A stretch of 64,000 nucleotides of DNA from NCBI GenBank assembly GCA_018433595.1, contig JAHDQY010000019.1:1-64000 (forward strand), written 5' to 3'. The notes beneath the pieces are model-generated. The model had not been told where the DNA came from, did not search any database, and saw nothing but the letters and a program-made list of their open reading frames with translations. The DNA comes from Synergistales bacterium (GTDB lineage Bacteria > Synergistota > Synergistia > Synergistales > Aminithiophilaceae). Every line of letters begins with the position of its first letter. Position 1 is the stretch's first letter. Of the stretch, positions 1 through 64,000 are shown piece by piece. A program made the position numbers and the translations under genes.

Positions 1-40
1 GTAGTGGAAGGGGAGAGCGTTTTGAGATACCATCAATATC

Positions 41-111
41 ACCTCGTTGGTGTGGGTTTTTGGTGTGGTGACCAAACTCTACCACCGCTCTAGCAGCGGT
101 GCCAACGAGGT
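41..111 (+). other. Structured inverted-repeat element, possible three-way-junction RNA or mobile-element end
   Basis: A 10-bp perfect outer stem (41-50 with 102-111) encloses two further hairpins, 59-64 with 71-76 and 83-89 with 95-101, and a run of five T follows (111-115). Nothing coding is evident here. It could be the 3' end of a transcript entering from the left, a terminator, or the structured end of an insertion sequence whose body lies outside the window. The strand is a guess from the T run. Confidence 0.4.
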
Positions 112-279
112 TTTTCTATGTCTTTAGCCTGCGGATACGGGCCGAATCTCCTCTTTTTCCCGCCCCTTCGTCATGGCGGCGTTCTCCAAAGGCAGCCCGC
201 CCTCTCCTTGCGACCCCGGCGACATGCCTTCGGCAGCAGAGAATCCGTCGGCAAGACAACAGGGACAGGGCGGCCGCCC

Positions 280-309
280 TTGCCCAAAAACCGCCTCTCG
301 GCCTACAAT
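280..309 (+). promoter_or_regulatory. Sigma-70-like promoter of the DUF364-moeA-binding protein operon
   Basis: TTGCCC (280-285), an 18-base spacer and TACAAT (304-309). The predicted start, near 316, falls at the edge of the operator dyad at 319-344, as expected for a repressed promoter. Confidence 0.5.
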
Positions 310-318
310 GACGGGGCA

Positions 319-344
319 CAAAATAGCAACAGGGTTGCATTTTG
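319..344. promoter_or_regulatory. Operator dyad A
   Basis: Inverted repeat CAAAAT(A)GCAAC-AGG-GTTGCATTTTG just downstream of the predicted -10 box. Its core TAGCAACnnGGTTGCAT recurs, 15 of 17 bases identical, in the promoter of the converging ABC operon at 9806-9822. Position and sharing suggest a common repressor, which is not identified here. Confidence 0.6.
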
Positions 345-485
345 TAGCCTTCTTCGCAGAGGAGGGGTCTTCATAACGGCATCCTTTTTCCCGCGTTTTA
401 CCGCACCCTCTCAGCGGATCGTCGGCTCCCGAACCTTCGGCGCAGGGCAAGACATGCGGATCGCAGTGAAAGGCAGGGTGACACC

Positions 486-1334
486 ATGAACTTCGAGCCC
501 GGAACCATCCTGAAAGAAACGGCCGGGAGACTTCAGGCCCTCATCGGACCCGATTTTGAGAGACTCTCGCTGGAACGCACCGTTTTCGGCCTCTTTTTCA
601 CAGGCGTCAAGCTCAGCAACGGCCAAGGCGGCATCAGCTTCACCCCCGTCAAGGCCATTCCCGAAGCGGTCTGCTGCCCGACGTCGGCGCGGGCCATGCC
701 CCTTTCGGGGCGCCTGAAAGGGATGCCGGTCACCAAAATTCTCCAGGAAATGTGGGAACCGGGCAGCCCCCTGAAAAAGACCCTGGGCATAGCCGTCTTG
801 AACGCCCTTTCGGCGGGCTGCGAAAAGGAACTGGAAGGGCAAGGCTACAGCCTGGAGATCGGGGATAACGCCCTCGACCAGATCGAGATCGGCGACAATG
901 AGAAGGTAGTCGTCGTCGGAGCCCTTGTCCCCATGCTCAAACGATTGAAAAGCCGAGGGAAGCCCTTCACCATCCTCGAGATGGACCCCCGCACGCTCAA
1001 GAAGGACGAGATGCCCTTCTTCGCCCCTTCCGAGGAGGCCCCCCTGCACGTTCCCGGGGCGGATCTTCTGGTCACGACGGGAACCACCCTCGTGAACGAC
1101 ACGCTGGAAGGTCTGCTCTCCCTGGCAAAACCGGGAGCCCGGGTCGTCGTCGTCGGCCCCACGGCCAGCCAGTATCCGGAGGAGTTCTTCCGCCGCGGAG
1201 TGACCTGCCTGGGCGGCATCAAGGTCACGAAGGCCGACGGCCTGCTGGACATCCTCTCCGAGGGCGGTTCCGGGTATCATTTTTTCGGGCGTTATGCCGA
1301 ACGCACGACACTGACGAAGTCTTCGGAAAGTTGA
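486..1334 (+). CDS. DUF4213/DUF364 putative heavy-metal chelation protein
   Basis: A 282-residue cytoplasmic protein. It has the layout of the PF13938/PF04016 family: an N-terminal enolase-like domain (about 1-100, with ...KAIPEAVCCP...) and a C-terminal Rossmann-like domain (about 115-270, containing VVVVGALVPML and VVVVGPTASQYPEEFF). A Desulfitobacterium structure of this family was proposed to bind heavy metals at the domain interface; its reaction is unknown. It is the first gene of the operon, 12 bases before the moeA-like gene, downstream of a dyad shared with an ABC importer operon. A role in handling an imported metal or metal complex is inferred from this context only. Confidence 0.8.
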   Translation: MNFEPGTILKETAGRLQALIGPDFERLSLERTVFGLFFTGVKLSNGQGGISFTPVKAIPEAVCCPTSARAMPLSGRLKGMPVTKILQEMWEPGSPLKKTLGIAVLNALSAGCEKELEGQGYSLEIGDNALDQIEIGDNEKVVVVGALVPMLKRLKSRGKPFTILEMDPRTLKKDEMPFFAPSEEAPLHVPGADLLVTTGTTLVNDTLEGLLSLAKPGARVVVVGPTASQYPEEFFRRGVTCLGGIKVTKADGLLDILSEGGSGYHFFGRYAERTTLTKSSES

Positions 1335-1346
1335 GAGGCCCCTTCG

Positions 1347-2639
1347 ATGACCCCGACAAATCCGATGATCTTCAGCCCCTACGCCCCTCCCGCCGAGACG
1401 GAACCGAGGACCTCCGTCGAAAAGGCCCTGGAACTCATCCTGACCGAAGCCCGCTATGAGCTGCCCGTCGAACGGGTGCCTCTTGCGGAGGCTCTCGGCC
1501 GCGTCGTCGCCGAAGAGCTGTGCGCCCGCCACTCGCTCCCCACGGTTCTTTCGGCCCAAGTCGACGGTATCGCCGTCCGATTCGACGACCCGCCCAGCCT
1601 CCCCGACCGGACAGGAGACCGACAGTTCGCCTTCGTCGGCACCGGAACGGCCCTTCCCGAAGGCTTTGATACCGTCGTCCGGGCGGAGGACCTGGAGATT
1701 GCCGCCGACGGAACCCTGCGGATTCTGAAGGAGCCTTCCGAGAAAGGCGCCTGCACCCTTCCTCCCGGGTGGGAACTTCGGGAAGGAGAGATCCTGGTCC
1801 CTCCTGATCTGCGTCTCGAACCCCAACACCTGGGGCTTCTGGCGGCAGGCGGCCACAGGGAGATTCCCGTGCTGCGCCGCCCTCTTGTCGCCGTCCTCCC
1901 GACGGGAGACGAGCTCGTTCCGCAAGGAACGGTTCCCGGCCCGGGGCAGAACATCGATTCCAACTCCGTCTTCTTTGCCGGCTACCTGAAAGACATCGGC
2001 GCCGAACCGCTCCTCTACCCCATCACGGCGGATGACCCCGCCCTTTTGACGGAACGGCTCGAAGACGCCCTGTCGAAGGCGGACATGGTGCTGATCAACG
2101 GAGGGTCTTCCCGAGGACGCCGCGACTTTACGGCACCCGTCGTCGCCGGGCTGGGCAAGGTGCTGGTTCACGGTCTCAACTCCGCCCCGGGCAAACCCGT
2201 CCTGCTCGCCGTCATCGGCGGGAAACCCGTCATCGGGGTGCCCGGCCCCGCCCTTGCGGCCTGGTACGCCCTGGAGCACCTCATCGACCCCATGGTCAGC
2301 CGCTTTCTCGCCCAGCCGCCCCGGGAAAGAAGGAGCGTCAAGGGCCTCCTCACCCGGGAGCTGAGGTTCGAAGGCTTCCTGAAAGAGGCCCTCCTGTCGC
2401 TCCGCGTCTCGCTCTCCCGGGATGCCGACGGGCAATACCTCGTCTCGCCCTATCCCCTGAAAAACTCCATGATCACGAACTTCGTCCGCTCCGACGGCAT
2501 CCTTCGCATCCCCGAAGGAGTCGCCGGCTATGACAAGGGAGACGAAGTCGAAATCCTGCTCCTCTACCCCGAGGCGGTTATCGGAAAACGGATGGAAAAG
2601 CGACAGCTTCAGACCCTTGATGAAAGCGAGGTCTTTTAG
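1347..2639 (+). CDS. MoeA-like molybdopterin molybdenumtransferase family protein
   Basis: 430 residues with the MoeA domain order: MoeA_N (about 20-190), MoCF_biosynth fold (about 195-335) and MoeA_C (about 345-420). Recognisable family motifs are PTGDELVPQG, GGSSRGRRDF and SAPGKPVLL...GVPGPALAAW. The usual MDGYA loop reads VDGIA, so the Asp is kept and the Tyr lost. MoeA inserts molybdate or tungstate into adenylylated molybdopterin, but no other cofactor gene lies nearby. Its place between a DUF364 gene and a binding-protein gene suggests a specialised paralogue, perhaps acting on metal or a metal-pterin linked to the transporter. The next gene starts immediately after its stop codon. Confidence 0.8.
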   Translation: MTPTNPMIFSPYAPPAETEPRTSVEKALELILTEARYELPVERVPLAEALGRVVAEELCARHSLPTVLSAQVDGIAVRFDDPPSLPDRTGDRQFAFVGTGTALPEGFDTVVRAEDLEIAADGTLRILKEPSEKGACTLPPGWELREGEILVPPDLRLEPQHLGLLAAGGHREIPVLRRPLVAVLPTGDELVPQGTVPGPGQNIDSNSVFFAGYLKDIGAEPLLYPITADDPALLTERLEDALSKADMVLINGGSSRGRRDFTAPVVAGLGKVLVHGLNSAPGKPVLLAVIGGKPVIGVPGPALAAWYALEHLIDPMVSRFLAQPPRERRSVKGLLTRELRFEGFLKEALLSLRVSLSRDADGQYLVSPYPLKNSMITNFVRSDGILRIPEGVAGYDKGDEVEILLLYPEAVIGKRMEKRQLQTLDESEVF

Positions 2640-3674
2640 GTGAAAACCCCCCTGCGCGGAATCCTCATCGTTCTCGTCTGCATTTTCCTGACCGGCTCCG
2701 TTCCGGCATCAGCCAAAACGATCGTGGACATGGCCGGAAACGAGGTCGACGTCCCCGACAAGGTGGAGCGCATCCTCATCACCTGCTACGGAGGAGCGAC
2801 CCACGAACTGACCGTCCTCGGAGGAGCCGACCTCATCGTCGGCCAGCCCTCCATGAAGCCCTTCCCCCTCCTCGCCAGAATGCGTCCCGGCTTCAAGGAA
2901 CTGCCCGACGCGGGGTCCTTCAACAACGTCAACGTCGAAGAGGCCCTCAAGCTGAACCCCGACCTGGTGATCGCCAGCGTCACCTCCGCCCAGGGCAACA
3001 GGCAGCTCGCCAACGCCGGCCTGCCCGTCGTGGCCGTCCTCACGGGAAAGGCCGACATCGAGAAGCTCCAGAAGGAGTTCCTCCTCGTCGGCTCCCTCAT
3101 CGGCCGTGAAAAACGGGCGCAGCGCCTGGTCGACTACTGGCAGAAGGGATTGAAGCTGCTGGAGGAGCGCACGGCTCCGATCCCCCGGGAGGAACGCAAA
3201 CGCGTCTACTACATGTTGGGAAATTTCTTGCATACTAACGGGAGCGAATGGTGGGGCGAGTTCCTCATCATGACGGCTGGGGGGATCAACGTGGCCTCCG
3301 AACTCGGCAAGGGACGGGACATCAACGCGGAGACGCTGCTGCGGTGGGACCCCGACGAGATCATCGTCAGCGGAAACGAAGGCAGTCTTCTCCCGCTGGC
3401 GGAACTGCGGGATCATCCCCAGATCGGAACGCTCCGCGCCGTCCGTGAAAACCGCCTCCACTACTGTCCCGTAGGCGCCTTCTGGTGGGACCGTCCCTCG
3501 CCTGAGGCGATCCTGGGCTTCCTCTGGCTGGGGAAGACGCTCTACCCCTCCCGTTTCGCCGACGTCGACCTCGCCGTGGAGACGAAGGCCTTTTTCAGGG
3601 AGTTCTATGACACCACGCTGAGCGACGAGGACGTTCAGGCCTTCCTCAATCCCGACCTCCCCCTCCGCAAGTAA
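2640..3674 (+). CDS. Periplasmic binding protein, siderophore/cobalamin type (PF01497), first copy
   Basis: 344 residues starting with GTG directly after the moeA-like stop. An N-terminal signal peptide ends near ...PASA-KTIVDMAG. It has the two-lobe PF01497 layout with TIVDMAGNEVDVP at the start, NVEEALKLNPDLVI in the N lobe and ...WWDRPSPEAILGFLWLGKTLYP near the end. No lipobox cysteine is seen. No permease follows it, so it probably feeds the permease and ATPase encoded by the converging operon (8.7-9.7 kb). Its C-terminal lobe resembles the second binding protein (6813-7871) and the tail of the radical SAM protein (3810-5594). Confidence 0.85.
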   Translation: MKTPLRGILIVLVCIFLTGSVPASAKTIVDMAGNEVDVPDKVERILITCYGGATHELTVLGGADLIVGQPSMKPFPLLARMRPGFKELPDAGSFNNVNVEEALKLNPDLVIASVTSAQGNRQLANAGLPVVAVLTGKADIEKLQKEFLLVGSLIGREKRAQRLVDYWQKGLKLLEERTAPIPREERKRVYYMLGNFLHTNGSEWWGEFLIMTAGGINVASELGKGRDINAETLLRWDPDEIIVSGNEGSLLPLAELRDHPQIGTLRAVRENRLHYCPVGAFWWDRPSPEAILGFLWLGKTLYPSRFADVDLAVETKAFFREFYDTTLSDEDVQAFLNPDLPLRK

Positions 3675-3720
3675 AGGCCCTTTCTTACCTGAAAGGTCCG
3701 GGCTCCGAAAGTCTCTCTTA

Positions 3721-3764
3721 AAAGGCCCGAAGGCATTCCGTCAACGGAATGCCTTCGGGCTTTT
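3721..3764. terminator. Rho-independent terminator between converging operons
   Basis: A 16-bp perfect stem (3725-3740 with 3745-3760), TCAA loop, TTTT after it and AAA before it. It lies between the converging stop codons at 3674 and 3810, so it may serve both strands. Confidence 0.85.
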
Positions 3765-3809
3765 GCGGTGGGGGGGGGTTAGCTGATTTTGGGTGAAACG
3801 GCGTTCTTT

Positions 3810-5594
3810 CTATTTCGTCCAGGTCCAGAATCGATGAGGTTTCGCAAAAGAGCGGTTCACCTCTTCGGGATGATAGTCGCAACCGTAAAATTCCCTATAA
3901 AATTTCAGCGCTTCGGCTTCGATGTCGAAATCGTAGATATCGGGATGAAGGGTTCGGGCCATGAAGAGAAGCCCCAGTATCCAGCGGGGACTGCCGAAAT
4001 CCCAGCCGGGAGAGGGGAAGGTGTGGATCCGGCCGAGTCGGGTGGCGATCACGTCGATCCCCTTTTCCCGGCACCGGCGCCGGAAATCCTCAGGTGGCGA
4101 CGAGAGGAAGCCCGAAACGAAGATGTGTTCCGGATTCAGCTCGTTGACCTTCTCCGGCGTCAGGTTGATGCCCGGCCTCCCCTTGCATCGGACCTCTTTG
4201 TTGACGCTGACGGCACCGGCCGCCTCAAGGAGGTTGTTTTCCAGGCGCTCTCCCTTGATGTGGAAAAGAGGCGTTCCCATGGCGTAGTAGGCCCGGGGTT
4301 TTCTCGTGATGGAGGGATAGCCCCGCTTGATTTCGGCCAGTTTCCCCTCCATGTAGGAGGCAAGCGCCTCGGCTTTTTCCGAAACCCCGGCAAGCCGTCC
4401 GAAATGTCTCACCAGGAAAAGATATTTTTCAGGAATCTGAAGGTTGTCGTGGAGCAGCTTCAGCCCGTCCTCCGCAAGGACCCTTTCCCAGACGGACAGC
4501 ACCTGCTCCTGCCTTGAAACGCCGCTGGCGATGAGGATGGCCTCGATCATCTCCAGAGCCCGCGTGAAGGGGTAGCCGCCGTGAAAATCCATCTCCCGGA
4601 AGTTTCCCTCTCTGTAGGCGTCGCCTTTCACAAAGGCAAGGCTTCGGCCGCAGGCCAAGCAGCGGTTTCCTTTGAGGGTCGGTTCTCCGTCGACAAGCCG
4701 GGCCCCCATGGGACCGTAGAAGTCGCGGCGGTAGATTACCGTGCCACAGCCGGGGCAGCGGGTATCCAGGAAATCGCTTCCCGGCGAGTTGAAAAGATAG
4801 ACGTGGTTCAACGTCTTCGTGAGTTCCAGGCAGAGCGCTTCGGCCTCTGCGATGGTCGGCTCCAGGCCGGGATCGGCGCCTTCGAGGGGGAGGAAGCGCA
4901 TGATCTGAAGCGGCATGTCCCGGGAGAGCCCCCCCATGATCTCGGCCAGGCGGCGGAGTTCCCCCTTCTTTCCCCGGTGGAAGAGGCAGGAGACCTCGAC
5001 ATGGACGCCCGCTTCGTGAAAAAGCGCCATGTTCCTGATGACGGGGACGACCGTCGATCCGCCGCATTCCCGATAGACGCCCCCGGAAAGGCCTTTCACG
5101 CCGATGTTGACGAAATCGAGGAAAGGGACCAGATCCGCCAGAGACTCCTCCGTAAAGTAGGCGCTGGTGGAGCATCCGACCAGGAGGCCCCTCTCATGGG
5201 CCTTCGCCGCCACGTCGCGGAAAGTGAAATAGGAGGCCAGCGGATCGTTCATGAGGAAGACTATCCCCAGGCACTCCTCATCGACGGCCCGAGTCACCAC
5301 CTCTGCGGGCAAGAGGCGTTTCAGCGCCGGACTCTCCGGCGAGACGCCCGAGACCAGCGTGCTGGAAATGCAGCCGTTGCAGCGGAAAACGCACCCCGTC
5401 GTGGTGATCTGGAGGAACTTCCCGCCGGGATGGAAGTGAAAGAGGGGAGCCGTCTCGATCGACACGGGAGTGACCACGAGATACGCTCCGGGAGCGACCT
5501 CCTTCATGCGGCCGGCCACGTTGCGGTAACGGCCGCAGGCCCCGGTCCGGCCCTTCTCGACCGAACAGGCCCGCTCGCAGACGGGGCATCTCAT
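3810..5594 (-). CDS. Radical SAM protein (AmmeMemoRadiSam-like) fused to a binding-protein-like C-terminal lobe
   Basis: 594 residues from the ATG that overlaps the upstream stop as ATGA. An upstream in-frame ATG at 5639 is less likely. Four cysteines (C3, C6, C10, C20) form an N-terminal metal site. The radical SAM cluster motif CVFRCNGC (C68, C72, C75) opens a domain to about residue 270, then a zinc ribbon (CPGC...CLAC, about 277-317). This matches the AmmeMemoRadiSam type. Residues about 421-594 instead resemble the C lobe of PF01497 binding proteins: KPRAYYAMGTPLFHIKGERL, LTPEKVNELNPEHIFVSG, WDFGSPRWILGLLFMARTLHP. There is no signal peptide, so that lobe would be cytoplasmic. Last gene of the importer operon. 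Substrate and reaction are unknown. Confidence 0.8.
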   Translation of the reverse strand: MRCPVCERACSVEKGRTGACGRYRNVAGRMKEVAPGAYLVVTPVSIETAPLFHFHPGGKFLQITTTGCVFRCNGCISSTLVSGVSPESPALKRLLPAEVVTRAVDEECLGIVFLMNDPLASYFTFRDVAAKAHERGLLVGCSTSAYFTEESLADLVPFLDFVNIGVKGLSGGVYRECGGSTVVPVIRNMALFHEAGVHVEVSCLFHRGKKGELRRLAEIMGGLSRDMPLQIMRFLPLEGADPGLEPTIAEAEALCLELTKTLNHVYLFNSPGSDFLDTRCPGCGTVIYRRDFYGPMGARLVDGEPTLKGNRCLACGRSLAFVKGDAYREGNFREMDFHGGYPFTRALEMIEAILIASGVSRQEQVLSVWERVLAEDGLKLLHDNLQIPEKYLFLVRHFGRLAGVSEKAEALASYMEGKLAEIKRGYPSITRKPRAYYAMGTPLFHIKGERLENNLLEAAGAVSVNKEVRCKGRPGINLTPEKVNELNPEHIFVSGFLSSPPEDFRRRCREKGIDVIATRLGRIHTFPSPGWDFGSPRWILGLLFMARTLHPDIYDFDIEAEALKFYREFYGCDYHPEEVNRSFAKPHRFWTWTK

Positions 5595-6802
5595 CGGCAG
5601 GGCCTCCCCCCTCGCGATTCCTTGGCAAATCGGATCCAAAAGCCCCGATCGTCGTTGTCAATGAGAAATTTTTCGATGCCGGCCTCGGCCAGGGCGTCAC
5701 GAAACGCCTTCAGTCTGAAATCGGAGGTGCGCTCCCGGACCTGAGGTTCCCATTGGGGATCGCGCTCTCTCATCTGGGCGGTGATTTTCCTTTTCAGATC
5801 GCCGTTCCCGAAGCCGCCGCCGATCCAGGCATAGCCGCCTGGCGCCAGGACCCGCCAGACCTCTCGAAAGGCCCGGGCCGGTTCCTCCCAGAAAAAGACC
5901 GATCCCCGGCTGACGACCAGGTCCACCGAACCGCTCTCCAGAGGAATCCGATGAACATCCCCCAGGAGGGTGCCCACCCTGGAACCCCTTTCGCGCTCGG
6001 CGATGCCTTCCTCGGCGAAAGCCAGCATCTCGGGGCTGATGTCCAGAAGGAGAACCTCCAGCTCGGTGATCTCGGCAACGGCCAGACCCAGCAGGCCCGG
6101 GCCGCTTCCCAAATCGAGACAGCGACCCCGGGTGATCCCCGTCTCTTCCTTGATGCGCTCCGCCACGACCGGATAAAGAGGGGCAAAGACCTCCCTGGCC
6201 GTCCTGACAAACTGTGCAGCGTCGGTCTTTTTCATCTCTGCTCCCTCCAGGAAAGGGGATGCCCCCGTCAGGTGACGCTCCGAAACAAGCCGCAGGAGCT
6301 CCGGCAAAAGGCCGTCCCGATTGTCGGAAGTCACCTCCACGACCCGCACATCCTGTCTGCCGCGGATCTTGCGCGGGAGCGAAGCCCCCGATCGCTTGAG
6401 GACGCCCAGGACCGGCAGCGGCGAATCGAGGCAGGCCATGACGGCATCGTGAAAGGCCATGGCCCTTTCCTCGAAAAAACCGATCTCGTCCATAACGACG
6501 GCGTCAAAACGATCCTCCAGGGCCTTCCTCAAAAGAGACGCCCCCAAACCGTCAAAGGCCGACGTCAGAGCCTCGAAGCCCCGGTCGGTGCGCCGGGCGA
6601 TCAGGGATGAAGGCGCCCCATGAGCGGCACCGAAAGGCTCGATACAATAACCGCACATTCCTGTCCCATCGAAGGCGGGTCGCGTCCGGAAGCCGCCGAT
6701 CCTCCAATTCAGCCTTCGAAGCAGTCTGCCGAGGAGGGTACTCTTGCCCGCGCCGACGGGGCCGGTCAAAAAGAGATTGAAAGGTGCGTTCTCTCCGGCC
6801 AC
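5591..6802 (-). CDS. THEP1-type nucleoside-triphosphatase fused to a class I SAM methyltransferase
   Basis: 403 residues. The N-terminal half (about 1-185) has the NTPase_1/THEP1 pattern: Walker A GPVGAGKST at 14-22, a conserved GGFRTRP-type strand, and Walker B VVMDEIGFFE. The C-terminal half (about 205-395) is a Rossmann methyltransferase with motif I LDLGSGPGLLGLAV near 229 and a following acidic strand LLLDISPEML. Methyltransferases of this kind act on small molecules or tetrapyrroles. An internal Met near residue 189 could give the methyltransferase alone, but the frame is continuous. It lies 10 bases after the binding-protein gene and overlaps the radical SAM gene. It probably modifies a small molecule handled by this transport locus. 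Confidence 0.8.
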   Translation of the reverse strand: MAGENAPFNLFLTGPVGAGKSTLLGRLLRRLNWRIGGFRTRPAFDGTGMCGYCIEPFGAAHGAPSSLIARRTDRGFEALTSAFDGLGASLLRKALEDRFDAVVMDEIGFFEERAMAFHDAVMACLDSPLPVLGVLKRSGASLPRKIRGRQDVRVVEVTSDNRDGLLPELLRLVSERHLTGASPFLEGAEMKKTDAAQFVRTAREVFAPLYPVVAERIKEETGITRGRCLDLGSGPGLLGLAVAEITELEVLLLDISPEMLAFAEEGIAERERGSRVGTLLGDVHRIPLESGSVDLVVSRGSVFFWEEPARAFREVWRVLAPGGYAWIGGGFGNGDLKRKITAQMRERDPQWEPQVRERTSDFRLKAFRDALAEAGIEKFLIDNDDRGFWIRFAKESRGGRPCR

Positions 6803-6812
6803 GGTGCCCCTC

Positions 6813-7871
6813 CTACTTCTTCCGCATCGAACGGATCAGGATTTCCCGGGCCTCTTCCTCACCCAGGTCGTAGTGCCAGAAAAGGCGGTAGAAGTTTCGG
6901 GCTTCCTCGACGATATCGAAGTCGAAAATCTCCGGATAGAGCAGGTTGGCCAGCCATCTCAAACCCAGGACGCGGTTCACCGACGGCGGACGGTCGAACC
7001 AGCAGAAGGGATTGTCCGGAACGGCGTAGACGTGGCCGCTCTTCACGGCCTCGATATCCTTCCAGTGGGTATCGCCTGCAATGCCCTCGCTGTAGCCGCC
7101 CCGAGAAGCTCCCCAGGCGATGATCAGGTCCGGGTTCCAGAGGAGAATCTGCTCCATGGATACGGACGACATCCCGACCTGAGGGCCCATGGGCACCTCA
7201 GCCACGTTGACGCCGCCCGCCAGATCCAGCACCTGGGTGTGGATGGAGCCGGCCGGATCGGTTTTCCGGCCGTCGGGCCCTTCGGCGTAGTAGACCCGGA
7301 CTTTCTTGTCCTGAGGAATTCGAGCGGCCCTGTCGGCGATGGAGCGGACCGTCTCCCGGCAATACCGGGCCAGGACCTCGGCCCGCTCTTCCTCTCCCAG
7401 AAGCTTTCCCAGGAAAAGATAGGATTCGTCGAGGCGCGTCAGCTCGTTGTCCACAAGAACCACAGGGATGCCCGTCTGACTCTGCAGCTTGTCCGCGAAG
7501 GACCGGGCCGTCTCGTTGATGAAGGACATGGAGACGAAAAGATCCGGCTTGAGGGCCATGATCTCCTCCAGGTTACCCGTCTGGGTGGAAAACCAGCCGC
7601 CGATGACGGGCAGGTCACGATATTCGGCGGGGAGGAAATGCTTCTCTCCGGGTCTGAGCTCGTAGTTCCACCCCATCAGCTGATCGGGGGCCAGGGTGTA
7701 GATCAGGGTCGTCCCGATGGGGTTCGTGGAATAGACCTTCCGGGGGGAGACGGGGACGACAAGAGGCCTCCCCGCCATGTCCACGATCTCCCGCGTCTGG
7801 CCGGCCAGCGCGGCGGCGGAGAGGCAGAGCAGGAAAAAGGCGGTGGCAAGCGACAATCTGAACCTCTTCAA
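6813..7871 (-). CDS. Periplasmic binding protein, siderophore/cobalamin type (PF01497), second copy
   Basis: 352 residues using a TTG start at 7871, with AGGAG eight bases upstream. A longer frame from 7910 would overlap the ATPase gene and has no site. The signal peptide is KRFRLSLATAFFLLCLSAAALA, ending at AGQTREIVDMAG. The N lobe has GNLEEIMALKPDLFVSM and the C lobe NPFCWFDRPPSVNRVLG...LYPEIFDFD. It is encoded 14 bases after its ATPase and is the natural partner of the permease at 8689-9741. The ligand is unknown. The family takes iron-siderophores, cobalamin, heme and other metal chelates. Confidence 0.88.
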   Translation of the reverse strand: MKRFRLSLATAFFLLCLSAAALAGQTREIVDMAGRPLVVPVSPRKVYSTNPIGTTLIYTLAPDQLMGWNYELRPGEKHFLPAEYRDLPVIGGWFSTQTGNLEEIMALKPDLFVSMSFINETARSFADKLQSQTGIPVVLVDNELTRLDESYLFLGKLLGEEERAEVLARYCRETVRSIADRAARIPQDKKVRVYYAEGPDGRKTDPAGSIHTQVLDLAGGVNVAEVPMGPQVGMSSVSMEQILLWNPDLIIAWGASRGGYSEGIAGDTHWKDIEAVKSGHVYAVPDNPFCWFDRPPSVNRVLGLRWLANLLYPEIFDFDIVEEARNFYRLFWHYDLGEEEAREILIRSMRKK

Positions 7872-7885
7872 GATGACGGCTCCTT

Positions 7886-8692
7886 TCAGGAAACGCGCTT
7901 TTGGACACACCCGACGAGGCTGTCGGGAATGCAGAGCTTCAAACCGCCCTGCCTTGCGTCGAGGGAGATGATCCTGACGTCGATTCCGTACATGGCGCGA
8001 ATGTTTTCCCTCGTGACCACCTCGGACGGAGAGCCGAGCCCCAACGGGCGCCCCTGCCTGAAACAGAGGACCCGGTTGGCGTAAAAAAAACTCTGCTCCG
8101 GGAAGTGGGTCGAAAGGATCACGGTCAGCCCCCTGCGGGAGAGGGACTTCACCCGCTCCATGACCAGAAACTGTCTGCCGAAATCCAGGTTGGTCGTCGG
8201 CTCGTCCAGGATGAGAATCCTCGGCTCCTGGGCCAGCGCCCGCGCCAGGAGGACCAGCTGCTGCTCCCCGCCGCTGATTCGCGTGTAGACCTGATCCTTC
8301 AGGTAGGAGATATCGAGCATCGCCATGGCCTCTTCGGCCTTCTCGACATCCTCCTCCGAGGGAGAGGCGAAAAGCGCGAGATGGCTCGTCCGCCCCATGA
8401 GAACCACGTCCAGCACCCGGAAGGGGAAGACGGCCCCCCGAGCCTGAGGCACGTAGCCGATGAGCCGGGCTCGCCGGGCCGGAGACCAGCCCTCCACGTC
8501 ACGACCGTCGACGAGCACCTGGCCGGCCTGCTTCTCCAGAAGGCCCAGGATCGTCTTGAAGAAGGTCGTCTTGCCCGAGCCGTTGGCACCGAGCAGGCAG
8601 AGGACCTCACCACCTTCGACGAACATCGAGATGTCCTCGACGACGGTCTTGCGGCCGTAGCCGCAGGAGAGCCCCTTCGTCTCGAGCCTCAT
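7886..8692 (-). CDS. ABC transporter ATP-binding protein, FecE/BtuD type
   Basis: 268 residues, a single nucleotide-binding domain. Walker A GANGSGKTT near 35-43, signature ISGGEQQLVLLARAL, Walker B ILILDEPTTNLD, and a switch histidine in LSTHFPEQS. The Q-loop lies in GYVPQARG. This is the type that powers iron-siderophore, cobalamin and heme importers. Start and upstream stop overlap as ATGA with the permease gene, so the two are translationally coupled. Confidence 0.92.
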   Translation of the reverse strand: MRLETKGLSCGYGRKTVVEDISMFVEGGEVLCLLGANGSGKTTFFKTILGLLEKQAGQVLVDGRDVEGWSPARRARLIGYVPQARGAVFPFRVLDVVLMGRTSHLALFASPSEEDVEKAEEAMAMLDISYLKDQVYTRISGGEQQLVLLARALAQEPRILILDEPTTNLDFGRQFLVMERVKSLSRRGLTVILSTHFPEQSFFYANRVLCFRQGRPLGLGSPSEVVTRENIRAMYGIDVRIISLDARQGGLKLCIPDSLVGCVQKRVS

Positions 8693-9741
8693 CGCAGGGC
8701 TCCTCTCTCCCTCAGGAGAAGGAAGAGAAAGAAAGGGACGCCGATGAGAGCCGTCAGAACCCCCAGAGGGATCTCGACCGACGCCAGAATCCGCGCCAGG
8801 TCGTCCACGAGGAGCAGGAAAACGCCTCCGGCGACGATCGAGGCCGGGTAAAGGTCCTTGTAGTCGGGGCCCACGAGAATGCGGGCGAGGTGAGGGATCA
8901 CCAGCCCGACCCAGCCGATCATCCCGCTGACCGAGACCGAGGCGGCCGTCACCAGAGTGGCGCAGACGATGACCAGCAGCTTGTAGCGCATCACGTTCAA
9001 CCCAAGGGCCGTCGCCTCCTCATCGCCGAGAGAAAGGACGTTGAGACGCCAGCGGATGAGAAAGAGCGGGACAAGCCCCAGAAAAACGGGAACGGCGACG
9101 AAGCCCACGTCGGACATCGTGATGGACGAGAGGCTCCCCATGAGCCAGAAGGTGATGGTGGGCAGCTTGTCGTAAGGGTCGGCCACGTATTTGAGAAACG
9201 ACGTCGCAGCCGTGAAGAGGGACCCCGTCATGATCCCCGCGAGGACCAGCCCCAGGGTCCGGTCGTGGCGTATCTTGCCGCTGAGCAGACAGGTCAGCCC
9301 CACGGCACCGAGACTGATGAAAAAGGCGAGCGCCTGAATCCCCACGACCCTCAGCGAGAGGCAGATTCCCAGAGTCGCGCCGAAACCGGCGCCGGCTGCC
9401 GCACCGAGCAGGGCGGGGGAAGCCAGAGGATTGCGGAACAGCCCCTGGTAGCAGGCCCCCGAGGCGGAAAGAGAGGCCCCGATGAGCATCGCCGCCAGAA
9501 TGCGGGGCAGCCGCACCTTGAAGACAACCGTATGAAGGACGTCCCAAGGCCCCGCATCGATCAGGAAGAGCCGGGCCGCGACAAGCTCCGCCAGCTGACG
9601 GGGAGAGACGGGATAACGCCCCAGGGCAAAGGAGAGAAACATCGCCGCCAGAGGAAGCACCAGATAATTCAGCTTCTTCCAGTCACGGCTTGTTGCTCTT
9701 TCGCAGGAAAGATCCCGCAGGGTTCCCGATTCCTGGTACAT
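8689..9741 (-). CDS. ABC transporter permease, FecCD/BtuC type
   Basis: 350 residues with about ten hydrophobic segments. FecCD family hallmarks include RLPRILAAMLIGASLSASGACYQ, RNPLASPALLGAAAGAGFGA and GMIGWVGLVIPHLAR..VGPDY. A hydrophilic N-terminal stretch of about 25 residues precedes the first membrane segment, so an internal start is possible. First gene of the reverse operon. Its predicted transcription start lies about 55 bases upstream, beside operator B. The two periplasmic binding proteins of the locus probably share this single permease. Confidence 0.92.
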   Translation of the reverse strand: MYQESGTLRDLSCERATSRDWKKLNYLVLPLAAMFLSFALGRYPVSPRQLAELVAARLFLIDAGPWDVLHTVVFKVRLPRILAAMLIGASLSASGACYQGLFRNPLASPALLGAAAGAGFGATLGICLSLRVVGIQALAFFISLGAVGLTCLLSGKIRHDRTLGLVLAGIMTGSLFTAATSFLKYVADPYDKLPTITFWLMGSLSSITMSDVGFVAVPVFLGLVPLFLIRWRLNVLSLGDEEATALGLNVMRYKLLVIVCATLVTAASVSVSGMIGWVGLVIPHLARILVGPDYKDLYPASIVAGGVFLLLVDDLARILASVEIPLGVLTALIGVPFFLFLLLRERGALR

Positions 9742-9801
9742 CGGAGGACACGCCCTTCCACAGAGTCAATGAGACAGCGGGAGCAGAGGCAGTACCCACA
9801 C

Positions 9802-9829
9802 ATTGTAGCAACTTGGTTGCATAATGCAA
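9802..9829 (-). promoter_or_regulatory. Sigma-70-like promoter of the permease-ATPase-binding protein operon
   Basis: Read on the minus strand: TTGCAT (9829-9824), a 16-base spacer and TACAAT (9807-9802). Both boxes overlap the operator repeats, so bound regulator should block polymerase. Confidence 0.55.
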
Positions 9830-9840
9830 CCATATTGCAT
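9806..9840. promoter_or_regulatory. Operator dyad B with tandem half-sites
   Basis: Contains TAGCAAC-TTG-GTTGCAT (9806-9822), then ATGCAAC (9824-9830) and ATTGCAT (9834-9840), giving four alternating half-sites of the type GTTGCAT/ATGCAAC. The first dyad matches operator A at 15 of 17 bases. It overlaps the -35 and -10 boxes of the minus-strand promoter. Confidence 0.65.
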
Positions 9841-9902
9841 GTGTTTGTAGCGGGAGATTATCTGCCGCCGGCAGGAGGGTTCAAGAGCGGGACAACCATG
9901 AG

Positions 9903-9937
9903 AAGGCCGGGAAGATCCGAAGATCTTCCCGGCCTTT
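9903..9937. terminator. Terminator hairpin beyond tRNA-Leu
   Basis: A 15-bp perfect stem (9903-9917 with 9922-9936) and CGAA loop. It lies just past the 3' end of tRNA-Leu on the minus strand and probably ends the translation operon. The T tract is short on both strands. Confidence 0.7.
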
Positions 9938-9946
9938 ATCGTTCGA

Positions 9947-10033
9947 TGGTGCGGAGGGGGAGACTTGAACTCCCACGAGCCGTAGCCCACTAGCCCCTCA
10001 AGCTAGCGTGTCTACCAATTCCACCACCCCCGC
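9947..10033 (-). tRNA. tRNA-Leu (anticodon GAG)
   Basis: The minus strand folds as a class II tRNA. The 7-bp acceptor stem is GCGGGGG with CCTCCGC, the D arm has TGGTAGACAC, and the anticodon stem CTAGC/GCTAG carries loop TTGAGGG, giving anticodon GAG. A long variable arm and GTTCAAGTC T-loop follow, and CCA is encoded. It lies 64 bases after rplS in the same direction, so it may be co-transcribed. Confidence 0.95.
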
Positions 10034-10097
10034 AGTTCGGACAGGACGTATTATACGGAGCCTTCCGGAGAACGTCAAGCGCCGAAGTGAAAGAAAG

Positions 10098-10445
10098 CTA
10101 GGAACGGCGCTCCTTGATGCGGGCGGCCTTGCCGCTGAGTTTGCGCAGGTAGTAGAGCTTGGCCCGCCGGACACGGCCCAGGCGGATGACCTCGATCTTG
10201 TCCACCGAGGGGCAGTTCAGGGGAAAGACGCGCTCGACACCGACGCCGCCGGAGATCTTGCGGACGGTGAAGGTCTCGCTCAGGCCGCCGTGCTTGCGGG
10301 CGATGCAGACGCCTTCAAAGAGCTGAATGCGCTGGCGGTTGCCCTCGACGACCTTGACGTGAACTCTCAGGGTGTCGCCGGGGCGGAATTCTGGAAGATC
10401 CTCTTTGCGATAACGCTTTTCGATCAGAGCGATACGGGGATCCAT
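10098..10445 (-). CDS. rplS: Ribosomal protein L19
   Basis: 115 residues from an ATG preceded by AAGGAGGG; an extended frame from 10493 is not needed. Typical L19 motifs are [39 protein letters not shown] and the basic C-terminus [23 protein letters not shown]. It stabilises the 50S subunit near the 30S interface. Last protein gene of the rpsP-khpA-rimM-trmD-rplS set, in the common bacterial order. Confidence 0.97.
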
Positions 10446-10483
10446 CGCTAACCCTCCTTGCTGGGTGCTTTCAGTTTGTTGTT

Positions 10484-11659
10484 TTATCTCCATCCGAGAA
10501 ACCGATCCAAAACGACGGAAAGAAGGCCGGCGGCTGTCAGTTCACCGACGGTCCCGTCGCCGCCGCGGACGGGCTGCAGGACGGCATCGCATCGGTTGTC
10601 CCCTCCGTGCTCCTTGTCCTCCGTCAGATCAAGGAGGAAAAGGACGGGGAGGTCCTTTTCAAGCAGCTCCCTTTTGAGCTGGCTCCAGTGAACGGCCCCC
10701 GGCTGTGCCGCCCGACCGAGACCGACGACGCAGGGAGCCTGTTTTTCCTTTTCCCGGACCCACCGGAGGGCCTTCGCAAAGGAAGGGAAGGCCTTGAAGG
10801 GCGATCCCTCCCCGGCGTTTCCGGCCCGGCTCCGATCCAGGGCCCGAGACGGAACGGCCAGGAAGCGCCGGACTCCGTAACTCCGGCAGGCTCCGGCCAT
10901 CGTTTCCATCCCCGGCACCTCACCTGAAGCCGCCCCATCGGGGAGAAGGCAGAGCACGTAAACGCCGTGGGTCAGGTAGGGAACCATGCCGGCCCGGGCC
11001 ACCACATCGGGCCGCCGTCTCAGCGTTCTCACGACGGCCTCCCTCCGCCGCCAGCGGGCGACGGCTTCGTGGTCTCCCCCGGCAAGCACCTCCGGGACCG
11101 GACGGTCCCGCCAGAGGGCCGGTCGGGTGTAATGGGGCGTATCGAGCATTCCCCGGTAGAAGGAGTCCTCCTGGACGGCCTCTTCGCGGCCGACGACGCC
11201 CGGAAGCAGACGGGCCACGGCGTCGATGAGGACCATGGCCGGCAGCTCGCCTCCGGTGAGGACGAAGTCACCCAGGGAGACCTCGAGATCGACGCAGGTC
11301 TCGATGAAGCGCTCGTCGATGCCTTCGTAGCGGCCGCAGAGTATGAGAAGGTGCTCCTTGCCCGCCAGCGTCTCGACCATTTCCTGGTGGAGGACGGCTC
11401 CCTGGGGGCTCGGGTAGACGACAAAGGGTTTTTCGGAGCCCGAGGCCTCGACGGCCCGGGCCAGGGGCTCGGCCATGAGCAGCATGCCGCCGCCGCCGAA
11501 AACGTAGTCGTCGATCTGCCGGTAGTCGCCGTCGGCGTAGTCGCGCACGTCGACGACTCTGACGTCGAGGGCCCCGGTGGAGGCGGCCCTGCCGATGACG
11601 CCCGCCGAGAGGAAGGCCTCGACGAAGTCGGGGAAGGCGGTGACGACGGTGAATCGCAT
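10484..11659 (-). CDS. trmD: tRNA (guanine-N1-)-methyltransferase with C-terminal RNA methyltransferase-like domain
   Basis: 391 residues, about 150 longer than usual TrmD. Residues 1 to about 225 are TrmD (knotted SPOUT fold): [54 protein letters not shown]. It makes m1G37 in tRNAs to prevent frameshifting. Residues about 230-391 form a second domain (VYVLCLLPD..., [22 protein letters not shown]..., [29 protein letters not shown]). This resembles the PF09936-type RNA methyltransferase domain known next to or fused to TrmD in other deep-branching bacteria. Its start overlaps the rimM stop by one base. Confidence 0.92.
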
Positions 11660-12189
11660 CAGTCCCAGAGCCCCTCCGGAATTCTGGCCGTCAGCCTCCG
11701 GTTTTCAAGATCGACGGAACGGATCACCTCGGCGATGGCCGGCAGGGGGCGGCGCCCCTCCTCGCCCTCGACGAGATAGACATCGTTGCTCCCCGTCGGC
11801 AGAATCTCGATGACGACGCCGAGCCTGGCTCCCGCCTCGTCGAAGACTTCGAGACCGAGAATGTCGTCGATCCAGTAGCTCCCCTCGGGAAGGACGCTGC
11901 GTTCCTCGGGGTTGATCTGGACGAGGGCCCCCTTGAGGCTTTCGGCGGCGTCGCGGTCGACGATCCCCTCAAGGCTGACGAGGAAGGTTCCCTTCGCCTC
12001 GTGACGACGGATCTTTTCCAGGGCGGCCTCCCGAAGGAAGGCCCCGTCGGGACGGTAAAGACAGAGGCTTTTCATCGTCAGGAAGCGGTCGGGAAAATCG
12101 GTCAGAGGAAGGAGGCGAAGCTCCCCCCGGATGCCGTGAGCCCCGAGAATGCGACCGACGGTGACTTTCCCGGCGAACATGTCCGTCAC
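11659..12189 (-). CDS. rimM: 16S rRNA processing protein RimM
   Basis: 176 residues. The N-terminal RimM domain opens with VTVGRILGAHGIRGELRLLPLTDFPDRF, and a C-terminal PRC-barrel (about 95-170) has YWIDDILGLEVFDE. It assists maturation of the 30S head and binds S19. It sits in the usual place between khpA and trmD. The stop of khpA directly precedes its start. Confidence 0.95.
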   Translation of the reverse strand: MTDMFAGKVTVGRILGAHGIRGELRLLPLTDFPDRFLTMKSLCLYRPDGAFLREAALEKIRRHEAKGTFLVSLEGIVDRDAAESLKGALVQINPEERSVLPEGSYWIDDILGLEVFDEAGARLGVVIEILPTGSNDVYLVEGEEGRRPLPAIAEVIRSVDLENRRLTARIPEGLWD

Positions 12190-12441
12190 CTAGGAGCGCT
12201 CTTCGTCGATATCGACGTCGATGTGATCTCCACCCTTGACGGCGGCGGCCTTCGTCACGAGACGAATGGCGTTGATCGTCGCCCCCCGCTTTCCGATGAC
12301 GCGCCCGACATCTTCGGAGGCGACGGTGATGCGGATGCTGATCGTTCCGCCCTCGCCTTCCGTCGCCGTCACCGTCACCTCTTCGGGCTTGGTGACGAGG
12401 TGTTCGACGAGAAAGGCGACGAGATTCCGATAATCAGGCAT
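12190..12441 (-). CDS. khpA: KH-domain RNA-binding protein KhpA
   Basis: 83 residues, one type II KH domain with the RNA-binding loop GRVIGKRGATINAIR. Members bind RNA, often with KhpB, and affect cell division and envelope homeostasis in Firmicutes. It is encoded three bases after rpsP, the standard neighbourhood. The length fits the family. Confidence 0.93.
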   Translation of the reverse strand: MPDYRNLVAFLVEHLVTKPEEVTVTATEGEGGTISIRITVASEDVGRVIGKRGATINAIRLVTKAAAVKGGDHIDVDIDEERS

Positions 12442-12444
12442 CGC

Positions 12445-12693
12445 TTACTGCTCAAAAACGCCGGCCTTGCGCAACAGGGCGCGGGCCGTATCCGACGGCA
12501 GGGCTCCATTTTTGATCCAGTGAAGGGCGCGCTCCACATCGACTTTGATGTCGGCGGGATCTTTCATCGGATCATAGTAGCCCAGCTGCTCGATGTACCG
12601 CCCGTCGCGGGGCGACCGGGAATCGGCCACCACGAGGCGGTAAAAGGGAGTCTTCTTGCGGCCGTGACGGGCCAGACGAATGCGTACTGCCAT
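12445..12693 (-). CDS. rpsP: Ribosomal protein S16
   Basis: 82 residues, the normal size, beginning [20 protein letters not shown] and containing [21 protein letters not shown]. Needed for 30S assembly. A clear AGGAGGTGTC site precedes the ATG. It lies 73 bases after ffh, so it may be transcribed from the ylxM promoter or from its own. Confidence 0.97.
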
Positions 12694-12766
12694 TTGTGAA
12701 TGACACCTCCTGAGGTAATCTCTCTTGCGATCTATCCCTGAAATCTTCCGGCAGGCCCGAAGGCCG

Positions 12767-14095
12767 CTAGAAGAGTTTGGGCAGCTTGAAGCCTTTCTTT
12801 CCGCTCTTGCCGAAGCGTTTCCAGAGCTCCTTCATCTGGCCGTGCTGCTTCAGGACCTGGTTGACCATCTGGACCGTCGTCCCCGAGCCGTTGGCGATCC
12901 TGCGGCGGCGGCTTCCCTTGATGATCTCGGGATTCCTGCGCTCGGCCGGCGTCATGGAGAGAATGACGGCCTCGACGTGACGGAGCCGCTTGGGGTCCAT
13001 CTCGGCCCCCCGAAGCTGTTTCATGTTTTCCGGCAGGGGGAGCATCTCCATCACCTTGTCCAGCGGGCCCATCTTCTTCACCTGCCGGATCTGGGTGAGA
13101 AGATCCTCCATGGTGAAGCGGCTCTTCTTGAGGCTTTCGGCCATCTTCTCCATTTCGCCGTCGTCGGCGGTGAGCTGGACCCGCTCCATCAGCCCCTGAA
13201 TGTCTCCCATGCCGAGAATCCGCTGAACCATGCGGCCCGCGTCGAAGGGCTCCATGTCCTCAAGATGCTCGCCGACGCCGGCCATCTTGATGGGCACGCC
13301 CGTGACGGAGCGGACGGCCAGAGCGGCGCCGCCTCGGGCGTCGCCGTCGAGCTTGGTCAGAACGAGCCCCGTCAGAGTCAGCCGCTCGTTGAAGGCCGAG
13401 GCGACGTTGACGGCCTCCTGGCCGGTCATGCTGTCGACGACGAGGAGGATCTCCTCGGGCTCGACGAGGGACTTCATCGCCTCAAGCTCCTCCATGAGGG
13501 GCTCGTCGACGTGGAGACGCCCCGCCGTGTCGAAGAGGATGACGTCGTAAAGACGGTCCTCGGCGAAACGGAGGGCCCTTCGGGCGACGCCGACGGGGTC
13601 CTTCTCGCCCGGCTCGGGGCCGAAAAAAGCCACCTTGGCCTGATCCGCGAGAACGCGAAGCTGCTCGACGGCGGCCGGCCGCTGATGATCACAGGCCACG
13701 ACGAGGGGCTTGTGGCCTTTCAGGAAGCGTCGGGCGATCTTGACGCAGCTCGTCGTCTTTCCCGACCCCTGAAGCCCGACCATCATGTAGCTCGTCGGCG
13801 GCCTGGAGGCGATGACCAGGGGGACGACGTCGCGCCCCATCAGATCGCGGAGCTCCTCGAAGACGATGGTCACCACCTGCTGAGAGGGGGTGATCGATTC
13901 GAGGACATCCCGTCCGACGGCCCGTTCCCGGATCCGTTCGACAAGATCCTTGACGACCTTGTAGTTCACGTCGGCTTCCAGAAGAGCCCGTCTCACTTCC
14001 CGCAGGGCGACGGCGACATCTTCTTCGGTCAACTTGCCCTTGCCGCGCAAATTTTTGAAAATGCCGTCGAGCCGCTCCTTGAGAACATCAAACAT
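12767..14095 (-). CDS. ffh: Signal recognition particle protein Ffh
   Basis: 442 residues from [13 protein letters not shown]; a longer frame from 14215 runs into ylxM and is rejected. N domain (1-90), then the SRP GTPase G domain with [25 protein letters not shown] and [10 protein letters not shown]. The C-terminal methionine-rich M domain (about 325-430) binds 4.5S RNA and signal peptides. Its start overlaps the end of ylxM by eight bases, the usual arrangement. Confidence 0.97.
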
Positions 14096-14471
14096 GGGGC
14101 TCCCCCTCCTCCGCGTTATCATGCAGCCTCTCCCGAAGCGCCCTGACGAAAGCCTCCGGCAGCGAGCCGGCCCACTGCTCCAGAAGATCGGAGGCGGCCT
14201 CACACCGGCTTTCAAGGGCGGTGATCCGCCGGGCCAGACCCAGCTGGGAATCGGTCTCCTTCAGCCTCTCTCGGGCCCGCTGGACGAGATCGAAAGCCCC
14301 CTGACGACTGACGCCGAGGTCGGAGGCCACCTCCGAAAGGGACCAGTCCAGGAGCTGATGAAGCTCGAAGGCTTTGCGCTGCCTCTCCGTCAGAACGGCA
14401 CCGTAAAGATCGAAGAGAGAGGCGAACCGGACTCTCTCGTCGAGGAGATCCGTCGAAGCCAGAGCCATCAC
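14088..14471 (-). CDS. ylxM: YlxM/p13-like helix-turn-helix protein (UPF0122)
   Basis: 127 residues. The N-terminal half contains LFDLYGAVLTERQRKAFELH and a sigma-70 region-4-like HTH (SLSEVASDLGVSRQGAFDLVQRARERL). Members associate with SRP and accompany ffh. Start is GTG at 14471 or ATG at 14468; both follow GGGGAGG closely. First gene of the operon, about 15 bases from the predicted transcription start. Confidence 0.9.
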   Translation of the reverse strand: MMALASTDLLDERVRFASLFDLYGAVLTERQRKAFELHQLLDWSLSEVASDLGVSRQGAFDLVQRARERLKETDSQLGLARRITALESRCEAASDLLEQWAGSLPEAFVRALRERLHDNAEEGEPHV

Positions 14472-14490
14472 CTCCCCAAGGAACCCGGTG

Positions 14491-14520
14491 ATTATAAAAG
14501 GAAAGGAGGAGGTCTGTCAA
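14491..14520 (-). promoter_or_regulatory. Consensus sigma-70 promoter of the ylxM-ffh operon
   Basis: On the minus strand TTGACA (14520-14515), an 18-base spacer and TATAAT (14496-14491). Both hexamers match the consensus perfectly, which fits a highly expressed translation operon. Confidence 0.85.
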
Positions 14521-14575
14521 GGCATCTCCCTTTACAGCCGTGGAAGTGGCCACCGCCGCGATCTTCAGCCGCATC

Positions 14576-14605
14576 GTGACCGGATGAAGGCGAAGCTGGT
14601 ATAGT
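14576..14605 (+). promoter_or_regulatory. Possible promoter of the LUD-domain gene
   Basis: GTGACC (14576-14581), an 18-base spacer and TATAGT (14600-14605), followed by AAAGGGAGG and the ATG at 14637. The -35 box is weak. Confidence 0.4.
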
Positions 14606-14636
14606 TTTTACACATCCGAGAAAGGGAGGCGTTACG

Positions 14637-15299
14637 ATGAATCAGGAACGGGCGAAATGGCAGGCCGTGCGCGACGACTACGCGGAAAACCTCGGAAAGA
14701 GCGTCGTCGCCCGCCTTGAAACAAAGGGCTTCAAGGCCCGCTACGCGGCGACCTCCGAAGAGGCGCGTCAGATTCTTTTTTTCCTCATCCCCGAAGAGGC
14801 CTCCGTCGGCATCCCCGGAAGCGTCACCCTGCGGGAGCTGGGCCTTATCGAGGCCCTGCACAAGCGGGGGAATACCGTCTACCAGCACTGGGATGCGGCG
14901 CTGAACCCCGAAGAGAAGCCCCGGCGTCTCCAGGAGGAGCTCTCCAGCGACATCTTCCTCACCGGCAGCAACGCCGTCACCCTCGACGGAACGATCGTCA
15001 ACATCGACGGGACGGGAAACCGCGTCGCCGGCATGGCCTGGGGGGCCAACCGCCTCATCATCGTCGTCGGCGTCAACAAGATCTGCCGCGACGTCGAAAG
15101 CGCCCTCGCCCGGGTCCGTGACGCAGCGACACCGCCCAACACACAGCGCCTCAACATGGCGACCCCCTGCGCCACGACGGGATACTGCTCCGACTGCAAC
15201 AGCCCCCAGAGGGTCTGCCGGGCCGTGCTCATCCTCGAACGGTGCCCCTTCGGACGCGACGCCCACGTCATCATCGTCGGAGAGTCCCTCGGGTTCTAG
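14637..15299 (+). CDS. LUD-domain (DUF162) protein
   Basis: 220 residues with the LUD fold seen in LutB/LutC of lactate utilisation and in many stand-alone proteins: EASVGIPGSVTLRELGL, DIFLTGSNAVTLDGTIVNIDGTGNRVAGMAWG, IIVVGVNKI. The C-terminus has a cysteine-rich stretch (CATTGYCSDCNSPQRVCRAV) that could bind metal. No lutA or lutB lies nearby, so lactate oxidation is not implied. The function of stand-alone members is not known. Confidence 0.88.
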   Translation: MNQERAKWQAVRDDYAENLGKSVVARLETKGFKARYAATSEEARQILFFLIPEEASVGIPGSVTLRELGLIEALHKRGNTVYQHWDAALNPEEKPRRLQEELSSDIFLTGSNAVTLDGTIVNIDGTGNRVAGMAWGANRLIIVVGVNKICRDVESALARVRDAATPPNTQRLNMATPCATTGYCSDCNSPQRVCRAVLILERCPFGRDAHVIIVGESLGF

Positions 15300-15312
15300 C
15301 GGCTCTTTTCTC

Positions 15313-15341
15313 TTGGCGTAAATACCGCCATGGCGTATCAT
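15313..15341 (+). promoter_or_regulatory. Promoter of the MATE exporter gene
   Basis: TTGGCG (15313-15318), a 17-base spacer and TATCAT (15336-15341). The -10 box overlaps an in-frame ATG at 15340, which supports the downstream ATG at 15394 as the true start. Confidence 0.55.
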
Positions 15342-15393
15342 GGGAAAATCTCTCCCGCCCGTACTGGACGGCGACGGCAAAGCGAGGCAGGAT

Positions 15394-16791
15394 ATGGCAC
15401 TTTTCTCCCGACGGAAAATCGACATGGGGCAAGGTCCCGTGGCAAAAACGCTTTTTACGCTGGCCCTTCCCTCGATGGCCTCCATGTTCTTTCACACCCT
15501 GTTCCACATCGCCGACACCGTCTTCGTCTCCTGGCTCGGCGAAGCCCCCATGGCGGCCATGGCGCTGACCTTTCCCACCATGTTCATCGTCTTCGCCCTG
15601 ACCAACGGCATCGGGACGGGCGCCACGTCGCTGATCACACGAAACCTCGGAGCGGGGCAAAACGACGAGGCGCGAGCCTACGGAAGCAGCTCCCTTTCGC
15701 TGATCCTCCTTCTCTCCTCCATCGCCCTCCCCCTGCTCGCACCGCGGCTCGCACTCCCCTTCTACGAATTCCTCGGGGGGACGGCGGAAGTGGCCCGGCA
15801 GTGCTATCTCTATTCGATCTGGCTGATCGTCAGCTTCCCCTTCATGGGATTCTCCGTCTTCGCCGACTCCCTCTTCCGCAGCCAGGGAGACACGGTGACG
15901 CCCATGTACGGCCTCATCATCGGCAACGGCCTCAATGCCCTCCTCGATCCCCTCTTCATCTTCACCTTCGGCTGGGGCATCGCCGGAGCCGCCGCCGCGA
16001 CCCTGATCGGGCGCGTCGCCTCCTGCATCTACCTGCAGGCCAAGCTGAAAAGGCACAGCGAGATTCCGGCGAGACTGACCCTGGACGCCTCGTTCCTGCG
16101 CCGATGGCGTGACATCGGCGCCATCGGCTTCCCCGTCTCCTTCTCCCAGATCAGCATGGCCACGAGCGGCATGCTGATCAACAAGACCCTCTCTTCCTTC
16201 GGCCCGGCGGCCATCGCCGCCTGGATGCTGGGCAACCGCATCGAGGGACTGGCCTTCCTTCCCGCCTTCGGCCTCAACGGCGCCCTGGTTCCCTTCGTCG
16301 GCTACAATCTCGGCAAGGGCGATTACGGCCGCATTCGCCAGGGGATGAAGGCGAGCATCCTCTTTTCCATCGCCATCATGGGCTCCATCGGCATCATCCT
16401 CTTCCTCTGCCCCCGCTTCTTCCTGATCCCCTTCCGCCCCACCGAGGAGGTGGCCTTTCTGGCTACCATCTCCATCAGGGCCTCCGTGACGGGCTACCTT
16501 TTCGCCGCCGTCGACCTCATCCTCTGGGGCGTCTTCCAGGGCAGCGGCTACTCTCTCTGGGGACTGGCCGCCCAGGCCATCCGCGCCCTCCTTTTGCGCG
16601 TTCCCCTGGCCATCGGTTTCGCCCGTCTCTGGGGGGTCCAGGGCATCTGGTGGTTCCAGCCTTTCTCGGCAGGCCTCTCCATGGCCGTTTCAGCCCTGAT
16701 CATGTCGCAAGTCCTGTCCCGGATCCGCGTCCGGGTCTCTTCGAAAACTCCCGATTCCACCGGGAACGTCACGTCAACGACAGCGAGGTGA
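15394..16791 (+). CDS. MATE family multidrug/cation efflux protein
   Basis: 465 residues with about twelve membrane segments. MATE features include LALPSMASMFFHTLFHIADTVFV and the mid-protein repeat GFPVSFSQISMATSGMLINKTL. Proteins of this family export drugs or metabolites using Na+ or H+ gradients. The start at 15394 has AGGCAGGAT before it and lies downstream of the predicted promoter. The old-yellow-enzyme gene follows after five bases, so the two are probably one operon. The substrate cannot be predicted. Confidence 0.9.
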   Translation: MALFSRRKIDMGQGPVAKTLFTLALPSMASMFFHTLFHIADTVFVSWLGEAPMAAMALTFPTMFIVFALTNGIGTGATSLITRNLGAGQNDEARAYGSSSLSLILLLSSIALPLLAPRLALPFYEFLGGTAEVARQCYLYSIWLIVSFPFMGFSVFADSLFRSQGDTVTPMYGLIIGNGLNALLDPLFIFTFGWGIAGAAAATLIGRVASCIYLQAKLKRHSEIPARLTLDASFLRRWRDIGAIGFPVSFSQISMATSGMLINKTLSSFGPAAIAAWMLGNRIEGLAFLPAFGLNGALVPFVGYNLGKGDYGRIRQGMKASILFSIAIMGSIGIILFLCPRFFLIPFRPTEEVAFLATISIRASVTGYLFAAVDLILWGVFQGSGYSLWGLAAQAIRALLLRVPLAIGFARLWGVQGIWWFQPFSAGLSMAVSALIMSQVLSRIRVRVSSKTPDSTGNVTSTTAR

Positions 16792-16796
16792 TTTTC

Positions 16797-17954
16797 ATGA
16801 AGGAAGCGATTTCTCTCCTCTTTCAGTCCCTCTCCACGGGGGGACTGACCCTCCGCAACCGCTTCATGCGGTCGGCGACGTGGCTTGCCGGAGCCGACGC
16901 CGAAACGGGAGCCCTGACGGAAGGGCTCCTCGGCCGCTACGGCGAACTGGCCATGGGCGGCCTCGGCCTCCTCGCGACGGGATATTCCTACATCAGCCGC
17001 GACGGCAAGGGGGCCTTCCGCCAGTGGGGGCTCCACGACGACAGGCGAACCGCCGACGTGAGGCGCCTCGCCGAGGTCGTTCACGGCGGGGGAGCCAAAC
17101 TGATGATCCAGATCGTCCACGCCGGCGCCATGCGCCACCCGTCGACGGTCGGAGCGGGACGGCTGCTCTCTCCGTCGGGCGGCGCCATCCGAGGCGGCGG
17201 AGGTCTCAGCGAGGCCGCAACGGAATCGGATATCGCCCGAATCCTTGAGGATTTCGCCGCCGCAGCCCGACGCGCCCGCGAGGGGGGAGCCGATGCCGTC
17301 CAGATTCACGGCGCCCACGGCTACCTGCTGACACAGTTTTTCTCGCCGCTGCACAACCGGCGCGACGACGGCTGGGGAGGTTCCTTCGAAGGGAGATCGC
17401 GTCTCTTCCTCGAAGTCTTCCGGGCCGTCAGAGCCGAGGTCGGCAGGGACTTCCCCCTCTGGTTCAAGCTCTCCCTCTCCGAAGAGGTCGAGGGGGGCTA
17501 CGACGCCGAAGAGGGGCTGCGCCTCGCCCTCCTTCTGGCTCAGGCGGGAGTCGACGGCATCGAAGTCTCAGGCGGGACGGGCTATTCGACGGCCGAAAGG
17601 GCGGAAAGCCGAATCGGCGTCACCAGGGGCGAGAGTGAGGCCTATTTCGCCGAGAGCGCCAAAAGGCTCCGGGCCCAGGCCCCGAGAGACTGTGCCGTCG
17701 CCCTCGTCGGCGGCCTTCGCAGCCTCGAGCGGATGGCCGAACTCCTCGAAGGAGGCGTCTGCGACCTCTTCTCCATGAGCCGCCCCCTCATCGCCGAACC
17801 GGACCTGGTCAACCGCTGGTTTGAAGACGACCTCTCCCCCTCCGCCTGCGTCTCCTGCAACGCCTGTTTCAAAACCGCCGAAAGAGGCCTCATCGATTGC
17901 CCCGTCATGCGCGACAAGGATGAGGGGATCTGGGATCCCGTCCCGGAAAGCTGA
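16797..17954 (+). CDS. NADH:flavin oxidoreductase, old yellow enzyme family
   Basis: 385 residues from an ATG with GAGGTG upstream; a longer frame from 16650 overlaps the MATE gene. FMN-binding TIM barrel (PF00724): LTLRNRFMRSATWLAG, IQIVHAGAMRH, GGADAVQIHGAHGYLLTQFFSPLHNRR and VSGGTGYS. It ends shortly after a cysteine group CVSCNACFKT...DCP, a shortened form of the 4Fe-4S site in the longer dienoyl-CoA reductase relatives, and it lacks their FAD/NAD domain. Probably a cytoplasmic enone or related reductase. Whether it holds an Fe-S cluster is uncertain. Confidence 0.9.
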   Translation: MKEAISLLFQSLSTGGLTLRNRFMRSATWLAGADAETGALTEGLLGRYGELAMGGLGLLATGYSYISRDGKGAFRQWGLHDDRRTADVRRLAEVVHGGGAKLMIQIVHAGAMRHPSTVGAGRLLSPSGGAIRGGGGLSEAATESDIARILEDFAAAARRAREGGADAVQIHGAHGYLLTQFFSPLHNRRDDGWGGSFEGRSRLFLEVFRAVRAEVGRDFPLWFKLSLSEEVEGGYDAEEGLRLALLLAQAGVDGIEVSGGTGYSTAERAESRIGVTRGESEAYFAESAKRLRAQAPRDCAVALVGGLRSLERMAELLEGGVCDLFSMSRPLIAEPDLVNRWFEDDLSPSACVSCNACFKTAERGLIDCPVMRDKDEGIWDPVPES

Positions 17955-18032
17955 CCGGACAACCCCCTTCCAGCCCCGTCGCCTGCGCCGGCAATACGGT
18001 AAGAAAGAGCCGAAACGACAGGACGGGTTCTT

Positions 18033-18092
18033 CTTTAATTTTGCAGTTAAAGTGAACCAAACATTGACGCGACGATTTTTCTGAACTAGACT
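18033..18092 (+). promoter_or_regulatory. Promoter of the RpiR-family gene with an upstream dyad
   Basis: TTGACG (18064-18069), a 17-base spacer and TAGACT (18087-18092). The dyad CTTTAA-N8-TTAAAG (18033-18052) lies just upstream and could be an operator, possibly for the regulator itself. Confidence 0.5.
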
Positions 18093-18157
18093 ATCGTCAA
18101 CTCTCCCCTGGATCAAGTTCACTCCGGAGAGATCTTCGAGGAGGAAGGAGCCCCATC

Positions 18158-19024
18158 ATGAACAGCGCCGAACTTCAGGAACTGATGCGGAGCAAGCTCG
18201 AGGGAATGCCGACCAAAGCGCGCCGCGTCATCGAATATCTCCTCACTAACATGCGTGAAGCGGCCTTCCGTTCCATCGGAGAGGTGGCCGATGAGCTGGA
18301 CGTCTCCAAGGCCCAGCTCGTCCGTGTCGCCCGCATTCTCGGCTTCGACGGCTATTCAAGCCTCAAGGAGGCCCTGCAACGGGCCATTCTAGAAAAGATC
18401 AACCCGGCGACGATGCTGGCCCGGGTCATGGAGGACCAGGAGAGCCTGCCCAACGTCATCTACAAGACGGAACACGCCAACCTGGACGACACCTGGTCTC
18501 AGCTCCAGCCCGGAGCCGTCGAGTCCTTCTGCGCCCTCGTCAGGGAGGCGCGGAACATCCACTGCCTCGGCTGGGGGATATCCTCTCTCGTGACGGAGCA
18601 TCTTCTCATGCGTCTTCGCGTCATGGGGCTTTCGGCCTTCTCCATGAGAAGGGGATCGCTGACCCTTCTGGAACAGGCCCGCTCCATCACCAAGGGAGAT
18701 CTGGTCCTCGTCTGCGAGCTGCCAAGCTACGTCGTCGAGGTGACGGAGACGGTGGCGCTGGCCAAGAAGAAAGGGGCCAAGATCGTCGCCATCGTCGACA
18801 GCCCCGCCGCCCCGATCTGCCGCTTCTCCGATCAGAGCTTCTTCATCAGCGCCGCAAGTCCCACCTTCGGCAGCAGCGTCGTCAGCCCTCTCTTCCTGAC
18901 CCACATCCTGACGTCGCTCCTTGCCGTGCACCTCGGCGACCGGGCTCAGGCCGCCCTGGAGGAGCAGGCCCAATTCCTCCACGACGAGCGCATCTTCCAC
19001 CCCGTCTTCGGCCTCAAGTACTGA
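18158..19024 (+). CDS. RpiR/MurR family transcriptional regulator
   Basis: 288 residues. N-terminal HTH_6 domain (about 1-80: PTKARRVIEYLL...SIGEVADELDVSKAQLVRVARILGFDGYSSLKEAL) and a C-terminal SIS sugar-phosphate-binding domain (about 115-255: ARNIHCLGWGISSLVTEHLLMRL, GDLVLVCELPSYVVEV). Such regulators respond to phosphosugars. It has its own promoter and no sugar operon is adjacent, so the target is unknown. Converges on the SMR-type gene seven bases later. Confidence 0.92.
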   Translation: MNSAELQELMRSKLEGMPTKARRVIEYLLTNMREAAFRSIGEVADELDVSKAQLVRVARILGFDGYSSLKEALQRAILEKINPATMLARVMEDQESLPNVIYKTEHANLDDTWSQLQPGAVESFCALVREARNIHCLGWGISSLVTEHLLMRLRVMGLSAFSMRRGSLTLLEQARSITKGDLVLVCELPSYVVEVTETVALAKKKGAKIVAIVDSPAAPICRFSDQSFFISAASPTFGSSVVSPLFLTHILTSLLAVHLGDRAQAALEEQAQFLHDERIFHPVFGLKY

Positions 19025-19030
19025 AGCCCC

Positions 19031-19402
19031 TCACCCTCTGAGGGAGATGACGGCGATGCCCGCCAGAATGGCGGCGATGCCGGAGAGGCGATAGCCGTTG
19101 AGAGGCTCGCCGAAGTAGCCGGCCGAAACGGCGAGGACCAGGAGAAAGACCATCCCCGCCATGACGGGATAGGCCACGGAGAGATCGACCCGTGTCAGGG
19201 CGGCGCTCAAGAAGACGAAGGAGACGCCGAAACAGGCGATCCCCCCGGCGGCCCAGGGGTTGAAAAGGATCCGCAGCGCCGAGGCGGCGACGCCGCCGTC
19301 GAGCAGTTCGGTTCGGCCTCCGAAGGCGGCCTTCATGAAGGTGTTGGCCGTGGCGTTGAAAAAAGCCGACCCCAAGAGCATCAGGAAACCCCACCGATCC
19401 AT
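19031..19402 (-). CDS. SMR/EamA-like small membrane protein, possible ArnE-type flippase subunit
   Basis: 123 residues, four predicted membrane helices, with the EmrE/ArnE pattern (FFNATANTFMKAAFG..., FVFLSAALTRVDLSVAYPVMAGM, PLNGYRLSGIAAILAGIAVISL). It is divergent from the L-Ara4N operon, whose known flippase is ArnE/ArnF. That location suggests it flips undecaprenyl-phosphate-L-Ara4N, but a multidrug SMR role cannot be excluded. No second subunit is seen nearby. Confidence 0.75.
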   Translation of the reverse strand: MDRWGFLMLLGSAFFNATANTFMKAAFGGRTELLDGGVAASALRILFNPWAAGGIACFGVSFVFLSAALTRVDLSVAYPVMAGMVFLLVLAVSAGYFGEPLNGYRLSGIAAILAGIAVISLRG

Positions 19403-19572
19403 ATTGAGCTGCCTCCTCGCAATAACGGCTGACTTCCATCATACCGCCTGCCGGACCGATGAAAAGGGCCTCTCCAAACCTGGAAGGCACGCGGGGCAAA
19501 AGAGGCGGACGCGGATGGAGGGGAAACCGGAGATCTGCCGACTCGAACCAGGCCTTGAAAGGGGAACGCTCC

Positions 19573-21195
19573 TTGAGAACGAACGGCAAGAAGGCCCTGT
19601 TCCTCGGGGTTACGCTGGCTTTGTGCTACCTGTCTTTTCTCGGCTGTCACGGCCTTCTCGACCCCGACGAGGGGCGCTACAGCGAGATCCCCCGGGAAAT
19701 GCGCGTCACCGGAGACTACATCACGCCTCGCCTGAACGGCGTGGCCTACTTTGAAAAACCCGTGCTTCACTACTGGCTCACCGCCTCGGCCCAGGCTTTT
19801 TTCGGCGAAAACGAGTTCTCGGGCCGCTTCTGGCCGGCCCTGCTGGCCCTGGCCGGCGTCGGCGTCACGGCCCTTCTCGGCCGTCGGCTCTACGGACCCG
19901 GCGCGGCCTTATGCGCCGCCCTCGTCCTGGCCACGTCGCTTCTTTATTTCGTCGTCGGGCAGATCAACATCACCGACATGCCCCTGTCCTTCTTCCTCAC
20001 CGCAGCTCTCGCGGCCTTCAAGCTCGCCGAGGAGGGCGACCGCCGCCATCTGCTCCTCTTCTACGCCGCCATGGCCCTGGCGACGCTCACCAAGGGGCTC
20101 ATCGGCATCGTCCTGCCCGGCGCCGTCCTCTTCTGGTACATCGCCCTCACCCGGCGGTGGCGCCTCGTCAAACGCACGCTCTATCTGCCGGGGATCGCCC
20201 TCTTCTTCGCCCTCGTCCTCCCCTGGTTCATCGCCGTCTGCAGGGCCAACGGCGACTTCTTCCATTTCTTCTTCGTCCGCGAACACTTTTTACGCTATAC
20301 GACGACCCTCCACGATCGCCACGAACCCTTCTGGTATTTTCTCCCCATCCTCCTGCTCGGGCTTTTCCCCTGGGCCGGTCTTCTCCCGGCGGCCCTGACG
20401 AGGGCTCTGCCCCGGAGAGGCAGGAGGGCGGACGCCGATGATCTCTATCTGCTGCTCTGGGCGGGCGTCATCTTCCTCTTCTTCTCTCTCTCGGGATCGA
20501 AGCTGCCCCCCTACATCGTTCCCGTCCTGCCGCCCCTGGCGCTGCTCATCGGCCGGGAGCTGGACCGGACCGACGGACTCTCCCCCCTCTCCCTCATCGC
20601 ATCGGCGATCCTCACGGGACTGCCGGCCCTGGCTCTTCTGACCTATCCTTTCATCCAGGATCGCTACCCTCCCGCCCTCCTGATCGCTCCGGCCCTGATT
20701 CTGGGACTCGCGCCCCCGGCGGGGCTCCTGGCGGCCTGGCGCTGCCGGAGCCGCGGCGAGGGACGTCGAGCCGCAGCCGCCCTCTGCGTGGCCGCCCTCA
20801 TGCTTCTGCCCGGATACCGGGCCCTCTTCCTCTCCTACGGCGGGGTCAAGTCCCCCCGCCCCCTGGCGGAGGCCATCGCCGACCGCCTTGACGCAAGCGA
20901 CATCGTCGCCCATTACGGCACCTTCGAACACGCCCTCCCCTTCTACCTGAGGCGCCTCAACGTCGTCATCGGCTATCGGGGCGAGCTGGATTTCGGCATC
21001 GGACGGGACAATCCCTCCTGGTGCCTTGAGGAGGAGGCGCTTCTCCCCCTTCTCCAAGGCGACCGGCGGGTCTTTCTCGTCATCAGGAAAAAGGTCTACG
21101 ACGACCTGGGAGCGGAAAAATCCGGCCTCTTTACCCTGGCCGAGTGGGATAATACACTTGTCGTCGTCAATCGCCCGCTGGAGGTGAACGAATAG
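19573..21195 (+). CDS. arnT: ArnT-like lipid A 4-amino-4-deoxy-L-arabinose transferase
   Basis: 540 residues from a TTG at 19573 with AGGGGA eight bases upstream; the in-frame ATG at 19459 has no site. A multi-spanning GT-C glycosyltransferase (PF02366/PF13231) with the catalytic acidic loop LDPDEGRYSEIPREM (about 29-43) and YFEKPVLHYWLTA. It moves L-Ara4N from undecaprenyl phosphate to lipid A phosphates at the periplasmic face. First gene of an arnT-B-C-A-A-D operon. The next ATG follows its stop directly. Confidence 0.88.
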   Translation: MRTNGKKALFLGVTLALCYLSFLGCHGLLDPDEGRYSEIPREMRVTGDYITPRLNGVAYFEKPVLHYWLTASAQAFFGENEFSGRFWPALLALAGVGVTALLGRRLYGPGAALCAALVLATSLLYFVVGQINITDMPLSFFLTAALAAFKLAEEGDRRHLLLFYAAMALATLTKGLIGIVLPGAVLFWYIALTRRWRLVKRTLYLPGIALFFALVLPWFIAVCRANGDFFHFFFVREHFLRYTTTLHDRHEPFWYFLPILLLGLFPWAGLLPAALTRALPRRGRRADADDLYLLLWAGVIFLFFSLSGSKLPPYIVPVLPPLALLIGRELDRTDGLSPLSLIASAILTGLPALALLTYPFIQDRYPPALLIAPALILGLAPPAGLLAAWRCRSRGEGRRAAAALCVAALMLLPGYRALFLSYGGVKSPRPLAEAIADRLDASDIVAHYGTFEHALPFYLRRLNVVIGYRGELDFGIGRDNPSWCLEEEALLPLLQGDRRVFLVIRKKVYDDLGAEKSGLFTLAEWDNTLVVVNRPLEVNE

Positions 21196-22368
21196 ATGAG
21201 AGAATCCTTTTTGCCCTTTGCCCGCCCGGCCATCTCCGAGGAGGCCATCGCCGCGGTGGCCGATTCCCTGAGATCGGGGTGGATCACGACGGGGCCCAAG
21301 GCGCAGGCCTTCGAAGAGGAGTTCGCCGCCTACACGGGAGCCCCCTTCGCCCTGGCCCTCAATTCGGCCACGGCCGGCCTGCACCTGGCCTTTCTGGCCC
21401 TGGGGCTCGGACATGGCGACGAGGTCATCACGACGCCCATGACCTTCGTGGCCACCGTCAACACCATCCTCTGGACGGGGGCCCGTCCCATCCTCGTCGA
21501 CATCGACAGAGAGACCCTCAATATCGACACGGCCCGTCTCAAAGCGGCCCTGACGGAGCGCACCAGAGCCATCGTCCCCGTCCACTTCGCCGGCCTGCCC
21601 TGCGATATGGACGCCGTCGAAGCGATCGCCGCCGAGCGGGAACTGGCCGTCGTCGAGGATGCCGCCCACGCCCTGGGGGCCCGCTACAAGGGACGCCTCA
21701 TCGGCTCCTCGAAGGAGAAGCGCCACGCGACGGTCTTCAGCTTCCACCCGACGAAGAACATCACCACCGGAGAGGGAGGGATGCTCTGCACGGGAGACGA
21801 GGAGATCGCCGAAAAGACAGCCCTGCTCCGCCAGCACGGCATGTCCAAGGGGGCCTGGAAGCGCTACGCCGTCCAGGGCACCCCCCACTACGACGTCCAC
21901 TTCCCGGGCCTCAAGTACAACATGCTCGATATCGAGGCCGCCATCGGACGGGACCAGCTCCGCCGCCTCGAAGGATTCAACGGCAGGCGCCGTGAGATCG
22001 CCGCCCGCTACGACGCGGCCTTCGCCGACCTGCCGGGGCTGATCCTCCCCCGGGGAGCCTCCTACGACCATCTCCACAGCCGCCACATCTACACGCCCCT
22101 CGTCGACACCGACGCCCTGGGTTTCAGCCGCGACGCCTTCATGGCCCGTCTGAGGGAGTTCAACATCGGCACGGCCCTCCACTACCAGGCGGTCCACCTC
22201 TTCAGCTATTACGGCAAGACCTTCGGCTGGAGGCGGGGCGACTTCCCCGAGGCGGAGCACGTCTCGGACCGGATCGTCTCCCTTCCCCTCTTCCCGGCCA
22301 TGACCGACGACGACGTCAGCGACGTCATCGAAACCGTCAGGGCCGTCTGCCTTTCGGGGGGGCGCTGA
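21196..22368 (+). CDS. arnB: UDP-Ara4O aminotransferase ArnB (DegT/DnrJ/EryC1 family)
   Basis: 390 residues. PLP-dependent fold with FLPFARPAISEEAIAAVADSL, SGWITTGPKAQAFEEEF, and the PLP lysine in FSFHPTKNITTGEGGM (about K187). ArnB aminates UDP-4-keto-arabinose to UDP-L-Ara4N with glutamate. The flanking arn genes distinguish it from other sugar aminotransferases. Confidence 0.92.
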   Translation: MRESFLPFARPAISEEAIAAVADSLRSGWITTGPKAQAFEEEFAAYTGAPFALALNSATAGLHLAFLALGLGHGDEVITTPMTFVATVNTILWTGARPILVDIDRETLNIDTARLKAALTERTRAIVPVHFAGLPCDMDAVEAIAAERELAVVEDAAHALGARYKGRLIGSSKEKRHATVFSFHPTKNITTGEGGMLCTGDEEIAEKTALLRQHGMSKGAWKRYAVQGTPHYDVHFPGLKYNMLDIEAAIGRDQLRRLEGFNGRRREIAARYDAAFADLPGLILPRGASYDHLHSRHIYTPLVDTDALGFSRDAFMARLREFNIGTALHYQAVHLFSYYGKTFGWRRGDFPEAEHVSDRIVSLPLFPAMTDDDVSDVIETVRAVCLSGGR

Positions 22369-22372
22369 GGTC

Positions 22373-23356
22373 ATGGGAACCCCACGCATCAGTCTCGCCC
22401 CGCCCGTCACGGAAAGGGCGGCGGCGCCGGACATCTCCCTCGTCATCCCCGTCTACAACGAGAGAGAGTCCCTCCCCTTCCTCTTCGAGAGGCTCCTGCC
22501 CGTGCTGGAGGGGCTCAAACGCCCCTACGAGGTGATCTTCGTCGACGACGGCAGCGTCGACGGCTCCCTGGGCCTTCTGCTGGCCTTCCGGGAGGCCCAC
22601 CGTTCGACGGTCCGGGTCATCGAGTTCAACGGCAACTTCGGACAGCACATGGCCATCACGGCCGGATTCCGAAGCTGCCGGGGCAGGATCGTCATCACCA
22701 TGGACGCCGACCTCCAGAATCCGCCCGAGGAGATCCCCAACCTGGTGGCCGCCATGGACGCCGGGCACGACACGGTGGGCACCTACCGGGTGGGGCGGCG
22801 GGACCCTTTTTTCCGCAAAATCGCGTCGAAGATCATCAACGCCATCACGGACCGCATCACGGGGCTCCACCTGCGCGATTACGGCTGCATGCTCCGGGCC
22901 TACAGCGGCAACATCATCGGCCTCATCAACGAGAGTGCCGAATCGACGACCTTCATCCCCGCCCTGGGACGCAAATTCTCCATCAGCCCGGCGGAGATCC
23001 CCATCGGCCACACCGAGCGGGAACACGGCACCTCCAAGTACGGGCTTTTCAAGCTGATCCGCCTCAACTTCGACCTCATGACGGGCTTTTCCCTCATCCC
23101 TCTCCAGGTGGTGACCATGCTGGGCCTCCTGGTGGCCACCCTGAGCCTCTTTTTCGTCGTCTACCTGGGGATCCGCCGCCTCGTCGTCGGGCCCGAGGCC
23201 GAAGGCGTCTTCACCCTGCTGAACATCAACTTTTTCCTCCTCGGCGTCACCATGTTCTGCGTCGGCATCGTCGGCGAGTACATCGGCCGCATCTACCAGG
23301 AGGTGCGCAAGCGTCCCCGCTACGTGATCCGCAAGGTCTACGACGATGAGACCTAG
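22373..23356 (+). CDS. arnC: Undecaprenyl-phosphate 4-deoxy-4-formamido-L-arabinose transferase
   Basis: 327 residues. GT2 domain (about 20-190: DISLVIPVYNERESLPFL, VIFVDDGSVDGS, GRIVITMDADLQNPPEEIP) followed by two C-terminal membrane helices (about 240-310), the ArnC/DPMS layout. It attaches Ara4-formamido to undecaprenyl phosphate at the inner leaflet. Overlaps the following formyltransferase gene by 11 bases. Confidence 0.9.
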   Translation: MGTPRISLAPPVTERAAAPDISLVIPVYNERESLPFLFERLLPVLEGLKRPYEVIFVDDGSVDGSLGLLLAFREAHRSTVRVIEFNGNFGQHMAITAGFRSCRGRIVITMDADLQNPPEEIPNLVAAMDAGHDTVGTYRVGRRDPFFRKIASKIINAITDRITGLHLRDYGCMLRAYSGNIIGLINESAESTTFIPALGRKFSISPAEIPIGHTEREHGTSKYGLFKLIRLNFDLMTGFSLIPLQVVTMLGLLVATLSLFFVVYLGIRRLVVGPEAEGVFTLLNINFFLLGVTMFCVGIVGEYIGRIYQEVRKRPRYVIRKVYDDET

Positions 23357-24272
23357 AATCGCCGTCTTCGCCTACAACGAGGTGGGCTACGTCTGCCTCG
23401 AAGAGCTCCTCCGCCGGAAGGCCGACGTCACCGCCGTCTTCACCCACGACGACGACCCCGACGAGGAGGTCTGGTTCCGCTCCGTCCGGGGGCTGGCCGC
23501 CCGGGAAGGGATCGCCTGCTTCACGCCGCCCCGCCTCGGCGGGGAATGGACGGAGCGCATCGCCGCCCTCAGGCCGGAACTGATCCTCTCCTTCTACTAC
23601 CGCAGCCTCCTGGGCCCGGAGATCCTCGCCCTGCCGCGGTTGGGCGCCTTCAACATCCACGGCTCCCTCCTCCCCCGCTACCGGGGACGGGCCTGCATCA
23701 ACTGGGCGATTCTCAACGGCGAGAGCGAGACGGGAGCGACCCTCCACGAGATGGTGGCCCGTGCCGACGCGGGACGGATCGTCGACCGGGAGGCCGTCGC
23801 CATCGGTCCCGACGAGACGGCCCACGACGTCTTCCTCAAGGTGGCCGAGGCCGCCCGGACCCTGGTGGCGCGCAACCTCGACGCTCTCGAAGCGGGGACA
23901 GCATCCCTCGCCGAGCAGGACGAGACACAGGCCACCCTCTTCGGCCGCCGGGGCCCCGAGGACGGGAGGATCGACTGGGCCCTCCCGGCCAGGGCGATCC
24001 ACAACCTCGTCCGGGCCGTGACCCACCCCTACCCGGGAGCCTTCACCTTCGCCCGAGGGCGAAAGCTCTTCGTCTGGAAGACGGCCGTCACCGAAGAAGA
24101 AGGCATCGGCGACGGCGGAACCGTCGTCAGTCTCTCCCCCTTCGTCGTCGCTGCCGACGGAGGAAGCCTCGAAATTCTCTCGGCCCAGTTCGACGGCGGG
24201 CCTGAACGTCCGGGCCCGGAAATCGCCGCCGCACTGCGCCGGGGCGAACGGCTCGGCTCGGAAAACGAATGA
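23346..24272 (+). CDS. arnA: UDP-L-Ara4N formyltransferase (ArnA N-terminal half as a separate protein)
   Basis: 308 residues homologous to the first half of E. coli ArnA. The formyl transferase core has FNIHGSLLPRYRG with the catalytic His at about 106, N in GRACINWAILNGE, and DAGRIVDREAV. The C-terminal OB-like domain is about 205-300. It uses formyl-tetrahydrofolate to formylate UDP-L-Ara4N. The dehydrogenase half is a separate gene 28 bases downstream. The gene starts inside the arnC end. Confidence 0.9.
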   Translation: MRPRIAVFAYNEVGYVCLEELLRRKADVTAVFTHDDDPDEEVWFRSVRGLAAREGIACFTPPRLGGEWTERIAALRPELILSFYYRSLLGPEILALPRLGAFNIHGSLLPRYRGRACINWAILNGESETGATLHEMVARADAGRIVDREAVAIGPDETAHDVFLKVAEAARTLVARNLDALEAGTASLAEQDETQATLFGRRGPEDGRIDWALPARAIHNLVRAVTHPYPGAFTFARGRKLFVWKTAVTEEEGIGDGGTVVSLSPFVVAADGGSLEILSAQFDGGPERPGPEIAAALRRGERLGSENE

Positions 24273-24300
24273 TGCCCCAGGGCACGGAAAGGAACGTCTC

Positions 24301-25311
24301 ATGAAACTGCTCATTTTAGGCGCCAACGGATTCATCGGAAGCCACCTCTGCGAGGCCGTCCTGGAAGGGACGGACTGGACCGTCACCGCCCACGACCTGG
24401 CCGACGGGAATCTCAGGAGCTGCCTCGACCGGAAACGGTTCTCCCTCCGCCTGGGCGACGCCTTCCACGACCTGGCCTGGATCGAGGAAGAGGTCGCCGG
24501 CTGCGACGTCGTCCTTCCCCTGGTGGGCGTGGCCAAGCCCTCCTACTACCTGAGCCGTCCCCTGTGGACCTTCGAGCTCGACTTCGAGCTGAACCTCAAG
24601 ATCGTCCGCTTCTGCGTCGCCCACAAGAAACGGGTCATCTTCCCCTCCACGTCGGAGGTCTACGGCATGAGCCCCGACCGGGTCCTCCGCGAGGATTCGA
24701 GCCCCCTCATGGTGGGCCCCATCGGCAAGATGCGCTGGATCTACAGCTGCGCCAAGCAGATGATGGACCGCGTCATCGTCGCCTACGGCCAGGAGGAGGG
24801 CCTGCGGTACACCCTCTTCCGCCCCTTCAACTGGATCGGTCCCCGCCTGGACAGCTTCGACGACGCCAGGGAACGGAGGGCCCGATCGGTGACCCAGTTC
24901 GTCTACGACATCCTGGAGGGGCGGCCCGTCACCCTCGTCAACGGAGGCAGCCAGCGCCGGAGCTTCACCTGGATCGGCGACGGCATCGAGGCTCTCATGG
25001 CCATCATCGAAAACGAGGCGGAAACCGACGGCAGAATCTTCAACATCGGCAACCCCGCCAACAACCGCTCCATCAGCGAGCTCGTCGATCTTCTCGTCAA
25101 GATCCTCTCGGAGATTCCCGAAACGGCCGACCGGGCCAGACATGCCGAAATCATCGTCCAGTCGGCCGAAAGCTACTACGGCAACGGCTATGACGACATG
25201 CAGGACCGGATCCCCTCCATCGAAAACATCGGAAGATGCCTCGGCTGGCATCCCCGAACCCCCCTGGAGGAGGCCCTGCGCCGCACCGTCGAGGCCCTGA
25301 TCCGGCCATGA
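24301..25311 (+). CDS. UDP-glucuronate decarboxylating dehydrogenase (ArnA C-terminal half as a separate protein)
   Basis: 336 residues, extended SDR fold. NAD motif ILGANGFIGSHL at 4-15, the serine in IFPSTSEVYGM, and Tyr/Lys in the YxxxK motif of WIYSCAKQMMDRVI. The segment LFRPFNWIGPRLDSFDDAR is very close to ArnA. It oxidises and decarboxylates UDP-GlcA to UDP-Ara4O. The substrate would come from the converging ugd. ATGA overlap with arnD. The natural name would be the second half of arnA. Confidence 0.92.
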   Translation: MKLLILGANGFIGSHLCEAVLEGTDWTVTAHDLADGNLRSCLDRKRFSLRLGDAFHDLAWIEEEVAGCDVVLPLVGVAKPSYYLSRPLWTFELDFELNLKIVRFCVAHKKRVIFPSTSEVYGMSPDRVLREDSSPLMVGPIGKMRWIYSCAKQMMDRVIVAYGQEEGLRYTLFRPFNWIGPRLDSFDDARERRARSVTQFVYDILEGRPVTLVNGGSQRRSFTWIGDGIEALMAIIENEAETDGRIFNIGNPANNRSISELVDLLVKILSEIPETADRARHAEIIVQSAESYYGNGYDDMQDRIPSIENIGRCLGWHPRTPLEEALRRTVEALIRP

Positions 25312-26201
25312 CACAAAGGGTCCTGGCCCTCAAGATCGACGTCGACACCCTTCGGGGCTACCGGGAAGGGGTGCCGCGGATGCTCGACCTCTTCGCCCGG
25401 AGAAAGGTGAAGGCCTCCTTTTTCTTCTCCTTCGGCCCCGACAACTCGGGCAAGGCCATCAGGCGCATCTTCCGCCCCGGCTTCCTGGCCAAGATGGGCC
25501 GGACGAAGGCCGTAAGCACCTACGGCTTCAGGACCCTCCTCTACGGCACCCTCCTTCCGGCGCCCCTCATCGTCGACTCGGACCCCGACATCGTCGTCCG
25601 AGCCGACGGCGAGGGGCACGAGTGCGGCATCCACGCCTGGGATCACGTCAAGTGGCAGGATGAGCTGGACCGCCTCGGGGAGGAGACCATCGAAGCCCAG
25701 CTTCTCAACGCCTGGGACCTCTTCGAAAGGCTTTTGGGCCGCCCTCCCCGCTGTTGCGCCGCACCAGGCTGGCAGGTCAACGCGAAAAGCCTTCGCGTCC
25801 AGGACCGGATGGGGCTCGACTACTGCAGCGACGCCCGAGGGCGGGGGCTTTTCCTTCCCTCCATCGGCGGCGAGGCCTTTCGAACCCTCCAGATCCCGAC
25901 GACGCTGCCGACGATGGATGAACTCCTCGGCAGGGAGGGCGTCGATGACGACGGCTTCAACGACCGTCTCCTCAAGGCGATGGGACCGGGACTGAACGTC
26001 CACACCGTCCACGCCGAAATGGAGGGGCTCCGGCAACTCCACCTCCTCGACGGTCTGCTTCGGCGCTGCCGCGACGAAGGCGTCGCCATCGTCCCCCTGG
26101 CGACTCTCGCCGAAGAGGTCGACAGCAAGAGGGCGCCCCGCTGCGATCTGCGGCGAGGCGCCCTCCCCGGACGGGCCGGAACGGTGGCGATTCAAGGCTG
26201 A
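25308..26201 (+). CDS. arnD: ArnD-like deformylase (polysaccharide deacetylase family)
   Basis: 297 residues from the ATG that overlaps the upstream stop. NodB-type fold: LALKIDVDTLRGYREGVPRML (Asp of motif 1), CGIHAWDHVKWQDEL (His pair) and later NVHTVHAEMEG. ArnD removes formyl from undecaprenyl-P-Ara4FN before flipping and transfer. Last gene of the arn operon. Its end overlaps the converging ugd by ten bases. Confidence 0.9.
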   Translation: MTQRVLALKIDVDTLRGYREGVPRMLDLFARRKVKASFFFSFGPDNSGKAIRRIFRPGFLAKMGRTKAVSTYGFRTLLYGTLLPAPLIVDSDPDIVVRADGEGHECGIHAWDHVKWQDELDRLGEETIEAQLLNAWDLFERLLGRPPRCCAAPGWQVNAKSLRVQDRMGLDYCSDARGRGLFLPSIGGEAFRTLQIPTTLPTMDELLGREGVDDDGFNDRLLKAMGPGLNVHTVHAEMEGLRQLHLLDGLLRRCRDEGVAIVPLATLAEEVDSKRAPRCDLRRGALPGRAGTVAIQG

Positions 26202-27559
26202 GGTCCGGCCTCGGCCCTGCCCACGGCACGATAGACGAAGCCGAACGCCTTCATCAGAGTCGCGCTGTACTGATTGCGGCCATCGAAGATCACCGGGCTC
26301 GCCATCAGATTCTTCATTCTTTCAAAATCAGGTTTGCGGAAAAGCGGCCACTCCGTCAGGAGGAGCAGGGCATCGGCTCCCCGGAGGGCCTCGTAGTTAT
26401 CGGGACAGAAGAGGAGCCTTCCCCCCGGGCCACCGGCCTCGATGCCCCTCTCCGCCAGGGCCCTGCCGGCGTTCTCCTCGGCGACGGGGTCGTAGGCCCG
26501 TACCCTCGCCCCCCCATCGATCAGCCGGGGGATGAGTTCCAGGGCCGGCGCCTCGCGGATGTCATCGGTGTTGGGCTTGAAGCTCAGCCCCCAGACGGCG
26601 AAGGTCCTGCCGGCCAGATCGCCGTCGTAGTGGCTGCTGATCTTGTCGAAAAACCAGCTCCGCTGCCCGCGATTGACGGCTTCGACGGCCTCGAGAATCG
26701 AAAAGGGCGTGCCCGCCTCCCTGCCGGAGTGGATAAGGGCCTGGACGTCCTTAGGGAAACAGGAGCCGCCGTAGCCGATTCCGGCGTAGAGGAAGGCCGA
26801 GCCGATACGGCTGTCGCTGCCCATTCCGCGACGGATCTGGGTAATATCCGCCCCCGTCTTCTCGCAGAACCGGGCCAGCTCGTTCATGAAGCTGATCCGG
26901 GTGGCCAGCATGGCGTTGGAGGCGTATTTGGTCAGCTCCGCCGAAGGGATGGACATGAAGAGCATCCGATCCTCGCGGAAGGTGAAGAAGCTGAAGAGTT
27001 CCCGGAGCAGCCCGGCGGCACGCTCCGTCTCGGTCCCGCAGATGACGCGGTCGGGGCGCATGAAGTCCTCGACGGCCGACCCCTCCTTGAGAAATTCGGG
27101 ACAGAAGGCGACGTCAAAGCCGATGTCGCCCCGGTTCCGCCCTTCGAGAGCCTCCCTGATCGTCTCTTTGATCTTTTCCGTCGTGCCGACGGGGACGGTG
27201 GATTTGGCCACGACGAGCTTGTAGCCGTCCATGAGTTCACCGACGGCACGGGCGACGGAGAAGACGCAGCTGAGGTCGGCCGCACCGCAGGAGTCGGGCG
27301 GCGTGCCGACGGCGATGATGACGAAAAGCGATTCGTCGAGAGCCTCTTTCAGCTCCGTCGTGAAGCGGAGGCGCCCCTGTTCGACGTTGCGCCCGACGAT
27401 AACGTCCAGGCCGGGCTCGTAGATGGGGATCCGCCCTCCGCGAAGGGCTTCGATTTTGGATCCGTCGACATCGACGCACCAGACGTCGTTGCCGATCTCA
27501 GCAAGACAGGCCCCCGTAACGAGGCCCACGTAGCCGGTGCCGATCATGCAGATGCGCAA
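26192..27559 (-). CDS. ugd: UDP-glucose 6-dehydrogenase
   Basis: 455 residues from a TTG at 27559 (product start MRICMIGTGYVGLVTG), ten bases after AAGGAG; a GTG at 27568 is too close to that site. Domains: NAD Rossmann (1-190), central helical region, and C-terminal Rossmann (about 310-440: FAVWGLSFKPNTDDIREAPAL). The catalytic cysteine lies in GYGGSCFPKDVQAL (about 260). Makes UDP-glucuronate, the precursor for L-Ara4N. Placed convergent to, not inside, the arn operon. Confidence 0.95.
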   Translation of the reverse strand: MRICMIGTGYVGLVTGACLAEIGNDVWCVDVDGSKIEALRGGRIPIYEPGLDVIVGRNVEQGRLRFTTELKEALDESLFVIIAVGTPPDSCGAADLSCVFSVARAVGELMDGYKLVVAKSTVPVGTTEKIKETIREALEGRNRGDIGFDVAFCPEFLKEGSAVEDFMRPDRVICGTETERAAGLLRELFSFFTFREDRMLFMSIPSAELTKYASNAMLATRISFMNELARFCEKTGADITQIRRGMGSDSRIGSAFLYAGIGYGGSCFPKDVQALIHSGREAGTPFSILEAVEAVNRGQRSWFFDKISSHYDGDLAGRTFAVWGLSFKPNTDDIREAPALELIPRLIDGGARVRAYDPVAEENAGRALAERGIEAGGPGGRLLFCPDNYEALRGADALLLLTEWPLFRKPDFERMKNLMASPVIFDGRNQYSATLMKAFGFVYRAVGRAEAGPQP

Positions 27560-27604
27560 AGGGGCCACAACTCCTTCACGTTCAACGGCGCAGGAAAAAC
27601 TGCT

Positions 27605-28288
27605 CTAGAACCTCAGTTCCTGCCCGGGTTGGAGGATGACGACGCGGGCGGCGTCGCCGACGAGGTCGGCGAAACGTCCGGCGTCGGCCTTGACGAGGTC
27701 GAAGGTATCGTAGTGCATCGGGACAACCGCCTCGGGACGGATCATTCCGACGGCCCGGGCCGCGTCCTCCTCATCCATGACGAAATTGCCGCCGATGGGC
27801 AGCAGGGCGATCCTGACGTCTTCCTCGGCGAGGAGCTCCATCTCCTTCGTCAACCCCGTGTCACCGGCATGATAGAGGTTTTTCCCCTCCACTTCGATAA
27901 GGAAACCGCCGGCGAGGCCGCCGTAGATCATCCGGTCTCCCTCGAGAATTCCCGAGCCGTGAAAGGCGGGGGTGAGCTTGACCCGTCCGAAGGGGAAGCG
28001 CCGGCGGCCTCCGATGTGCATGGCATGACACTTGAGCCCCTTCCTCTCCAGGTAGTGACAGAGTTCGAAGTTGGCCACCACCGTAGCCCCCGTCCTTTTG
28101 GCGATCTGGACCGTGTCGCCCAGGTGATCGCCGTGGCCGTGAGTGAGGAAGATGAAGTCGAGCTCCGTGAAGTTCCCGGCCCCCTCGCTCGCCTGGGGGT
28201 TGCCCGTGAGGAAGGGATCGATAAGCCCCTTCAGACCTTCGCCCTCGACGTGGAAGGCGGCATGTCCCAGAAATCGGATCGTCGCCAT
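27605..28288 (-). CDS. UPF0173 metal-dependent hydrolase
   Basis: 227 residues. Metallo-beta-lactamase fold: FLGHAAFHVEGEGLKGLIDPFLTGNP, metal motif THGHGDHLGDT, AMHIGG, and HAGDTGLTKEM. Length and motifs match the UPF0173 (YtkL-like) family, whose substrate is unknown. Encoded on the same strand 75 bases after aspS, with a GC-rich hairpin in between. Confidence 0.92.
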   Translation of the reverse strand: MATIRFLGHAAFHVEGEGLKGLIDPFLTGNPQASEGAGNFTELDFIFLTHGHGDHLGDTVQIAKRTGATVVANFELCHYLERKGLKCHAMHIGGRRRFPFGRVKLTPAFHGSGILEGDRMIYGGLAGGFLIEVEGKNLYHAGDTGLTKEMELLAEEDVRIALLPIGGNFVMDEEDAARAVGMIRPEAVVPMHYDTFDLVKADAGRFADLVGDAARVVILQPGQELRF

Positions 28289-28362
28289 CGCGGCGTCTCC
28301 TCCTTCATGTCCTTCGCCGGCCCCGGCCGGGCCGGGGCGCCTCCTGAACGGGGAACGGCCGC

Positions 28363-30177
28363 TCAGTCCTCCTCCGCCAGGTCGACCCTGACGGAAAGCT
28401 CCTCAAGCTGGGCCTCGTCGACGGCGTCGGGAGCACCCGACATGACGCACTGGGCCTTCTGGTTCTTGGGGAAGGCCATGACCTCGCGGATCGATCGGGC
28501 TCCGCAAAGAAGCATGACGAGGCGGTCGAACCCCAGCGCCAGTCCGCCGTGGGGCGGCGTGCCGAAGGAGAGGGCATCGAGAAGGAAGCCGAAACGCTCC
28601 CGGGCCGACTGAGCCGTGAAACCCAGGGCCTCGAAGACCTTCTCCTGGACGCGGGGATCGTGGATACGGATCGATCCCCCGCCCACCTCGGTTCCGTTCA
28701 GGACGAGGTCGTAGGCCCGGGAACGGACCGACCCGGGATCGGACCGGAGCTTCTCCAGGTCTTCGGCCATGGGCGCCGTAAAGGGGTGATGGACGGCAAC
28801 CCAGCGCTCCTCCTCGTCGTCCCACTCGAACATGGGGAACTCGGTAACCCAGAGGAAGGCCCAACGCCCCTCTTCGACGAGATTCCGGGACCTCGCCAGC
28901 TCAAGGCGCATCTGCCCCAGGAGCTCGCAGGTCTTGCGCCAAGAGGGATCGGCCATAACGAAGAGGGCGTCTCCCTCCTTCAGGCCGGCCGTCTCGATGA
29001 GGCGGCGCTGCCGCCCTTCGTCGAGGAACTTGACGAGGGGGCCCTTGAGAATGCCGCCGCGCAGCTGGAAGGGAGCCAGTCCTGCCGCTCCCAGCTCGCG
29101 GCTCCGGGCATTGACGCCGTCGAGATCCTTCCGGGAAAGATCGGCTCCTCCGGGAAGAGGAAGGGCTCTGATGACGCCGCCTCCCTCGAGAACGGCCTGG
29201 AAGGCCTTGATCTCCGTTCCCTCGAAGACGTCGCGGACGTCGACGAGAGAGAAGGGAATCCGCAGATCCGGCTTGTCGCTGCCGTAGCGGTCCATGGCCT
29301 CATGCCAGGTGAGGCGGAGGAAGGGGCTCGGCAGCTCGACGCCGACGATCTCCTGCCAGAGGCCGACGGTGTAGCGCTCCAGGAGATCGAGAATCTCCTC
29401 CTCGGTGACGAAGCTCATCTCCAGATCGATCTGAGTGAATTCAGGCTGCCTGTCGGCCCGAAGGTCCTCGTCGCGGAAACAGCGGACGATCTGGAAATAG
29501 CGGTCGCAGCCGCCGATCATGAGAATCTGCTTGAAGATCTGGGGCGATTGAGGCAGGGCATAGAAGGCCCCCGGATTGACCCGGCTCGGGACAAGGTAGT
29601 CCCGGGCGCCTTCGGGCGTGGACCGCGTCAGCATGGGCGTCTCGACTTCGATGAAACCCTCGCCGTCCAGGAAGGACCGGGTAAAGAGAGAGGCCCTGTG
29701 GCGCATCCTCAGATTCCGCTGCATCCGGGTCCGACGGAGATCGAGGTAGCGGTGGCGGAGCCGGAGCGTCTCGTCCACCTCGTCGGCCCCGTCCAGGTCG
29801 AAGGGAAGCGGCGCCGACGGCGACAGGAGGAGGAAGTCATCGACGAGGACCTCCCAGAGTCCCGTGGCAAGAGCCTCGTTTTCCGTTCCTTCGGGGCGGC
29901 GGGAGACGACGCCCCGAAGGGCGAGAACGTACTCGCTCCGGAGCATCTTGGCCCTTTCGTGAAGAGCCGGGTCACGCTCAGGGTTGAGGACGACCTGAAC
30001 GGTCCCGCTGTGATCCCAGAGCTCGAGAAAGATGATGCCTCCCAGATCGCGGCGGCACCGGAGCCACCCGTTGAGAATGACCGTCTTGCCTTCAAGGGAG
30101 CCCTCGATTTTGCCGCAATAGACGGTGCGCCTCCAGGAGGCGTCGAAATGGCGTTCTGTCGTTGTCATGATTCCCAA
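28363..30177 (-). CDS. aspS: Aspartyl-tRNA synthetase
   Basis: 604 residues from a TTG with AAGGAGG six bases upstream; the ATG at 30168 is the alternative. N-terminal OB anticodon-binding domain (about 15-115: VILNGWLRCRRDLGGIIFLELWDHSG), class II catalytic domain with motif 2 around FRDEDLRADRQPEFTQIDLEMSF, the bacterial GAD insert (about 290-410), and motif 3 GLALGFDRLVMLLCG. Usual bacterial length. Follows hisS by 11 bases, a common pairing. Confidence 0.96.
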   Translation of the reverse strand: MGIMTTTERHFDASWRRTVYCGKIEGSLEGKTVILNGWLRCRRDLGGIIFLELWDHSGTVQVVLNPERDPALHERAKMLRSEYVLALRGVVSRRPEGTENEALATGLWEVLVDDFLLLSPSAPLPFDLDGADEVDETLRLRHRYLDLRRTRMQRNLRMRHRASLFTRSFLDGEGFIEVETPMLTRSTPEGARDYLVPSRVNPGAFYALPQSPQIFKQILMIGGCDRYFQIVRCFRDEDLRADRQPEFTQIDLEMSFVTEEEILDLLERYTVGLWQEIVGVELPSPFLRLTWHEAMDRYGSDKPDLRIPFSLVDVRDVFEGTEIKAFQAVLEGGGVIRALPLPGGADLSRKDLDGVNARSRELGAAGLAPFQLRGGILKGPLVKFLDEGRQRRLIETAGLKEGDALFVMADPSWRKTCELLGQMRLELARSRNLVEEGRWAFLWVTEFPMFEWDDEEERWVAVHHPFTAPMAEDLEKLRSDPGSVRSRAYDLVLNGTEVGGGSIRIHDPRVQEKVFEALGFTAQSARERFGFLLDALSFGTPPHGGLALGFDRLVMLLCGARSIREVMAFPKNQKAQCVMSGAPDAVDEAQLEELSVRVDLAEED

Positions 30178-30188
30178 GTTTCTCCTCC

Positions 30189-31451
30189 TTATCGGGACAG
30201 TCTGGAACGAATGGAAGAGGCCGCATCGTCGAAGAGGAGCTCCTCCTGATTGCCCGTGGCCATCTCCTTGACGGCGACGACGCCCCGAGCGGCCTCGTCG
30301 CCTCCGAGGATGCAGGCGAAGGCGGCCTGAGAGGCCGTCTTGAACTGAGTCTTCACGGAACGCCCCTGATAATCCATATCGGCGCCGAGTCCTTCCCGCC
30401 TCAGGGCGTAGAGCAGCTTCACCGCCTCGTCGCGGATCGCCTCGTCGACGCAGACGACGAAGGCGTCGAGGGAGGGAGCGCGTCCGAAGGAGCAGCCCTG
30501 CTGCTCCATGGTCAGGACGATGCGCTCGATGCCCGAGGCGAAGCCGACGCCGGGGACGTGGGGCCCGCCGATCGATTCGGCCAGGTTGTCGTAGCGCCCG
30601 CCTCCGCAGACGGCGTTCTGGGCCCCCAGGTCGCCCGAGAGAACCTCGTAGGCCGTCTTGGTGTAGTAGTCCAACCCCCGGACAAGACGCTTATCGATGT
30701 GAGTCCTGGCGCCGAGAAGGTCAAGCCCCCTGCGGACGGCGGCGAAATGGCCGCTGCACTCGTCGCAGAGGGAATCCATCACATCGGGAGCCCCCTCGGT
30801 GATGGCCTTGCAGGTCTCTTTCTTGCAGTCCAGGATGCGCAGGGGGTTGCGGTCGAAACGGCTCCTGCAGCTGCCGCAGAGCTCACCCAGATGCGGCCTC
30901 AGGTAGCTCTGAAGGGCCTCCCGATAGGCGGGACGGCAGACGGGACAGCCGACGGAGTTGACGACCACCTCCAGGTTCGTCATGCCCAGGCGCCGGTACA
31001 GTTCGAGAGAGAGCCCGATGATCTCCACGTCGACGAGGGGATTGACGGAGCCGAGAACCTCCACGTCAAGCTGCCAGAACTGACGGTACCGCCCCTTCTG
31101 GGGCTTCTCGTAGCGGAACATGGGGCCGGCGCACCAGAGCTTGACCGGCTGCGGCCCCGAGGCCATGTGGTGCTCCAGGTAGGAACGCACCATGGAGGCC
31201 GTCGCCTCGGGCCTCAGCGTCAGGCTCCGCCCGGCCTGGTCCTCGAAGGTGTACATCTCCTTTTCCACGACGTCCGTCGTGTCGCCGATGCCTCGGGAAA
31301 AGAGCTCCGTATGCTCGAAAATGGGGAGATGAACCTCGCTGAAGCCGAAACTTTCGGCCAGGCCGCGAAACTGGCCCAACACATAGGCCCACTTCCACGA
31401 TTCATCGGGGAGCACATCTCTTACGCCGCGCGGTGCCGTGATCTCTGCCAT
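30189..31451 (-). CDS. hisS: Histidyl-tRNA synthetase
   Basis: 420 residues from MAEITAPRGVRDVLPDES. Class II core with motif 2 in MFRYEKPQKGRYRQFWQLDVE, HisA motif LVRGLDYYTKTAYEV, motif 3 GVGFASGIERIVLTME, and a C-terminal anticodon-binding domain (about 325-415). Precedes aspS in an operon. A promoter-like TATACT lies about 50 bases upstream (31506-31501 on the minus strand). Confidence 0.96.
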   Translation of the reverse strand: MAEITAPRGVRDVLPDESWKWAYVLGQFRGLAESFGFSEVHLPIFEHTELFSRGIGDTTDVVEKEMYTFEDQAGRSLTLRPEATASMVRSYLEHHMASGPQPVKLWCAGPMFRYEKPQKGRYRQFWQLDVEVLGSVNPLVDVEIIGLSLELYRRLGMTNLEVVVNSVGCPVCRPAYREALQSYLRPHLGELCGSCRSRFDRNPLRILDCKKETCKAITEGAPDVMDSLCDECSGHFAAVRRGLDLLGARTHIDKRLVRGLDYYTKTAYEVLSGDLGAQNAVCGGGRYDNLAESIGGPHVPGVGFASGIERIVLTMEQQGCSFGRAPSLDAFVVCVDEAIRDEAVKLLYALRREGLGADMDYQGRSVKTQFKTASQAAFACILGGDEAARGVVAVKEMATGNQEELLFDDAASSIRSRLSR

Positions 31452-31542
31452 GCCGTGGAACCTCCCTGATCGGTCGCAATTGTCCATCCAGACTTAGCAA
31501 AGTATAAACGTTAGGAGCCCGCAGCTCCAGCGAAAGGCGCGC

Positions 31543-31575
31543 AAAAAAGGAGCACAGACGTGCGGGTCTGCGCCC
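31543..31575 (-). terminator. Terminator of spoVS
   Basis: On the minus strand a GGGGCGCAGAC...GTCTGTGCTCC stem with wobble pairs, followed by TTTTTT. It lies between spoVS and hisS. Confidence 0.7.
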
Positions 31576-31610
31576 CTGGCTGACAGCATCAGAAACAGAA
31601 GGGGGTCGAT

Positions 31611-31871
31611 CTAGCGCGATTCGAGCTGGAATTTGATCGCCGTCCGCTCCTCTCCATCGATCTCGATTTTTGCGAAGGCGGGAATGCAGACCAGATCGAT
31701 CCCGTTGGGAGCCACATAACCCCTGGCAATGGCGATGGCCTTGACGGACTGATTGACCGCTCCGGCACCGACGGACTGGACTTCGACAGCCCCTTTCTCT
31801 CTGAGAACAGCTGCGATGGCGCCCGCTACGGATTTCGGTTGAGAGTTTGCTGAGACCTTCAGAACTTCCAT
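31611..31871 (-). CDS. spoVS: Stage V sporulation protein S-like (SpoVS/Alba-like)
   Basis: 86 residues, the family length, from an ATG with GAGGAGG nine bases upstream. MEVLKVSANSQPKSVAGAIAAVLRE and GAGAVNQSVKAIAIARGYVAPNG are highly typical. SpoVS is a small Alba-fold nucleic-acid-binding protein involved in sporulation and septation in Bacillus. It is also widespread in bacteria that do not sporulate, where its role is unclear. No sporulation genes are near. Monocistronic, with its own terminator. Confidence 0.95.
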   Translation of the reverse strand: MEVLKVSANSQPKSVAGAIAAVLREKGAVEVQSVGAGAVNQSVKAIAIARGYVAPNGIDLVCIPAFAKIEIDGEERTAIKFQLESR

Positions 31872-31995
31872 GCAATTCGACCTCCTCGTCATGGGTATCA
31901 ACGCAACAGAGAAAACATCGCCTCAAGGCGTCCGACGACGATCTTCAGGCCCAGCCGCCAAAACCATCAAAGCAATTATCATTTAATGCGCGTGT

Positions 31996-32025
31996 TTTAT
32001 AATAGCACAATTTTTCCGGCACCAA
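31996..32025 (-). promoter_or_regulatory. Possible spoVS promoter
   Basis: On the minus strand TTGGTG (32025-32020), an 18-base spacer and TATAAA (32001-31996). This implies a leader of about 115 bases. Confidence 0.45.
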
Positions 32026-32129
32026 CAGGGGTTGGTCAGATCTCCGATAGATCTCCCTTTTTGCCTCTTGATAAAGGAAGCCGGTTTCCGGGGCGAGAAC
32101 GGGGAAAGAGACTCCCGTTTTTGGGAAAG

Positions 32130-32197
32130 TTGCAATTGATCTGAATTGCAAGAAAATATCTGACATGACTTGACTTTTATAGTCATTTGCTTACAAT
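32130..32197 (+). promoter_or_regulatory. Promoter of the 40-codon gene with upstream dyad
   Basis: TTGACT (32170-32175), a 16-base spacer and TACAAT (32192-32197). An 8-bp perfect inverted repeat, TTGCAATT-GATCTG-AATTGCAA (32130-32151), ends 18 bases before the -35 box, a normal place for an activator or repressor. Confidence 0.6.
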
Positions 32198-32271
32198 AGC
32201 CTTGAAATACCGGAGGAATCGTCATCACCCGTCGGGCAAAAAGGACCAGGGATCGCAAGGAGGGAGATCTC

Positions 32272-32394
32272 ATGGATCAGGAAAAGGCTCTGGCGCAGAG
32301 AACGGAAGCTCTCGGAGCCGTCGTCGCTTCGGCAGGATCGATCACCGCCGCCGTCTACGGCATGGCCAAGCTTTGCCTCGGCCTTTTGGGCTAG
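32272..32394 (+). CDS. Small hydrophobic protein, 40 residues
   Basis: ATG at 32272 follows AAGGAGGGAGATCTC and a strong promoter, and the stop TAG at 32392 is followed at once by a perfect terminator. The product has a polar N-terminus (MDQEKALAQRTEALG) and a hydrophobic, Gly/Ala-rich C-terminal half (AVVASAGSITAAVYGMAKLC, then LGLLG), suiting one membrane helix or an amphipathic peptide. No family recognised. Transcribed alone. The complete expression signals argue that it is a real gene. Confidence 0.7.
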   Translation: MDQEKALAQRTEALGAVVASAGSITAAVYGMAKLCLGLLG

Positions 32395-32410
32395 AGGACG
32401 ACGACGCCCA

Positions 32411-32438
32411 GGCGGGAGCCCCAGAGCTCCCGCCTTTT
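32411..32438 (+). terminator. Terminator of the 40-codon gene
   Basis: A 9-bp perfect stem GGCGGGAGC/GCTCCCGCC with loop CCCAGA, followed by TTTT. Confidence 0.9.
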
Positions 32439-32550
32439 CATGCCTTTCGGAGCCCCTCTTCGCGGCGCTCTTTTCTTCGGGCTTTTCCGGATCGTCCCCT
32501 TTTCGCGTATAATGCCGTCATCTCGACATTCCGGCAGGGGGGAATCTCCT

Positions 32551-33045
32551 TTGGAAGACCTTTTCGATTACGAGATCTGCAACGCGAAATACCGCCCCAT
32601 CGCCGCGGCTCTCATCAAGAAATACGAGGAACTCCGTCATATCGACCCCGACACGGTCCTCTTTCTCCTGAACCGCAAGGCCGCCGGCAAGAGCAGTCGT
32701 CACAAGGTCCGCCTCGCCGAGACCTCCAAGGTTCCGCCCAAATGGCAGCAGGTGCTCTATCAGCAGGGGGGACTGTCCTATTTCTACCTGATCGAGTTCT
32801 TCGAGAAATCCATCTCCTGCCTTGACGAGAACCAGATGAAGGCCCTTATCTATCGGGAACTCCGCCGGATCACCCTCACCGGCAAGATCGTGGCCCCCGA
32901 TGTCCACGAATGGTACCAGATTCTCGAGGGGCTGGGGAGGCACTGGTTCTATCCCGAGGCGACCTGCCCGGACCTGCTGGCCGACGATGTCGACTGGCGG
33001 CGTCTCATGGGCTCCTCCTACGAGCAGCCCTCGGCCGAAGACTAG
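32551..33045 (+). CDS. Putative metallopeptidase-like protein (phage metallopeptidase type) lacking the zinc histidines
   Basis: 164 residues from a TTG with AGGGGGG eight bases upstream, behind a TATAAT box at 32508-32513; an in-frame ATG at 32440 lies upstream of that promoter. The region CLDENQMKALIYRELRRI followed by DVHEWYQILEGLGRHWFYP resembles the putative phage metallopeptidase family (PF18894). There, the helix normally reads HELxH. Here both histidines are arginine (YRELRR), so zinc catalysis is unlikely. It may be a binding or regulatory derivative. Family assignment rests on pattern only. Confidence 0.6.
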   Translation: MEDLFDYEICNAKYRPIAAALIKKYEELRHIDPDTVLFLLNRKAAGKSSRHKVRLAETSKVPPKWQQVLYQQGGLSYFYLIEFFEKSISCLDENQMKALIYRELRRITLTGKIVAPDVHEWYQILEGLGRHWFYPEATCPDLLADDVDWRRLMGSSYEQPSAED

Positions 33046-33146
33046 CCCTTGCGGAAGCGGGACGAATCCCTTAGGATGCATGAGGTGTCCCGCTTTTAAC
33101 CTTAAAGACGCGCAAGACGCGATGTGCCGAGGGGAGAGATGAATCC

Positions 33147-33467
33147 GTGAAAGATCGTTTCGAAGGCGTATCGGTTCTGAAGAAGCTCAACATCTACAAC
33201 GAGGGCAAGGTCATGAGCCGCACCATCTTCCTGCCCGACGGGGAGCGAAAGACGCTGGGCGTCATGTTCCCCGGCGAGTACGAGTTCGGCACCTCCGACA
33301 GGGAGCTGATGGAGGTGGTCGCCGGCAAGACGGAGGTCCTCCTCCCGGGAAGCGATGTCTGGAAGACCTTCGGGCCCGGAGACAGTTTCGGCATCCCCGC
33401 CGACAGCCGATTCAAGCTCCGCGTTACGGAACTGATGGAGTACGTCTGCAGCTATTACAAGGCCTGA
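33147..33467 (+). CDS. ppnP: Pyrimidine/purine nucleoside phosphorylase PpnP
   Basis: 106 residues, GTG start with GGGGAGAG upstream. Single cupin (PF06865/DUF1255): VSVLKKLNIYNEGKVMSRTI, DGERKTLGVMFPGEYEFGT, ELMEVVAGKTEVLLPG, FGIPADSRFKLRV. PpnP splits diverse nucleosides with phosphate. Length matches the family. Ends at a strong terminator shared with the converging L,D-transpeptidase gene. Confidence 0.93.
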   Translation: MKDRFEGVSVLKKLNIYNEGKVMSRTIFLPDGERKTLGVMFPGEYEFGTSDRELMEVVAGKTEVLLPGSDVWKTFGPGDSFGIPADSRFKLRVTELMEYVCSYYKA

Positions 33468-33486
33468 GCTCATCACGACGTTCCCG

Positions 33487-33540
33487 CCTAAAAAGAAGAA
33501 GAGGCGCGCCTTTCAAGGCGCGCCTCTTCTTCTTTTTAGG
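33487..33540. terminator. Bidirectional terminator between ppnP and the L,D-transpeptidase gene
   Basis: A 24-bp perfect stem (33487-33510 with 33517-33540) and loop TTTCAA. The outer part is A-rich on one arm and T-rich on the other, so it works in both directions. The stop codon of the minus-strand gene (33538-33536) lies inside the stem. Confidence 0.95.
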
Positions 33541-34156
33541 GTTCGATGAGGACCTTCGTGCCGACGGCAACCCGTTCCCTGAGCCAGAGGACGTTTTCGT
33601 TGAGCAGGCGGATGCACCCTTCGGTGACGAGGGTGCCGATCGAATCGGGATCATGAGTCCCGTGAATGCCGATCCCCTGCCAGCCCGTCTTGAGACGAAG
33701 GAACCAGGGGCCGTAAGCCCCTCCGATGGGCCCCTTGCCGTCGCCGAAATCGTGAGTCCACCAGCTCGAGTCCTGAATCTGCTCGATCTCGAAGAGCCCC
33801 TCGGGAGTTTTGCAGTCGCCCCGCCTCTCCTTGTTGCCCGGCACCAGCCCCAGGGCGACGGAGAAGGAGGCGACGATTTCCCGTCCCTCGATATAGTCGA
33901 GCCGGAAGGCGCTCTTGTCGATACGGACCCAACGATCGTCCTCGCCGACCCCCTCGGGGAGGACGGCCACGCTCTCCCTGGCTTCGGCCGGAGGCGCCTT
34001 CGTCTCTGCCGTTCCGTCAGGGCGGGAGGAGCCGGAGAAGAGGGTACAGGCCAGATAGCCCGTTCCGCCCAGAAGCAGGACCAGCAGCAGAATGGGGAGC
34101 AGGGAAGTCCTGCGCCGTGCCGCGTACTGTCGATTTCTTGAACCGCTGGATCTCAC
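33536..34156 (-). CDS. L,D-transpeptidase (YkuD family)
   Basis: 206 residues. N-terminal anchor helix (about 18-38: TSLLPILLLVLLLGGTGYLA), a linker, then the YkuD catalytic domain (about 75-205) with GIGIHGTHDPDSIG and GCIRLLNENVLWL, which carries the catalytic Cys. The usual S-x-G-C reads T-E-G-C. Such enzymes make 3-3 peptidoglycan crosslinks or attach proteins in the periplasm. Divergent from the amino-acid ABC genes. Confidence 0.92.
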   Translation of the reverse strand: MRSSGSRNRQYAARRRTSLLPILLLVLLLGGTGYLACTLFSGSSRPDGTAETKAPPAEARESVAVLPEGVGEDDRWVRIDKSAFRLDYIEGREIVASFSVALGLVPGNKERRGDCKTPEGLFEIEQIQDSSWWTHDFGDGKGPIGGAYGPWFLRLKTGWQGIGIHGTHDPDSIGTLVTEGCIRLLNENVLWLRERVAVGTKVLIEP

Positions 34157-34347
34157 AAGACCCCTCCTTGTCGTCCTTTCCTCGCCGAGAGACGGCGCTT
34201 CGGCGGATCATCCGAACCCATTATGCCTTTTCGACCCCCCTTTCCACAACAGGCCCCGCCCTCTTTCGGAGGAGGCGGCTTTTTGTCATACTAAAGCGGC
34301 GTCCGGTCACAAGGGGGCGGCGATTCACGAAGGGAGATGAGACGGAG

Positions 34348-35133
34348 TTGGAAGAACGGAGCAGGGCCCTCATCACCGTCAGAGACCTCCGCAAAAGCTT
34401 CGACGACGAAGAGGTTCTGGCCGGGGTGAGCATTGAAATCAGCGAGGGGGATCTCGTTTCCGTCATCGGCCCCTCGGGTTGCGGAAAGTCGACCTTTCTG
34501 CGCTGTCTCAACGGGCTGGAGATTCTCGACTCCGGGACGATCACCATCGACGGCGTCACGATTTCGAGAGGATCCCCGGAAGAGAAACCAAGCCGGGCCT
34601 TCATGGAGGCCACCCACGAGCTGCGCAAGGAGGTCGGCATCGTGTTTCAGGGCTTCAACCTCTTCCCCCACAAGACGGTGCTTGAAAACGTGATGCTCGC
34701 ACCCGTCGTGGTCCAGGGGGCAAGGCCGGAACGAGCCGAAGCCGAGGCGCTCCATCTTCTGGGCAAGGTGGGACTCGAAGGCTACGCGCACCGCTACCCC
34801 GTCACTCTCTCGGGAGGGCAGGCCCAGAGGGCGGCCATCGCCAGGGCCCTGGCCATGTCACCGAAGGTGATGCTCTACGACGAGCCCACGTCGGCCCTCG
34901 ACCCGGAGCTGGTCGGCGAAGTCCTCCAGGTCATGAAGGATCTCGACGGCGAGGGGATGACCCAGGTCATCGTGACACACGAAATGCGATTCGCCCGCGA
35001 GGCCTCGGACTACGTCGTTTTCATGGACCGCGGCGAGATCGTCGAGGTCGCCGACGGCGACGAGATGTTCACGGCACCGCGGAACGAACGGACCCGCGAC
35101 TTCCTGCGTCACCTCGTGGGGGTGCTCCCGTGA
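34348..35133 (+). CDS. Polar amino-acid ABC transporter ATP-binding protein (GlnQ type)
   Basis: 261 residues from a TTG about ten bases after AGGGAGA. The reading frame is open much further upstream but overlaps the L,D-transpeptidase promoter region. Walker A GPSGCGKST, signature LSGGQAQRAAIARAL, Walker B VMLYDEPTSALDPELVGEVL, H-loop VTHEMRFARE. Typical of histidine/glutamine-type importers. The GTGA overlap couples it to the following receptor-permease fusion. Confidence 0.92.
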   Translation: MEERSRALITVRDLRKSFDDEEVLAGVSIEISEGDLVSVIGPSGCGKSTFLRCLNGLEILDSGTITIDGVTISRGSPEEKPSRAFMEATHELRKEVGIVFQGFNLFPHKTVLENVMLAPVVVQGARPERAEAEALHLLGKVGLEGYAHRYPVTLSGGQAQRAAIARALAMSPKVMLYDEPTSALDPELVGEVLQVMKDLDGEGMTQVIVTHEMRFAREASDYVVFMDRGEIVEVADGDEMFTAPRNERTRDFLRHLVGVLP

Positions 35134-36680
35134 GACGCCTGGTGACGGCCCTGACCCTCCTCCTCTTCCTGGCCCTGCCGAGTTCGGCCCTGACGGCCTC
35201 TCCCGGCATCCTTGCCTGGGGCGGAGACACCGAGGGGGGCGCCCCCTACATGTTCCAGGACCCCCGGGACCTGGAACGCCTCATCGGCTACGAGGTGGAG
35301 ATCGTCGAGGCCCTGGCCGAAAAGATGGGGCTCAAGCCCCGCTTCGTCCAGAACGGCTGGGACAACCTCATCCCCGGCCTGGAGCGGCATCTCTACGACG
35401 TCTCCATCGACGGCCTGGAGATCACGCCGGAGCACCAGGACGTCGTCGATTTCTCCATGCCCTACTACGTGACGCATCTCCAGATCGGCGTCCGGCGGGA
35501 CAACTTCGACATCGGCAGCCTCGAAGACTGCCGGGGCCGCATCGTCGGAACGCTGAAGCAGTCCTATTCCCAGTACGTCCTCGAAACGGTGGGCGACGTC
35601 GACATCCGCACCTACGAGGACGAAGTCAACGCCTACAGCGATCTCGTCAACGGCCGCCTCGAAGCGACCCTTTTCGACGCCCCCATCGCCCTCTACTACG
35701 GCGGTCCCATGCGGGAGATCAAGTTCGTCGGCCCCGAGATCGGCCGCATCGAATACGGCATCGCCGTCCGCAAGGGCGAGGAGGAGCTTCTCAGGACCGT
35801 CAACAGAGCTCTCACGGAACTGCGAGACAGCGGCGAGCTCCGATCGATCCTGGAACGGTGGAATCTCTGGAACTCCCTTACCGCCCGGGCCCTTCAGGAC
35901 TACGGTCCGGCCCGGACGGAGCCGGTCATGTACACCCGCTGGGTCGCCGACCTTCAGCCCGAACTCACCTGGCAGGACCGGATCAACCGCTACCTCTCCT
36001 TCCTGCCCACCCTGGGACGGGCGGCTCTGACGACGATGAAGGTCTCCCTGGCCTCGATGACGCTGGCCATCGCCTTGGGCCTTATCCTGGCACTGCTTCG
36101 CGTCTTCGGCCCCAAGCCGCTGTCGACGCTCTCCATGCTCTACGTGGAGATCATCCGGGGAACGCCGGTGCTCATCCAGCTGTTCTTCATCTTCTACGGT
36201 CTTCCCAACGTCGGCATCCGCCTCGACCCCTTCACGGCCGGCGCCCTCGGACTGGGCCTCAACTACGCCGCCTACGAGGCCGAGATCTATCGCGCCGGGC
36301 TGCTTTCCGTCCCCAAGGGACAGATGGAGGCCGCCCTGGGGCTGGGCATGACGCGGAACCAGGCCCTGCACCACGTCGTCGTCCCCCAGGCGGTGCGCCT
36401 CGTCCTCCCGCCGGTGACGAACGACTTCATCTCCCTCCTCAAGGACTCCTCCCTCGTCTCCGTCATCACCCTCGTCGACCTCACCAAGGCCTACGGCCAG
36501 CTGGCGACGACCTACTACGACTATTTCGGGACGGGCCTCGTCGTGGCCGCCATCTACCTCCTTCTGGGGCTTCCCTTCGTCAGGCTGGCCCGTTGGACGG
36601 AGGCGAAAATGGCCCTCGCCCTGGGCCTCCCCGGCAAGGGCAAAAAAAGGCCGAGCGGCCTGGACCTCCGGCTCTTCTAA
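35130..36680 (+). CDS. Amino-acid ABC transporter: substrate-binding protein fused to permease
   Basis: 516 residues, GTG start in the upstream stop. Signal sequence (about 1-22), SBP_bac_3 domain (about 27-255: IGYEVEIVEALAEKMGL, WDNLIPGLERHLYDVSIDGLEITPE), a linker, then a HisM/GlnP-type permease domain (about 290-500) with GTPVLIQLFFIFYGLP and the EAA loop EIYRAGLLSVPKGQMEAALGLGM. One chain therefore supplies receptor and channel. Such fusions are known for glutamine and other amino-acid importers. The stop codon overlaps the converging acyltransferase stop. Confidence 0.92.
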   Translation: MRRLVTALTLLLFLALPSSALTASPGILAWGGDTEGGAPYMFQDPRDLERLIGYEVEIVEALAEKMGLKPRFVQNGWDNLIPGLERHLYDVSIDGLEITPEHQDVVDFSMPYYVTHLQIGVRRDNFDIGSLEDCRGRIVGTLKQSYSQYVLETVGDVDIRTYEDEVNAYSDLVNGRLEATLFDAPIALYYGGPMREIKFVGPEIGRIEYGIAVRKGEEELLRTVNRALTELRDSGELRSILERWNLWNSLTARALQDYGPARTEPVMYTRWVADLQPELTWQDRINRYLSFLPTLGRAALTTMKVSLASMTLAIALGLILALLRVFGPKPLSTLSMLYVEIIRGTPVLIQLFFIFYGLPNVGIRLDPFTAGALGLGLNYAAYEAEIYRAGLLSVPKGQMEAALGLGMTRNQALHHVVVPQAVRLVLPPVTNDFISLLKDSSLVSVITLVDLTKAYGQLATTYYDYFGTGLVVAAIYLLLGLPFVRLARWTEAKMALALGLPGKGKKRPSGLDLRLF

Positions 36681-38452
36681 AGGGGCCGGCCCGGCTCCAG
36701 CAGGGATCCCATGGCCGAGAGGGCTTCGTCGAGGACCTCGACGAAGCCCTCTCCGTTATCCCTCTCGGCCCAGGAGGAGACGTGAAAGAGAAAATGGCCG
36801 GGCCTGGAGAGGTAGCGCAGTCCCAGCCCCCCGGCCTCTACGGGACCGTATCCGGCCAGGGCGAGGCCCACGCCGGCCGTCGTGCTGGAGGAGAAGAAGT
36901 TGGACGTCAGCTTGAGCCAGGCGGGGCTGTCGAAGAGGACCGGCCTGGCCAGCCCGAGGACCTCGCCCCGGAGCTCCCAGACCCGCTTCAGCAGCCCCAG
37001 GTGCCCCTCGACGCCGCAGCCGCCCAGGCACTGATCGATGCGGTTCCGGTGGGCCTCGCCGGCCCGAAGTAAAAGCCCACGAAGGGCCTCCCTGGAAAGG
37101 CCGCCGCCCCGAAAAGCCCTGACGAAGGCCGCCGCCTCGTCCGTCAGAGGCCGTGTCCCCTCGGTCCGCCCCAGGCGGAATCGCCTCATCTGCACCGACT
37201 CGTAGACGCTATGCCACTCTCTCCAGAGGGCTCGCTGGGCGACGAGAAAGGCGATCTGAACGAAGGCGTCGGGGCTGAGACGGCCTGCCTTCACGCGCTC
37301 CCTGCCGAAGGCGTCGAAGCGGTAGAGCCTCTGACGCCGCCGGGCCGAAAAGTCGCGGCAGGCCCGCTCCGCCCTTGCGAGTTCTCCTTTCAGATCATCA
37401 TCAAGGACATAGGGGATCGGTCTGGGGCCCAGCGGAAGACGGGCCTCTCCTCCGGGACGGGGCGAACGGGCCAGCAGCTCTTTCACGAGCCGGCCCAGGC
37501 AGGTTCCGTCCCGAGCTGAATGCTCGAAGTTGAGGCCCGCCGCTCCGTCGGCGGTGACGATGATCTGGAAGGACTTCTCGTACCAGCCGTTTTGCCCCTC
37601 GTCGAAGAGAAAGTGACGGGCCCTCTCGTCCAGCGAGGGGCCGCAGGGACCGTCGAGACGGAGCGCGAAAAGGGCGCCCTCAATGGCCTTCAGGGCCGCG
37701 GCGTTCTCCGAAGAGGCGGCGGTGAATCCTTTTCGGAAGGCGGCGGCACTCTCCCGATCGAGGCAGGTCATGAGGCCCAGCGGGAGAGCTTCGGCAGTTC
37801 CTCCGGCTACGAGAGACCGCAGGTGGCCCGTCGTCTCGTCGAGGTCGCGCAGGGTCCCGTCGGGCGAGATCAGCTCCAGCAGGAAAGGGTGGCCGACGAC
37901 GAGGACGACGGCACTCCGCCCTTCAAGGGAGGGGACGTCTCCCCGGATCTGGCGGTCCCGGACGGGAAAGGCGCCTCGGGAGCAGCGGAAGAGCTTGCCG
38001 TAGGGCACCATGCAGAGCGTCTCTTCCCGGAACCGATCCGGCTCGATCCGGCCCCGGTCGATGTCGAGACAGAAGGAGGCCGCCGCCAGAACGAGCCGGG
38101 CCGCCAGGCGGCACCGGTCCTCTTCGGCGGGCAGAGCGGCTTCGTCGAGCAGGTAGAAGGGATTGACGTGAACGGGCAGGGGCTCGCGGCAGGAGAGGTA
38201 CCACCCCTCCCAGTAGGGGACCTCGTCGAGGATGACGTCGTTCGTCTCACGGCGGAGGCGCTCCAGCTCCTTCTGAAGCCGGGGGCCTGCTCCGTCCAGG
38301 AAGGCTCGGGCCAGGCCCCTGGACCGGCGGACCTCGTCAGCCGTCAGCAGGGGACGGGCCCAACGGAGCATCTCCTCCGTGGACCGGCCGGGATTGTCGA
38401 AGGGGGGGCGAGGTCGATCGGTTCTCTGGCCTTCTCTTTTTCTCTTTTCCAT
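36677..38452 (-). CDS. Carnitine/choline acyltransferase family protein (PF00755)
   Basis: 591 residues, the size of eukaryotic carnitine acetyl/octanoyltransferases. Family landmarks in order: a CoA-acyltransferase N-terminal fold, catalytic histidine in GLNFEHSARDGT (about 311), SPDAFVQIAFLVAQRA, YESVQMRRFRLGRTEGTRPLT (substrate site), and near the end TSNFFSSSTTAGVGLALAGYGPVEAGGLGLRY. The catalytic His and the RTEG-like motif are intact, so an active enzyme is likely. It would move acyl groups between CoA and an alcohol such as carnitine or choline. The family is rare in bacteria. Own promoter; no carnitine genes seen nearby. Confidence 0.88.
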   Translation of the reverse strand: MEKRKREGQRTDRPRPPFDNPGRSTEEMLRWARPLLTADEVRRSRGLARAFLDGAGPRLQKELERLRRETNDVILDEVPYWEGWYLSCREPLPVHVNPFYLLDEAALPAEEDRCRLAARLVLAAASFCLDIDRGRIEPDRFREETLCMVPYGKLFRCSRGAFPVRDRQIRGDVPSLEGRSAVVLVVGHPFLLELISPDGTLRDLDETTGHLRSLVAGGTAEALPLGLMTCLDRESAAAFRKGFTAASSENAAALKAIEGALFALRLDGPCGPSLDERARHFLFDEGQNGWYEKSFQIIVTADGAAGLNFEHSARDGTCLGRLVKELLARSPRPGGEARLPLGPRPIPYVLDDDLKGELARAERACRDFSARRRQRLYRFDAFGRERVKAGRLSPDAFVQIAFLVAQRALWREWHSVYESVQMRRFRLGRTEGTRPLTDEAAAFVRAFRGGGLSREALRGLLLRAGEAHRNRIDQCLGGCGVEGHLGLLKRVWELRGEVLGLARPVLFDSPAWLKLTSNFFSSSTTAGVGLALAGYGPVEAGGLGLRYLSRPGHFLFHVSSWAERDNGEGFVEVLDEALSAMGSLLEPGRPL

Positions 38453-38489
38453 TAACTACCTCCTTGCGAAAGGACTTCTTCCTGTTCGT

Positions 38490-38526
38490 CGTCCTGACCG
38501 CCGCCAGGGCGGCCCCGGTCAGGACG
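38490..38526 (-). other. Leader hairpin of the acyltransferase mRNA
   Basis: An 11-bp perfect stem CGTCCTGACCG/CGGTCAGGACG (38490-38500 with 38516-38526). A smaller CCGCC/GGCGG pairing sits inside. It lies between the predicted promoter and the ATG. No T run, so it is not an obvious terminator. Confidence 0.5.
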
Positions 38527-38564
38527 GATCAAGGCGTCATGAAATGAGTCCACTCCGCTTAATC

Positions 38565-38592
38565 ATTATAAGTCCTGCCGATAGGGGGACAA
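38565..38592 (-). promoter_or_regulatory. Promoter of the acyltransferase gene
   Basis: On the minus strand TTGTCC (38592-38587), a 16-base spacer and TATAAT (38570-38565). Confidence 0.6.
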
Positions 38593-38619
38593 AAAAGGCG
38601 GGACCTCCCGGTCTCGCCG
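38592..38619 (-). terminator. Terminator after the racemase remnant
   Basis: On the minus strand a GGCGAGACC...GGTCCCGCC stem followed by TTTTTT. It lies 17 bases past the stop of the proline racemase fragment. Confidence 0.7.
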
Positions 38620-38635
38620 CGGCGTCAGGAAGATT

Positions 38636-38800
38636 TCAGCGCTTGATGAGGAAGCCGGGGCCCACGTCGTCCTGAGGCTGGCGGACGAGGAAGTTGAAGC
38701 CCGTCACCCAGGACCGTCCCCGCACCAGGGGCAAGACCGTCTCGAAGCCTCCCACCTTGGGCTCCACCGAGACGGAAGCCCGTGAAGAGGCTGCCCATGC
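38636..38800 (-). pseudogene. Proline racemase family C-terminal remnant, frameshifted
   Basis: Reading leftwards, VEPKVGGFETVLPLVRGRSW then VTGFNFLVRQPQDDVGPGFL ends in a stop, matching the C-terminal end of proline racemase/hydroxyproline epimerase proteins. The preceding GSLFTG motif of the family is present but in another frame (MGSLFTGFRL, 38798-38769), so a frameshift separates them. The rest of the roughly 330-residue protein is missing. Further upstream (about 38800-38960) an unrelated-looking short frame starts MRDPTFADNPDAYRRS after GGGAGGAGG and ends within about 50 codons. It was not recognised. Confidence 0.65.
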
Positions 38801-39329
38801 GATTCATCCCCCTTTGTGCAGACGGGAAGCAGACTCTTTGTGAGGACGGTCCCGGCATCCGCGCGGCCGCGGACTGGACCAGAGGGAACGCCTGTAGGCG
38901 TCGGGATTGTCGGCAAATGTGGGATCACGCATCGTTCTGCCTCCTCCCGGCTTATCCCCGACAATGAAAGACGGGGAAGTTAAGTTTCCACTTTTCTCAA
39001 ATGCACATCACCCTTGGATCTCTCTTCACCGGGCTCACCCTGTGCCATACGCCCATTATGGAAAGATTCTCATGAACAAAGCCCCTGCTCTCGCTTCGTC
39101 CCTTAAAAAAAAAATAACGTTACTGGGGATTTTTATTAAACATTGATGGCTCGACGTTTTTGTGCTATGTTTTGTGGGGCATTTCATGCAATATATCTGC
39201 CTTGGTCAAACGTTTTTCGGGGAGGTGAGGCCCGGAGGAGTTTTCGAGACGGCGATCGAGACGTAACCGTGATCAGACGTGTTCAGGCAAGGACATAACG
39301 GAACCCATAGCAAGGAGGGATCTCGCATC
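38801..39329. other. Non-coding region between racemase remnant and DUF3798 gene
   Basis: About 530 bases. The left part is GC-rich decayed sequence beside the remnant. The right part (39050-39200) is AT-rich, with A10 and T5 tracts, and holds the promoter of the next operon and a leader of roughly 150 bases. No RNA gene recognised. Confidence 0.5.
39143..39171 (+). promoter_or_regulatory. Promoter of the DUF3798 ABC operon
   Basis: TTGATG (39143-39148), a 17-base spacer and TATGTT (39166-39171), within an AT-rich stretch. Confidence 0.5.
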
Positions 39330-40445
39330 ATGGCCAAACGACTGACCCATGCCGCCTTCATGGCGCTTCTTCTCCTCTCCATCGCCGCCATCGCCTTCGC
39401 AGGCCCCGTCAAGGTCGGCATCATCACCCCCACGACCTCTCAGGGCGAGGAGGAATACCGCGCCGCCGAAGAGGTCATCCGCAAGTACGGCGCCGACAGA
39501 ATCATCCACGTCACCTACCCCGACAAGTTCATGGACGAGCAGGAGACGACGATCCAGCAGATCGTCACCATGGCCGCCGATCCCGATGTGAAGGCCATCG
39601 TCCTCGCCCAGGGCTACCCCGGGACGGCGGCGGCCATCGACAAGGTCCACGAGATGCGGCCCGACGTCTTTTTCATCAACGTCGTTCCCCACGAGGAGCC
39701 CCTTCTGGCCGCCTCCAAGTCGGGACTGGTCTTCGAGACGGACAACCTGACCCGCGGAACGACCATCATCGAGCTGGCCGAGAAGATGGGAGCCAAGACC
39801 TTCGTCCATTACTCCTTCCCGCGCCACATGTCCTACCCGCTTTTGGCCCAGCGCCGGGACATTTTCGAGGAGCAGTGCAAGAAACGGGGCATCGAGTTCG
39901 TCTTCGTCAACGCCCCCGACCCCACCGGTGACGCCGGCATCGCCGGCGCCCAGCAGTTCATCCTCGAAGACGTCCCCCGTCAGGTCGAGAAGTACGGCAA
40001 GGACACGGCCCTCTTCAGCACCAACTGCGGCATGCAGGAACCGCTCATCAAGTCCGTCCTGAAGACGGGCGCCATCTACCCCGAGCAGTGCTGCCCCAGC
40101 CCCTACCACGCCTATCCCGGCGCTCTGGGCATCGCCATTCCCGAGGGCAAGGCCGGAGACGTCCCCTACATCATCGAGGCCATCGAGAAGAAGATCGTCG
40201 AACAGGGCGGCGCCGGCCGCTTCGCCACCTGGCGCGTCCCCGCCAACATGGCCATGACCTATGCCGCCGTCGAGTACGGCTTCGGCGTCGGTGACGGCTC
40301 CATCAAGGGATTCGACAAGGCCAAGGCCGAAGAGCTGCTGGGCAAGTACGCCGGCGGCCAGATCAGGCTCTCCGTCTACGACGAGGAGAAAGCCCCCAAC
40401 TTCCTTCTTTTCGTCGGCGATTCCATCATTTTCGGTCAGAAATAA
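39330..40445 (+). CDS. DUF3798 periplasmic binding-protein-like protein
   Basis: 371 residues from an ATG with AAGGAGGG upstream. Signal peptide MAKRLTHAAFMALLLLSIAA..FA, mature start near GPVKVGIITPTTSQGEEEYRAAEEV. Two alternating alpha/beta lobes follow (periplasmic-binding type I style): VKAIVLAQGYPGTAAAID, RGTTIIELAEKMGAKTFVHYSFPRHMSYPLLAQRRD. It matches DUF3798 (PF12683) in character, a family without known ligand. Directly upstream of an ABC ATPase and two permeases, so it is the likely receptor. Its mRNA ends in a strong hairpin that should raise receptor level over the other subunits. Confidence 0.82.
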   Translation: MAKRLTHAAFMALLLLSIAAIAFAGPVKVGIITPTTSQGEEEYRAAEEVIRKYGADRIIHVTYPDKFMDEQETTIQQIVTMAADPDVKAIVLAQGYPGTAAAIDKVHEMRPDVFFINVVPHEEPLLAASKSGLVFETDNLTRGTTIIELAEKMGAKTFVHYSFPRHMSYPLLAQRRDIFEEQCKKRGIEFVFVNAPDPTGDAGIAGAQQFILEDVPRQVEKYGKDTALFSTNCGMQEPLIKSVLKTGAIYPEQCCPSPYHAYPGALGIAIPEGKAGDVPYIIEAIEKKIVEQGGAGRFATWRVPANMAMTYAAVEYGFGVGDGSIKGFDKAKAEELLGKYAGGQIRLSVYDEEKAPNFLLFVGDSIIFGQK

Positions 40446-40459
40446 TCCATGCGCCCGAA

Positions 40460-40488
40460 GGGGGACCGAAGGGACCCTTCGGTCCCCC
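40460..40488 (+). terminator. Intercistronic hairpin between binding protein and ATPase genes
   Basis: A 12-bp perfect stem (40460-40471 with 40477-40488) without a T run. It more likely protects the upstream mRNA or attenuates read-through than fully terminates. Confidence 0.6.
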
Positions 40489-40515
40489 CATCTGCCGCTT
40501 TGAGGGGGAATCACC

Positions 40516-42114
40516 TTGTCCCAGCGCGTCCTGGAGATGCGAAACATCTCGAAGGAGTATTTCGGCAACAAGGTCCTGAAGGGCGTCTCTCTCGCCGTCG
40601 ACGAGGGCGAAATCCACGCCCTCATCGGAGAAAACGGGGCCGGGAAATCGACGTTGATGAACGTCCTTTTCGGCATGCCTGTCATCCGCAACACGGGAGG
40701 ATTCGAAGGCGAGGTCCTTTTCGAGGAACGTCCCGTCAGCATCGCCAACCCCTTCGAGGCCATGGAGCTCGGCATCGGCATGGTCCACCAGGAATTCATG
40801 CTGCTGCCGGGTTTCACTGTCACCGAAAACATCAAGCTCAACCGGGAAATCACCCGCCCCACGCTCCTGAGCCGCCTCTTCGGCCCCGCCATGAAGCGCC
40901 TCGACAGGACCGCCATGAACAGCGACAGCCGCCGCGCCCTCGACTCCCTGGGCTTGAGCCTTGACGAGACGACACGCGTCGCCGGCCTTCCCGTAGGCTA
41001 CAAGCAGTTCGTCGAGATCGCCCGGGAGCTGGACAAAAAGAAGACGAAAATTCTCGTCCTCGACGAGCCGACAGCCGTCCTCACCGAATCCGAGGCCGAC
41101 ACGCTCCTTGAGGCGATGGAACGCCTTTCGGCCAAGGGGATCTCCATCCTTTTCATCACCCATCGGCTGCAGGAGGTCCTGCGCGTCGCCCAAAACATCA
41201 CCGTCCTCCGCGACGGAGAGAGAGTCGCCGGCCTCGATCGGACCGAGGCCACCGTCGACCGCATGGCCGAACTCATGGTCGGGCGGGCCCTCGAGTCGGT
41301 GGGATGCAAGGAGTGCGCCGCCTCTGCGATGAAGGAAGAGGTCCTCCTTGCCGTCAGCGATCTCCGCGTCGACATGCCTGGAGAGGAGGTCCGCGGCCTC
41401 GACCTCAGCGTCCGCCGAGGGGAGATCCTCGGCATCGGGGGACTGGCGGGACAGGGAAAGATCGGCATCGCCAACGGCATCATGGGACTCTACCCCGCCA
41501 CGGGAACCGTCGCCAAAGGCGGCAAGCCGATCCCCCTCAACGACACCACTTCGGCGCTCAACGCCGGCATGGCCTTCGTCTCCGAGGACCGGCGCGGCGT
41601 CGGTCTCCTCCTGGACCAATCCATCGAGATGAACATCGCCGTCCCGGCCATGCAGAGCCAGGGCAAGTTCATCAAAGGCGCCTTCTCCCTGGCCGACGAC
41701 CGCAAGATCCGATCCCATGCCATGGAGCTCATCAGGGAACTCGACATCCGCTGCACCGGGCCGGCCCAGCTGGCGCGGCGTCTCAGCGGCGGGAACCAGC
41801 AGAAGGTCTGCATCGCCAAGGCCCTGACCCTCGATCCGGACCTCCTCTTCGTCTCCGAACCAACGCGGGGCATCGACGTCGGAGCCAAGAAGATCGTCCT
41901 CGATCTCCTCGTCAAGCTCAACCGCGAGATGGGCGTCACCATCGTCATCACCTCGTCGGAGCTGGCCGAACTGAGGGCCATCTGCGACCGGATCTCCATC
42001 GTCTATCGCGGCCACATCGAAGGGACTCTGGCCCCGGATGCCAGCGACAAGGACTTCGGCATCATGATGGCGGGCGGCGCCTCCCACGGCGGGCAAGAAA
42101 GGAAGGTCTCCTGA
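40516..42114 (+). CDS. ABC transporter ATPase with two nucleotide-binding domains (sugar/nucleoside type)
   Basis: 532 residues, TTG start after GAGGGGGAATCACC. Domain 1 has Walker A GENGAGKST, Walker B ILVLDEPTAVL and a changed signature (LPVGYKQFVEI). Domain 2 has the reduced P-loop GLAGQGKIGIANG normal for this class, signature LSGGNQQKV and LLFVSEPTRGIDVG. This RbsA/BmpC-type layout energises ribose, nucleoside or autoinducer uptake. Here the DUF3798 receptor decides the ligand, which is unknown. Confidence 0.9.
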   Translation: MSQRVLEMRNISKEYFGNKVLKGVSLAVDEGEIHALIGENGAGKSTLMNVLFGMPVIRNTGGFEGEVLFEERPVSIANPFEAMELGIGMVHQEFMLLPGFTVTENIKLNREITRPTLLSRLFGPAMKRLDRTAMNSDSRRALDSLGLSLDETTRVAGLPVGYKQFVEIARELDKKKTKILVLDEPTAVLTESEADTLLEAMERLSAKGISILFITHRLQEVLRVAQNITVLRDGERVAGLDRTEATVDRMAELMVGRALESVGCKECAASAMKEEVLLAVSDLRVDMPGEEVRGLDLSVRRGEILGIGGLAGQGKIGIANGIMGLYPATGTVAKGGKPIPLNDTTSALNAGMAFVSEDRRGVGLLLDQSIEMNIAVPAMQSQGKFIKGAFSLADDRKIRSHAMELIRELDIRCTGPAQLARRLSGGNQQKVCIAKALTLDPDLLFVSEPTRGIDVGAKKIVLDLLVKLNREMGVTIVITSSELAELRAICDRISIVYRGHIEGTLAPDASDKDFGIMMAGGASHGGQERKVS

Positions 42115-42115
42115 C

Positions 42116-43198
42116 ATGGCCGAACAGGTCCGCATGGAAGGCAACGGCCTCTCCGAAAGGCTGAAGGCGATCGCCGCCGATCTCGGCGTCCCTCGACTCA
42201 TCATCTTCGCCTTTTTGGGAGCCATGGTCGTGGCGGCCTTCCTGCTCGAACTCCCCATCGACACGCTGACAGGCAACATCCTCACCCGCTTCGGCATGAA
42301 CGGCATCCTCGTTCTGGCCATGATCCCGACGATGCAGGTCGGCATGGGCCCCAACTTCGGCCTTCCCCTGGGCATCACCTGCGGCCTCGTGGCGGCGACG
42401 CTGAGCATCGAATTCGGCTTCACCGGGCTCGCCGGCTTCCTCGTCTCCCTGGCCATCGCCTTTCCCCTGGGGGGAGCGGCCGGCTACGCCTACGGTCTGC
42501 TCCTCAACAAGGTCCGGGGAGAGGAGATGACCGTGGGAACCTACTTCGGGTTCTCCATCGTCTCCCTCATGTCCATCTTCTGGGCCATGGCCCCCTACAG
42601 GAGCCCCGAGATGATCTGGCCCTACGGAGGAAGCGGGCTCCGGGTGACCATCACGCTCCAGAATCATTTCGACAAGATCCTCGACCACTTTCTGGCCTTC
42701 AACGTCATGGGCATCGACGTCCCCACGGGGCTTCTGCTCTTTTTCTTCGCCGCCTGCTACCTTCTCTGGCTCTTCATGCGCTCCCGCCACGGCATCGCCA
42801 TGACGACCGTGGGCAACAACATCCGCTTCGCCGAGTCGATCGGGCTCAACGTCAACCGCTACCGCCTCCTGGGCTCGACGCTTTCCTGCGCCCTCGGCGC
42901 GGCGGGCATCATCGTCTATGCCCAGAGCTACGGCTTCCTCCAGCTCTATCAGGCGCCGCTTTTCATGGCCTTCTTCGCCGTCGGGAGCATCCTCATCGGA
43001 GGCGCCTCGATCAACCACGCCACGATCAAGCACGCCGTCATCGGCACCTTCCTCTTCCAGTCCCTCCTCGTCGTCTCCCTCCCCGTGGCCAACCTGGTCG
43101 TCTCGGAGAACCTCTCCGAGGTCATCCGGATCATCATCACCAACGGGATCATCCTCTACGCCCTGTCGCGGCGCGAGTCGGGAAGTGAGGCGCGATGA
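42116..43198 (+). CDS. ABC transporter permease, BPD_transp_2 family (first)
   Basis: 360 residues with about nine to ten membrane segments. Motifs of the branched-chain/sugar permease family are IPTMQVGMGPNFGLPLGITCGLVAA, GNNIRFAESIGLNVNRYRLLGSTLSCALGAAG and SILIGGASINHATIKHAVIG. One base separates it from the ATPase gene, and its stop overlaps the next start as ATGA. Probably forms a heterodimer with the following permease. Confidence 0.9.
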   Translation: MAEQVRMEGNGLSERLKAIAADLGVPRLIIFAFLGAMVVAAFLLELPIDTLTGNILTRFGMNGILVLAMIPTMQVGMGPNFGLPLGITCGLVAATLSIEFGFTGLAGFLVSLAIAFPLGGAAGYAYGLLLNKVRGEEMTVGTYFGFSIVSLMSIFWAMAPYRSPEMIWPYGGSGLRVTITLQNHFDKILDHFLAFNVMGIDVPTGLLLFFFAACYLLWLFMRSRHGIAMTTVGNNIRFAESIGLNVNRYRLLGSTLSCALGAAGIIVYAQSYGFLQLYQAPLFMAFFAVGSILIGGASINHATIKHAVIGTFLFQSLLVVSLPVANLVVSENLSEVIRIIITNGIILYALSRRESGSEAR

Positions 43199-44286
43199 TG
43201 GAGCAGAAAGCGAAAATTCCCGAGATGGCTCAGCCCTCCTTCAACCTGGGACGGCTCCTCAAAAACAACGCCGTCCCCATCCTTTTCATCATCATCTGCG
43301 CCCTGGGGAGCTACTATGCCCGGCTGCCCCTGCCTTTCCTCATCGCCGAGATCACGACCCGCATGGCGAGGAACTCCTTCCTGGTCATCTCCCTCATCAT
43401 CCCCATCATCGCCGGCATGGGACTCAACTTCGGCATCGTCCTCGGAGCCATGGCGGCCCAGTTCGCCTTCATCGCCACCGTCTTCTGGCAGATGCAGGGC
43501 GTGGCGGGCCTGACGGCGACGGTGGCCCTGACCATTCCCGTGGCCATCGTCTTCGGCTGGCTGACGGGGATGCTCTTCAACCGGACCCGGGGCAAGGAGA
43601 TGATCACGGGCATCATCCTGAGCTTTTTTGCCAACGGTCTCTACCAGCTCATCTGCCTCTGGGTCATCGGCGGCGTCATTCCCTTTCCCGACGAATCGAT
43701 GGTCCTCCCCTCGGGCGTGGGCCTGCGCAACACGATCAACCTCAAAGCCATGCACTACGCCCTCGACAACATCGTCAAATGGCGTTACGGAATGATCGGC
43801 GTTCCCGTCATGACCTTCGTCGCCGTCGCCCTTCTCTGCGTCGGCATGATCTACCTCCTCAAGACCAAGCTGGGGCAGGACTTCCGGGCCGTCGGCCAGA
43901 ACCAGCAGATCGCCGGCGTCGCCGGCATCAACATCGACAAGGTGCGCATCCTGGCCATCGTCTTCTCCACCGTCCTGGCCGCCCTGGGGCAGATCATCTT
44001 CCTCCAGAATCTGGGCATCCTCACCACCTACGGCAGCCACGTCCAGGTGGGGACCTTCGCCGTCGCCGCCATTCTCATCGGCGGCGCCTCCGTCTCCAAG
44101 GCCACCATCGGTCAGGCCCTGCTGGGGACCTTCCTCTTCCACACCCTCTTCATCGTCTCCCCTCTGGCGGGGAAAAACCTCATGGGCAATCCTCAGGTGG
44201 GCGAGTTCTTCCGCGTCTTCGTCGCCTACGGCGTCATCGGCGTCGCCCTGGCCCTTCACGCCTGGAGAGGGCGGAGCAAGAAATAA
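43195..44286 (+). CDS. ABC transporter permease, BPD_transp_2 family (second)
   Basis: 363 residues, paralogous to the preceding permease: IPIIAGMGLNFGIVLGAMAAQFAFI, FRAVGQNQQIAGVAGINIDKVRILAIVFS, AAILIGGASVSKATIGQALLGTF. Membrane-spanning throughout except for short basic ends. Last gene of the operon, followed by a strong terminator. Confidence 0.9.
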   Translation: MMEQKAKIPEMAQPSFNLGRLLKNNAVPILFIIICALGSYYARLPLPFLIAEITTRMARNSFLVISLIIPIIAGMGLNFGIVLGAMAAQFAFIATVFWQMQGVAGLTATVALTIPVAIVFGWLTGMLFNRTRGKEMITGIILSFFANGLYQLICLWVIGGVIPFPDESMVLPSGVGLRNTINLKAMHYALDNIVKWRYGMIGVPVMTFVAVALLCVGMIYLLKTKLGQDFRAVGQNQQIAGVAGINIDKVRILAIVFSTVLAALGQIIFLQNLGILTTYGSHVQVGTFAVAAILIGGASVSKATIGQALLGTFLFHTLFIVSPLAGKNLMGNPQVGEFFRVFVAYGVIGVALALHAWRGRSKK

Positions 44287-44318
44287 CGGCTGAAAGAAGT
44301 ACCGCGGAAAGACCTTCC

Positions 44319-44365
44319 GACGGAAAGAGGCGGTTTCCCGTGACGGGAAACCGCCTCTTTCCGTC
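44319..44365. terminator. Terminator of the DUF3798 ABC operon
   Basis: A 22-bp perfect stem (44319-44340 with 44344-44365), loop TGA, then GTTTCTTTC. It may also serve the converging DMT gene. Confidence 0.9.
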
Positions 44366-44434
44366 GTTTCTTTCTGCAAAAGGGGCAAGGCCTCACCGGG
44401 AAAATGAGGCTAGAATTAGGAAGGCGCAGGAAAT

Positions 44435-45361
44435 CTACCTTCGGGCGGCCCGGATCTCGGCAGCCCAGCCCGGGGCCAGGACGAGGGCGACGCCGATCAT
44501 GACGACCGCCATGGCGGCGATATTGACAACGCTCACCCGCTCGCCGAGGACAGCCCATCCCAGCAGGGAGGCGACGAGAGGGTTGGTGAAGGCGTAACTT
44601 GTGGCGACGGCGGGACGCGTCGTCCGCAACAGGTGAAGGTAGAGGGTGAAACCGACGATGGAGCCCATGGTGATGAGGAAGAGCTCCCCGACAAGAGCCG
44701 AGAGGGGAAGGGGCCAGAGAATTCTCTCTCCCCGCGCAAGCCCCAGGACAAGCACGATGGCTCCGCCGGTGATCATCTGGACGGCCGAACCCAGAGGGCG
44801 ATGAAGGACGGAGGCTCTGCGGCTCAGGACGGAACCGCAAGCCCAGGTGAAGGCGGCCGCCAGGACGAGCAGGACGCCGAAGAGGTTGCCCTGGATGTCG
44901 CCGTCGAGGTGGAGGAGGACGACGCCGGCGAAACCGACGACGATGCCGATCACTTCATTCTTTCGAGGCACGAGCCTCTCCCAGAGGGCCGTGATGAGAA
45001 CCGTCAGAAGGGGAATGAGGGCCAGTATCGTCGCCGCCAGAGCCGAGGTGACCTGCTGCTGGGCCACGACAAGGAGGCCCGCACCGCCGACGAAGAGGAA
45101 GAAGGCGATGGGGACACTCCAGATCCAGCCGGAAAAGGGCATCGGCGGCTCACCTCGAAGCCGGAGCCAGCCGTAGAAAGGGATGCCGGCACAGAGAAAG
45201 CGCACGGCGTTCACGAGGTAGGGGCCGATCCCGTCGAGAGCCAGCCGGTTGGCAAGAAAGGTCGATCCCCAGCAGACGTAGAGCGCCGCCAGGGCCGCCG
45301 TCGTCCGCAATCCGCCCCGGTAAGGCGTCGCTGAAGGAACGCCTGAATGGAGTGACTTCAA
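44435..45361 (-). CDS. EamA/DMT family metabolite exporter
   Basis: 308 residues with ten predicted membrane helices in two EamA repeats: ALYVCWGSTFLANRLAL..RFLCAG at the start and, in repeat 2, LLRTTRPAVATSYAFTNPLVASLLGWAVLGERVS. Members such as RhtA or YdcZ relatives export amino acids or other metabolites. The substrate is unknown. Divergent from the NlpC/P60 gene. Confidence 0.9.
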   Translation of the reverse strand: MKSLHSGVPSATPYRGGLRTTAALAALYVCWGSTFLANRLALDGIGPYLVNAVRFLCAGIPFYGWLRLRGEPPMPFSGWIWSVPIAFFLFVGGAGLLVVAQQQVTSALAATILALIPLLTVLITALWERLVPRKNEVIGIVVGFAGVVLLHLDGDIQGNLFGVLLVLAAAFTWACGSVLSRRASVLHRPLGSAVQMITGGAIVLVLGLARGERILWPLPLSALVGELFLITMGSIVGFTLYLHLLRTTRPAVATSYAFTNPLVASLLGWAVLGERVSVVNIAAMAVVMIGVALVLAPGWAAEIRAARR

Positions 45362-45458
45362 GGGACACCTCCCGACCGCCTCGGCGGCAAAAGAGCCCTC
45401 AACGCCGAGGCGAAGGAACCGATGGCGAGAGAAAACCCGAGAGGAGCGAAAACCAGCG

Positions 45459-46826
45459 ATGCCGAACCTCTTTCACCTGAAAAAAACCGCCGGAAAGGAC
45501 CTCCGTCGGCTTTTCATTATACTCCAGCTTCTGTTCGTTCCTCTCCTCTTCGCCGACAGGGCATCGGCGATCACGGATCTTCGCCGCATCCCCCAGGACC
45601 CCCGCCTTCTCGTCGAAGCGCCAGGAGCCGACAGCCCCCTCCTGACGGAAGCCGCCCAGGCCCGGCGGGCCGACGACTACCTCCGCCGTCACTTCTCACC
45701 CTGGCGTCGTTTCGAGGCGGCCCACTCGCCACGGGAGGCCTTCTGGGCCCTGGAGCGCTACAGTGACAGCCCCGCCTGGGGGGAAAACCTTCAGCGACGC
45801 GATCCGGCCTGGATGGAGGAGCTCGCCAGCCGGTGCGACCGGGAGAACTACCCCAGCCGGGCCGACCGGGCCATTCTGGTCGACAATGCCGCCCTGCGGA
45901 GTCTCCCGACGGAACGGCCTCACTTCAACGACCCGGCCCTGCCCGGCGAAGGCTACCCTTTCGACAACTTTCAGAACTCCACGGCCTGGGCCGGAACGCC
46001 CCTCCTCGTGACACACACCTCTTCCGACGGAGCCTGGCTTCTCGTCGAAACTCCCTTTGCCGCCGGATGGGTACGCCCTTCCCAGATCGCCTTCGTCGAC
46101 GACGCCTTTGTCGAACGCTTCACGAAAAACGCCTTCGCCGCCATCGTCCGGGACGAACTGCCCCTTGCCGACAGTGACGGACGCCATCGCTTCCAGGCCC
46201 GCATCGGAATGATCCTCCCCCTCGTCAAAGCCGACGGCTTCCGTCTTCGCCTGCTCGTCCCCTTCCGCGACGGCGATGAGCGGGCCCGCCTGGCCGAAGC
46301 CGTCCTGAAACGGGGTGACGCCCTCCCTTTCCCCGTAAGCCTGACACCCTGGAAGGCGGCCACCATCGCCTCCCGCCTGGCCGGGGAAAGCTACGGCTGG
46401 GGAGGCCTCTACGAAAACCGGGACTGCTCGGCCCTCACGCGGGATCTCTTCGCCCCCTTCGGCCTCTGGCTCCCCCGCAATTCGGCGGGGCAGAGAAAGA
46501 CAGGAGAGGTCATCGACCTCCGGGGCCTCACCCCACGCCAGAAGGAAGCCCTCATTCTCGAAAAAGGCGTCCCCTTCGCCTCTCTCATCGGAATGACCGG
46601 CCACATCATGGTCTACGTCGGCCGAAGAGAGGGGAAACCCCTCGTCTTCCACAGCCTCTGGGGGCTGCGGACCCTTGACGACGAGGGGAGGGCCGGCCGC
46701 CACATCATCGGCAGGACCATCGTCACGACCCTCGAACCGGGGAGGGAACTCCCTCGGATCGACCCCGAGGGGAGCCTCCTGAACCGCGTCACCGAACTGG
46801 TGCTTTTGGCCTGCCCTGTGTTCTGA
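45459..46826 (+). CDS. SH3-domain NlpC/P60 cell-wall peptidase
   Basis: 455 residues. Signal peptide about 1-37 (LFIILQLLFVPLLFADRASA), N-terminal helical region (about 60-130), SH3-type domains (about 140-300: RAILVDNAALRSLPTERPHFND, GAWLLVETPFAAGWVRPSQIAFV), and C-terminal NlpC/P60 domain with catalytic Cys in YENRDCSALTRDLFAPFG (about 323) and His in MTGHIMVYVG (about 382). It probably cleaves D-Glu-meso-DAP bonds in periplasmic peptidoglycan. This four-part layout fits the N_NLPC_P60/SH3_6/SH3_7 families. Confidence 0.88.
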   Translation: MPNLFHLKKTAGKDLRRLFIILQLLFVPLLFADRASAITDLRRIPQDPRLLVEAPGADSPLLTEAAQARRADDYLRRHFSPWRRFEAAHSPREAFWALERYSDSPAWGENLQRRDPAWMEELASRCDRENYPSRADRAILVDNAALRSLPTERPHFNDPALPGEGYPFDNFQNSTAWAGTPLLVTHTSSDGAWLLVETPFAAGWVRPSQIAFVDDAFVERFTKNAFAAIVRDELPLADSDGRHRFQARIGMILPLVKADGFRLRLLVPFRDGDERARLAEAVLKRGDALPFPVSLTPWKAATIASRLAGESYGWGGLYENRDCSALTRDLFAPFGLWLPRNSAGQRKTGEVIDLRGLTPRQKEALILEKGVPFASLIGMTGHIMVYVGRREGKPLVFHSLWGLRTLDDEGRAGRHIIGRTIVTTLEPGRELPRIDPEGSLLNRVTELVLLACPVF

Positions 46827-46859
46827 CTATTTTGTCAAATGTGTGTACCTGACCCCTCC

Positions 46860-46887
46860 TTGACACGCCTCCCTTGTCCTGTATTCT
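46860..46887 (+). promoter_or_regulatory. Promoter of the mrp operon
   Basis: TTGACA (46860-46865), a 16-base spacer and TATTCT (46882-46887), giving a leader of about 60 bases to the TTG start of mrpE. Confidence 0.6.
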
Positions 46888-46953
46888 CTGTACATCCCTG
46901 TTTTTTCCGGCCGCTCATCGCTCCCCGAGCCATCGGGAAAGGATGGTGACCTC

Positions 46954-47478
46954 TTGGGCAACAGCTCCCTCAAGCCCCTGGCTCTTCTGGCGACGGCTCT
47001 TTTCTGTGTCTGGATCGCCACAACCGGCCGCGCCGACATCCCCTTCCTTCTGACAGGCATCGTCGTCGTCTTCGCCGTCATCCGCGCCACCTGGGCCACC
47101 TTTTTCGCGGGTGCCCACGATTTCTCCCACCGGGGAAGACCCTGGCCGGCATTCCGTCTCCTGCCGCTCCTCTCCTACCCCTTTTTCTTTCTCCTCGAAC
47201 TGGTTTCCGCCACCTGGCAAGTGGCCCTTGTCGCCCTGCAACCCCGCATCGACCTTCATCCCGCCATCATCCGCGTCGACAGCCGGATCCAGAACCGGAC
47301 GGCCCTGGTCCTGCTGGCCAACGAGATCACTCTCACGCCGGGGACGCTGACCATCGACGCCGATATCCCCCGCCAGGGGCTCTACATCCACGCCCTCGAC
47401 CTGGGAAAGGACGGCATCGACGGGGTGAAGGGTCAGATCCGCAGGCTTGAGCACCGGATGGAGGGGCTCATCCGATGA
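46954..47478 (+). CDS. mrpE: Na+/H+ antiporter subunit E (MrpE/MnhE)
   Basis: 174 residues, TTG start. Two N-terminal helices, a membrane-associated segment and a soluble C-terminal part with the family motif RTALVLLANEITLTPGTLTIDAD. MrpE supports assembly and activity of the multi-subunit cation/proton antiporter. First gene of an eight-gene cluster, overlapping mrpF as ATGA. Confidence 0.9.
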   Translation: MGNSSLKPLALLATALFCVWIATTGRADIPFLLTGIVVVFAVIRATWATFFAGAHDFSHRGRPWPAFRLLPLLSYPFFFLLELVSATWQVALVALQPRIDLHPAIIRVDSRIQNRTALVLLANEITLTPGTLTIDADIPRQGLYIHALDLGKDGIDGVKGQIRRLEHRMEGLIR

Positions 47479-47732
47479 CGGCCTTCGTCCTCTGGGGGCT
47501 TCTCCTGACGGCCGCCGTCGGCTTCTGGCGCGTCATCGTCGGCCCGACGATCCCCGACCGGATCGTGGCCGCCGATACGCTGGCCACGATCCTGACGACC
47601 TTCATCGCCCTTCTGGCCGTCTATTTCGAGAACGCCGTCTTTCTCGACATCGCCCTGGCCTTCGCCGTTCTCTCCTTCGCCGACGTGCTCATCATGGCCA
47701 AGTACTTCGAACATGGGGAGCTGCACCGATGA
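47475..47732 (+). CDS. mrpF: Na+/H+ antiporter subunit F (MrpF/MnhF)
   Basis: 85 residues, three helices. Family motif RVIVGPTIPDRIVAADTLATILTTFIALLAVYF. Integral part of Mrp and membrane-bound hydrogenase antiporter modules. Overlaps both neighbours as ATGA. Confidence 0.92.
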   Translation: MTAFVLWGLLLTAAVGFWRVIVGPTIPDRIVAADTLATILTTFIALLAVYFENAVFLDIALAFAVLSFADVLIMAKYFEHGELHR

Positions 47733-48082
47733 GCGCGATGTTTTTCGGCCTTTCGACGGTCTTCATGGCGGCCGGCCTCTTCTTCGCCTTCGCCTCCGTC
47801 GTCGGCGTCATCCGCTTCCCCGACGTCTACACCCGGCTTCACGCCTCAACGAAGGCCCTCTCGGGGGGAGCCATGATGATCCTGGCCGGGACGGCCTTCC
47901 GGGCCGCCGCCACCGGGAACTGGCCGGCCATGGTCAAGACGCTGCTCATCGCCGCCTTCCTCCTGGCCACCAACCCCCTGGCTTCCCACGCCATCGCCCG
48001 GGCCTGCTACCATCACGGCATCGTCCCCAAGGGAACGGTCATCGACGAGTACGCCGAGACCGTCAGGGGAGATCGTTCATGA
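47729..48082 (+). CDS. mrpG: Na+/H+ antiporter subunit G (MrpG/MnhG)
   Basis: 117 residues from the ATG overlapping the mrpF stop. Three helices with the typical VGVIRFPDVYTRLHASTKALSGG and LLIAAFLLATNPLASHAIARA. The C-terminal tail is soluble. Coupled to the following DUF4040 gene by ATGA. Confidence 0.92.
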   Translation: MSAMFFGLSTVFMAAGLFFAFASVVGVIRFPDVYTRLHASTKALSGGAMMILAGTAFRAAATGNWPAMVKTLLIAAFLLATNPLASHAIARACYHHGIVPKGTVIDEYAETVRGDRS

Positions 48083-48345
48083 GCATCACCTTTTTCGCCT
48101 TCCTCGCCGCCTTCCTCATCGTGACGGCCCTGACCGCCTCGGAGGCCAGGGACATGCTGAGCGCCGTCATCGCCCTCTCCGTCTTCGGCATTCTCATGGC
48201 CATCATCTTCGTCATCCTTCAGGCCCCCGACGTAGCCCTCACCCAGGCCATCATCAACTCGGGCCTGGTGACCTCCCTCTTCCTCGTCGCCTACAGCCAG
48301 ACCCGGAAACGGGGAGACGACCCCGACCGGGAGAACGACCGATGA
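48079..48345 (+). CDS. DUF4040 (MbhD-like) antiporter subunit
   Basis: 88 residues, three helices, containing VIALSVFGILMAIIFVILQAPDVALTQAIINSGLVTSLFLVAY. This corresponds to the part of MrpA that lies after its NuoL-like region, and to the stand-alone MbhD subunit of archaeal membrane-bound hydrogenase. Being a separate gene, it marks this cluster as the Mbh-like version. ATGA overlaps on both sides. Confidence 0.88.
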   Translation: MSITFFAFLAAFLIVTALTASEARDMLSAVIALSVFGILMAIIFVILQAPDVALTQAIINSGLVTSLFLVAYSQTRKRGDDPDRENDR

Positions 48346-49085
48346 AGTCGCCCCGCAACCTCCAGCGTCTGGGTGCCCTGGCTCTCTCCCTCGCCCTGGG
48401 CTGGTGGCTCTGGCAGGGCGTCACCATCAGTCCCTTCCAGGGCATCACGGGGCCGGCGGCCCGCTACATCCACGGGACGGCCCGCGACACGGGGGCAGCC
48501 AACGTCGTGGCGGCCATCCTCTTCGACTACCGCGGCTTCGACACCCTGGGCGAGGCTTCCGTCATCTACACCACCGTCTGCGGCGTGGCCCTCCTTTTCG
48601 CCAAGAGGCGCTATCGACGCTCCTCCCACGGTCTTTCCTTCATCGTCAAGCGGAGCATGGCCCTTCTCGTTCCCTTCATCCTCCTTTATGCCTCGTCGAT
48701 CATCGTCATGGGACACCTCTCCCCGGGAGGCGGCTTCCAGGGAGGATCCGTCATGGCCACGGTGACGATCCTCTTCTGCGTCATCTACGGATCGAGCTTC
48801 GAGGCGGCCCGGGTAAGCCCCAAGGTCAAGGAGACGATCGAATCGTCGGGGGCCCTCCTCTTCGTCCTCATCGGCCTCGTCGGCCTCGTCACGGGAGGCG
48901 CCTTCCTGACCAACATCGCCGCCGGCTTTCCCCGGGGAACGATGGGACAGCTCTTCAGCGGCGGCACCATCCCCCTTTTGAACATCGCCGTCGGCATGAA
49001 GGTCGGTGCCGGACTGTCCACTCTCTTCTACAGCATGGTCAAGATTCTCGAAGACCCGACGGAAAGCTCACCGCCGGAGGTGTGA
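48342..49085 (+). CDS. mrpB: Na+/H+ antiporter subunit B with MbhE-like N-terminus (MrpB/MnhB)
   Basis: 247 residues. The N-terminal about 90 residues (NVVAAILFDYRGFDTLGEASVIYTTVCGVALL) match the MbhE segment and end of MrpA. Residues about 100-235 are MnhB (VPFILLYASSIIVMGHLSPGGGFQGGSVMA). Thus two modules that are separate in archaeal Mbh are fused here. Six or more helices. Followed four bases later by mrpC. Confidence 0.9.
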   Translation: MKSPRNLQRLGALALSLALGWWLWQGVTISPFQGITGPAARYIHGTARDTGAANVVAAILFDYRGFDTLGEASVIYTTVCGVALLFAKRRYRRSSHGLSFIVKRSMALLVPFILLYASSIIVMGHLSPGGGFQGGSVMATVTILFCVIYGSSFEAARVSPKVKETIESSGALLFVLIGLVGLVTGGAFLTNIAAGFPRGTMGQLFSGGTIPLLNIAVGMKVGAGLSTLFYSMVKILEDPTESSPPEV

Positions 49086-49089
49086 TGAC

Positions 49090-49428
49090 ATGCTTCCCAT
49101 CAGTTACGGAACGGCCATTATCGTCTTCTGCATCGGCCTTTACACGATTCTTTCCAAGAGGAACCTCTTCAAGACCGTCATCGGCCTCTCCCTCATGGAG
49201 GGTGGCGTTCTCATGCTCATCACCTCCTCGGGCTACGTCCCCGGCGGCGTCCCGGCCCTGCTTCCCTTCGCAGGAGGGGAACCCGTCAATCCCCTGCCCC
49301 ACTCCTTCACCCTGACGGCCATCGTCATCGGCGCCGCCGACGTGGCCCTGGCCCTGGCCTTCATCATCAAGATCCATCGGCGCTACGGCACCGTCGACAT
49401 CGACAAGATCCGGGGACTGCGCGGATGA
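49090..49428 (+). CDS. mrpC: Na+/H+ antiporter subunit C (MrpC/NuoK-like)
   Basis: 112 residues from the ATG that follows GGAGGTGTGATGAC. Three helices, NuoK-like: GLYTILSKRNLFKTVIGLSLMEGGVLML and HSFTLTAIVIGAADVALALAFIIKIHRRYGT. Overlaps mrpD as ATGA. Confidence 0.92.
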   Translation: MLPISYGTAIIVFCIGLYTILSKRNLFKTVIGLSLMEGGVLMLITSSGYVPGGVPALLPFAGGEPVNPLPHSFTLTAIVIGAADVALALAFIIKIHRRYGTVDIDKIRGLRG

Positions 49429-50882
49429 ATCCCGTTCTGGCCATCGTCGCCCCCTTCCTGGCGGCCTTCACGATCCCCCTCTTCTTCGTCTTCCGCAAGA
49501 GATGGATCGGCAGCTCCATCGTCCTCTTCGGGATCCTGTCGGCGCTCCTCTCGCTGTTCGTCGCCGCCGGGGGAGAGCGGGCAGTGGTCATGGGCGGCTG
49601 GAACCCGGAAGTCGGCATCACCCTCGTCGTCGACAGCCTCTCGACGGCCTTCCTCATCCTGGCTGCTCTGGGCTTTTCGGCCTCCCTCTCGGCGGCGACG
49701 GAGGCCTTCGGCTACGGCCCCTGGCGTTTCTACGTCCTCTTCTTCCTCAGCTGGGCCGCCACGAACGGCATCATCCTCACCGGCGACCTCTTCAACCTCT
49801 TCGTCTTCTTCGAGATCTTCTCCGTCGCCGCCTACCTCGTCGTGGCCTACCCGCCCCGGTCCTGGCAGGCCATCGAGGCCGGCTTCAAGTACCTCATCTT
49901 CGGCACCGTCGGGGCTCTCTTCCTCCTCATCGGCATCGCCTACGCCTTCATGGCCACGGGACAGCTCAACATGGCCATCCTGGCCCGGGTTCTGCCCCGC
50001 GCGCCGGAAACAACCCTTTCCGTCGTCATCGGCTGCCTCGTCGTCGGCCTTTTCATCAAGAGCGGCACCGTCCCCGGCCATTTCTGGCTTCCCGACGCCC
50101 ACTCGTCGGCCCAGACGCCGGTAAGCGCCCTTCTTTCGGGCGTCTTCGTCAAGGTCTCTCTCTACGCCCTCATCCGGCTGACCTTTCTCCTCTTCGGCAA
50201 CGCCGACGGCCGCGTCTTTTTCGTCCTCCTCCTCTTCGGGACGGTCACCCTCTGCCTGGGGCACCTCATGGCCTTTCAGCAGGAGGACATCAAACGCCTT
50301 CTCGCCTACTCGACGGTGGCCCAGGTGGGGACCATCGTCATCGCCATAGGATGTGCCTCGGCGGGAGGCATCGCCGCCGCCGTCTATCACGCCTTCAATC
50401 ACATGGCCGCCAAGATGGGCCTTTTCCTCGTCGCCGGCGTTCTCGCCGAGGACCGGGCCAGCCGCGACATCGCCCAGATGCGGGGGCTTTTCCGTCATCG
50501 CCCCCTCTTCGTCCTCGCCTTCTGCCTCTTCGCCGCCTCCATCGCCGGCATCCCCCCCCTGAACGGCTTCATGAGCAAATGGTTCCTCCTCGTCGCCGCC
50601 GCCGAAAGAGGGGCTCTCATCCCCGCCGCAGCCGTCGTTGCCGGAACGGTCCTCTCGGCGGCCTATTACCTCCGGGCCATCACCGCCTTCTTCTCCCCCG
50701 CCGAAACGGAGCCCCCCCATCTCCGTCCCCATCCCGTCACGGGAGCCATCGTCATGCTCCTTGCCCTCCTCGGCCTCGTGCTTGCGCTGGCGCCTTACAT
50801 CGATCCCCTGAGGGAAGGACTCCTTGCCGTCGGCAGCGACACCTCAAGCGGAGCCCGCTACATCGGAAGGGTCCTGCAATGA
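49425..50882 (+). CDS. mrpD: Na+/H+ antiporter subunit D (MrpD/NuoN-like)
   Basis: 485 residues, about fourteen helices, Proton_antipo_M domain (PF00361). Conserved GDLFNLFVFFEIFSVAAYLVVA with the key glutamate, lysine in FIKSGTVPGHFWLPDAHSSAQTPVSALLSGVFVKVSLYAL, and KRLLAYSTVAQVGTIV. It provides a proton or cation channel. Its stop overlaps a 34-codon frame. Confidence 0.93.
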   Translation: MNPVLAIVAPFLAAFTIPLFFVFRKRWIGSSIVLFGILSALLSLFVAAGGERAVVMGGWNPEVGITLVVDSLSTAFLILAALGFSASLSAATEAFGYGPWRFYVLFFLSWAATNGIILTGDLFNLFVFFEIFSVAAYLVVAYPPRSWQAIEAGFKYLIFGTVGALFLLIGIAYAFMATGQLNMAILARVLPRAPETTLSVVIGCLVVGLFIKSGTVPGHFWLPDAHSSAQTPVSALLSGVFVKVSLYALIRLTFLLFGNADGRVFFVLLLFGTVTLCLGHLMAFQQEDIKRLLAYSTVAQVGTIVIAIGCASAGGIAAAVYHAFNHMAAKMGLFLVAGVLAEDRASRDIAQMRGLFRHRPLFVLAFCLFAASIAGIPPLNGFMSKWFLLVAAAERGALIPAAAVVAGTVLSAAYYLRAITAFFSPAETEPPHLRPHPVTGAIVMLLALLGLVLALAPYIDPLREGLLAVGSDTSSGARYIGRVLQ

Positions 50883-50983
50883 TCGACCGACTCTCGGCGA
50901 CCCTGACGGCTCGCTCGACAATCATGACCGTCCCGGCCTTGCCTGAGGGGCAGGACCGCGCCGTTCCCGTGAAAGGAGCGTGA
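50879..50983 (+). CDS. Possible 34-residue ORF between antiporter genes
   Basis: ATG overlaps the mrpD stop as ATGA, and TGA at 50981 stands three bases before the next gene. The peptide (MIDRLSATLTARSTIMTVPA, then LPEGQDRAVPVKGA) is polar and has no recognised family. The region holds the site GAAAGGAG for the next gene. It may simply carry translation across the gap. Confidence 0.35.
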   Translation: MIDRLSATLTARSTIMTVPALPEGQDRAVPVKGA

Positions 50984-50986
50984 CCG

Positions 50987-52381
50987 ATGACCCGACCGGA
51001 CAGCCTCTCTTTGATCATGATCGCCCTGGCCCTCTTCATGACCGTCGCCTCCTCCCTCTTCGCCGGTGCAAAAGGGAAGGAAGCCTTCTGGAGAGACCTC
51101 GCCCCGCTCTGGCTTTTCTGCCTCTTCGCCTGCCTGACGGCCCTCGCCTCGACCTGGCTCTCCTTCATCATCGGCCTCGAACTGTCGACGCTCTCCCTCT
51201 TCACCGTCATCCGCAGAGGCGACGAGGCGACGTCGCGCCTCTATCTGCTGGCCCAGCTGTCGGGCGCCTCGGTCCTCCTCTTCGCGACGGCCCTGGGATC
51301 CTCCTTCGGCGGGAACCTCCCCCTCGGCCCCGTGTCGGAGAAACTCTTTCCTCTCTTCGTCATCGGCCTCGGCGTCAAGGCCGCCCTGCCGGGCCTCCAC
51401 TTCTGGCTTCCCCGAACCCACAGCCAGGCCCCGACGGAATCAAGCGCCCTCCTTTCGGGCTACGCCGTCAAAATGGGCATCTACGGGCTGCTCCGCCTCG
51501 TCGACGGCCCCTCGCCGCCGCTCCTCCTGCTGGGGATCGTCATGGCCCTCTACGGCGTCGTCCAGGCCCTCCTCCAGCACGACGCCAAGCGCCTGCTGGC
51601 CTATCACACCATCAGCCAACTCGGCTTCATCGTCGCCGCCCTCTCGACAGGCACACCTCTGGGACGGACGGCGGCCCTCTTCCACGTCGTCGCCCACGCC
51701 CTCTTCAAGGGACTCCTCTTCCTCTCGGCGGGAAGCCTGGAAAAGCTCTACGGCAGCCGTGACCTCAACCAGCTCGGTCGGGCGGGCCGGGATGCCCCCC
51801 TCCTGTTCGGGCTCTTTCTCGTCGGCGCCTCGGCCATCGCCGGCTGCCCCTTCACCAGCGGCTACGCCGCCAAAATCGTCATCAAAAGCGCCCTGGCCGA
51901 CCAGGGACAGGCCGTCCTGGGGCTCCAGCTCGCAGGATTGGGAACGACCCTCTCCTTCTGCAAATTCGGCTGCTACGGCTTCTTCCGCTCCCTGGGGAAT
52001 AAAAAAGGAGGAAGCCCATCGGGCTCCCCCGGCAAAAACGCCTACGCCGCCATGGGGCTTCTGGCCCTGGCAACGATCTTTCTCGGCATCACGCCACTTT
52101 TTCTTCCTCTTCTGCCGCTGGGAGCAAAAGCCCTCCTGGCGCCGCAAGCCCTCGTCGACGGCCTCATCCCCCTCGTCGGAGGAGCCGCTCTCTTCGCCCT
52201 CTTCCCCCGGCTTTTCCGCCCCCGCCAGGGCGACGTTGCCGACGTCGAAAATGCCCTCGTCCCGGCGGGACGCCTTCTCCTTCGTCCCCTCGCCTTTCTT
52301 CGGAGAAGCCACACGGGCAGGCTCCGGACCTACATCGCCCTCATCGTCGCCGCCCTCATCGCCATCTTCCATAGCCTCTGA
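50987..52381 (+). CDS. Second MrpD/NuoN-like proton-translocating subunit
   Basis: 464 residues, about fourteen helices, PF00361. GLELSTLSLFTVIRRGDEATSRLYLLAQ carries the helix-5-type glutamate. FVIGLGVKAALPGLHFWLPRTHSQAPTESSALLSGYAVKMGIYGLLR and KRLLAYHTISQLGFIV carry the channel lysines. It is distinct from mrpD and would fill the place of the missing MrpA NuoL-like part, or act as an extra pump module. Its TGA stop lies inside an 11-base repeat that flanks the next gene. Confidence 0.88.
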   Translation: MTRPDSLSLIMIALALFMTVASSLFAGAKGKEAFWRDLAPLWLFCLFACLTALASTWLSFIIGLELSTLSLFTVIRRGDEATSRLYLLAQLSGASVLLFATALGSSFGGNLPLGPVSEKLFPLFVIGLGVKAALPGLHFWLPRTHSQAPTESSALLSGYAVKMGIYGLLRLVDGPSPPLLLLGIVMALYGVVQALLQHDAKRLLAYHTISQLGFIVAALSTGTPLGRTAALFHVVAHALFKGLLFLSAGSLEKLYGSRDLNQLGRAGRDAPLLFGLFLVGASAIAGCPFTSGYAAKIVIKSALADQGQAVLGLQLAGLGTTLSFCKFGCYGFFRSLGNKKGGSPSGSPGKNAYAAMGLLALATIFLGITPLFLPLLPLGAKALLAPQALVDGLIPLVGGAALFALFPRLFRPRQGDVADVENALVPAGRLLLRPLAFLRRSHTGRLRTYIALIVAALIAIFHSL

Positions 52382-52399
52382 TAAAAGGGACGAACTGCC
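52378..52399. repeat. Left repeat pair beside the AT-rich gene
   Basis: CTGATAAAAGG (52378-52388) is the exact inverse of CCTTTTATCAG at 53604-53614. CGAACTGCC (52391-52399) recurs directly at 53624-53632. Together they bracket the serine hydrolase gene. Confidence 0.55.
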
Positions 52400-52407
52400 C
52401 CCGCGAC

Positions 52408-53595
52408 TCAGTCAAGGCATCTATCAACTATTCTATCCATCCATGTTGAAATTCCAGCCTCTGTTGAATTGGCCAATATCACAACAGTAAAATGCCGCTC
52501 AGGAATGCGGAGGATACCCGTCCTAAACCCCAGCCACCGCCCTCCATGCGAGAGCATTTTGCATCCTTCTGCTTCGCCGACTCTCCAGCCGAACCCGTAA
52601 TGGATGTCCTTGCCATGGTTCGTTTTTCCTGAAGTGAACGCTTCCTCTATCGCACTTGAGCTTACAAGCTCTTCCGTATATAGAGCCTGATCCCATTTAT
52701 ACATGTCCTCAATCGTCGTATATATATTATTATGGCCATAAATTGCATTTTGTGGCGCATAATCAATTTCAGAGTAAACTCCTCCGGAAAACAAATAACT
52801 GCTAGCGCTATTTTTAATTGTCGGTCGCGATTTATCACATAGGACAGTTCTATTCATTTTGAGTGGTTCAAATATGTTTTCTTCTAAAAAAGAGGCAAAT
52901 TTTTGCCCTGAAACAATTTCTACGATTTGTGCGAGAACAACATATCCGGAGTTGCTATATTCCCATTCTGTCCCTGGAGTAAATCGTGGCTCTTCAGTCT
53001 GAGAAATAACCTTCAAGACATCTTTTACTGTCGGCTCAAACTCACTTGGTTTGCTTTTCAGCGATCTTGGCCAATTCAAATCAATTAACCCTCTTGCAAT
53101 TAAAATGGCCTCGCAATCCGGCAAACCGCTAGTGTGAACAAGCAGATGTCTGATCGTTATTGCTTCAGCATAAGGCGGAAATTTTGGAAAATAGTTACAA
53201 ATGGAATCGTCATATGATAATTTGGCACGCTCTACCAACATCATGATTGCCATTGCCGTAAACTGTTTAGTGATTGACCCGATAAGGAAAGCCGTATCAG
53301 GAGTGATAGGTTTTTTATTCTCAAGGTTACTGAGGCCATAGCCTTTCTTCAACAATATTTGACCATCCTTAACCACAAGAACAGCCGCTCCCGGAATATC
53401 ATTTCTATCCTCTGGAGACAACAATTGATCGACTTCTTGAACAAGAGCTTCTTTTAATTGCATGTGGCTCAAGGCGTCAACGCGAAGCGGAATGACAAGT
53501 ATTCCAGCAACGATAGCGACCACTGCAAGAACAGACGGGGCAGAAAGAGCGGATGGGCTTGCATGACCTGATGAATTCAGCTTTCCTGTCCGCAT
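52408..53595 (-). CDS. Beta-lactamase-family serine hydrolase, AT-rich and probably acquired
   Basis: 395 residues, ATG after AAGGAGGTTCTT. N-terminal signal or anchor (about 18-40: APSVLAVVAIVAGILVIPL). Class C/penicillin-binding fold (PF00144) with the serine in GSITKQFTAMA (about 108), YSNSGYVVLAQ (about 215) and SHGGRW (about 348), so catalytic residues are complete. It may be an esterase, D-aminopeptidase or carboxypeptidase; actual beta-lactam cleavage is not shown. Base composition and codons are clearly more AT-rich than all neighbours, and short repeats flank it, which points to recent transfer. Converges on the mrp operon. Confidence 0.9.
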   Translation of the reverse strand: MRTGKLNSSGHASPSALSAPSVLAVVAIVAGILVIPLRVDALSHMQLKEALVQEVDQLLSPEDRNDIPGAAVLVVKDGQILLKKGYGLSNLENKKPITPDTAFLIGSITKQFTAMAIMMLVERAKLSYDDSICNYFPKFPPYAEAITIRHLLVHTSGLPDCEAILIARGLIDLNWPRSLKSKPSEFEPTVKDVLKVISQTEEPRFTPGTEWEYSNSGYVVLAQIVEIVSGQKFASFLEENIFEPLKMNRTVLCDKSRPTIKNSASSYLFSGGVYSEIDYAPQNAIYGHNNIYTTIEDMYKWDQALYTEELVSSSAIEEAFTSGKTNHGKDIHYGFGWRVGEAEGCKMLSHGGRWLGFRTGILRIPERHFTVVILANSTEAGISTWMDRIVDRCLD

Positions 53596-53603
53596 AAGAA
53601 CCT

Positions 53604-53632
53604 CCTTTTATCAGCCCCTCCATCGAACTGCC
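53604..53632. repeat. Right repeat pair beside the AT-rich gene
   Basis: CCTTTTATCAG (53604-53614), the inverted partner of 52378-52388, which also forms the ribosome-binding region of the hydrolase gene. CGAACTGCC (53624-53632) is the direct partner of 52391-52399. Confidence 0.55.
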
Positions 53633-53655
53633 TGTTCACACTTGACCCCCGCAGC

Positions 53656-54597
53656 TCACCGGGCATAACAGTAGAGACAGCCGTGACGGCAGCTGCCGTA
53701 GGCACCGATGTCCTTGCTGCGGATGCAGCGGCATTCCGGGCGCTGCCCCCGATCCTTGAGCCGCTCCCAGCGCTCGCCTGGGATCTCTCCGAAAAGGCCC
53801 CGCTGTCCCCCGGGGGAAGGGCCGGCGAGAAAATCCCTCAGAATCGGATCGTCGGGAGCGATCCGCAAGAGAAGCTCGCCGTCGACGCAGCGGTTGTGCA
53901 TGACGCCGTACCGCTCGAGATCGATCTTTTCGGCGCAGGTCGCCGCCGTCACTCCCCATCTCCGACAGAGGGAGGCGATCCCGTGGGCCAGGTGATGCGC
54001 TTCGGCGTCCGTGAAATCGCGGTGTCGGAAACCGGCCCCGGCCAGACGGCGCCGCACCTTTCGGTATCTTTCGACGTCGGCGAAGCTGAAGACCAGCTTT
54101 TCCGTGTAGGGGTGGAGACGCTCGCCGAGGGACTCGATTCTTGCCAGAAGGTCTTCGGGACGGAGCGGATCGACCAGGATGAGGGGATCGAAGCGCCAGA
54201 TCACCCTCTCCCTGCCGAGCCTTTTCGAGAGGGCCTCGAAGGTCGCCAGCCGTTCTTCAAGCCGGGGGATCTGAGGCTCCAGTCCCTCCCGCTCGTAGTC
54301 GTTCAAGGTGTATTGCAGGTAGAAAGCCACGCTGCAGCGTTTCACCTCGTCGAGGCGCTCAAGGAGCGGTCGGGGGTTTTTCGACCAGAAGACGACGGCC
54401 CGGACTTTTGACAGGGCCACGAGGGCATCTTTGCCGTTGAAGGGATTTCTCCAGCGGAGATAGCCCTTCTCCCACCGTTCGAGGAACCCGTCCAGGTGAA
54501 AGGCCGGCAGATCCGTCGCCCGGCTCGCCGAGAGGACGAGAGGGGCGACAGCCTCCCTGACCCCCTCTTCCGTTTCGATTCGGACCTTTTCCCACAT
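53656..54597 (-). CDS. DUF1848 protein, Fe-S/radical SAM-like
   Basis: 313 residues from MWEKVRIE, with AGGAGAGGAACGATC upstream; the frame runs on further upstream without a site. Family features are LVLSASRATDLPAFHLDGFLERW, GYLRWRNPFNGK, VVFWSKNPRPLLERLDE, YTLNDYEREGLEP and WRFDPLILVD. The C-terminal cysteines (ECRCIRSKDIGAYGSCRHGCLYCYA) are likely cluster ligands. DUF1848 is thought to be related to spore photoproduct lyase-type radical SAM proteins, but its reaction is unknown. It stands between the acquired gene and the YibE/F gene. Confidence 0.88.
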   Translation of the reverse strand: MWEKVRIETEEGVREAVAPLVLSASRATDLPAFHLDGFLERWEKGYLRWRNPFNGKDALVALSKVRAVVFWSKNPRPLLERLDEVKRCSVAFYLQYTLNDYEREGLEPQIPRLEERLATFEALSKRLGRERVIWRFDPLILVDPLRPEDLLARIESLGERLHPYTEKLVFSFADVERYRKVRRRLAGAGFRHRDFTDAEAHHLAHGIASLCRRWGVTAATCAEKIDLERYGVMHNRCVDGELLLRIAPDDPILRDFLAGPSPGGQRGLFGEIPGERWERLKDRGQRPECRCIRSKDIGAYGSCRHGCLYCYAR

Positions 54598-54770
54598 GAT
54601 CGTTCCTCTCCTGAAGGCGTCATCGAGAGCTTTTTCCCGTCTTTGCCCTTCAGTTCCCGTCTCCTGGAGGAAGGCTCCATCGGCCTTCGGCGATCCCGTC
54701 GGGGTTCCCTGGCGAAGCTTTTTCCCCAGGCCGCGCAACTTTACCCTTGATTCTACTAAAAAATATCGAA

Positions 54771-55955
54771 TCAGGCCGCCGAGGAGCTTTTTCGGCTTTC
54801 TTCGAGCTCGCCGAGCAGATGGGACCCGGCCTCCCTTTCGGTGACGGCCTCGGGGGCGAAGAGGAAGGCGCTGACGGCGGCCGTGAAGGGAGCGACCGTG
54901 ACGAGACCGAAACTCCCCACGAGGGTATGGAGGATTTCGGCCGAGACGTACTGCATGTTGAGGACGTTGGCCAGGGGAATGCCCTGGGCGATGAAGACAA
55001 GAAGCAGGCTGGAGTAGCTCCCCGTGTAGGCCAGCATGAGCGTCGTCGTCATCGTCCCCACGACGGCTCTGCCTACGGAGAGGCCGGAACGGAAAAGCTC
55101 CTTCCGCGAGAGATCCCGACGCTTTTCGGCCAGCTCCCAGAGGGCTCCGGCGATGTCCATGGCCAGGTCCATCACGGCGCCCGACGAGGCGAGAAAGATG
55201 CCGCCGAGGAAGATGGCCGTGAGATCCAGGTGAGGGAAACCGCTGTAGAGCAGCGTCTCCGAAAAGGGCTTGACGGCGCCGTGGATGCGAAAGGCGCCGC
55301 CGAAAGCCAGAGAGAGACCGCAGGTGAAGAGGACGCCCAGAGTCGCTCCCAGAAAGGCGGCGAGTCCCTTGCGGCTCAGTCCTCCGACAAGAAGGACGAT
55401 GACCGCCGTCAGCGTCAGGACAATGGACAGCGAGGAGAGCACGGGGTCCCATCCTCGGAGAAAACCGGGCAGGAGGACCTTCCAGATCATGAGAGCCGTG
55501 AAGAAGAAGGAAAGAAGAGCCCGTGCCCCCGTCCAGCCGCCGAAGAGAAGAAGGAGGACGCAGAAAAGCCCTAAAAGAAGAGCCTGGACGTCAAGACGGT
55601 AATGATCGAGGACGTTGACCTTGGCGATCTCTCCCCGCCCGTTCCCGTCGACGACGGCCAGGGCCCTGTCGCCGGGGAGAAAGACCTTGTCCAGCTCCAG
55701 GCGGCCCATGAGGTGATTGACGGCGTCGGCCTCCTCCCCCCTGTGTCTTCCTGCCAGGATCTGAACGCGGAGGTCCTGATCTCCCGTGCGGATGAGGCCG
55801 CATTGACGCATCGTCGAATTGTCGACGGAAAGGATGCGCACCTTGACCCGTTCGGCGCCGTCCTCCACGACATCACCGGAGGGAAGGATCAAAAGGAACA
55901 GGGTAAGAAGGAAAATGAAACCTGTCAGAATGTGGTCGCGTCGCTTGGACGCCAT
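54771..55955 (-). CDS. YibE/F-like integral membrane protein
   Basis: 394 residues from MASKRRDHILTG, preceded by AAGGAGGTCCTTCCC. One N-terminal helix, a soluble part of about 100 residues (VKVRILSVDNSTMRQCGLIRTGDQDLRVQIL), then about seven helices with the PF07907 motifs FLGGIFLASSGAVMDLAMDIAGALWEL and GTMTTTLMLAYTGSYSSLLLVF. Lactococcal relatives were linked to acid and bile stress; the mechanism is unknown. Confidence 0.88.
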   Translation of the reverse strand: MASKRRDHILTGFIFLLTLFLLILPSGDVVEDGAERVKVRILSVDNSTMRQCGLIRTGDQDLRVQILAGRHRGEEADAVNHLMGRLELDKVFLPGDRALAVVDGNGRGEIAKVNVLDHYRLDVQALLLGLFCVLLLLFGGWTGARALLSFFFTALMIWKVLLPGFLRGWDPVLSSLSIVLTLTAVIVLLVGGLSRKGLAAFLGATLGVLFTCGLSLAFGGAFRIHGAVKPFSETLLYSGFPHLDLTAIFLGGIFLASSGAVMDLAMDIAGALWELAEKRRDLSRKELFRSGLSVGRAVVGTMTTTLMLAYTGSYSSLLLVFIAQGIPLANVLNMQYVSAEILHTLVGSFGLVTVAPFTAAVSAFLFAPEAVTEREAGSHLLGELEESRKSSSAA

Positions 55956-56030
55956 GGGAAGGACCTCCTTGAAAAACGAAAGAGGGCCGAACGGAAAGGA
56001 CATCCGCACGGCCCCTCGGGAAAGGGAGAA

Positions 56031-57557
56031 TCAGTCGCTCAGGCCGGCTATGGACATGGTTTTCCAGGCGACATCGGTATTGTCGTAGTAGCCGCTGAAA
56101 ATCTCGGCGCCGACGCCGGAGGCAAAGAGAGCCACGGGGATGCCCGTGTGGGCGTAAGACGTCCAGCCGATGCCTGCCTTCTGGTTGAGAATCTGGGTCA
56201 GCTTGACCGAAAGAGGCTCGTAGCCGCCGTAGAGAAGGAAGGTCGCCTCGTCCTTGGAACGCTCCTGTTCGCCCTGAAGGGTCCGTTCGAAGGCCCGGCG
56301 GATCTCCTCCGCTTCACGGTCGGATAGGACCATGGCCAGCACTTTTCGGGCCTCGTCATCTCCTGAAGCGGCCTTATCCTCAAGAGCTTTTCTCTCGTCA
56401 GCCGTCACGAGGCGCAGGCCGAAGGACTCCGTGATGAGGGGCATCATGGCCTCGAAGCGCTTATCGGAACCTTCCTTGAAGGCGGCGATCCTTTTGTCGA
56501 AGGCCTCGTAGGATTCCTTCTGGAAGGCGATCTTCTCGAAGAAGGTCTCATACTGCGTTCCGGCAAAACCCAGGCTCATGCCGCCCGTCTCGTGGTCGCC
56601 GACGACGATGATGAGCGTCTCGTCGGGGTGTTTCTCGGCAAAATCGACGGCCACCTTGACGGCCTCATCGAAGGCGAAGGTGTCAGTGATCGCCGCGGCG
56701 GCGTCATTGGCGTGACAGGCCCAGTCGATCTTGCCTCCTTCGACCATCATGAAAAAACCTTTCGGATTATCGAGCAGTTCGATGCCCTTGGCGGTGAATT
56801 CGGCCAGGGAGAGTTCACCCTCGCACCGATCCATGTCGTAGGGCATGGCGTTGCTTCCGTCGAGAACGGGATTGACGGCGATGATCGGTTTTCCCGGAGC
56901 GGAGGCCAAAATGGACTGACGGTCGCGAAGGACGGCATAGCCCTTTTCGGCGGCGATGTCGTAGAGATCGGGTCGATCTTTCTTTTTGCCCCTGTTCTGG
57001 TGAATCCCGCCGCCGGCAAAATAATCGAAGCCGCTGTCGATAAGCTGCCGGCCGATTTCATAATAATCGTTGCGGGAGGGCTGGGAGGCATAGAAGGAAG
57101 CGGGAGTGGCGTGGTTGAGGGAGACCGTCGAGAGGATACCCACCTTCATCCCGGCCGCCTTGGCCATCTGGGCGACGGTGGTGAACTTCTTCGTCTTCGT
57201 CGGGTCCATCCCGATGACGCCGTTATCGGTCTTGTAGCCCGACGCGAGAGAGGTGGCCGCCGGAGCCGAATCGGTGATGAAGGAGTTGCTCGAATAGGTG
57301 GTGATCATGCCCTGAACGGGGAGACTGCTGAGGGTGAGTTTCCGGAGGGAAGGTTCCTTTCCTGAAGCTTCGAGGGAGCTCCTGTAGATCTCGGCGGCGT
57401 TGACCTGCTGAAGCCCCATGCCGTCGCCGATGAAGACGAAAACGTACCTGGCCTTCGGACCGCTCCAGTCGTTGTTCGTCTCCGCCGCCGCGAAGGTCGC
57501 GAAAAGGAACAGCGCCAGGAGGGTCAGCCCCACTTTCTTCCAGGTGAAACGATTCAT
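56031..57557 (-). CDS. Alkaline phosphatase
   Basis: 508 residues from MNRFTWKKVGLTLLALFLFA with signal peptide about 1-25; a longer frame upstream lacks a site. Alkaline phosphatase fold: metal Asp in FIGDGMGLQQVNAAE, nucleophile Ser in ITDSAPAATSLASGYKT (about 95), NHATPASFYA, MVEGGKIDWACHANDAAAAI and GDHETGG. Periplasmic phosphomonoesterase requiring zinc and magnesium. No pho regulatory genes adjacent and no clear Pho box seen, so control by phosphate is not supported. Confidence 0.93.
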   Translation of the reverse strand: MNRFTWKKVGLTLLALFLFATFAAAETNNDWSGPKARYVFVFIGDGMGLQQVNAAEIYRSSLEASGKEPSLRKLTLSSLPVQGMITTYSSNSFITDSAPAATSLASGYKTDNGVIGMDPTKTKKFTTVAQMAKAAGMKVGILSTVSLNHATPASFYASQPSRNDYYEIGRQLIDSGFDYFAGGGIHQNRGKKKDRPDLYDIAAEKGYAVLRDRQSILASAPGKPIIAVNPVLDGSNAMPYDMDRCEGELSLAEFTAKGIELLDNPKGFFMMVEGGKIDWACHANDAAAAITDTFAFDEAVKVAVDFAEKHPDETLIIVVGDHETGGMSLGFAGTQYETFFEKIAFQKESYEAFDKRIAAFKEGSDKRFEAMMPLITESFGLRLVTADERKALEDKAASGDDEARKVLAMVLSDREAEEIRRAFERTLQGEQERSKDEATFLLYGGYEPLSVKLTQILNQKAGIGWTSYAHTGIPVALFASGVGAEIFSGYYDNTDVAWKTMSIAGLSD

Positions 57558-57667
57558 GCCGTCATGACCTCCTCGAAAGAATTTGAGGTCATTATCGTCA
57601 ACGGCCGTCACGGAAGGGTCACGGCAACCTTCCAGTTCCGTAAAGATCGAGCAAGGGTTCAGACCCC

Positions 57668-58099
57668 TTAGTTGAGAGCCTCCAGAGCCAGAAGGTAGCT
57701 CCGGGGTCCGAAGCCCATGACAAGGCCGGCGGCGACGGCCGTGAGGTAGCTGTGGCGGCGGAAGGACTCCCGAGCGGCGGTGTTGGTGAGGTGGACCTCG
57801 ACGACGGGGACGGAGACGGCGGCGACGGCGTCGCGGAGGGCGATGCTGGTGTGGCTGTAGGCGGCCCCGTTGAGGACGATGCCATCGGCCTCGTCGCCGC
57901 CGCGATGGACGAGATCGACCAGTTCCCCTTCGTGGTTGCTCTGGAAGGTCCTCACCTCGACCCCCCGCTCTCTCCCCCAGAGGCGGCAGAGTTCCTCGAT
58001 CTCTCCGAGAGTCGCCTTGCCGTAGAGGGTGGGCTCCCTTCGGCCGAGAAGGTTCAGATTCGGCCCGTTGATGACGTAAAGAACTCCCTTTCGTTCCAC
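57668..58099 (-). CDS. aroQ: 3-dehydroquinate dehydratase, type II
   Basis: 143 residues. VINGPNLNLLGRREPTLYG, FQSNHEGELVDLVH (catalytic His/Glu region), IVLNGAAYSHTSIALRDA and EVHLTNTAARESFRRHSYL. Makes 3-dehydroshikimate. Last gene of the aro operon; its start lies 46 bases inside aroKB. Confidence 0.96.
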   Translation of the reverse strand: MERKGVLYVINGPNLNLLGRREPTLYGKATLGEIEELCRLWGRERGVEVRTFQSNHEGELVDLVHRGGDEADGIVLNGAAYSHTSIALRDAVAAVSVPVVEVHLTNTAARESFRRHSYLTAVAAGLVMGFGPRSYLLALEALN

Positions 58100-59655
58100 G
58101 AAAGCACCTCCTCATAGGCTGCCTCCAGCTCGGAGAGGGCGATCTCCTCGATGGCGGAGGGTCGTCCTCGACGGGGGAGAACCAGCCGGGGGCGGCCCCC
58201 CTCGAATTTCTTGTCCCGCCTCAGATGGGGCAAAAGCTCGCTCCAGGGCCGGTCGGGACGAACCGGCAGGCCCAGGCGCACCAGAAGCCGGACGAGACGC
58301 TCCACGAAGGCGTCGTCGCAGAGCCCCAGCCGACGGGAGAGGACGGCGACGACGACCATGCCGGCGGCGACGGCGTCTCCGTGACTCCACCCCTGGTAGG
58401 CCGATGCGGCCTCAAGGGCGTGCCCCACGGTATGACCCAGGTTGAGACGGGCCCTGGCGCCGGTGCGCTCCCTTTCATCCTCGTCGACGACGGCCAGTTT
58501 GATGGCGCCGCAGCGACGGACGAGGCGGACAAGGGACTCCCCGTCACGGGAGACCAGCGCCTCGGCGCTCTCCTCGATCTCCCCCATCAGCTCCCCCTCT
58601 TCACCGACTCCGTACTTGACGGCCTCGGCCAGCCCCTGGCGATAGTCCCTGGCCGACAGGGACCGAAGGAGTTCGACGTCGGCCACGACGAGACGGGGCT
58701 GATGGAAGGCGCCGACAAGGTTTTTCCCCTGATCCAGGTTGACGCCCACCTTGCCCCCGAGGGAGCTGTCGAGCTGGGCCAGCAGCGTCGTCGGGCACTG
58801 GATGACGTCGATGCCGCGCATCCAGGTGGCGGCGGCGAATCCCGCCGCGTCACCCACCGTCCCGCCCCCCAGGGCCAGGACGACGCCGGAGCGGTCCAGG
58901 CCGGCACCATCGAAGGCCCGGTAGAGGGCCTCGATCCGGTCGAGCCTTTTCGCCGCCTCGCCCCGGGGGAGACGGAATTCGCCGATCCTGTCGCCGATCC
59001 GTTCTTCGTAGAGCGGCCCGGTGATCTCGTCGGAGACGATGAAGGGCCTCGCCTGCGGAGCCCCCGGGAGCTCTCTCCAGCCTTTGAGGATTCCACGGCC
59101 GACGAAGGCCGATCGCCCCGGTTCGAGCGGGAGAGGGCAGCCGGGCCGAAGCGCGCCCTCAAGGCCCAGTAGCTCCATGATCCTCCCGGCCACGGCCGTC
59201 GGCGGAAGTCCCTCGGTGTCGACGGCGAGGTCCCCGTCGTCGTAGGCCCGGCGCCGCGAGGCCAGGATCCCTTCGAGGTCGCCCTTTTCCAGGAGAGGAC
59301 GACCCGCACCTTCCCCGATCCGTTCCCGGATCGTCTCCGGACCGGCCCGGAGGACGACGAGACATCCCGTCGCCTTCAGCCGGCTCCGGCTCCCCTCGTC
59401 CAGGAGGGCCCCCCCGCCGAGGGCGACGACAAGCCCCTTCAGTTCGGCCACCTCGGCGACGAGGCGGGCTTCGGCGTCGCGGAAATAGCCCTCGCCCCTT
59501 TCGGAGAAGATGCGGGGGATCGGCATGGCAAGACGCCTCTCGATGAGCTCGTCGAGGTCGAGAAAGGGACGGCCCGCCAGGCGGGCCAGCTCCCGGCCCG
59601 TCGCCGTTTTTCCCGTCCCCATGAAGCCGCCCAGATAGACGTTAGACCCGGTCAT
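58054..59655 (-). CDS. aroKB: Bifunctional shikimate kinase / 3-dehydroquinate synthase
   Basis: 533 residues from MTGSNVYLGG. Shikimate kinase (about 1-165): Walker A GFMGTGKTATG, DLDELIERRL, FRDAEARLVAEV and GGGALLDEGSR. Dehydroquinate synthase (about 175-533): FVGRGILKGW, ALGGGTVGDAAGFAAATWMRGIDVIQCPTTLLAQ, SSLGGKVGVNLDQGKNLVGAFHQP, and metal His in LNLGHTVGHALEA and GWSHGDAVAAGM. One chain thus does pathway steps two and five. The start overlaps the aroC end by 14 bases. Fusions of these two enzymes are known elsewhere. Confidence 0.95.
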   Translation of the reverse strand: MTGSNVYLGGFMGTGKTATGRELARLAGRPFLDLDELIERRLAMPIPRIFSERGEGYFRDAEARLVAEVAELKGLVVALGGGALLDEGSRSRLKATGCLVVLRAGPETIRERIGEGAGRPLLEKGDLEGILASRRRAYDDGDLAVDTEGLPPTAVAGRIMELLGLEGALRPGCPLPLEPGRSAFVGRGILKGWRELPGAPQARPFIVSDEITGPLYEERIGDRIGEFRLPRGEAAKRLDRIEALYRAFDGAGLDRSGVVLALGGGTVGDAAGFAAATWMRGIDVIQCPTTLLAQLDSSLGGKVGVNLDQGKNLVGAFHQPRLVVADVELLRSLSARDYRQGLAEAVKYGVGEEGELMGEIEESAEALVSRDGESLVRLVRRCGAIKLAVVDEDERERTGARARLNLGHTVGHALEAASAYQGWSHGDAVAAGMVVVAVLSRRLGLCDDAFVERLVRLLVRLGLPVRPDRPWSELLPHLRRDKKFEGGRPRLVLPRRGRPSAIEEIALSELEAAYEEVLSWNEREFFTSSTGRI

Positions 59656-60814
59656 GAAAGATCTCCCCTCTGCGCCGGAAGGCTTCGAGGCGCTCGACGA
59701 GTTCGGCGACGGTATCGCCGCCGAACTGCTCCGCCAGGGCCGCTGCGGCCGTCCAGGCCGCAAGGGCCTCGGCGACGACGACGGCGGCCGGGACGGCACA
59801 GACGTCACCCCGTTCGACGTGGGCCGACCGGGCCTTTCCGTTGCGAAGGTCCACCGAGGCCAGGGGACGCCGAAGCGTCGGAATCGGCTTCATGGCCGCC
59901 CTCAGGAGGATCTCCCCGCCGTTGGTCATGCCCCCTTCGAGGCCGCCGGCCCGGTTCGTCCGCCGACGGGCGCCGCAGCCGTCGGCGATGATCTCGTCGT
60001 GAGCCTCGCTTCCGCAGATCCCGGCCAGGCGGAAGCCGAGGCCGACCTCGACGCCCTTGATCCCGGGAATGGCCGCCAGGGCTCCGACGAAGCGGCCGTC
60101 GAGGCGGCGGTCCAGCTCGGCATAGGAGCCTACGCCGGGGGGCATGCCCGTCACGGAGACGACGAAGGTTCCGCCCAGCGTCTCTCCGGCCTCGACGGCG
60201 GCGGTGATCCGTCCGATCAGGGACGGTTCGTCCTCTGCCCGGGCGCAGCCCAGATCGGCCGATGCGGCGCGGCTCCACTCCTCGTCATCGGCGGGAAGGC
60301 TACAGGCAACACCGCCGATGGCCTCCACGGCACCTCTGACGGTCACGCCGACGGCCTCCAGCAGAAGACGTCCCGCGACGCCGACGACGGTCCAGGCCGC
60401 CGTCGCCCTGGCGCTGGCACGCTCGATAACGTCGCGGCAGTCGCCGTGGCCGTACTTGATGAGGCCCGGCAGGTCGGCGTGACCCGGCCGGGGACAGGTC
60501 GCGGCACAGGCGGCTGCCGCCTCGGCGTCGACGGACTCGGGATCGAGAGCCGGCCGCCAGGACTCCCACTCGCTGTTGCCCAGGGAGAGGCCGAGGGGAG
60601 CCCCCGTCGTCAGGCCGTCGCGAAGGCCGCCCCAGAAGGTCAGCTCGTCTCGCTCCAAGGCCATCCGGGGCCCCCGTCCGAAGCCGCGCCGCCGGCGGGC
60701 CAGCTCGGAGACGAACCGTTCCCGGGGCAGAGACAGACCCGCCGGAAGGCCTTCGACGACGATCAGGTAGCCCCGCCCGTGAGACTCGCCGCTGGTGAGA
60801 AAGCGCAGCGTCAT
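59642..60814 (-). CDS. aroC: Chorismate synthase
   Basis: 390 residues. FLTSGESHGRGYLIVVEGLPAG, GRGPRMALERDELTFWGGLRDGLTTGAPLGL, RPGHADLPGLIKYG, ERASARATAAWTVVG and GGEILLRAAMKPIPTLRRPL. Uses reduced FMN to make chorismate from EPSP. Starts inside the aroE stop (four-base overlap). Confidence 0.96.
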   Translation of the reverse strand: MTLRFLTSGESHGRGYLIVVEGLPAGLSLPRERFVSELARRRRGFGRGPRMALERDELTFWGGLRDGLTTGAPLGLSLGNSEWESWRPALDPESVDAEAAAACAATCPRPGHADLPGLIKYGHGDCRDVIERASARATAAWTVVGVAGRLLLEAVGVTVRGAVEAIGGVACSLPADDEEWSRAASADLGCARAEDEPSLIGRITAAVEAGETLGGTFVVSVTGMPPGVGSYAELDRRLDGRFVGALAAIPGIKGVEVGLGFRLAGICGSEAHDEIIADGCGARRRTNRAGGLEGGMTNGGEILLRAAMKPIPTLRRPLASVDLRNGKARSAHVERGDVCAVPAAVVVAEALAAWTAAAALAEQFGGDTVAELVERLEAFRRRGEIFHDRV

Positions 60815-61656
60815 CGCTCCCCCTCCTCCAGGGCCCGCCGCATCGCCTCGCCGGGAGCCCCGCAGCCGGTGAAGAGGGCGAAGGAGCGCATCCCCTGATG
60901 AAGCAGGACCGATCGGCCGTCGACGGCAGGGCTCCCGACGGAGCGGGCCGCCTCGACAAGCTCCGTTCCGCCTCCACGCCGGTAGACCAGATCGAGAAGG
61001 GGAGCGCCTCGAAGAGACCTGACGAGGCGCGTCAGATCCTCTCCGGACCAGGGGTTGGAAGCCAGCCCCAGCGAGGTGGCGTTGACGACGAGATCGAAGG
61101 GCTCCTCATGAAAGCGCTTCCAGTCGAGAACCGTCACGGTCTGACGGCCGAGGGCGGCTTCGATGTCGCCGGCCATCCGCCGGGCCCGGTCGGCTGTCCG
61201 GTTGGCGACGGCCAGGGAGGAAAACTCCCTTCCCAGAAGGGCAACCGCCGCCGCCCGGGCCGATCCGCCGGCGCCGAGAAGCAGGGCCCGCCCTCCGGAG
61301 GGAGAGAGCTCGGCGAGGGCGCCCCTGACGCCGTCGACATCACTGTTGTAACCCCAAAGGCCTTCTTCCTTGAACAGGACGACGTTGACGGCTCCGACCA
61401 GGCGCGCAGAGGGTTCGATCCAGTCACAGAGGCCGAAAGCCTCTTCCTTGTGGGGAAGGGTGACGTTGGCCCCTAGGGCTCCCAGGGCGGCAAGGCCCTT
61501 CAGTGCCGTATCGAGCCGGCCCGGGACCACGTCGAAGGCCAAGTAGCAACCGTCGCCCCCCGCCGCCTCAAAGGCGGCGTTCTGCATGGCCGGAGAAAGG
61601 CTGTGGCCGACGGGATGGCCCACCAGGGCCGCCAGCCTCGTCGCCGCCCCGATCAT
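60811..61656 (-). CDS. aroE: Shikimate dehydrogenase
   Basis: 281 residues. Substrate domain with LVGHPVGHSLSPAMQNAAFEAAG and ANVTLPHKEEAFGLCD (catalytic Lys), then an NADP Rossmann domain with LLGAGGSARAAAVALL and VANRTADRA. Reduces 3-dehydroshikimate. Four-base overlaps with aroA and aroC. Confidence 0.95.
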   Translation of the reverse strand: MIGAATRLAALVGHPVGHSLSPAMQNAAFEAAGGDGCYLAFDVVPGRLDTALKGLAALGALGANVTLPHKEEAFGLCDWIEPSARLVGAVNVVLFKEEGLWGYNSDVDGVRGALAELSPSGGRALLLGAGGSARAAAVALLGREFSSLAVANRTADRARRMAGDIEAALGRQTVTVLDWKRFHEEPFDLVVNATSLGLASNPWSGEDLTRLVRSLRGAPLLDLVYRRGGGTELVEAARSVGSPAVDGRSVLLHQGMRSFALFTGCGAPGEAMRRALEEGER

Positions 61657-62924
61657 GGCCGCCCGCTCCTCTTTCTCAGCTCGTCGAGAAAGCCGGGGTA
61701 GGAGACAAAGACGCAGTCGGCGTCGTCGATTTCGACATCGCCCGCAGCGACGAGGCCCGCCACGGCCAGGGCCATGGCGACGCGGTGGTCGCCCCGGCTC
61801 GCGACGGCCCCGCCCCGCAGGGGATGGCCGCCCCGGATGATCCAGCCGTCGTCCAGCTCCTCGATATCGGCGCCCAAAGTCCTCAGCCCTTCGGCGACGG
61901 CCTCGATCCGGTCCGACTCCTTGAGGCGCAGCTCCCCGGCCCCGCGGACCTCCGTCACGCCCTCGGCCTGGGTGGCCGCGACGGCCAGGAGGGGGAGTTC
62001 GTCGACGAGAAGGGGCACCTCGTCGGCATCGACGACGGTCCCACGGAGCGGCGACGGGCGGACCGTCAGCGTCCCCGTCGGCTCCCCGCCGGACGGGGAC
62101 GAAGGGACGATCCCGCAGCGAAGCCCCATGCGCTCCAGCACCGCCAGCAGGCCCGTCCGGGTCGGGTTGAGATTGACGCCGGGAAGGGTCACCTCCGACC
62201 CCTCGACAAGGGCAGCCGCGACGATCCAGAAGGCGGCCGACGAGAAGTCGCCGGGAATTCTCCAGCTTCCCCCGGGCGGCTCCTCGAAGGGAAAGACCGT
62301 GACGGACCCCTTCTCCCGCCTGAGAGGAACGCCGAGATGCTCCAGCAGCCGCTCCGTGTGATCCCGGCTCTTCCGGGGTTCGACGACGGTCACGCTTCCC
62401 TGGGCCGACAAACCGGCCAGGAGAAGGGCCGATTTGACCTGGGCGCTGGCCACGGGAAGGGTGTAGGTGCCGCCGGAGAGGCGGGTCCCCCTGATGGAGA
62501 GGGGGAGACGCCTCCCCCCGTCACGGCCGTCGATGCGGGCCCCGAGCGTCCTCAGAGGGTCGACGACACGGCTCATGGGGCGGCGGCTGAGGCTCTCGTC
62601 ACCGGTGATGACGGCGAAAAGGCCGGGCATTCCCGCCAGAAACCCGCAGAGGAGCCTGGCCGTCGTCCCCGAGTTGCCGGCATCGAGGACTCCCCCCTCG
62701 ATGGAGGCATCGCCGCGACGCACCCGGACCTGCTCCCCCTCCCGCGCGACGGCATAGCCCAGGCGGCTCAGGCAGGAGAGGGTGCCGGCACAGTCGGCTC
62801 CCGTCGAAAAATGCTCCACGGCGATCCCCTCTTTCGAGAGAGCTCCGACCAGGGCGGCCCTGTGGGAAATCGACTTGTCTCCGGGGACGACGATCTCGCC
62901 CCGTATCGGCTCGGTTCGGCTCAT
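61653..62924 (-). CDS. aroA: 3-phosphoshikimate 1-carboxyvinyltransferase (EPSP synthase)
   Basis: 423 residues. GEIVVPGDKSISHRAALVGAL, LDAGNSGTTARLLCGFLAG, LPVASAQVKSALLLAGL, DEVPLLVDELPLLAVAATQAEG, RLKESDRIEAV and GDHRVAMALAVAGL. The sensitive-site segment reads GNSGTTARL where class I enzymes have GNAGTAMRP, so this looks like a class II-type enzyme. Overlaps tyrA and aroE. Confidence 0.95.
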   Translation of the reverse strand: MSRTEPIRGEIVVPGDKSISHRAALVGALSKEGIAVEHFSTGADCAGTLSCLSRLGYAVAREGEQVRVRRGDASIEGGVLDAGNSGTTARLLCGFLAGMPGLFAVITGDESLSRRPMSRVVDPLRTLGARIDGRDGGRRLPLSIRGTRLSGGTYTLPVASAQVKSALLLAGLSAQGSVTVVEPRKSRDHTERLLEHLGVPLRREKGSVTVFPFEEPPGGSWRIPGDFSSAAFWIVAAALVEGSEVTLPGVNLNPTRTGLLAVLERMGLRCGIVPSSPSGGEPTGTLTVRPSPLRGTVVDADEVPLLVDELPLLAVAATQAEGVTEVRGAGELRLKESDRIEAVAEGLRTLGADIEELDDGWIIRGGHPLRGGAVASRGDHRVAMALAVAGLVAAGDVEIDDADCVFVSYPGFLDELRKRSGRP

Positions 62925-63781
62925 GATCTCGACCTCCTGCTGCGGCCAAGGACCGCCTCTCGTCTCGCAGCCCCCAGAGAGGCCAGCGCCTCCATCTCTC
63001 CGGCCGTGGCCCCCCTCATCCGCTGCAGGGTGGAGACGAGCCCGTCCAGGAGTTCTCCCATCGCATCGCTTTCGGCCCAGATGTCGGCCATCATCCAGGG
63101 GGGACCCGAGGCGACGCGGGTCGTGTCGCGGAAACCGCCCCCGGCAAGAGAGGCGAACCGCGGATGCCTCTCGATCGCCTCCCCGGCCGTGACGGCCAGG
63201 GCCGTCGCGACAAGAAGGGGCAGATGGCTGACGCAGCCTGCGGCGGCGTCGTGCTCCTCCGGCGAAAGGAGCCCCCAGTCGGCGCCGAGAAGGCCGCAGA
63301 GGGACCGGATCAGATCGAGAACCTCCTCCCTCGTCCGGTCGTCGGCGACGACGGCGCAGAAGGCCCCTTCGAAAAGCCTCCCGTCGGCCTGTCCGATGCC
63401 GCCCCGCTCCTTTCCCGCCATGGGGTGAAACCCGGCGTAGCGGCCTTCGAAAAGGGGGGCGAGGCTGCGGAAGGCCCGAGCCTGGACGCCGGCGACGTTC
63501 AGGAGGGCCGACAGCCCGCCTCCGGCCCGATGGATCACCCGGGCCGTCTCGACGACATGGCGGGGCGGCACGGCCAGGATGACGACGTCACAGCCCGAGA
63601 CGAGAGATTCGAGAGATGAGGCCGCCTCGTCGACGGCCCCCCTCGCGGCGGCCCGGGCCAGGACCTCGCCGTCGTCGTCCCACCCGACGACGGAGGCCGC
63701 CCGGCCCTTCAGCGCCAGCCCCAGGGAGCCGCCGATCAGCCCCGTTCCGACGATGCCTAAATGGCGATCTTCAAGCCGCAT
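62921..63781 (-). CDS. tyrA: Prephenate/arogenate dehydrogenase
   Basis: 286 residues. N-terminal NAD domain [19 protein letters not shown]...VVGWDDD, then [31 protein letters not shown] with the catalytic His, and a helical C-terminal domain with [12 protein letters not shown]. No chorismate mutase or ACT domain. Its start lies 25 bases inside the DAHP synthase gene. Confidence 0.93.
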
Positions 63782-64000
63782 CGGGCCTCCTCCTCTCCGG
63801 CGGCGAGGGCGCCCGCCAGGTGACGGACGCGGCCCATCAGGGCGGCGAAGGCGGGGACATCCAGAGACTGGGGCCCGTCACAGAGGGCCTCCTCGGGAGC
63901 ACAGTGGACCTCGACGATGAGACCGTCGGCCCCCGCCGCCAGGGCGGCCAGGCTCATGGGAAGGATCAGCTCCCGTCTCCCCGTGGCATGGCTGGGATCG
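63757..64000 (-). CDS. aroF: DAHP synthase (C-terminal part, cut by window end)
   Basis: About 80 residues visible: [20 protein letters not shown], then [28 protein letters not shown]. These are the C-terminal signatures of the AroF/type I-beta 3-deoxy-D-arabino-heptulosonate 7-phosphate synthase family. Its 5' end lies beyond position 64000. It would be at or near the head of the aromatic operon. Confidence 0.9.

Follow-up and report, generated by a model that had tools for sequence, protein, structure and literature searches.

What does a lobe of a periplasmic binding protein (PBP) do at the end of a cytosolic radical SAM enzyme? The question is raised by a gene at positions 3810..5594 on the minus strand of the window, the whole stretch of 64,000 nucleotides of Synergistales DNA analysed here. 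A sequence-only reading of this DNA had described the product as an AmmeMemoRadiSam-type enzyme joined to the C lobe of a PBP, and had suggested that an imported ligand is processed inside the cell.

Architecture of the Fusion Protein

The whole gene encodes a 594 aa radical SAM–PBP half-lobe fusion protein, as delimited from the open reading frame, the family matches and an AlphaFold2 model. The reading frame starts with an ATG at 5594 and ends with a stop codon at 3810-3812. The product joins an AmmeMemo-like radical SAM enzyme, complete with zinc ribbon, to part of a TroA/BtuF-type PBP, namely its inter-lobe helix and C lobe.

All the segments described here lie on the minus strand. Residues 1–270 (4785..5594) correspond to a Cys-rich N-terminus (C3/C6/C10/C20) and an AmmeMemo-like radical SAM barrel of the PFL-activase/NifB fold, as identified by PF04055, TIGR04337 and Foldseek. 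The 4Fe-4S/SAM motif C68xxxC72xxC75 is located at 5370..5393 and is invariant in 56 orthologs. The zinc ribbon (C280/C283/C312/C315) follows in residues 271–325 (4620..4784); it is 98–100% conserved in the fusions and is also present in AmmeMemo enzymes. A helical linker with an invariant GGY..TR covers residues 326–387 (4434..4619) and, from the DSSP assignment of the model and the PBP alignment, represents at most a remnant of the N lobe. The inter-lobe (backbone) helix region of the PBP occupies residues 388–424 (4323..4433; AlphaFold2, Foldseek) and the C lobe residues 425–570 (3885..4322; phmmer and hmmsearch against PDB, Foldseek, conservation). Conservation and the PBP alignment delimit a fusion-specific tail of residues 571–594 (3813..3884), in which N580, S582, F583 and P586 are invariant. 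The tail motif NRSFxKP was found in fusions only and is absent from the aligned PBPs.

The N-terminus, MRCPVCERACS, is the Cys-rich beginning of the enzyme itself (MRCPVC) and the protein has no export signal, in agreement with the earlier statement that a signal peptide is missing. A type II importer binding protein has two lobes and an export signal; the fusion has neither the second lobe nor the signal.

The Radical SAM Half

Membership of the radical SAM superfamily was established with PF04055 (E 1.6e-12, 48.4 bits, above the cut-off). The AmmeMemoRadiSam model TIGR04337 gave an E value of 8.8e-32 and a score of 110.3 bits, below its curated cut-off of 220. The AlphaFold2 model of the whole fusion, built with 56 orthologs, reached a pLDDT of 91.5 and a pTM of 0.90. 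When compared with PDB using Foldseek, it produced two sets of matches, PBPs and radical SAM enzymes, the latter including PFL-activase (3c8f, TMt 0.72) and NifB (7jma, TMt 0.69). The family profiles of NifB, NifX and NifN did not match the fusion.

Among the 56 aligned orthologs, C68/C72/C75, C3/C6/C10/C20 and C280/C283 are invariant and C312/C315 are conserved at 98%, which bears out the previously proposed AmmeMemoRadiSam-type N-terminus with its C68/C72/C75 motif and zinc ribbon. The fusion and AmmeMemoRadiSam (TIGR04337) have in common the Cys-rich N-terminus, the CxxxCxxC motif, K167/E200/R233/N269 and the zinc ribbon. They differ by FLMNDP in the fusion versus TYNEP in AmmeMemo enzymes, SIETMP versus the PEKKP region, Q62 versus S, G165 versus D and M232 versus S. 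The TYNEP motif and the neighbouring AmmeMemo active-site signature are absent from the fusion family, which also possesses an extra C-terminal region of 270 residues and is sited in transporter loci. The canonical AmmeMemo homologs found in more than 130 relatives aligned with approximately residues 1–325 only. The possibility that the lobe is a standard part of AmmeMemo proteins was rejected, as these homologs stop at about residue 325. Among the fusion clusters examined, whose annotations were read without a dedicated search for these two families, no AMMECR1 or Memo gene was noticed.

The Binding-Protein Lobe

In a phmmer search against PDB, the fusion matched 4pag with an E value of 1e-8 over residues 324–581, and also 4hn9, 4ovk, CeuE and MolA. 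With a profile of 20 orthologs (hmmsearch), the E values were 3.4e-20 for 4pag (residues 372–582), 1.8e-18 for 4ovk, 3.8e-15 for 4hn9 and 6.5e-10 for MolA. The Pfam model PF01497 scored 17.8 bits on the whole fusion (E 0.0024), under the gathering score of 27.5. The PBP matches obtained with Foldseek comprised 4hn9 (E 5.6e-11; 2.3–2.4 Å over about 194 columns with 4hn9_A) and MolA (3psa), with CeuE and BtuF ranking among the solved lobes nearest to it. When residues 325–594 were folded alone, the pLDDT was 88.5 and the model superposed on 4hn9_A with a TMq of 0.63 and an rmsd of 2.4 Å. A PF01497-type C lobe is present, by fold and by sequence, and the similarity is far beyond chance.

The lobe had been assigned to residues 421–594. 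Its identity as a PBP C lobe holds, both in sequence and in fold, but its limits are different. AlphaFold2 and Foldseek place the PBP-matching part, composed of the inter-lobe helix and the C lobe, at approximately residues 388–570: it starts earlier, with the inter-lobe helix at about 388, and residues 571–594 belong to the tail of the fusion and not to the PBP. Two objections had been foreseen, a C-terminal region that is not a binding-protein lobe and a lobe that is usual in AmmeMemoRadiSam proteins. Neither holds, because the predicted structure superposes on the PBP 4hn9 and AmmeMemoRadiSam enzymes outside transporter loci lack the lobe. The N lobe is missing from the model, where a few helices (residues 340–401) stand in its place. 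In the PBP alignment, a remnant is at most faintly visible around residues 334–348 (GGY..R, the last N-lobe element).

PBPs and nitrogenases have related folds, and NifB is among the Foldseek matches of the radical SAM half. The fusion might be a scaffold, the radical SAM half building or modifying a molybdenum, tungsten (Mo/W) or Fe-S cofactor on the PBP-like lobe in the way that NifB works with its NifX/NifN-like partners. NifB proteins fused to a NifN-like domain exist (PMC5715403), and one fusion operon (L086, see below) contains a nitrogenase-like gene set. The lobe, however, matches ABC-transporter binding proteins in both sequence and structure, and nitrogenase-like genes were present near only two loci, so that we consider this explanation very unlikely.

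Distribution and Origin of the Family

A motif scan of 84,980 species yielded 67 further fusion loci, with 44–56% identity to the window's protein and, in nearly all cases, one full-length ORF of about 590 aa. This rules out an artefact of one genome or a frameshift, and indicates a conserved family, not a one-off. The loci were distributed between the Bacillota (23), Thermodesulfobacteriota (17), Methanobacteriota (12), Campylobacterota (5), Myxococcota (3), Deferribacterota (3), Pseudomonadota (2) and Chlorobiota (1), with one unplaced. The family is thus known from nine named phyla, the window's included; its carriers are many anaerobic bacteria and some methanogenic archaea, among them Methanoculleus. 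The scan relied on motifs, and forms devoid of them could escape it. An earlier scan with two zinc-ribbon/linker motifs returned 0 loci because these motifs are not conserved, and its result is not evidence of rarity.

Within the window's phylum, and for this phylum only, the fusion seems rare: the 188 genomes examined contained 2 intact copies, that of the window and that of G053 (56% identity). In G001 and G003, which belong to the same genus as the window, the fusion copies have a large internal deletion removing about residues 104–525 and an early end. Deleted copies were seen at L003 and L004 (G001, G003) and at L042 9886-10380. L085 13969-14970 is a truncated paralog in which Y replaces D117, and L101 8865-9233 is an extra copy reduced to an N-terminal remnant. 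Methanoculleus chikugoensis possesses a second, near full-length copy (L137 3333-5060, minus strand). Apart from such decayed copies (e.g., that of L085), the 84,980-species motif scan revealed no lobe-less member of the fusion subfamily. A plasmid search yielded ordinary PBPs, Methylobacterium H1 is a normal secreted PBP, and PADLOC gave no match.

The alignment of 56 orthologs showed 74 invariant positions spread across both halves. The C lobe and the radical SAM half are equally conserved, with a mean entropy of 1.56 versus 1.55. In trees, each half of the fusion formed one clade (aLRT 100) against 34 AmmeMemo enzymes or 36 neighbouring PBPs. As far as the trees go, this fits a single fusion event that was probably followed by spread. 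No description of a fusion between a cytosolic half-PBP and a radical SAM enzyme was found in the open-access literature searched, in line with the earlier remark that no described example was known. The component families are known; their combination, conserved across bacteria and archaea, is new as far as that search goes. The closest precedents were NifB carrying NifX-like or NifN-like domains, the MolBC-A importer and the chelator proposal for DUF364.

A Probably Re-Tooled Pocket

The C lobe has invariant pocket positions at M439, R450, E452, P474-G475, G534, P536 and W538. The PBP2 proteins of the fusion loci conserve E439, S450, H452, W533, P534 and R538, at which positions the fusions have M439, R450, E452, F533, G534 and W538, nearly all of them invariant. 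The same positions are constrained in the fusions and in the transporter PBPs, with different residues. The conservation of the cleft loops was not significantly higher than that of the rest of the lobe (Mann-Whitney P 0.10). On these sequence grounds we read the lobe as a functional, re-tooled putative binding site. Given this difference in pocket residues, the lobe may hold the ligand in a modified, metal-free or precursor form, and what it putatively binds may be something other than the imported compound.

The lobe could also be regulatory or structural, sensing a ligand or only stabilising the enzyme, with no presentation of a substrate. The absence of the N lobe speaks for this, since a two-lobe cleft cannot form from the PBP parts alone. 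The invariant residues at the pocket positions R450, E452, G534 and W538 argue in the opposite direction, as does the presence of the lobe in every sampled member of the family, decayed copies aside; we find such a role quite unlikely.

The Locus and Its Neighbourhoods

The fusion is the last gene of a minus-strand run, FecCD-FecE-PBP2-NTPase-MTase-fusion, and this six-gene order is the same in G053. The run is composed of a FecCD permease (8689..9741; PF01032, E 3e-86), an ABC ATPase of the FecE/BtuD type (7886..8692), PBP2 (6813..7910; PF01497, with an N-terminal signal-like segment), whose orthologs adjoin fusions, and a 403 aa protein uniting NTPase_1 (PF03266) with a SAM-dependent methyltransferase (5591..6802). 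On the plus strand are PBP1, a second PF01497 binding protein with a signal-like hydrophobic N-terminus (2640..3674), a MoeA-like protein, which is the third MoeA_N copy of the genome (1347..2639), and a DUF4213-DUF364 protein described as “putative heavy-metal chelation” (486..1334; PMC2954201). All these genes were assigned by family match. NTPase_1 and the methyltransferase form one ORF in the window, two overlapping genes in G001 and G003, and separate genes in G053.

The earlier placement of the fusion within a transporter locus was confirmed by this FecCD/PBP operon and, in a survey of the neighbourhoods of the homologous fusions, by the presence of a PBP or FecCD gene in 54 of the 67 loci. 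The commonest partner of the fusion is the methyltransferase (49/67). DUF364-type genes were found in 19 of the 67 loci and TonB receptors in 18, the latter in diderms only, Sporomusa included. ModA-type genes were present in 10 loci, NTPase_1 in nine, MoeA in five and ModE in four. In G001 and G003 the fusion is broken, yet the remaining genes of the operon (transporter, PBP, NTPase, methyltransferase) are intact, so that import can do without the fusion.

Several loci showed particular arrangements. Two Syntrophomonadaceae (L112 and L117, about 6.7–9.3 kb) have an ABC transporter of the NitT/SsuA type instead of FecCD, followed by the fusion and the methyltransferase. An HmdB/BioB-like radical SAM protein recurs in L083, L084, L085, L096 and L100 (for example L085 5900-6913, 140 bits to TIGR03957, under the cut-off) and may be a further enzyme of the pathway. 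In Desulfosporosinus fructosivorans (L086 6193-9902), nitrogenase-like genes lie between the methyltransferase and the fusion: a NifK-type gene (316 bits versus a nifK cut-off of 427) and NifD-like and NifH-like ORFs recognised by eye, with a second nitrogenase-type pair downstream. In a relative, a PBP-FecCD-FecE-NTPase operon without fusion is present at L057 310-5884 (G126), followed by a pair resembling 2-hydroxyacyl-CoA dehydratase and its activator, then by selenium/molybdenum-hydroxylase genes (by eye).

A Link to Molybdenum or Tungsten

The uptake of Mo and W in anaerobes is known mainly as the uptake of inorganic oxyanions. Molybdate itself requires no TonB receptor and no radical enzyme, and the fusion loci therefore suggest an organic Mo/W compound.

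The Moco riboswitch senses the molybdenum cofactor (Moco), and variants of it probably sense the tungsten cofactor (PMC2408646). Using Rfam, RF01055 (Moco riboswitch) or RF01713 (Moco-II) was detected in 10 of the 47 fusion loci scanned. In L088, L089, L090 and L100, the transport-fusion operon is immediately preceded by a Moco riboswitch; in L096 and L143, the riboswitch precedes a DUF364-TonB receptor-MTase-fusion series. When RF01055 was counted genome-wide for 32 loci, it gave 138 matches in the 19 genomes having any. At the genome densities of these 19 genomes, the fusion loci should contain 0.75 matches; they contain 13, an approximately 17-fold enrichment. By locus, nine of the 19 in riboswitch-bearing genomes had RF01055, compared to 0.73 expected (P 6e-9). 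The enrichment is claimed from this genome-density test; the control, 147 kb of lobe-less loci with 0 Moco riboswitches, is too small to count alone. In Clostridium (L094), the fusion, the methyltransferase, ModA, ModB and an ATPase gene form one chain, ModA and the permease being above their curated cut-offs. ModE adjoins the Campylobacterota fusions, XdhC, FmdE and MoeA are among the neighbours of the fusion, and ModABC, ModE, MoeA and XdhC genes are recurrent in the loci. In its genomic context, the family thus shows Moco-riboswitch or ModE control or an operon shared with a Mo/W transporter, which points to a tie of the fusion loci with molybdenum, tungsten or both.

This link had been missed by the sequence-only reading and is seen only via the relatives. 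Rfam detected no Moco riboswitch in the window or at its operon. Moco riboswitches, MoeA_N genes and AFOR_N (tungsten-type oxidoreductase) genes each number three in the window's genome. One Moco riboswitch of this genome lies near xanthine-dehydrogenase-like, DUF364-like and MOT1-like transporter genes (L160 10415-12318, G000:C15, by eye).

The ligand could instead be another metal complex, such as a corrinoid, nickel or iron siderophore, the Mo/W link being secondary. CeuE and BtuF, among the closest solved lobes, would suit such a ligand, as would the cobalamin riboswitch found downstream at L121 and the 42 of 67 fusion loci with no strict Mo/W marker within the locus DNA examined. Against it stand the enrichment in Moco riboswitches, both in density and by locus, the fusion-MTase-ModA-ModB chain of L094 and the ModE neighbours; we hold this alternative to be unlikely.

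Proposed Role

We propose that the protein is a cytosolic radical SAM enzyme with a half-PBP as substrate clamp, which would process the organic Mo/W ligand of an acquisition locus; we regard this reading as evenly balanced between right and wrong. In diderms, an organic Mo/W complex would pass through the TonB receptor and then the FecCD/PBP importer. Inside the cell, the half-PBP would capture the ligand, or a metal-free or modified form of it, and present it to the radical SAM site. The SAM-dependent methyltransferase, together with NTPase_1 in the window, would work with the fusion, and NTP-dependent steps are possible. Radical chemistry and methylation would convert the ligand, most likely releasing the Mo/W carrier, or remodelling it, to supply cofactor synthesis. 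In this model the ligand is inferred to be an organic complex of Mo or W, which the lobe would bind, and the reaction is probably processing rather than synthesis. Weighing against the model are the cleft loops, not significantly more conserved than the rest of the lobe, the pocket residues unlike those of the importer PBPs, the 42 loci devoid of a strict Mo/W marker in the locus DNA examined, the operon of the window with no Moco riboswitch, the survival of the importer beside broken fusion genes in G001 and G003, the NitT/SsuA-type transporter of L112 and L117 and the cobalamin riboswitch of L121. That the compound processed is the imported one, as was suggested at the outset, has in our judgement about even chances.

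The fusion could also be a biosynthetic enzyme which, with the methyltransferase and DUF364, makes a Mo/W-binding chelator or pterin-like compound that is exported and then re-imported through that same locus, the lobe holding a precursor. DUF364 proteins have been proposed to make flavin/pterin-like chelators, the product being a metal-binding flavin or pterin derivative (PMC2954201). The pocket residues unlike those of the importer PBPs are as expected for a precursor, and a methyltransferase and a radical SAM enzyme are typical biosynthetic partners. The clusters nevertheless have no obvious recurring exporter, NRPS or other chelator-synthesis genes, and the linkage is to import; we regard biosynthesis as rather unlikely.

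A broader form of the processing model is tentative, and we would not bet on it: a radical SAM enzyme would have captured a transporter lobe, which became the half that recognises the substrate in a cytosolic enzyme, and this enzyme would belong to a so far unrecognised pathway by which anaerobic bacteria and methanogens import and unlock, or salvage, organic Mo/W complexes. The cargo of such a salvage pathway would be a metallophore-bound metal or a preformed pterin cofactor.

The fusion points to an uncharacterised step in the acquisition or use of Mo/W by microbes. A locus that unites Moco riboswitches with TonB receptors, FecCD importers and a radical enzyme of its own suggests the uptake of an organic Mo/W compound with intracellular chemistry. 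The architecture clearly illustrates how a transporter lobe can be re-used, in its putative role, as the substrate-binding module of an enzyme, and the gene is a marker for finding the ligand.

Comparison with Known Systems

The siderophore release enzymes Fes and FhuF are cytosolic; they are iron-regulated esterases or reductases and have no binding-protein lobe. Siderophore loci and fusion loci have in common a TonB receptor, a FecCD importer and an intracellular enzyme that acts, in the fusion loci putatively, on the imported complex. The fusion loci differ by the binding-protein lobe carried by the enzyme and by Moco rather than iron regulation. With the type II (FecCD/BtuCD) binding proteins of PF01497, such as MolA (HI1472), CeuE and BtuF, the fusion shares the inter-lobe helix and the C lobe, whereas it lacks the N lobe and the signal peptide, is joined to an enzyme and has other invariant pocket residues.

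MolBC-A of Haemophilus is a FecCD-class importer for a Mo/W species, as the importer of the fusion loci would be, and MolA is among the closest folds of the lobe. MolBC-A imports inorganic molybdate with low affinity (PMC4031551), whereas the fusion loci have in addition TonB receptors, a methyltransferase and a radical enzyme. NifB with NifX-like or NifN-like domains (PMC5715403) is, like the fusion in its putative role, a radical SAM enzyme joined to a domain binding a small ligand or cluster, of nitrogenase-type fold in the NifN case, and in a molybdenum context. In the fusion, the joined domain is a transporter binding protein and not NifX or NifN, and most of the loci are without other FeMo-co genes.
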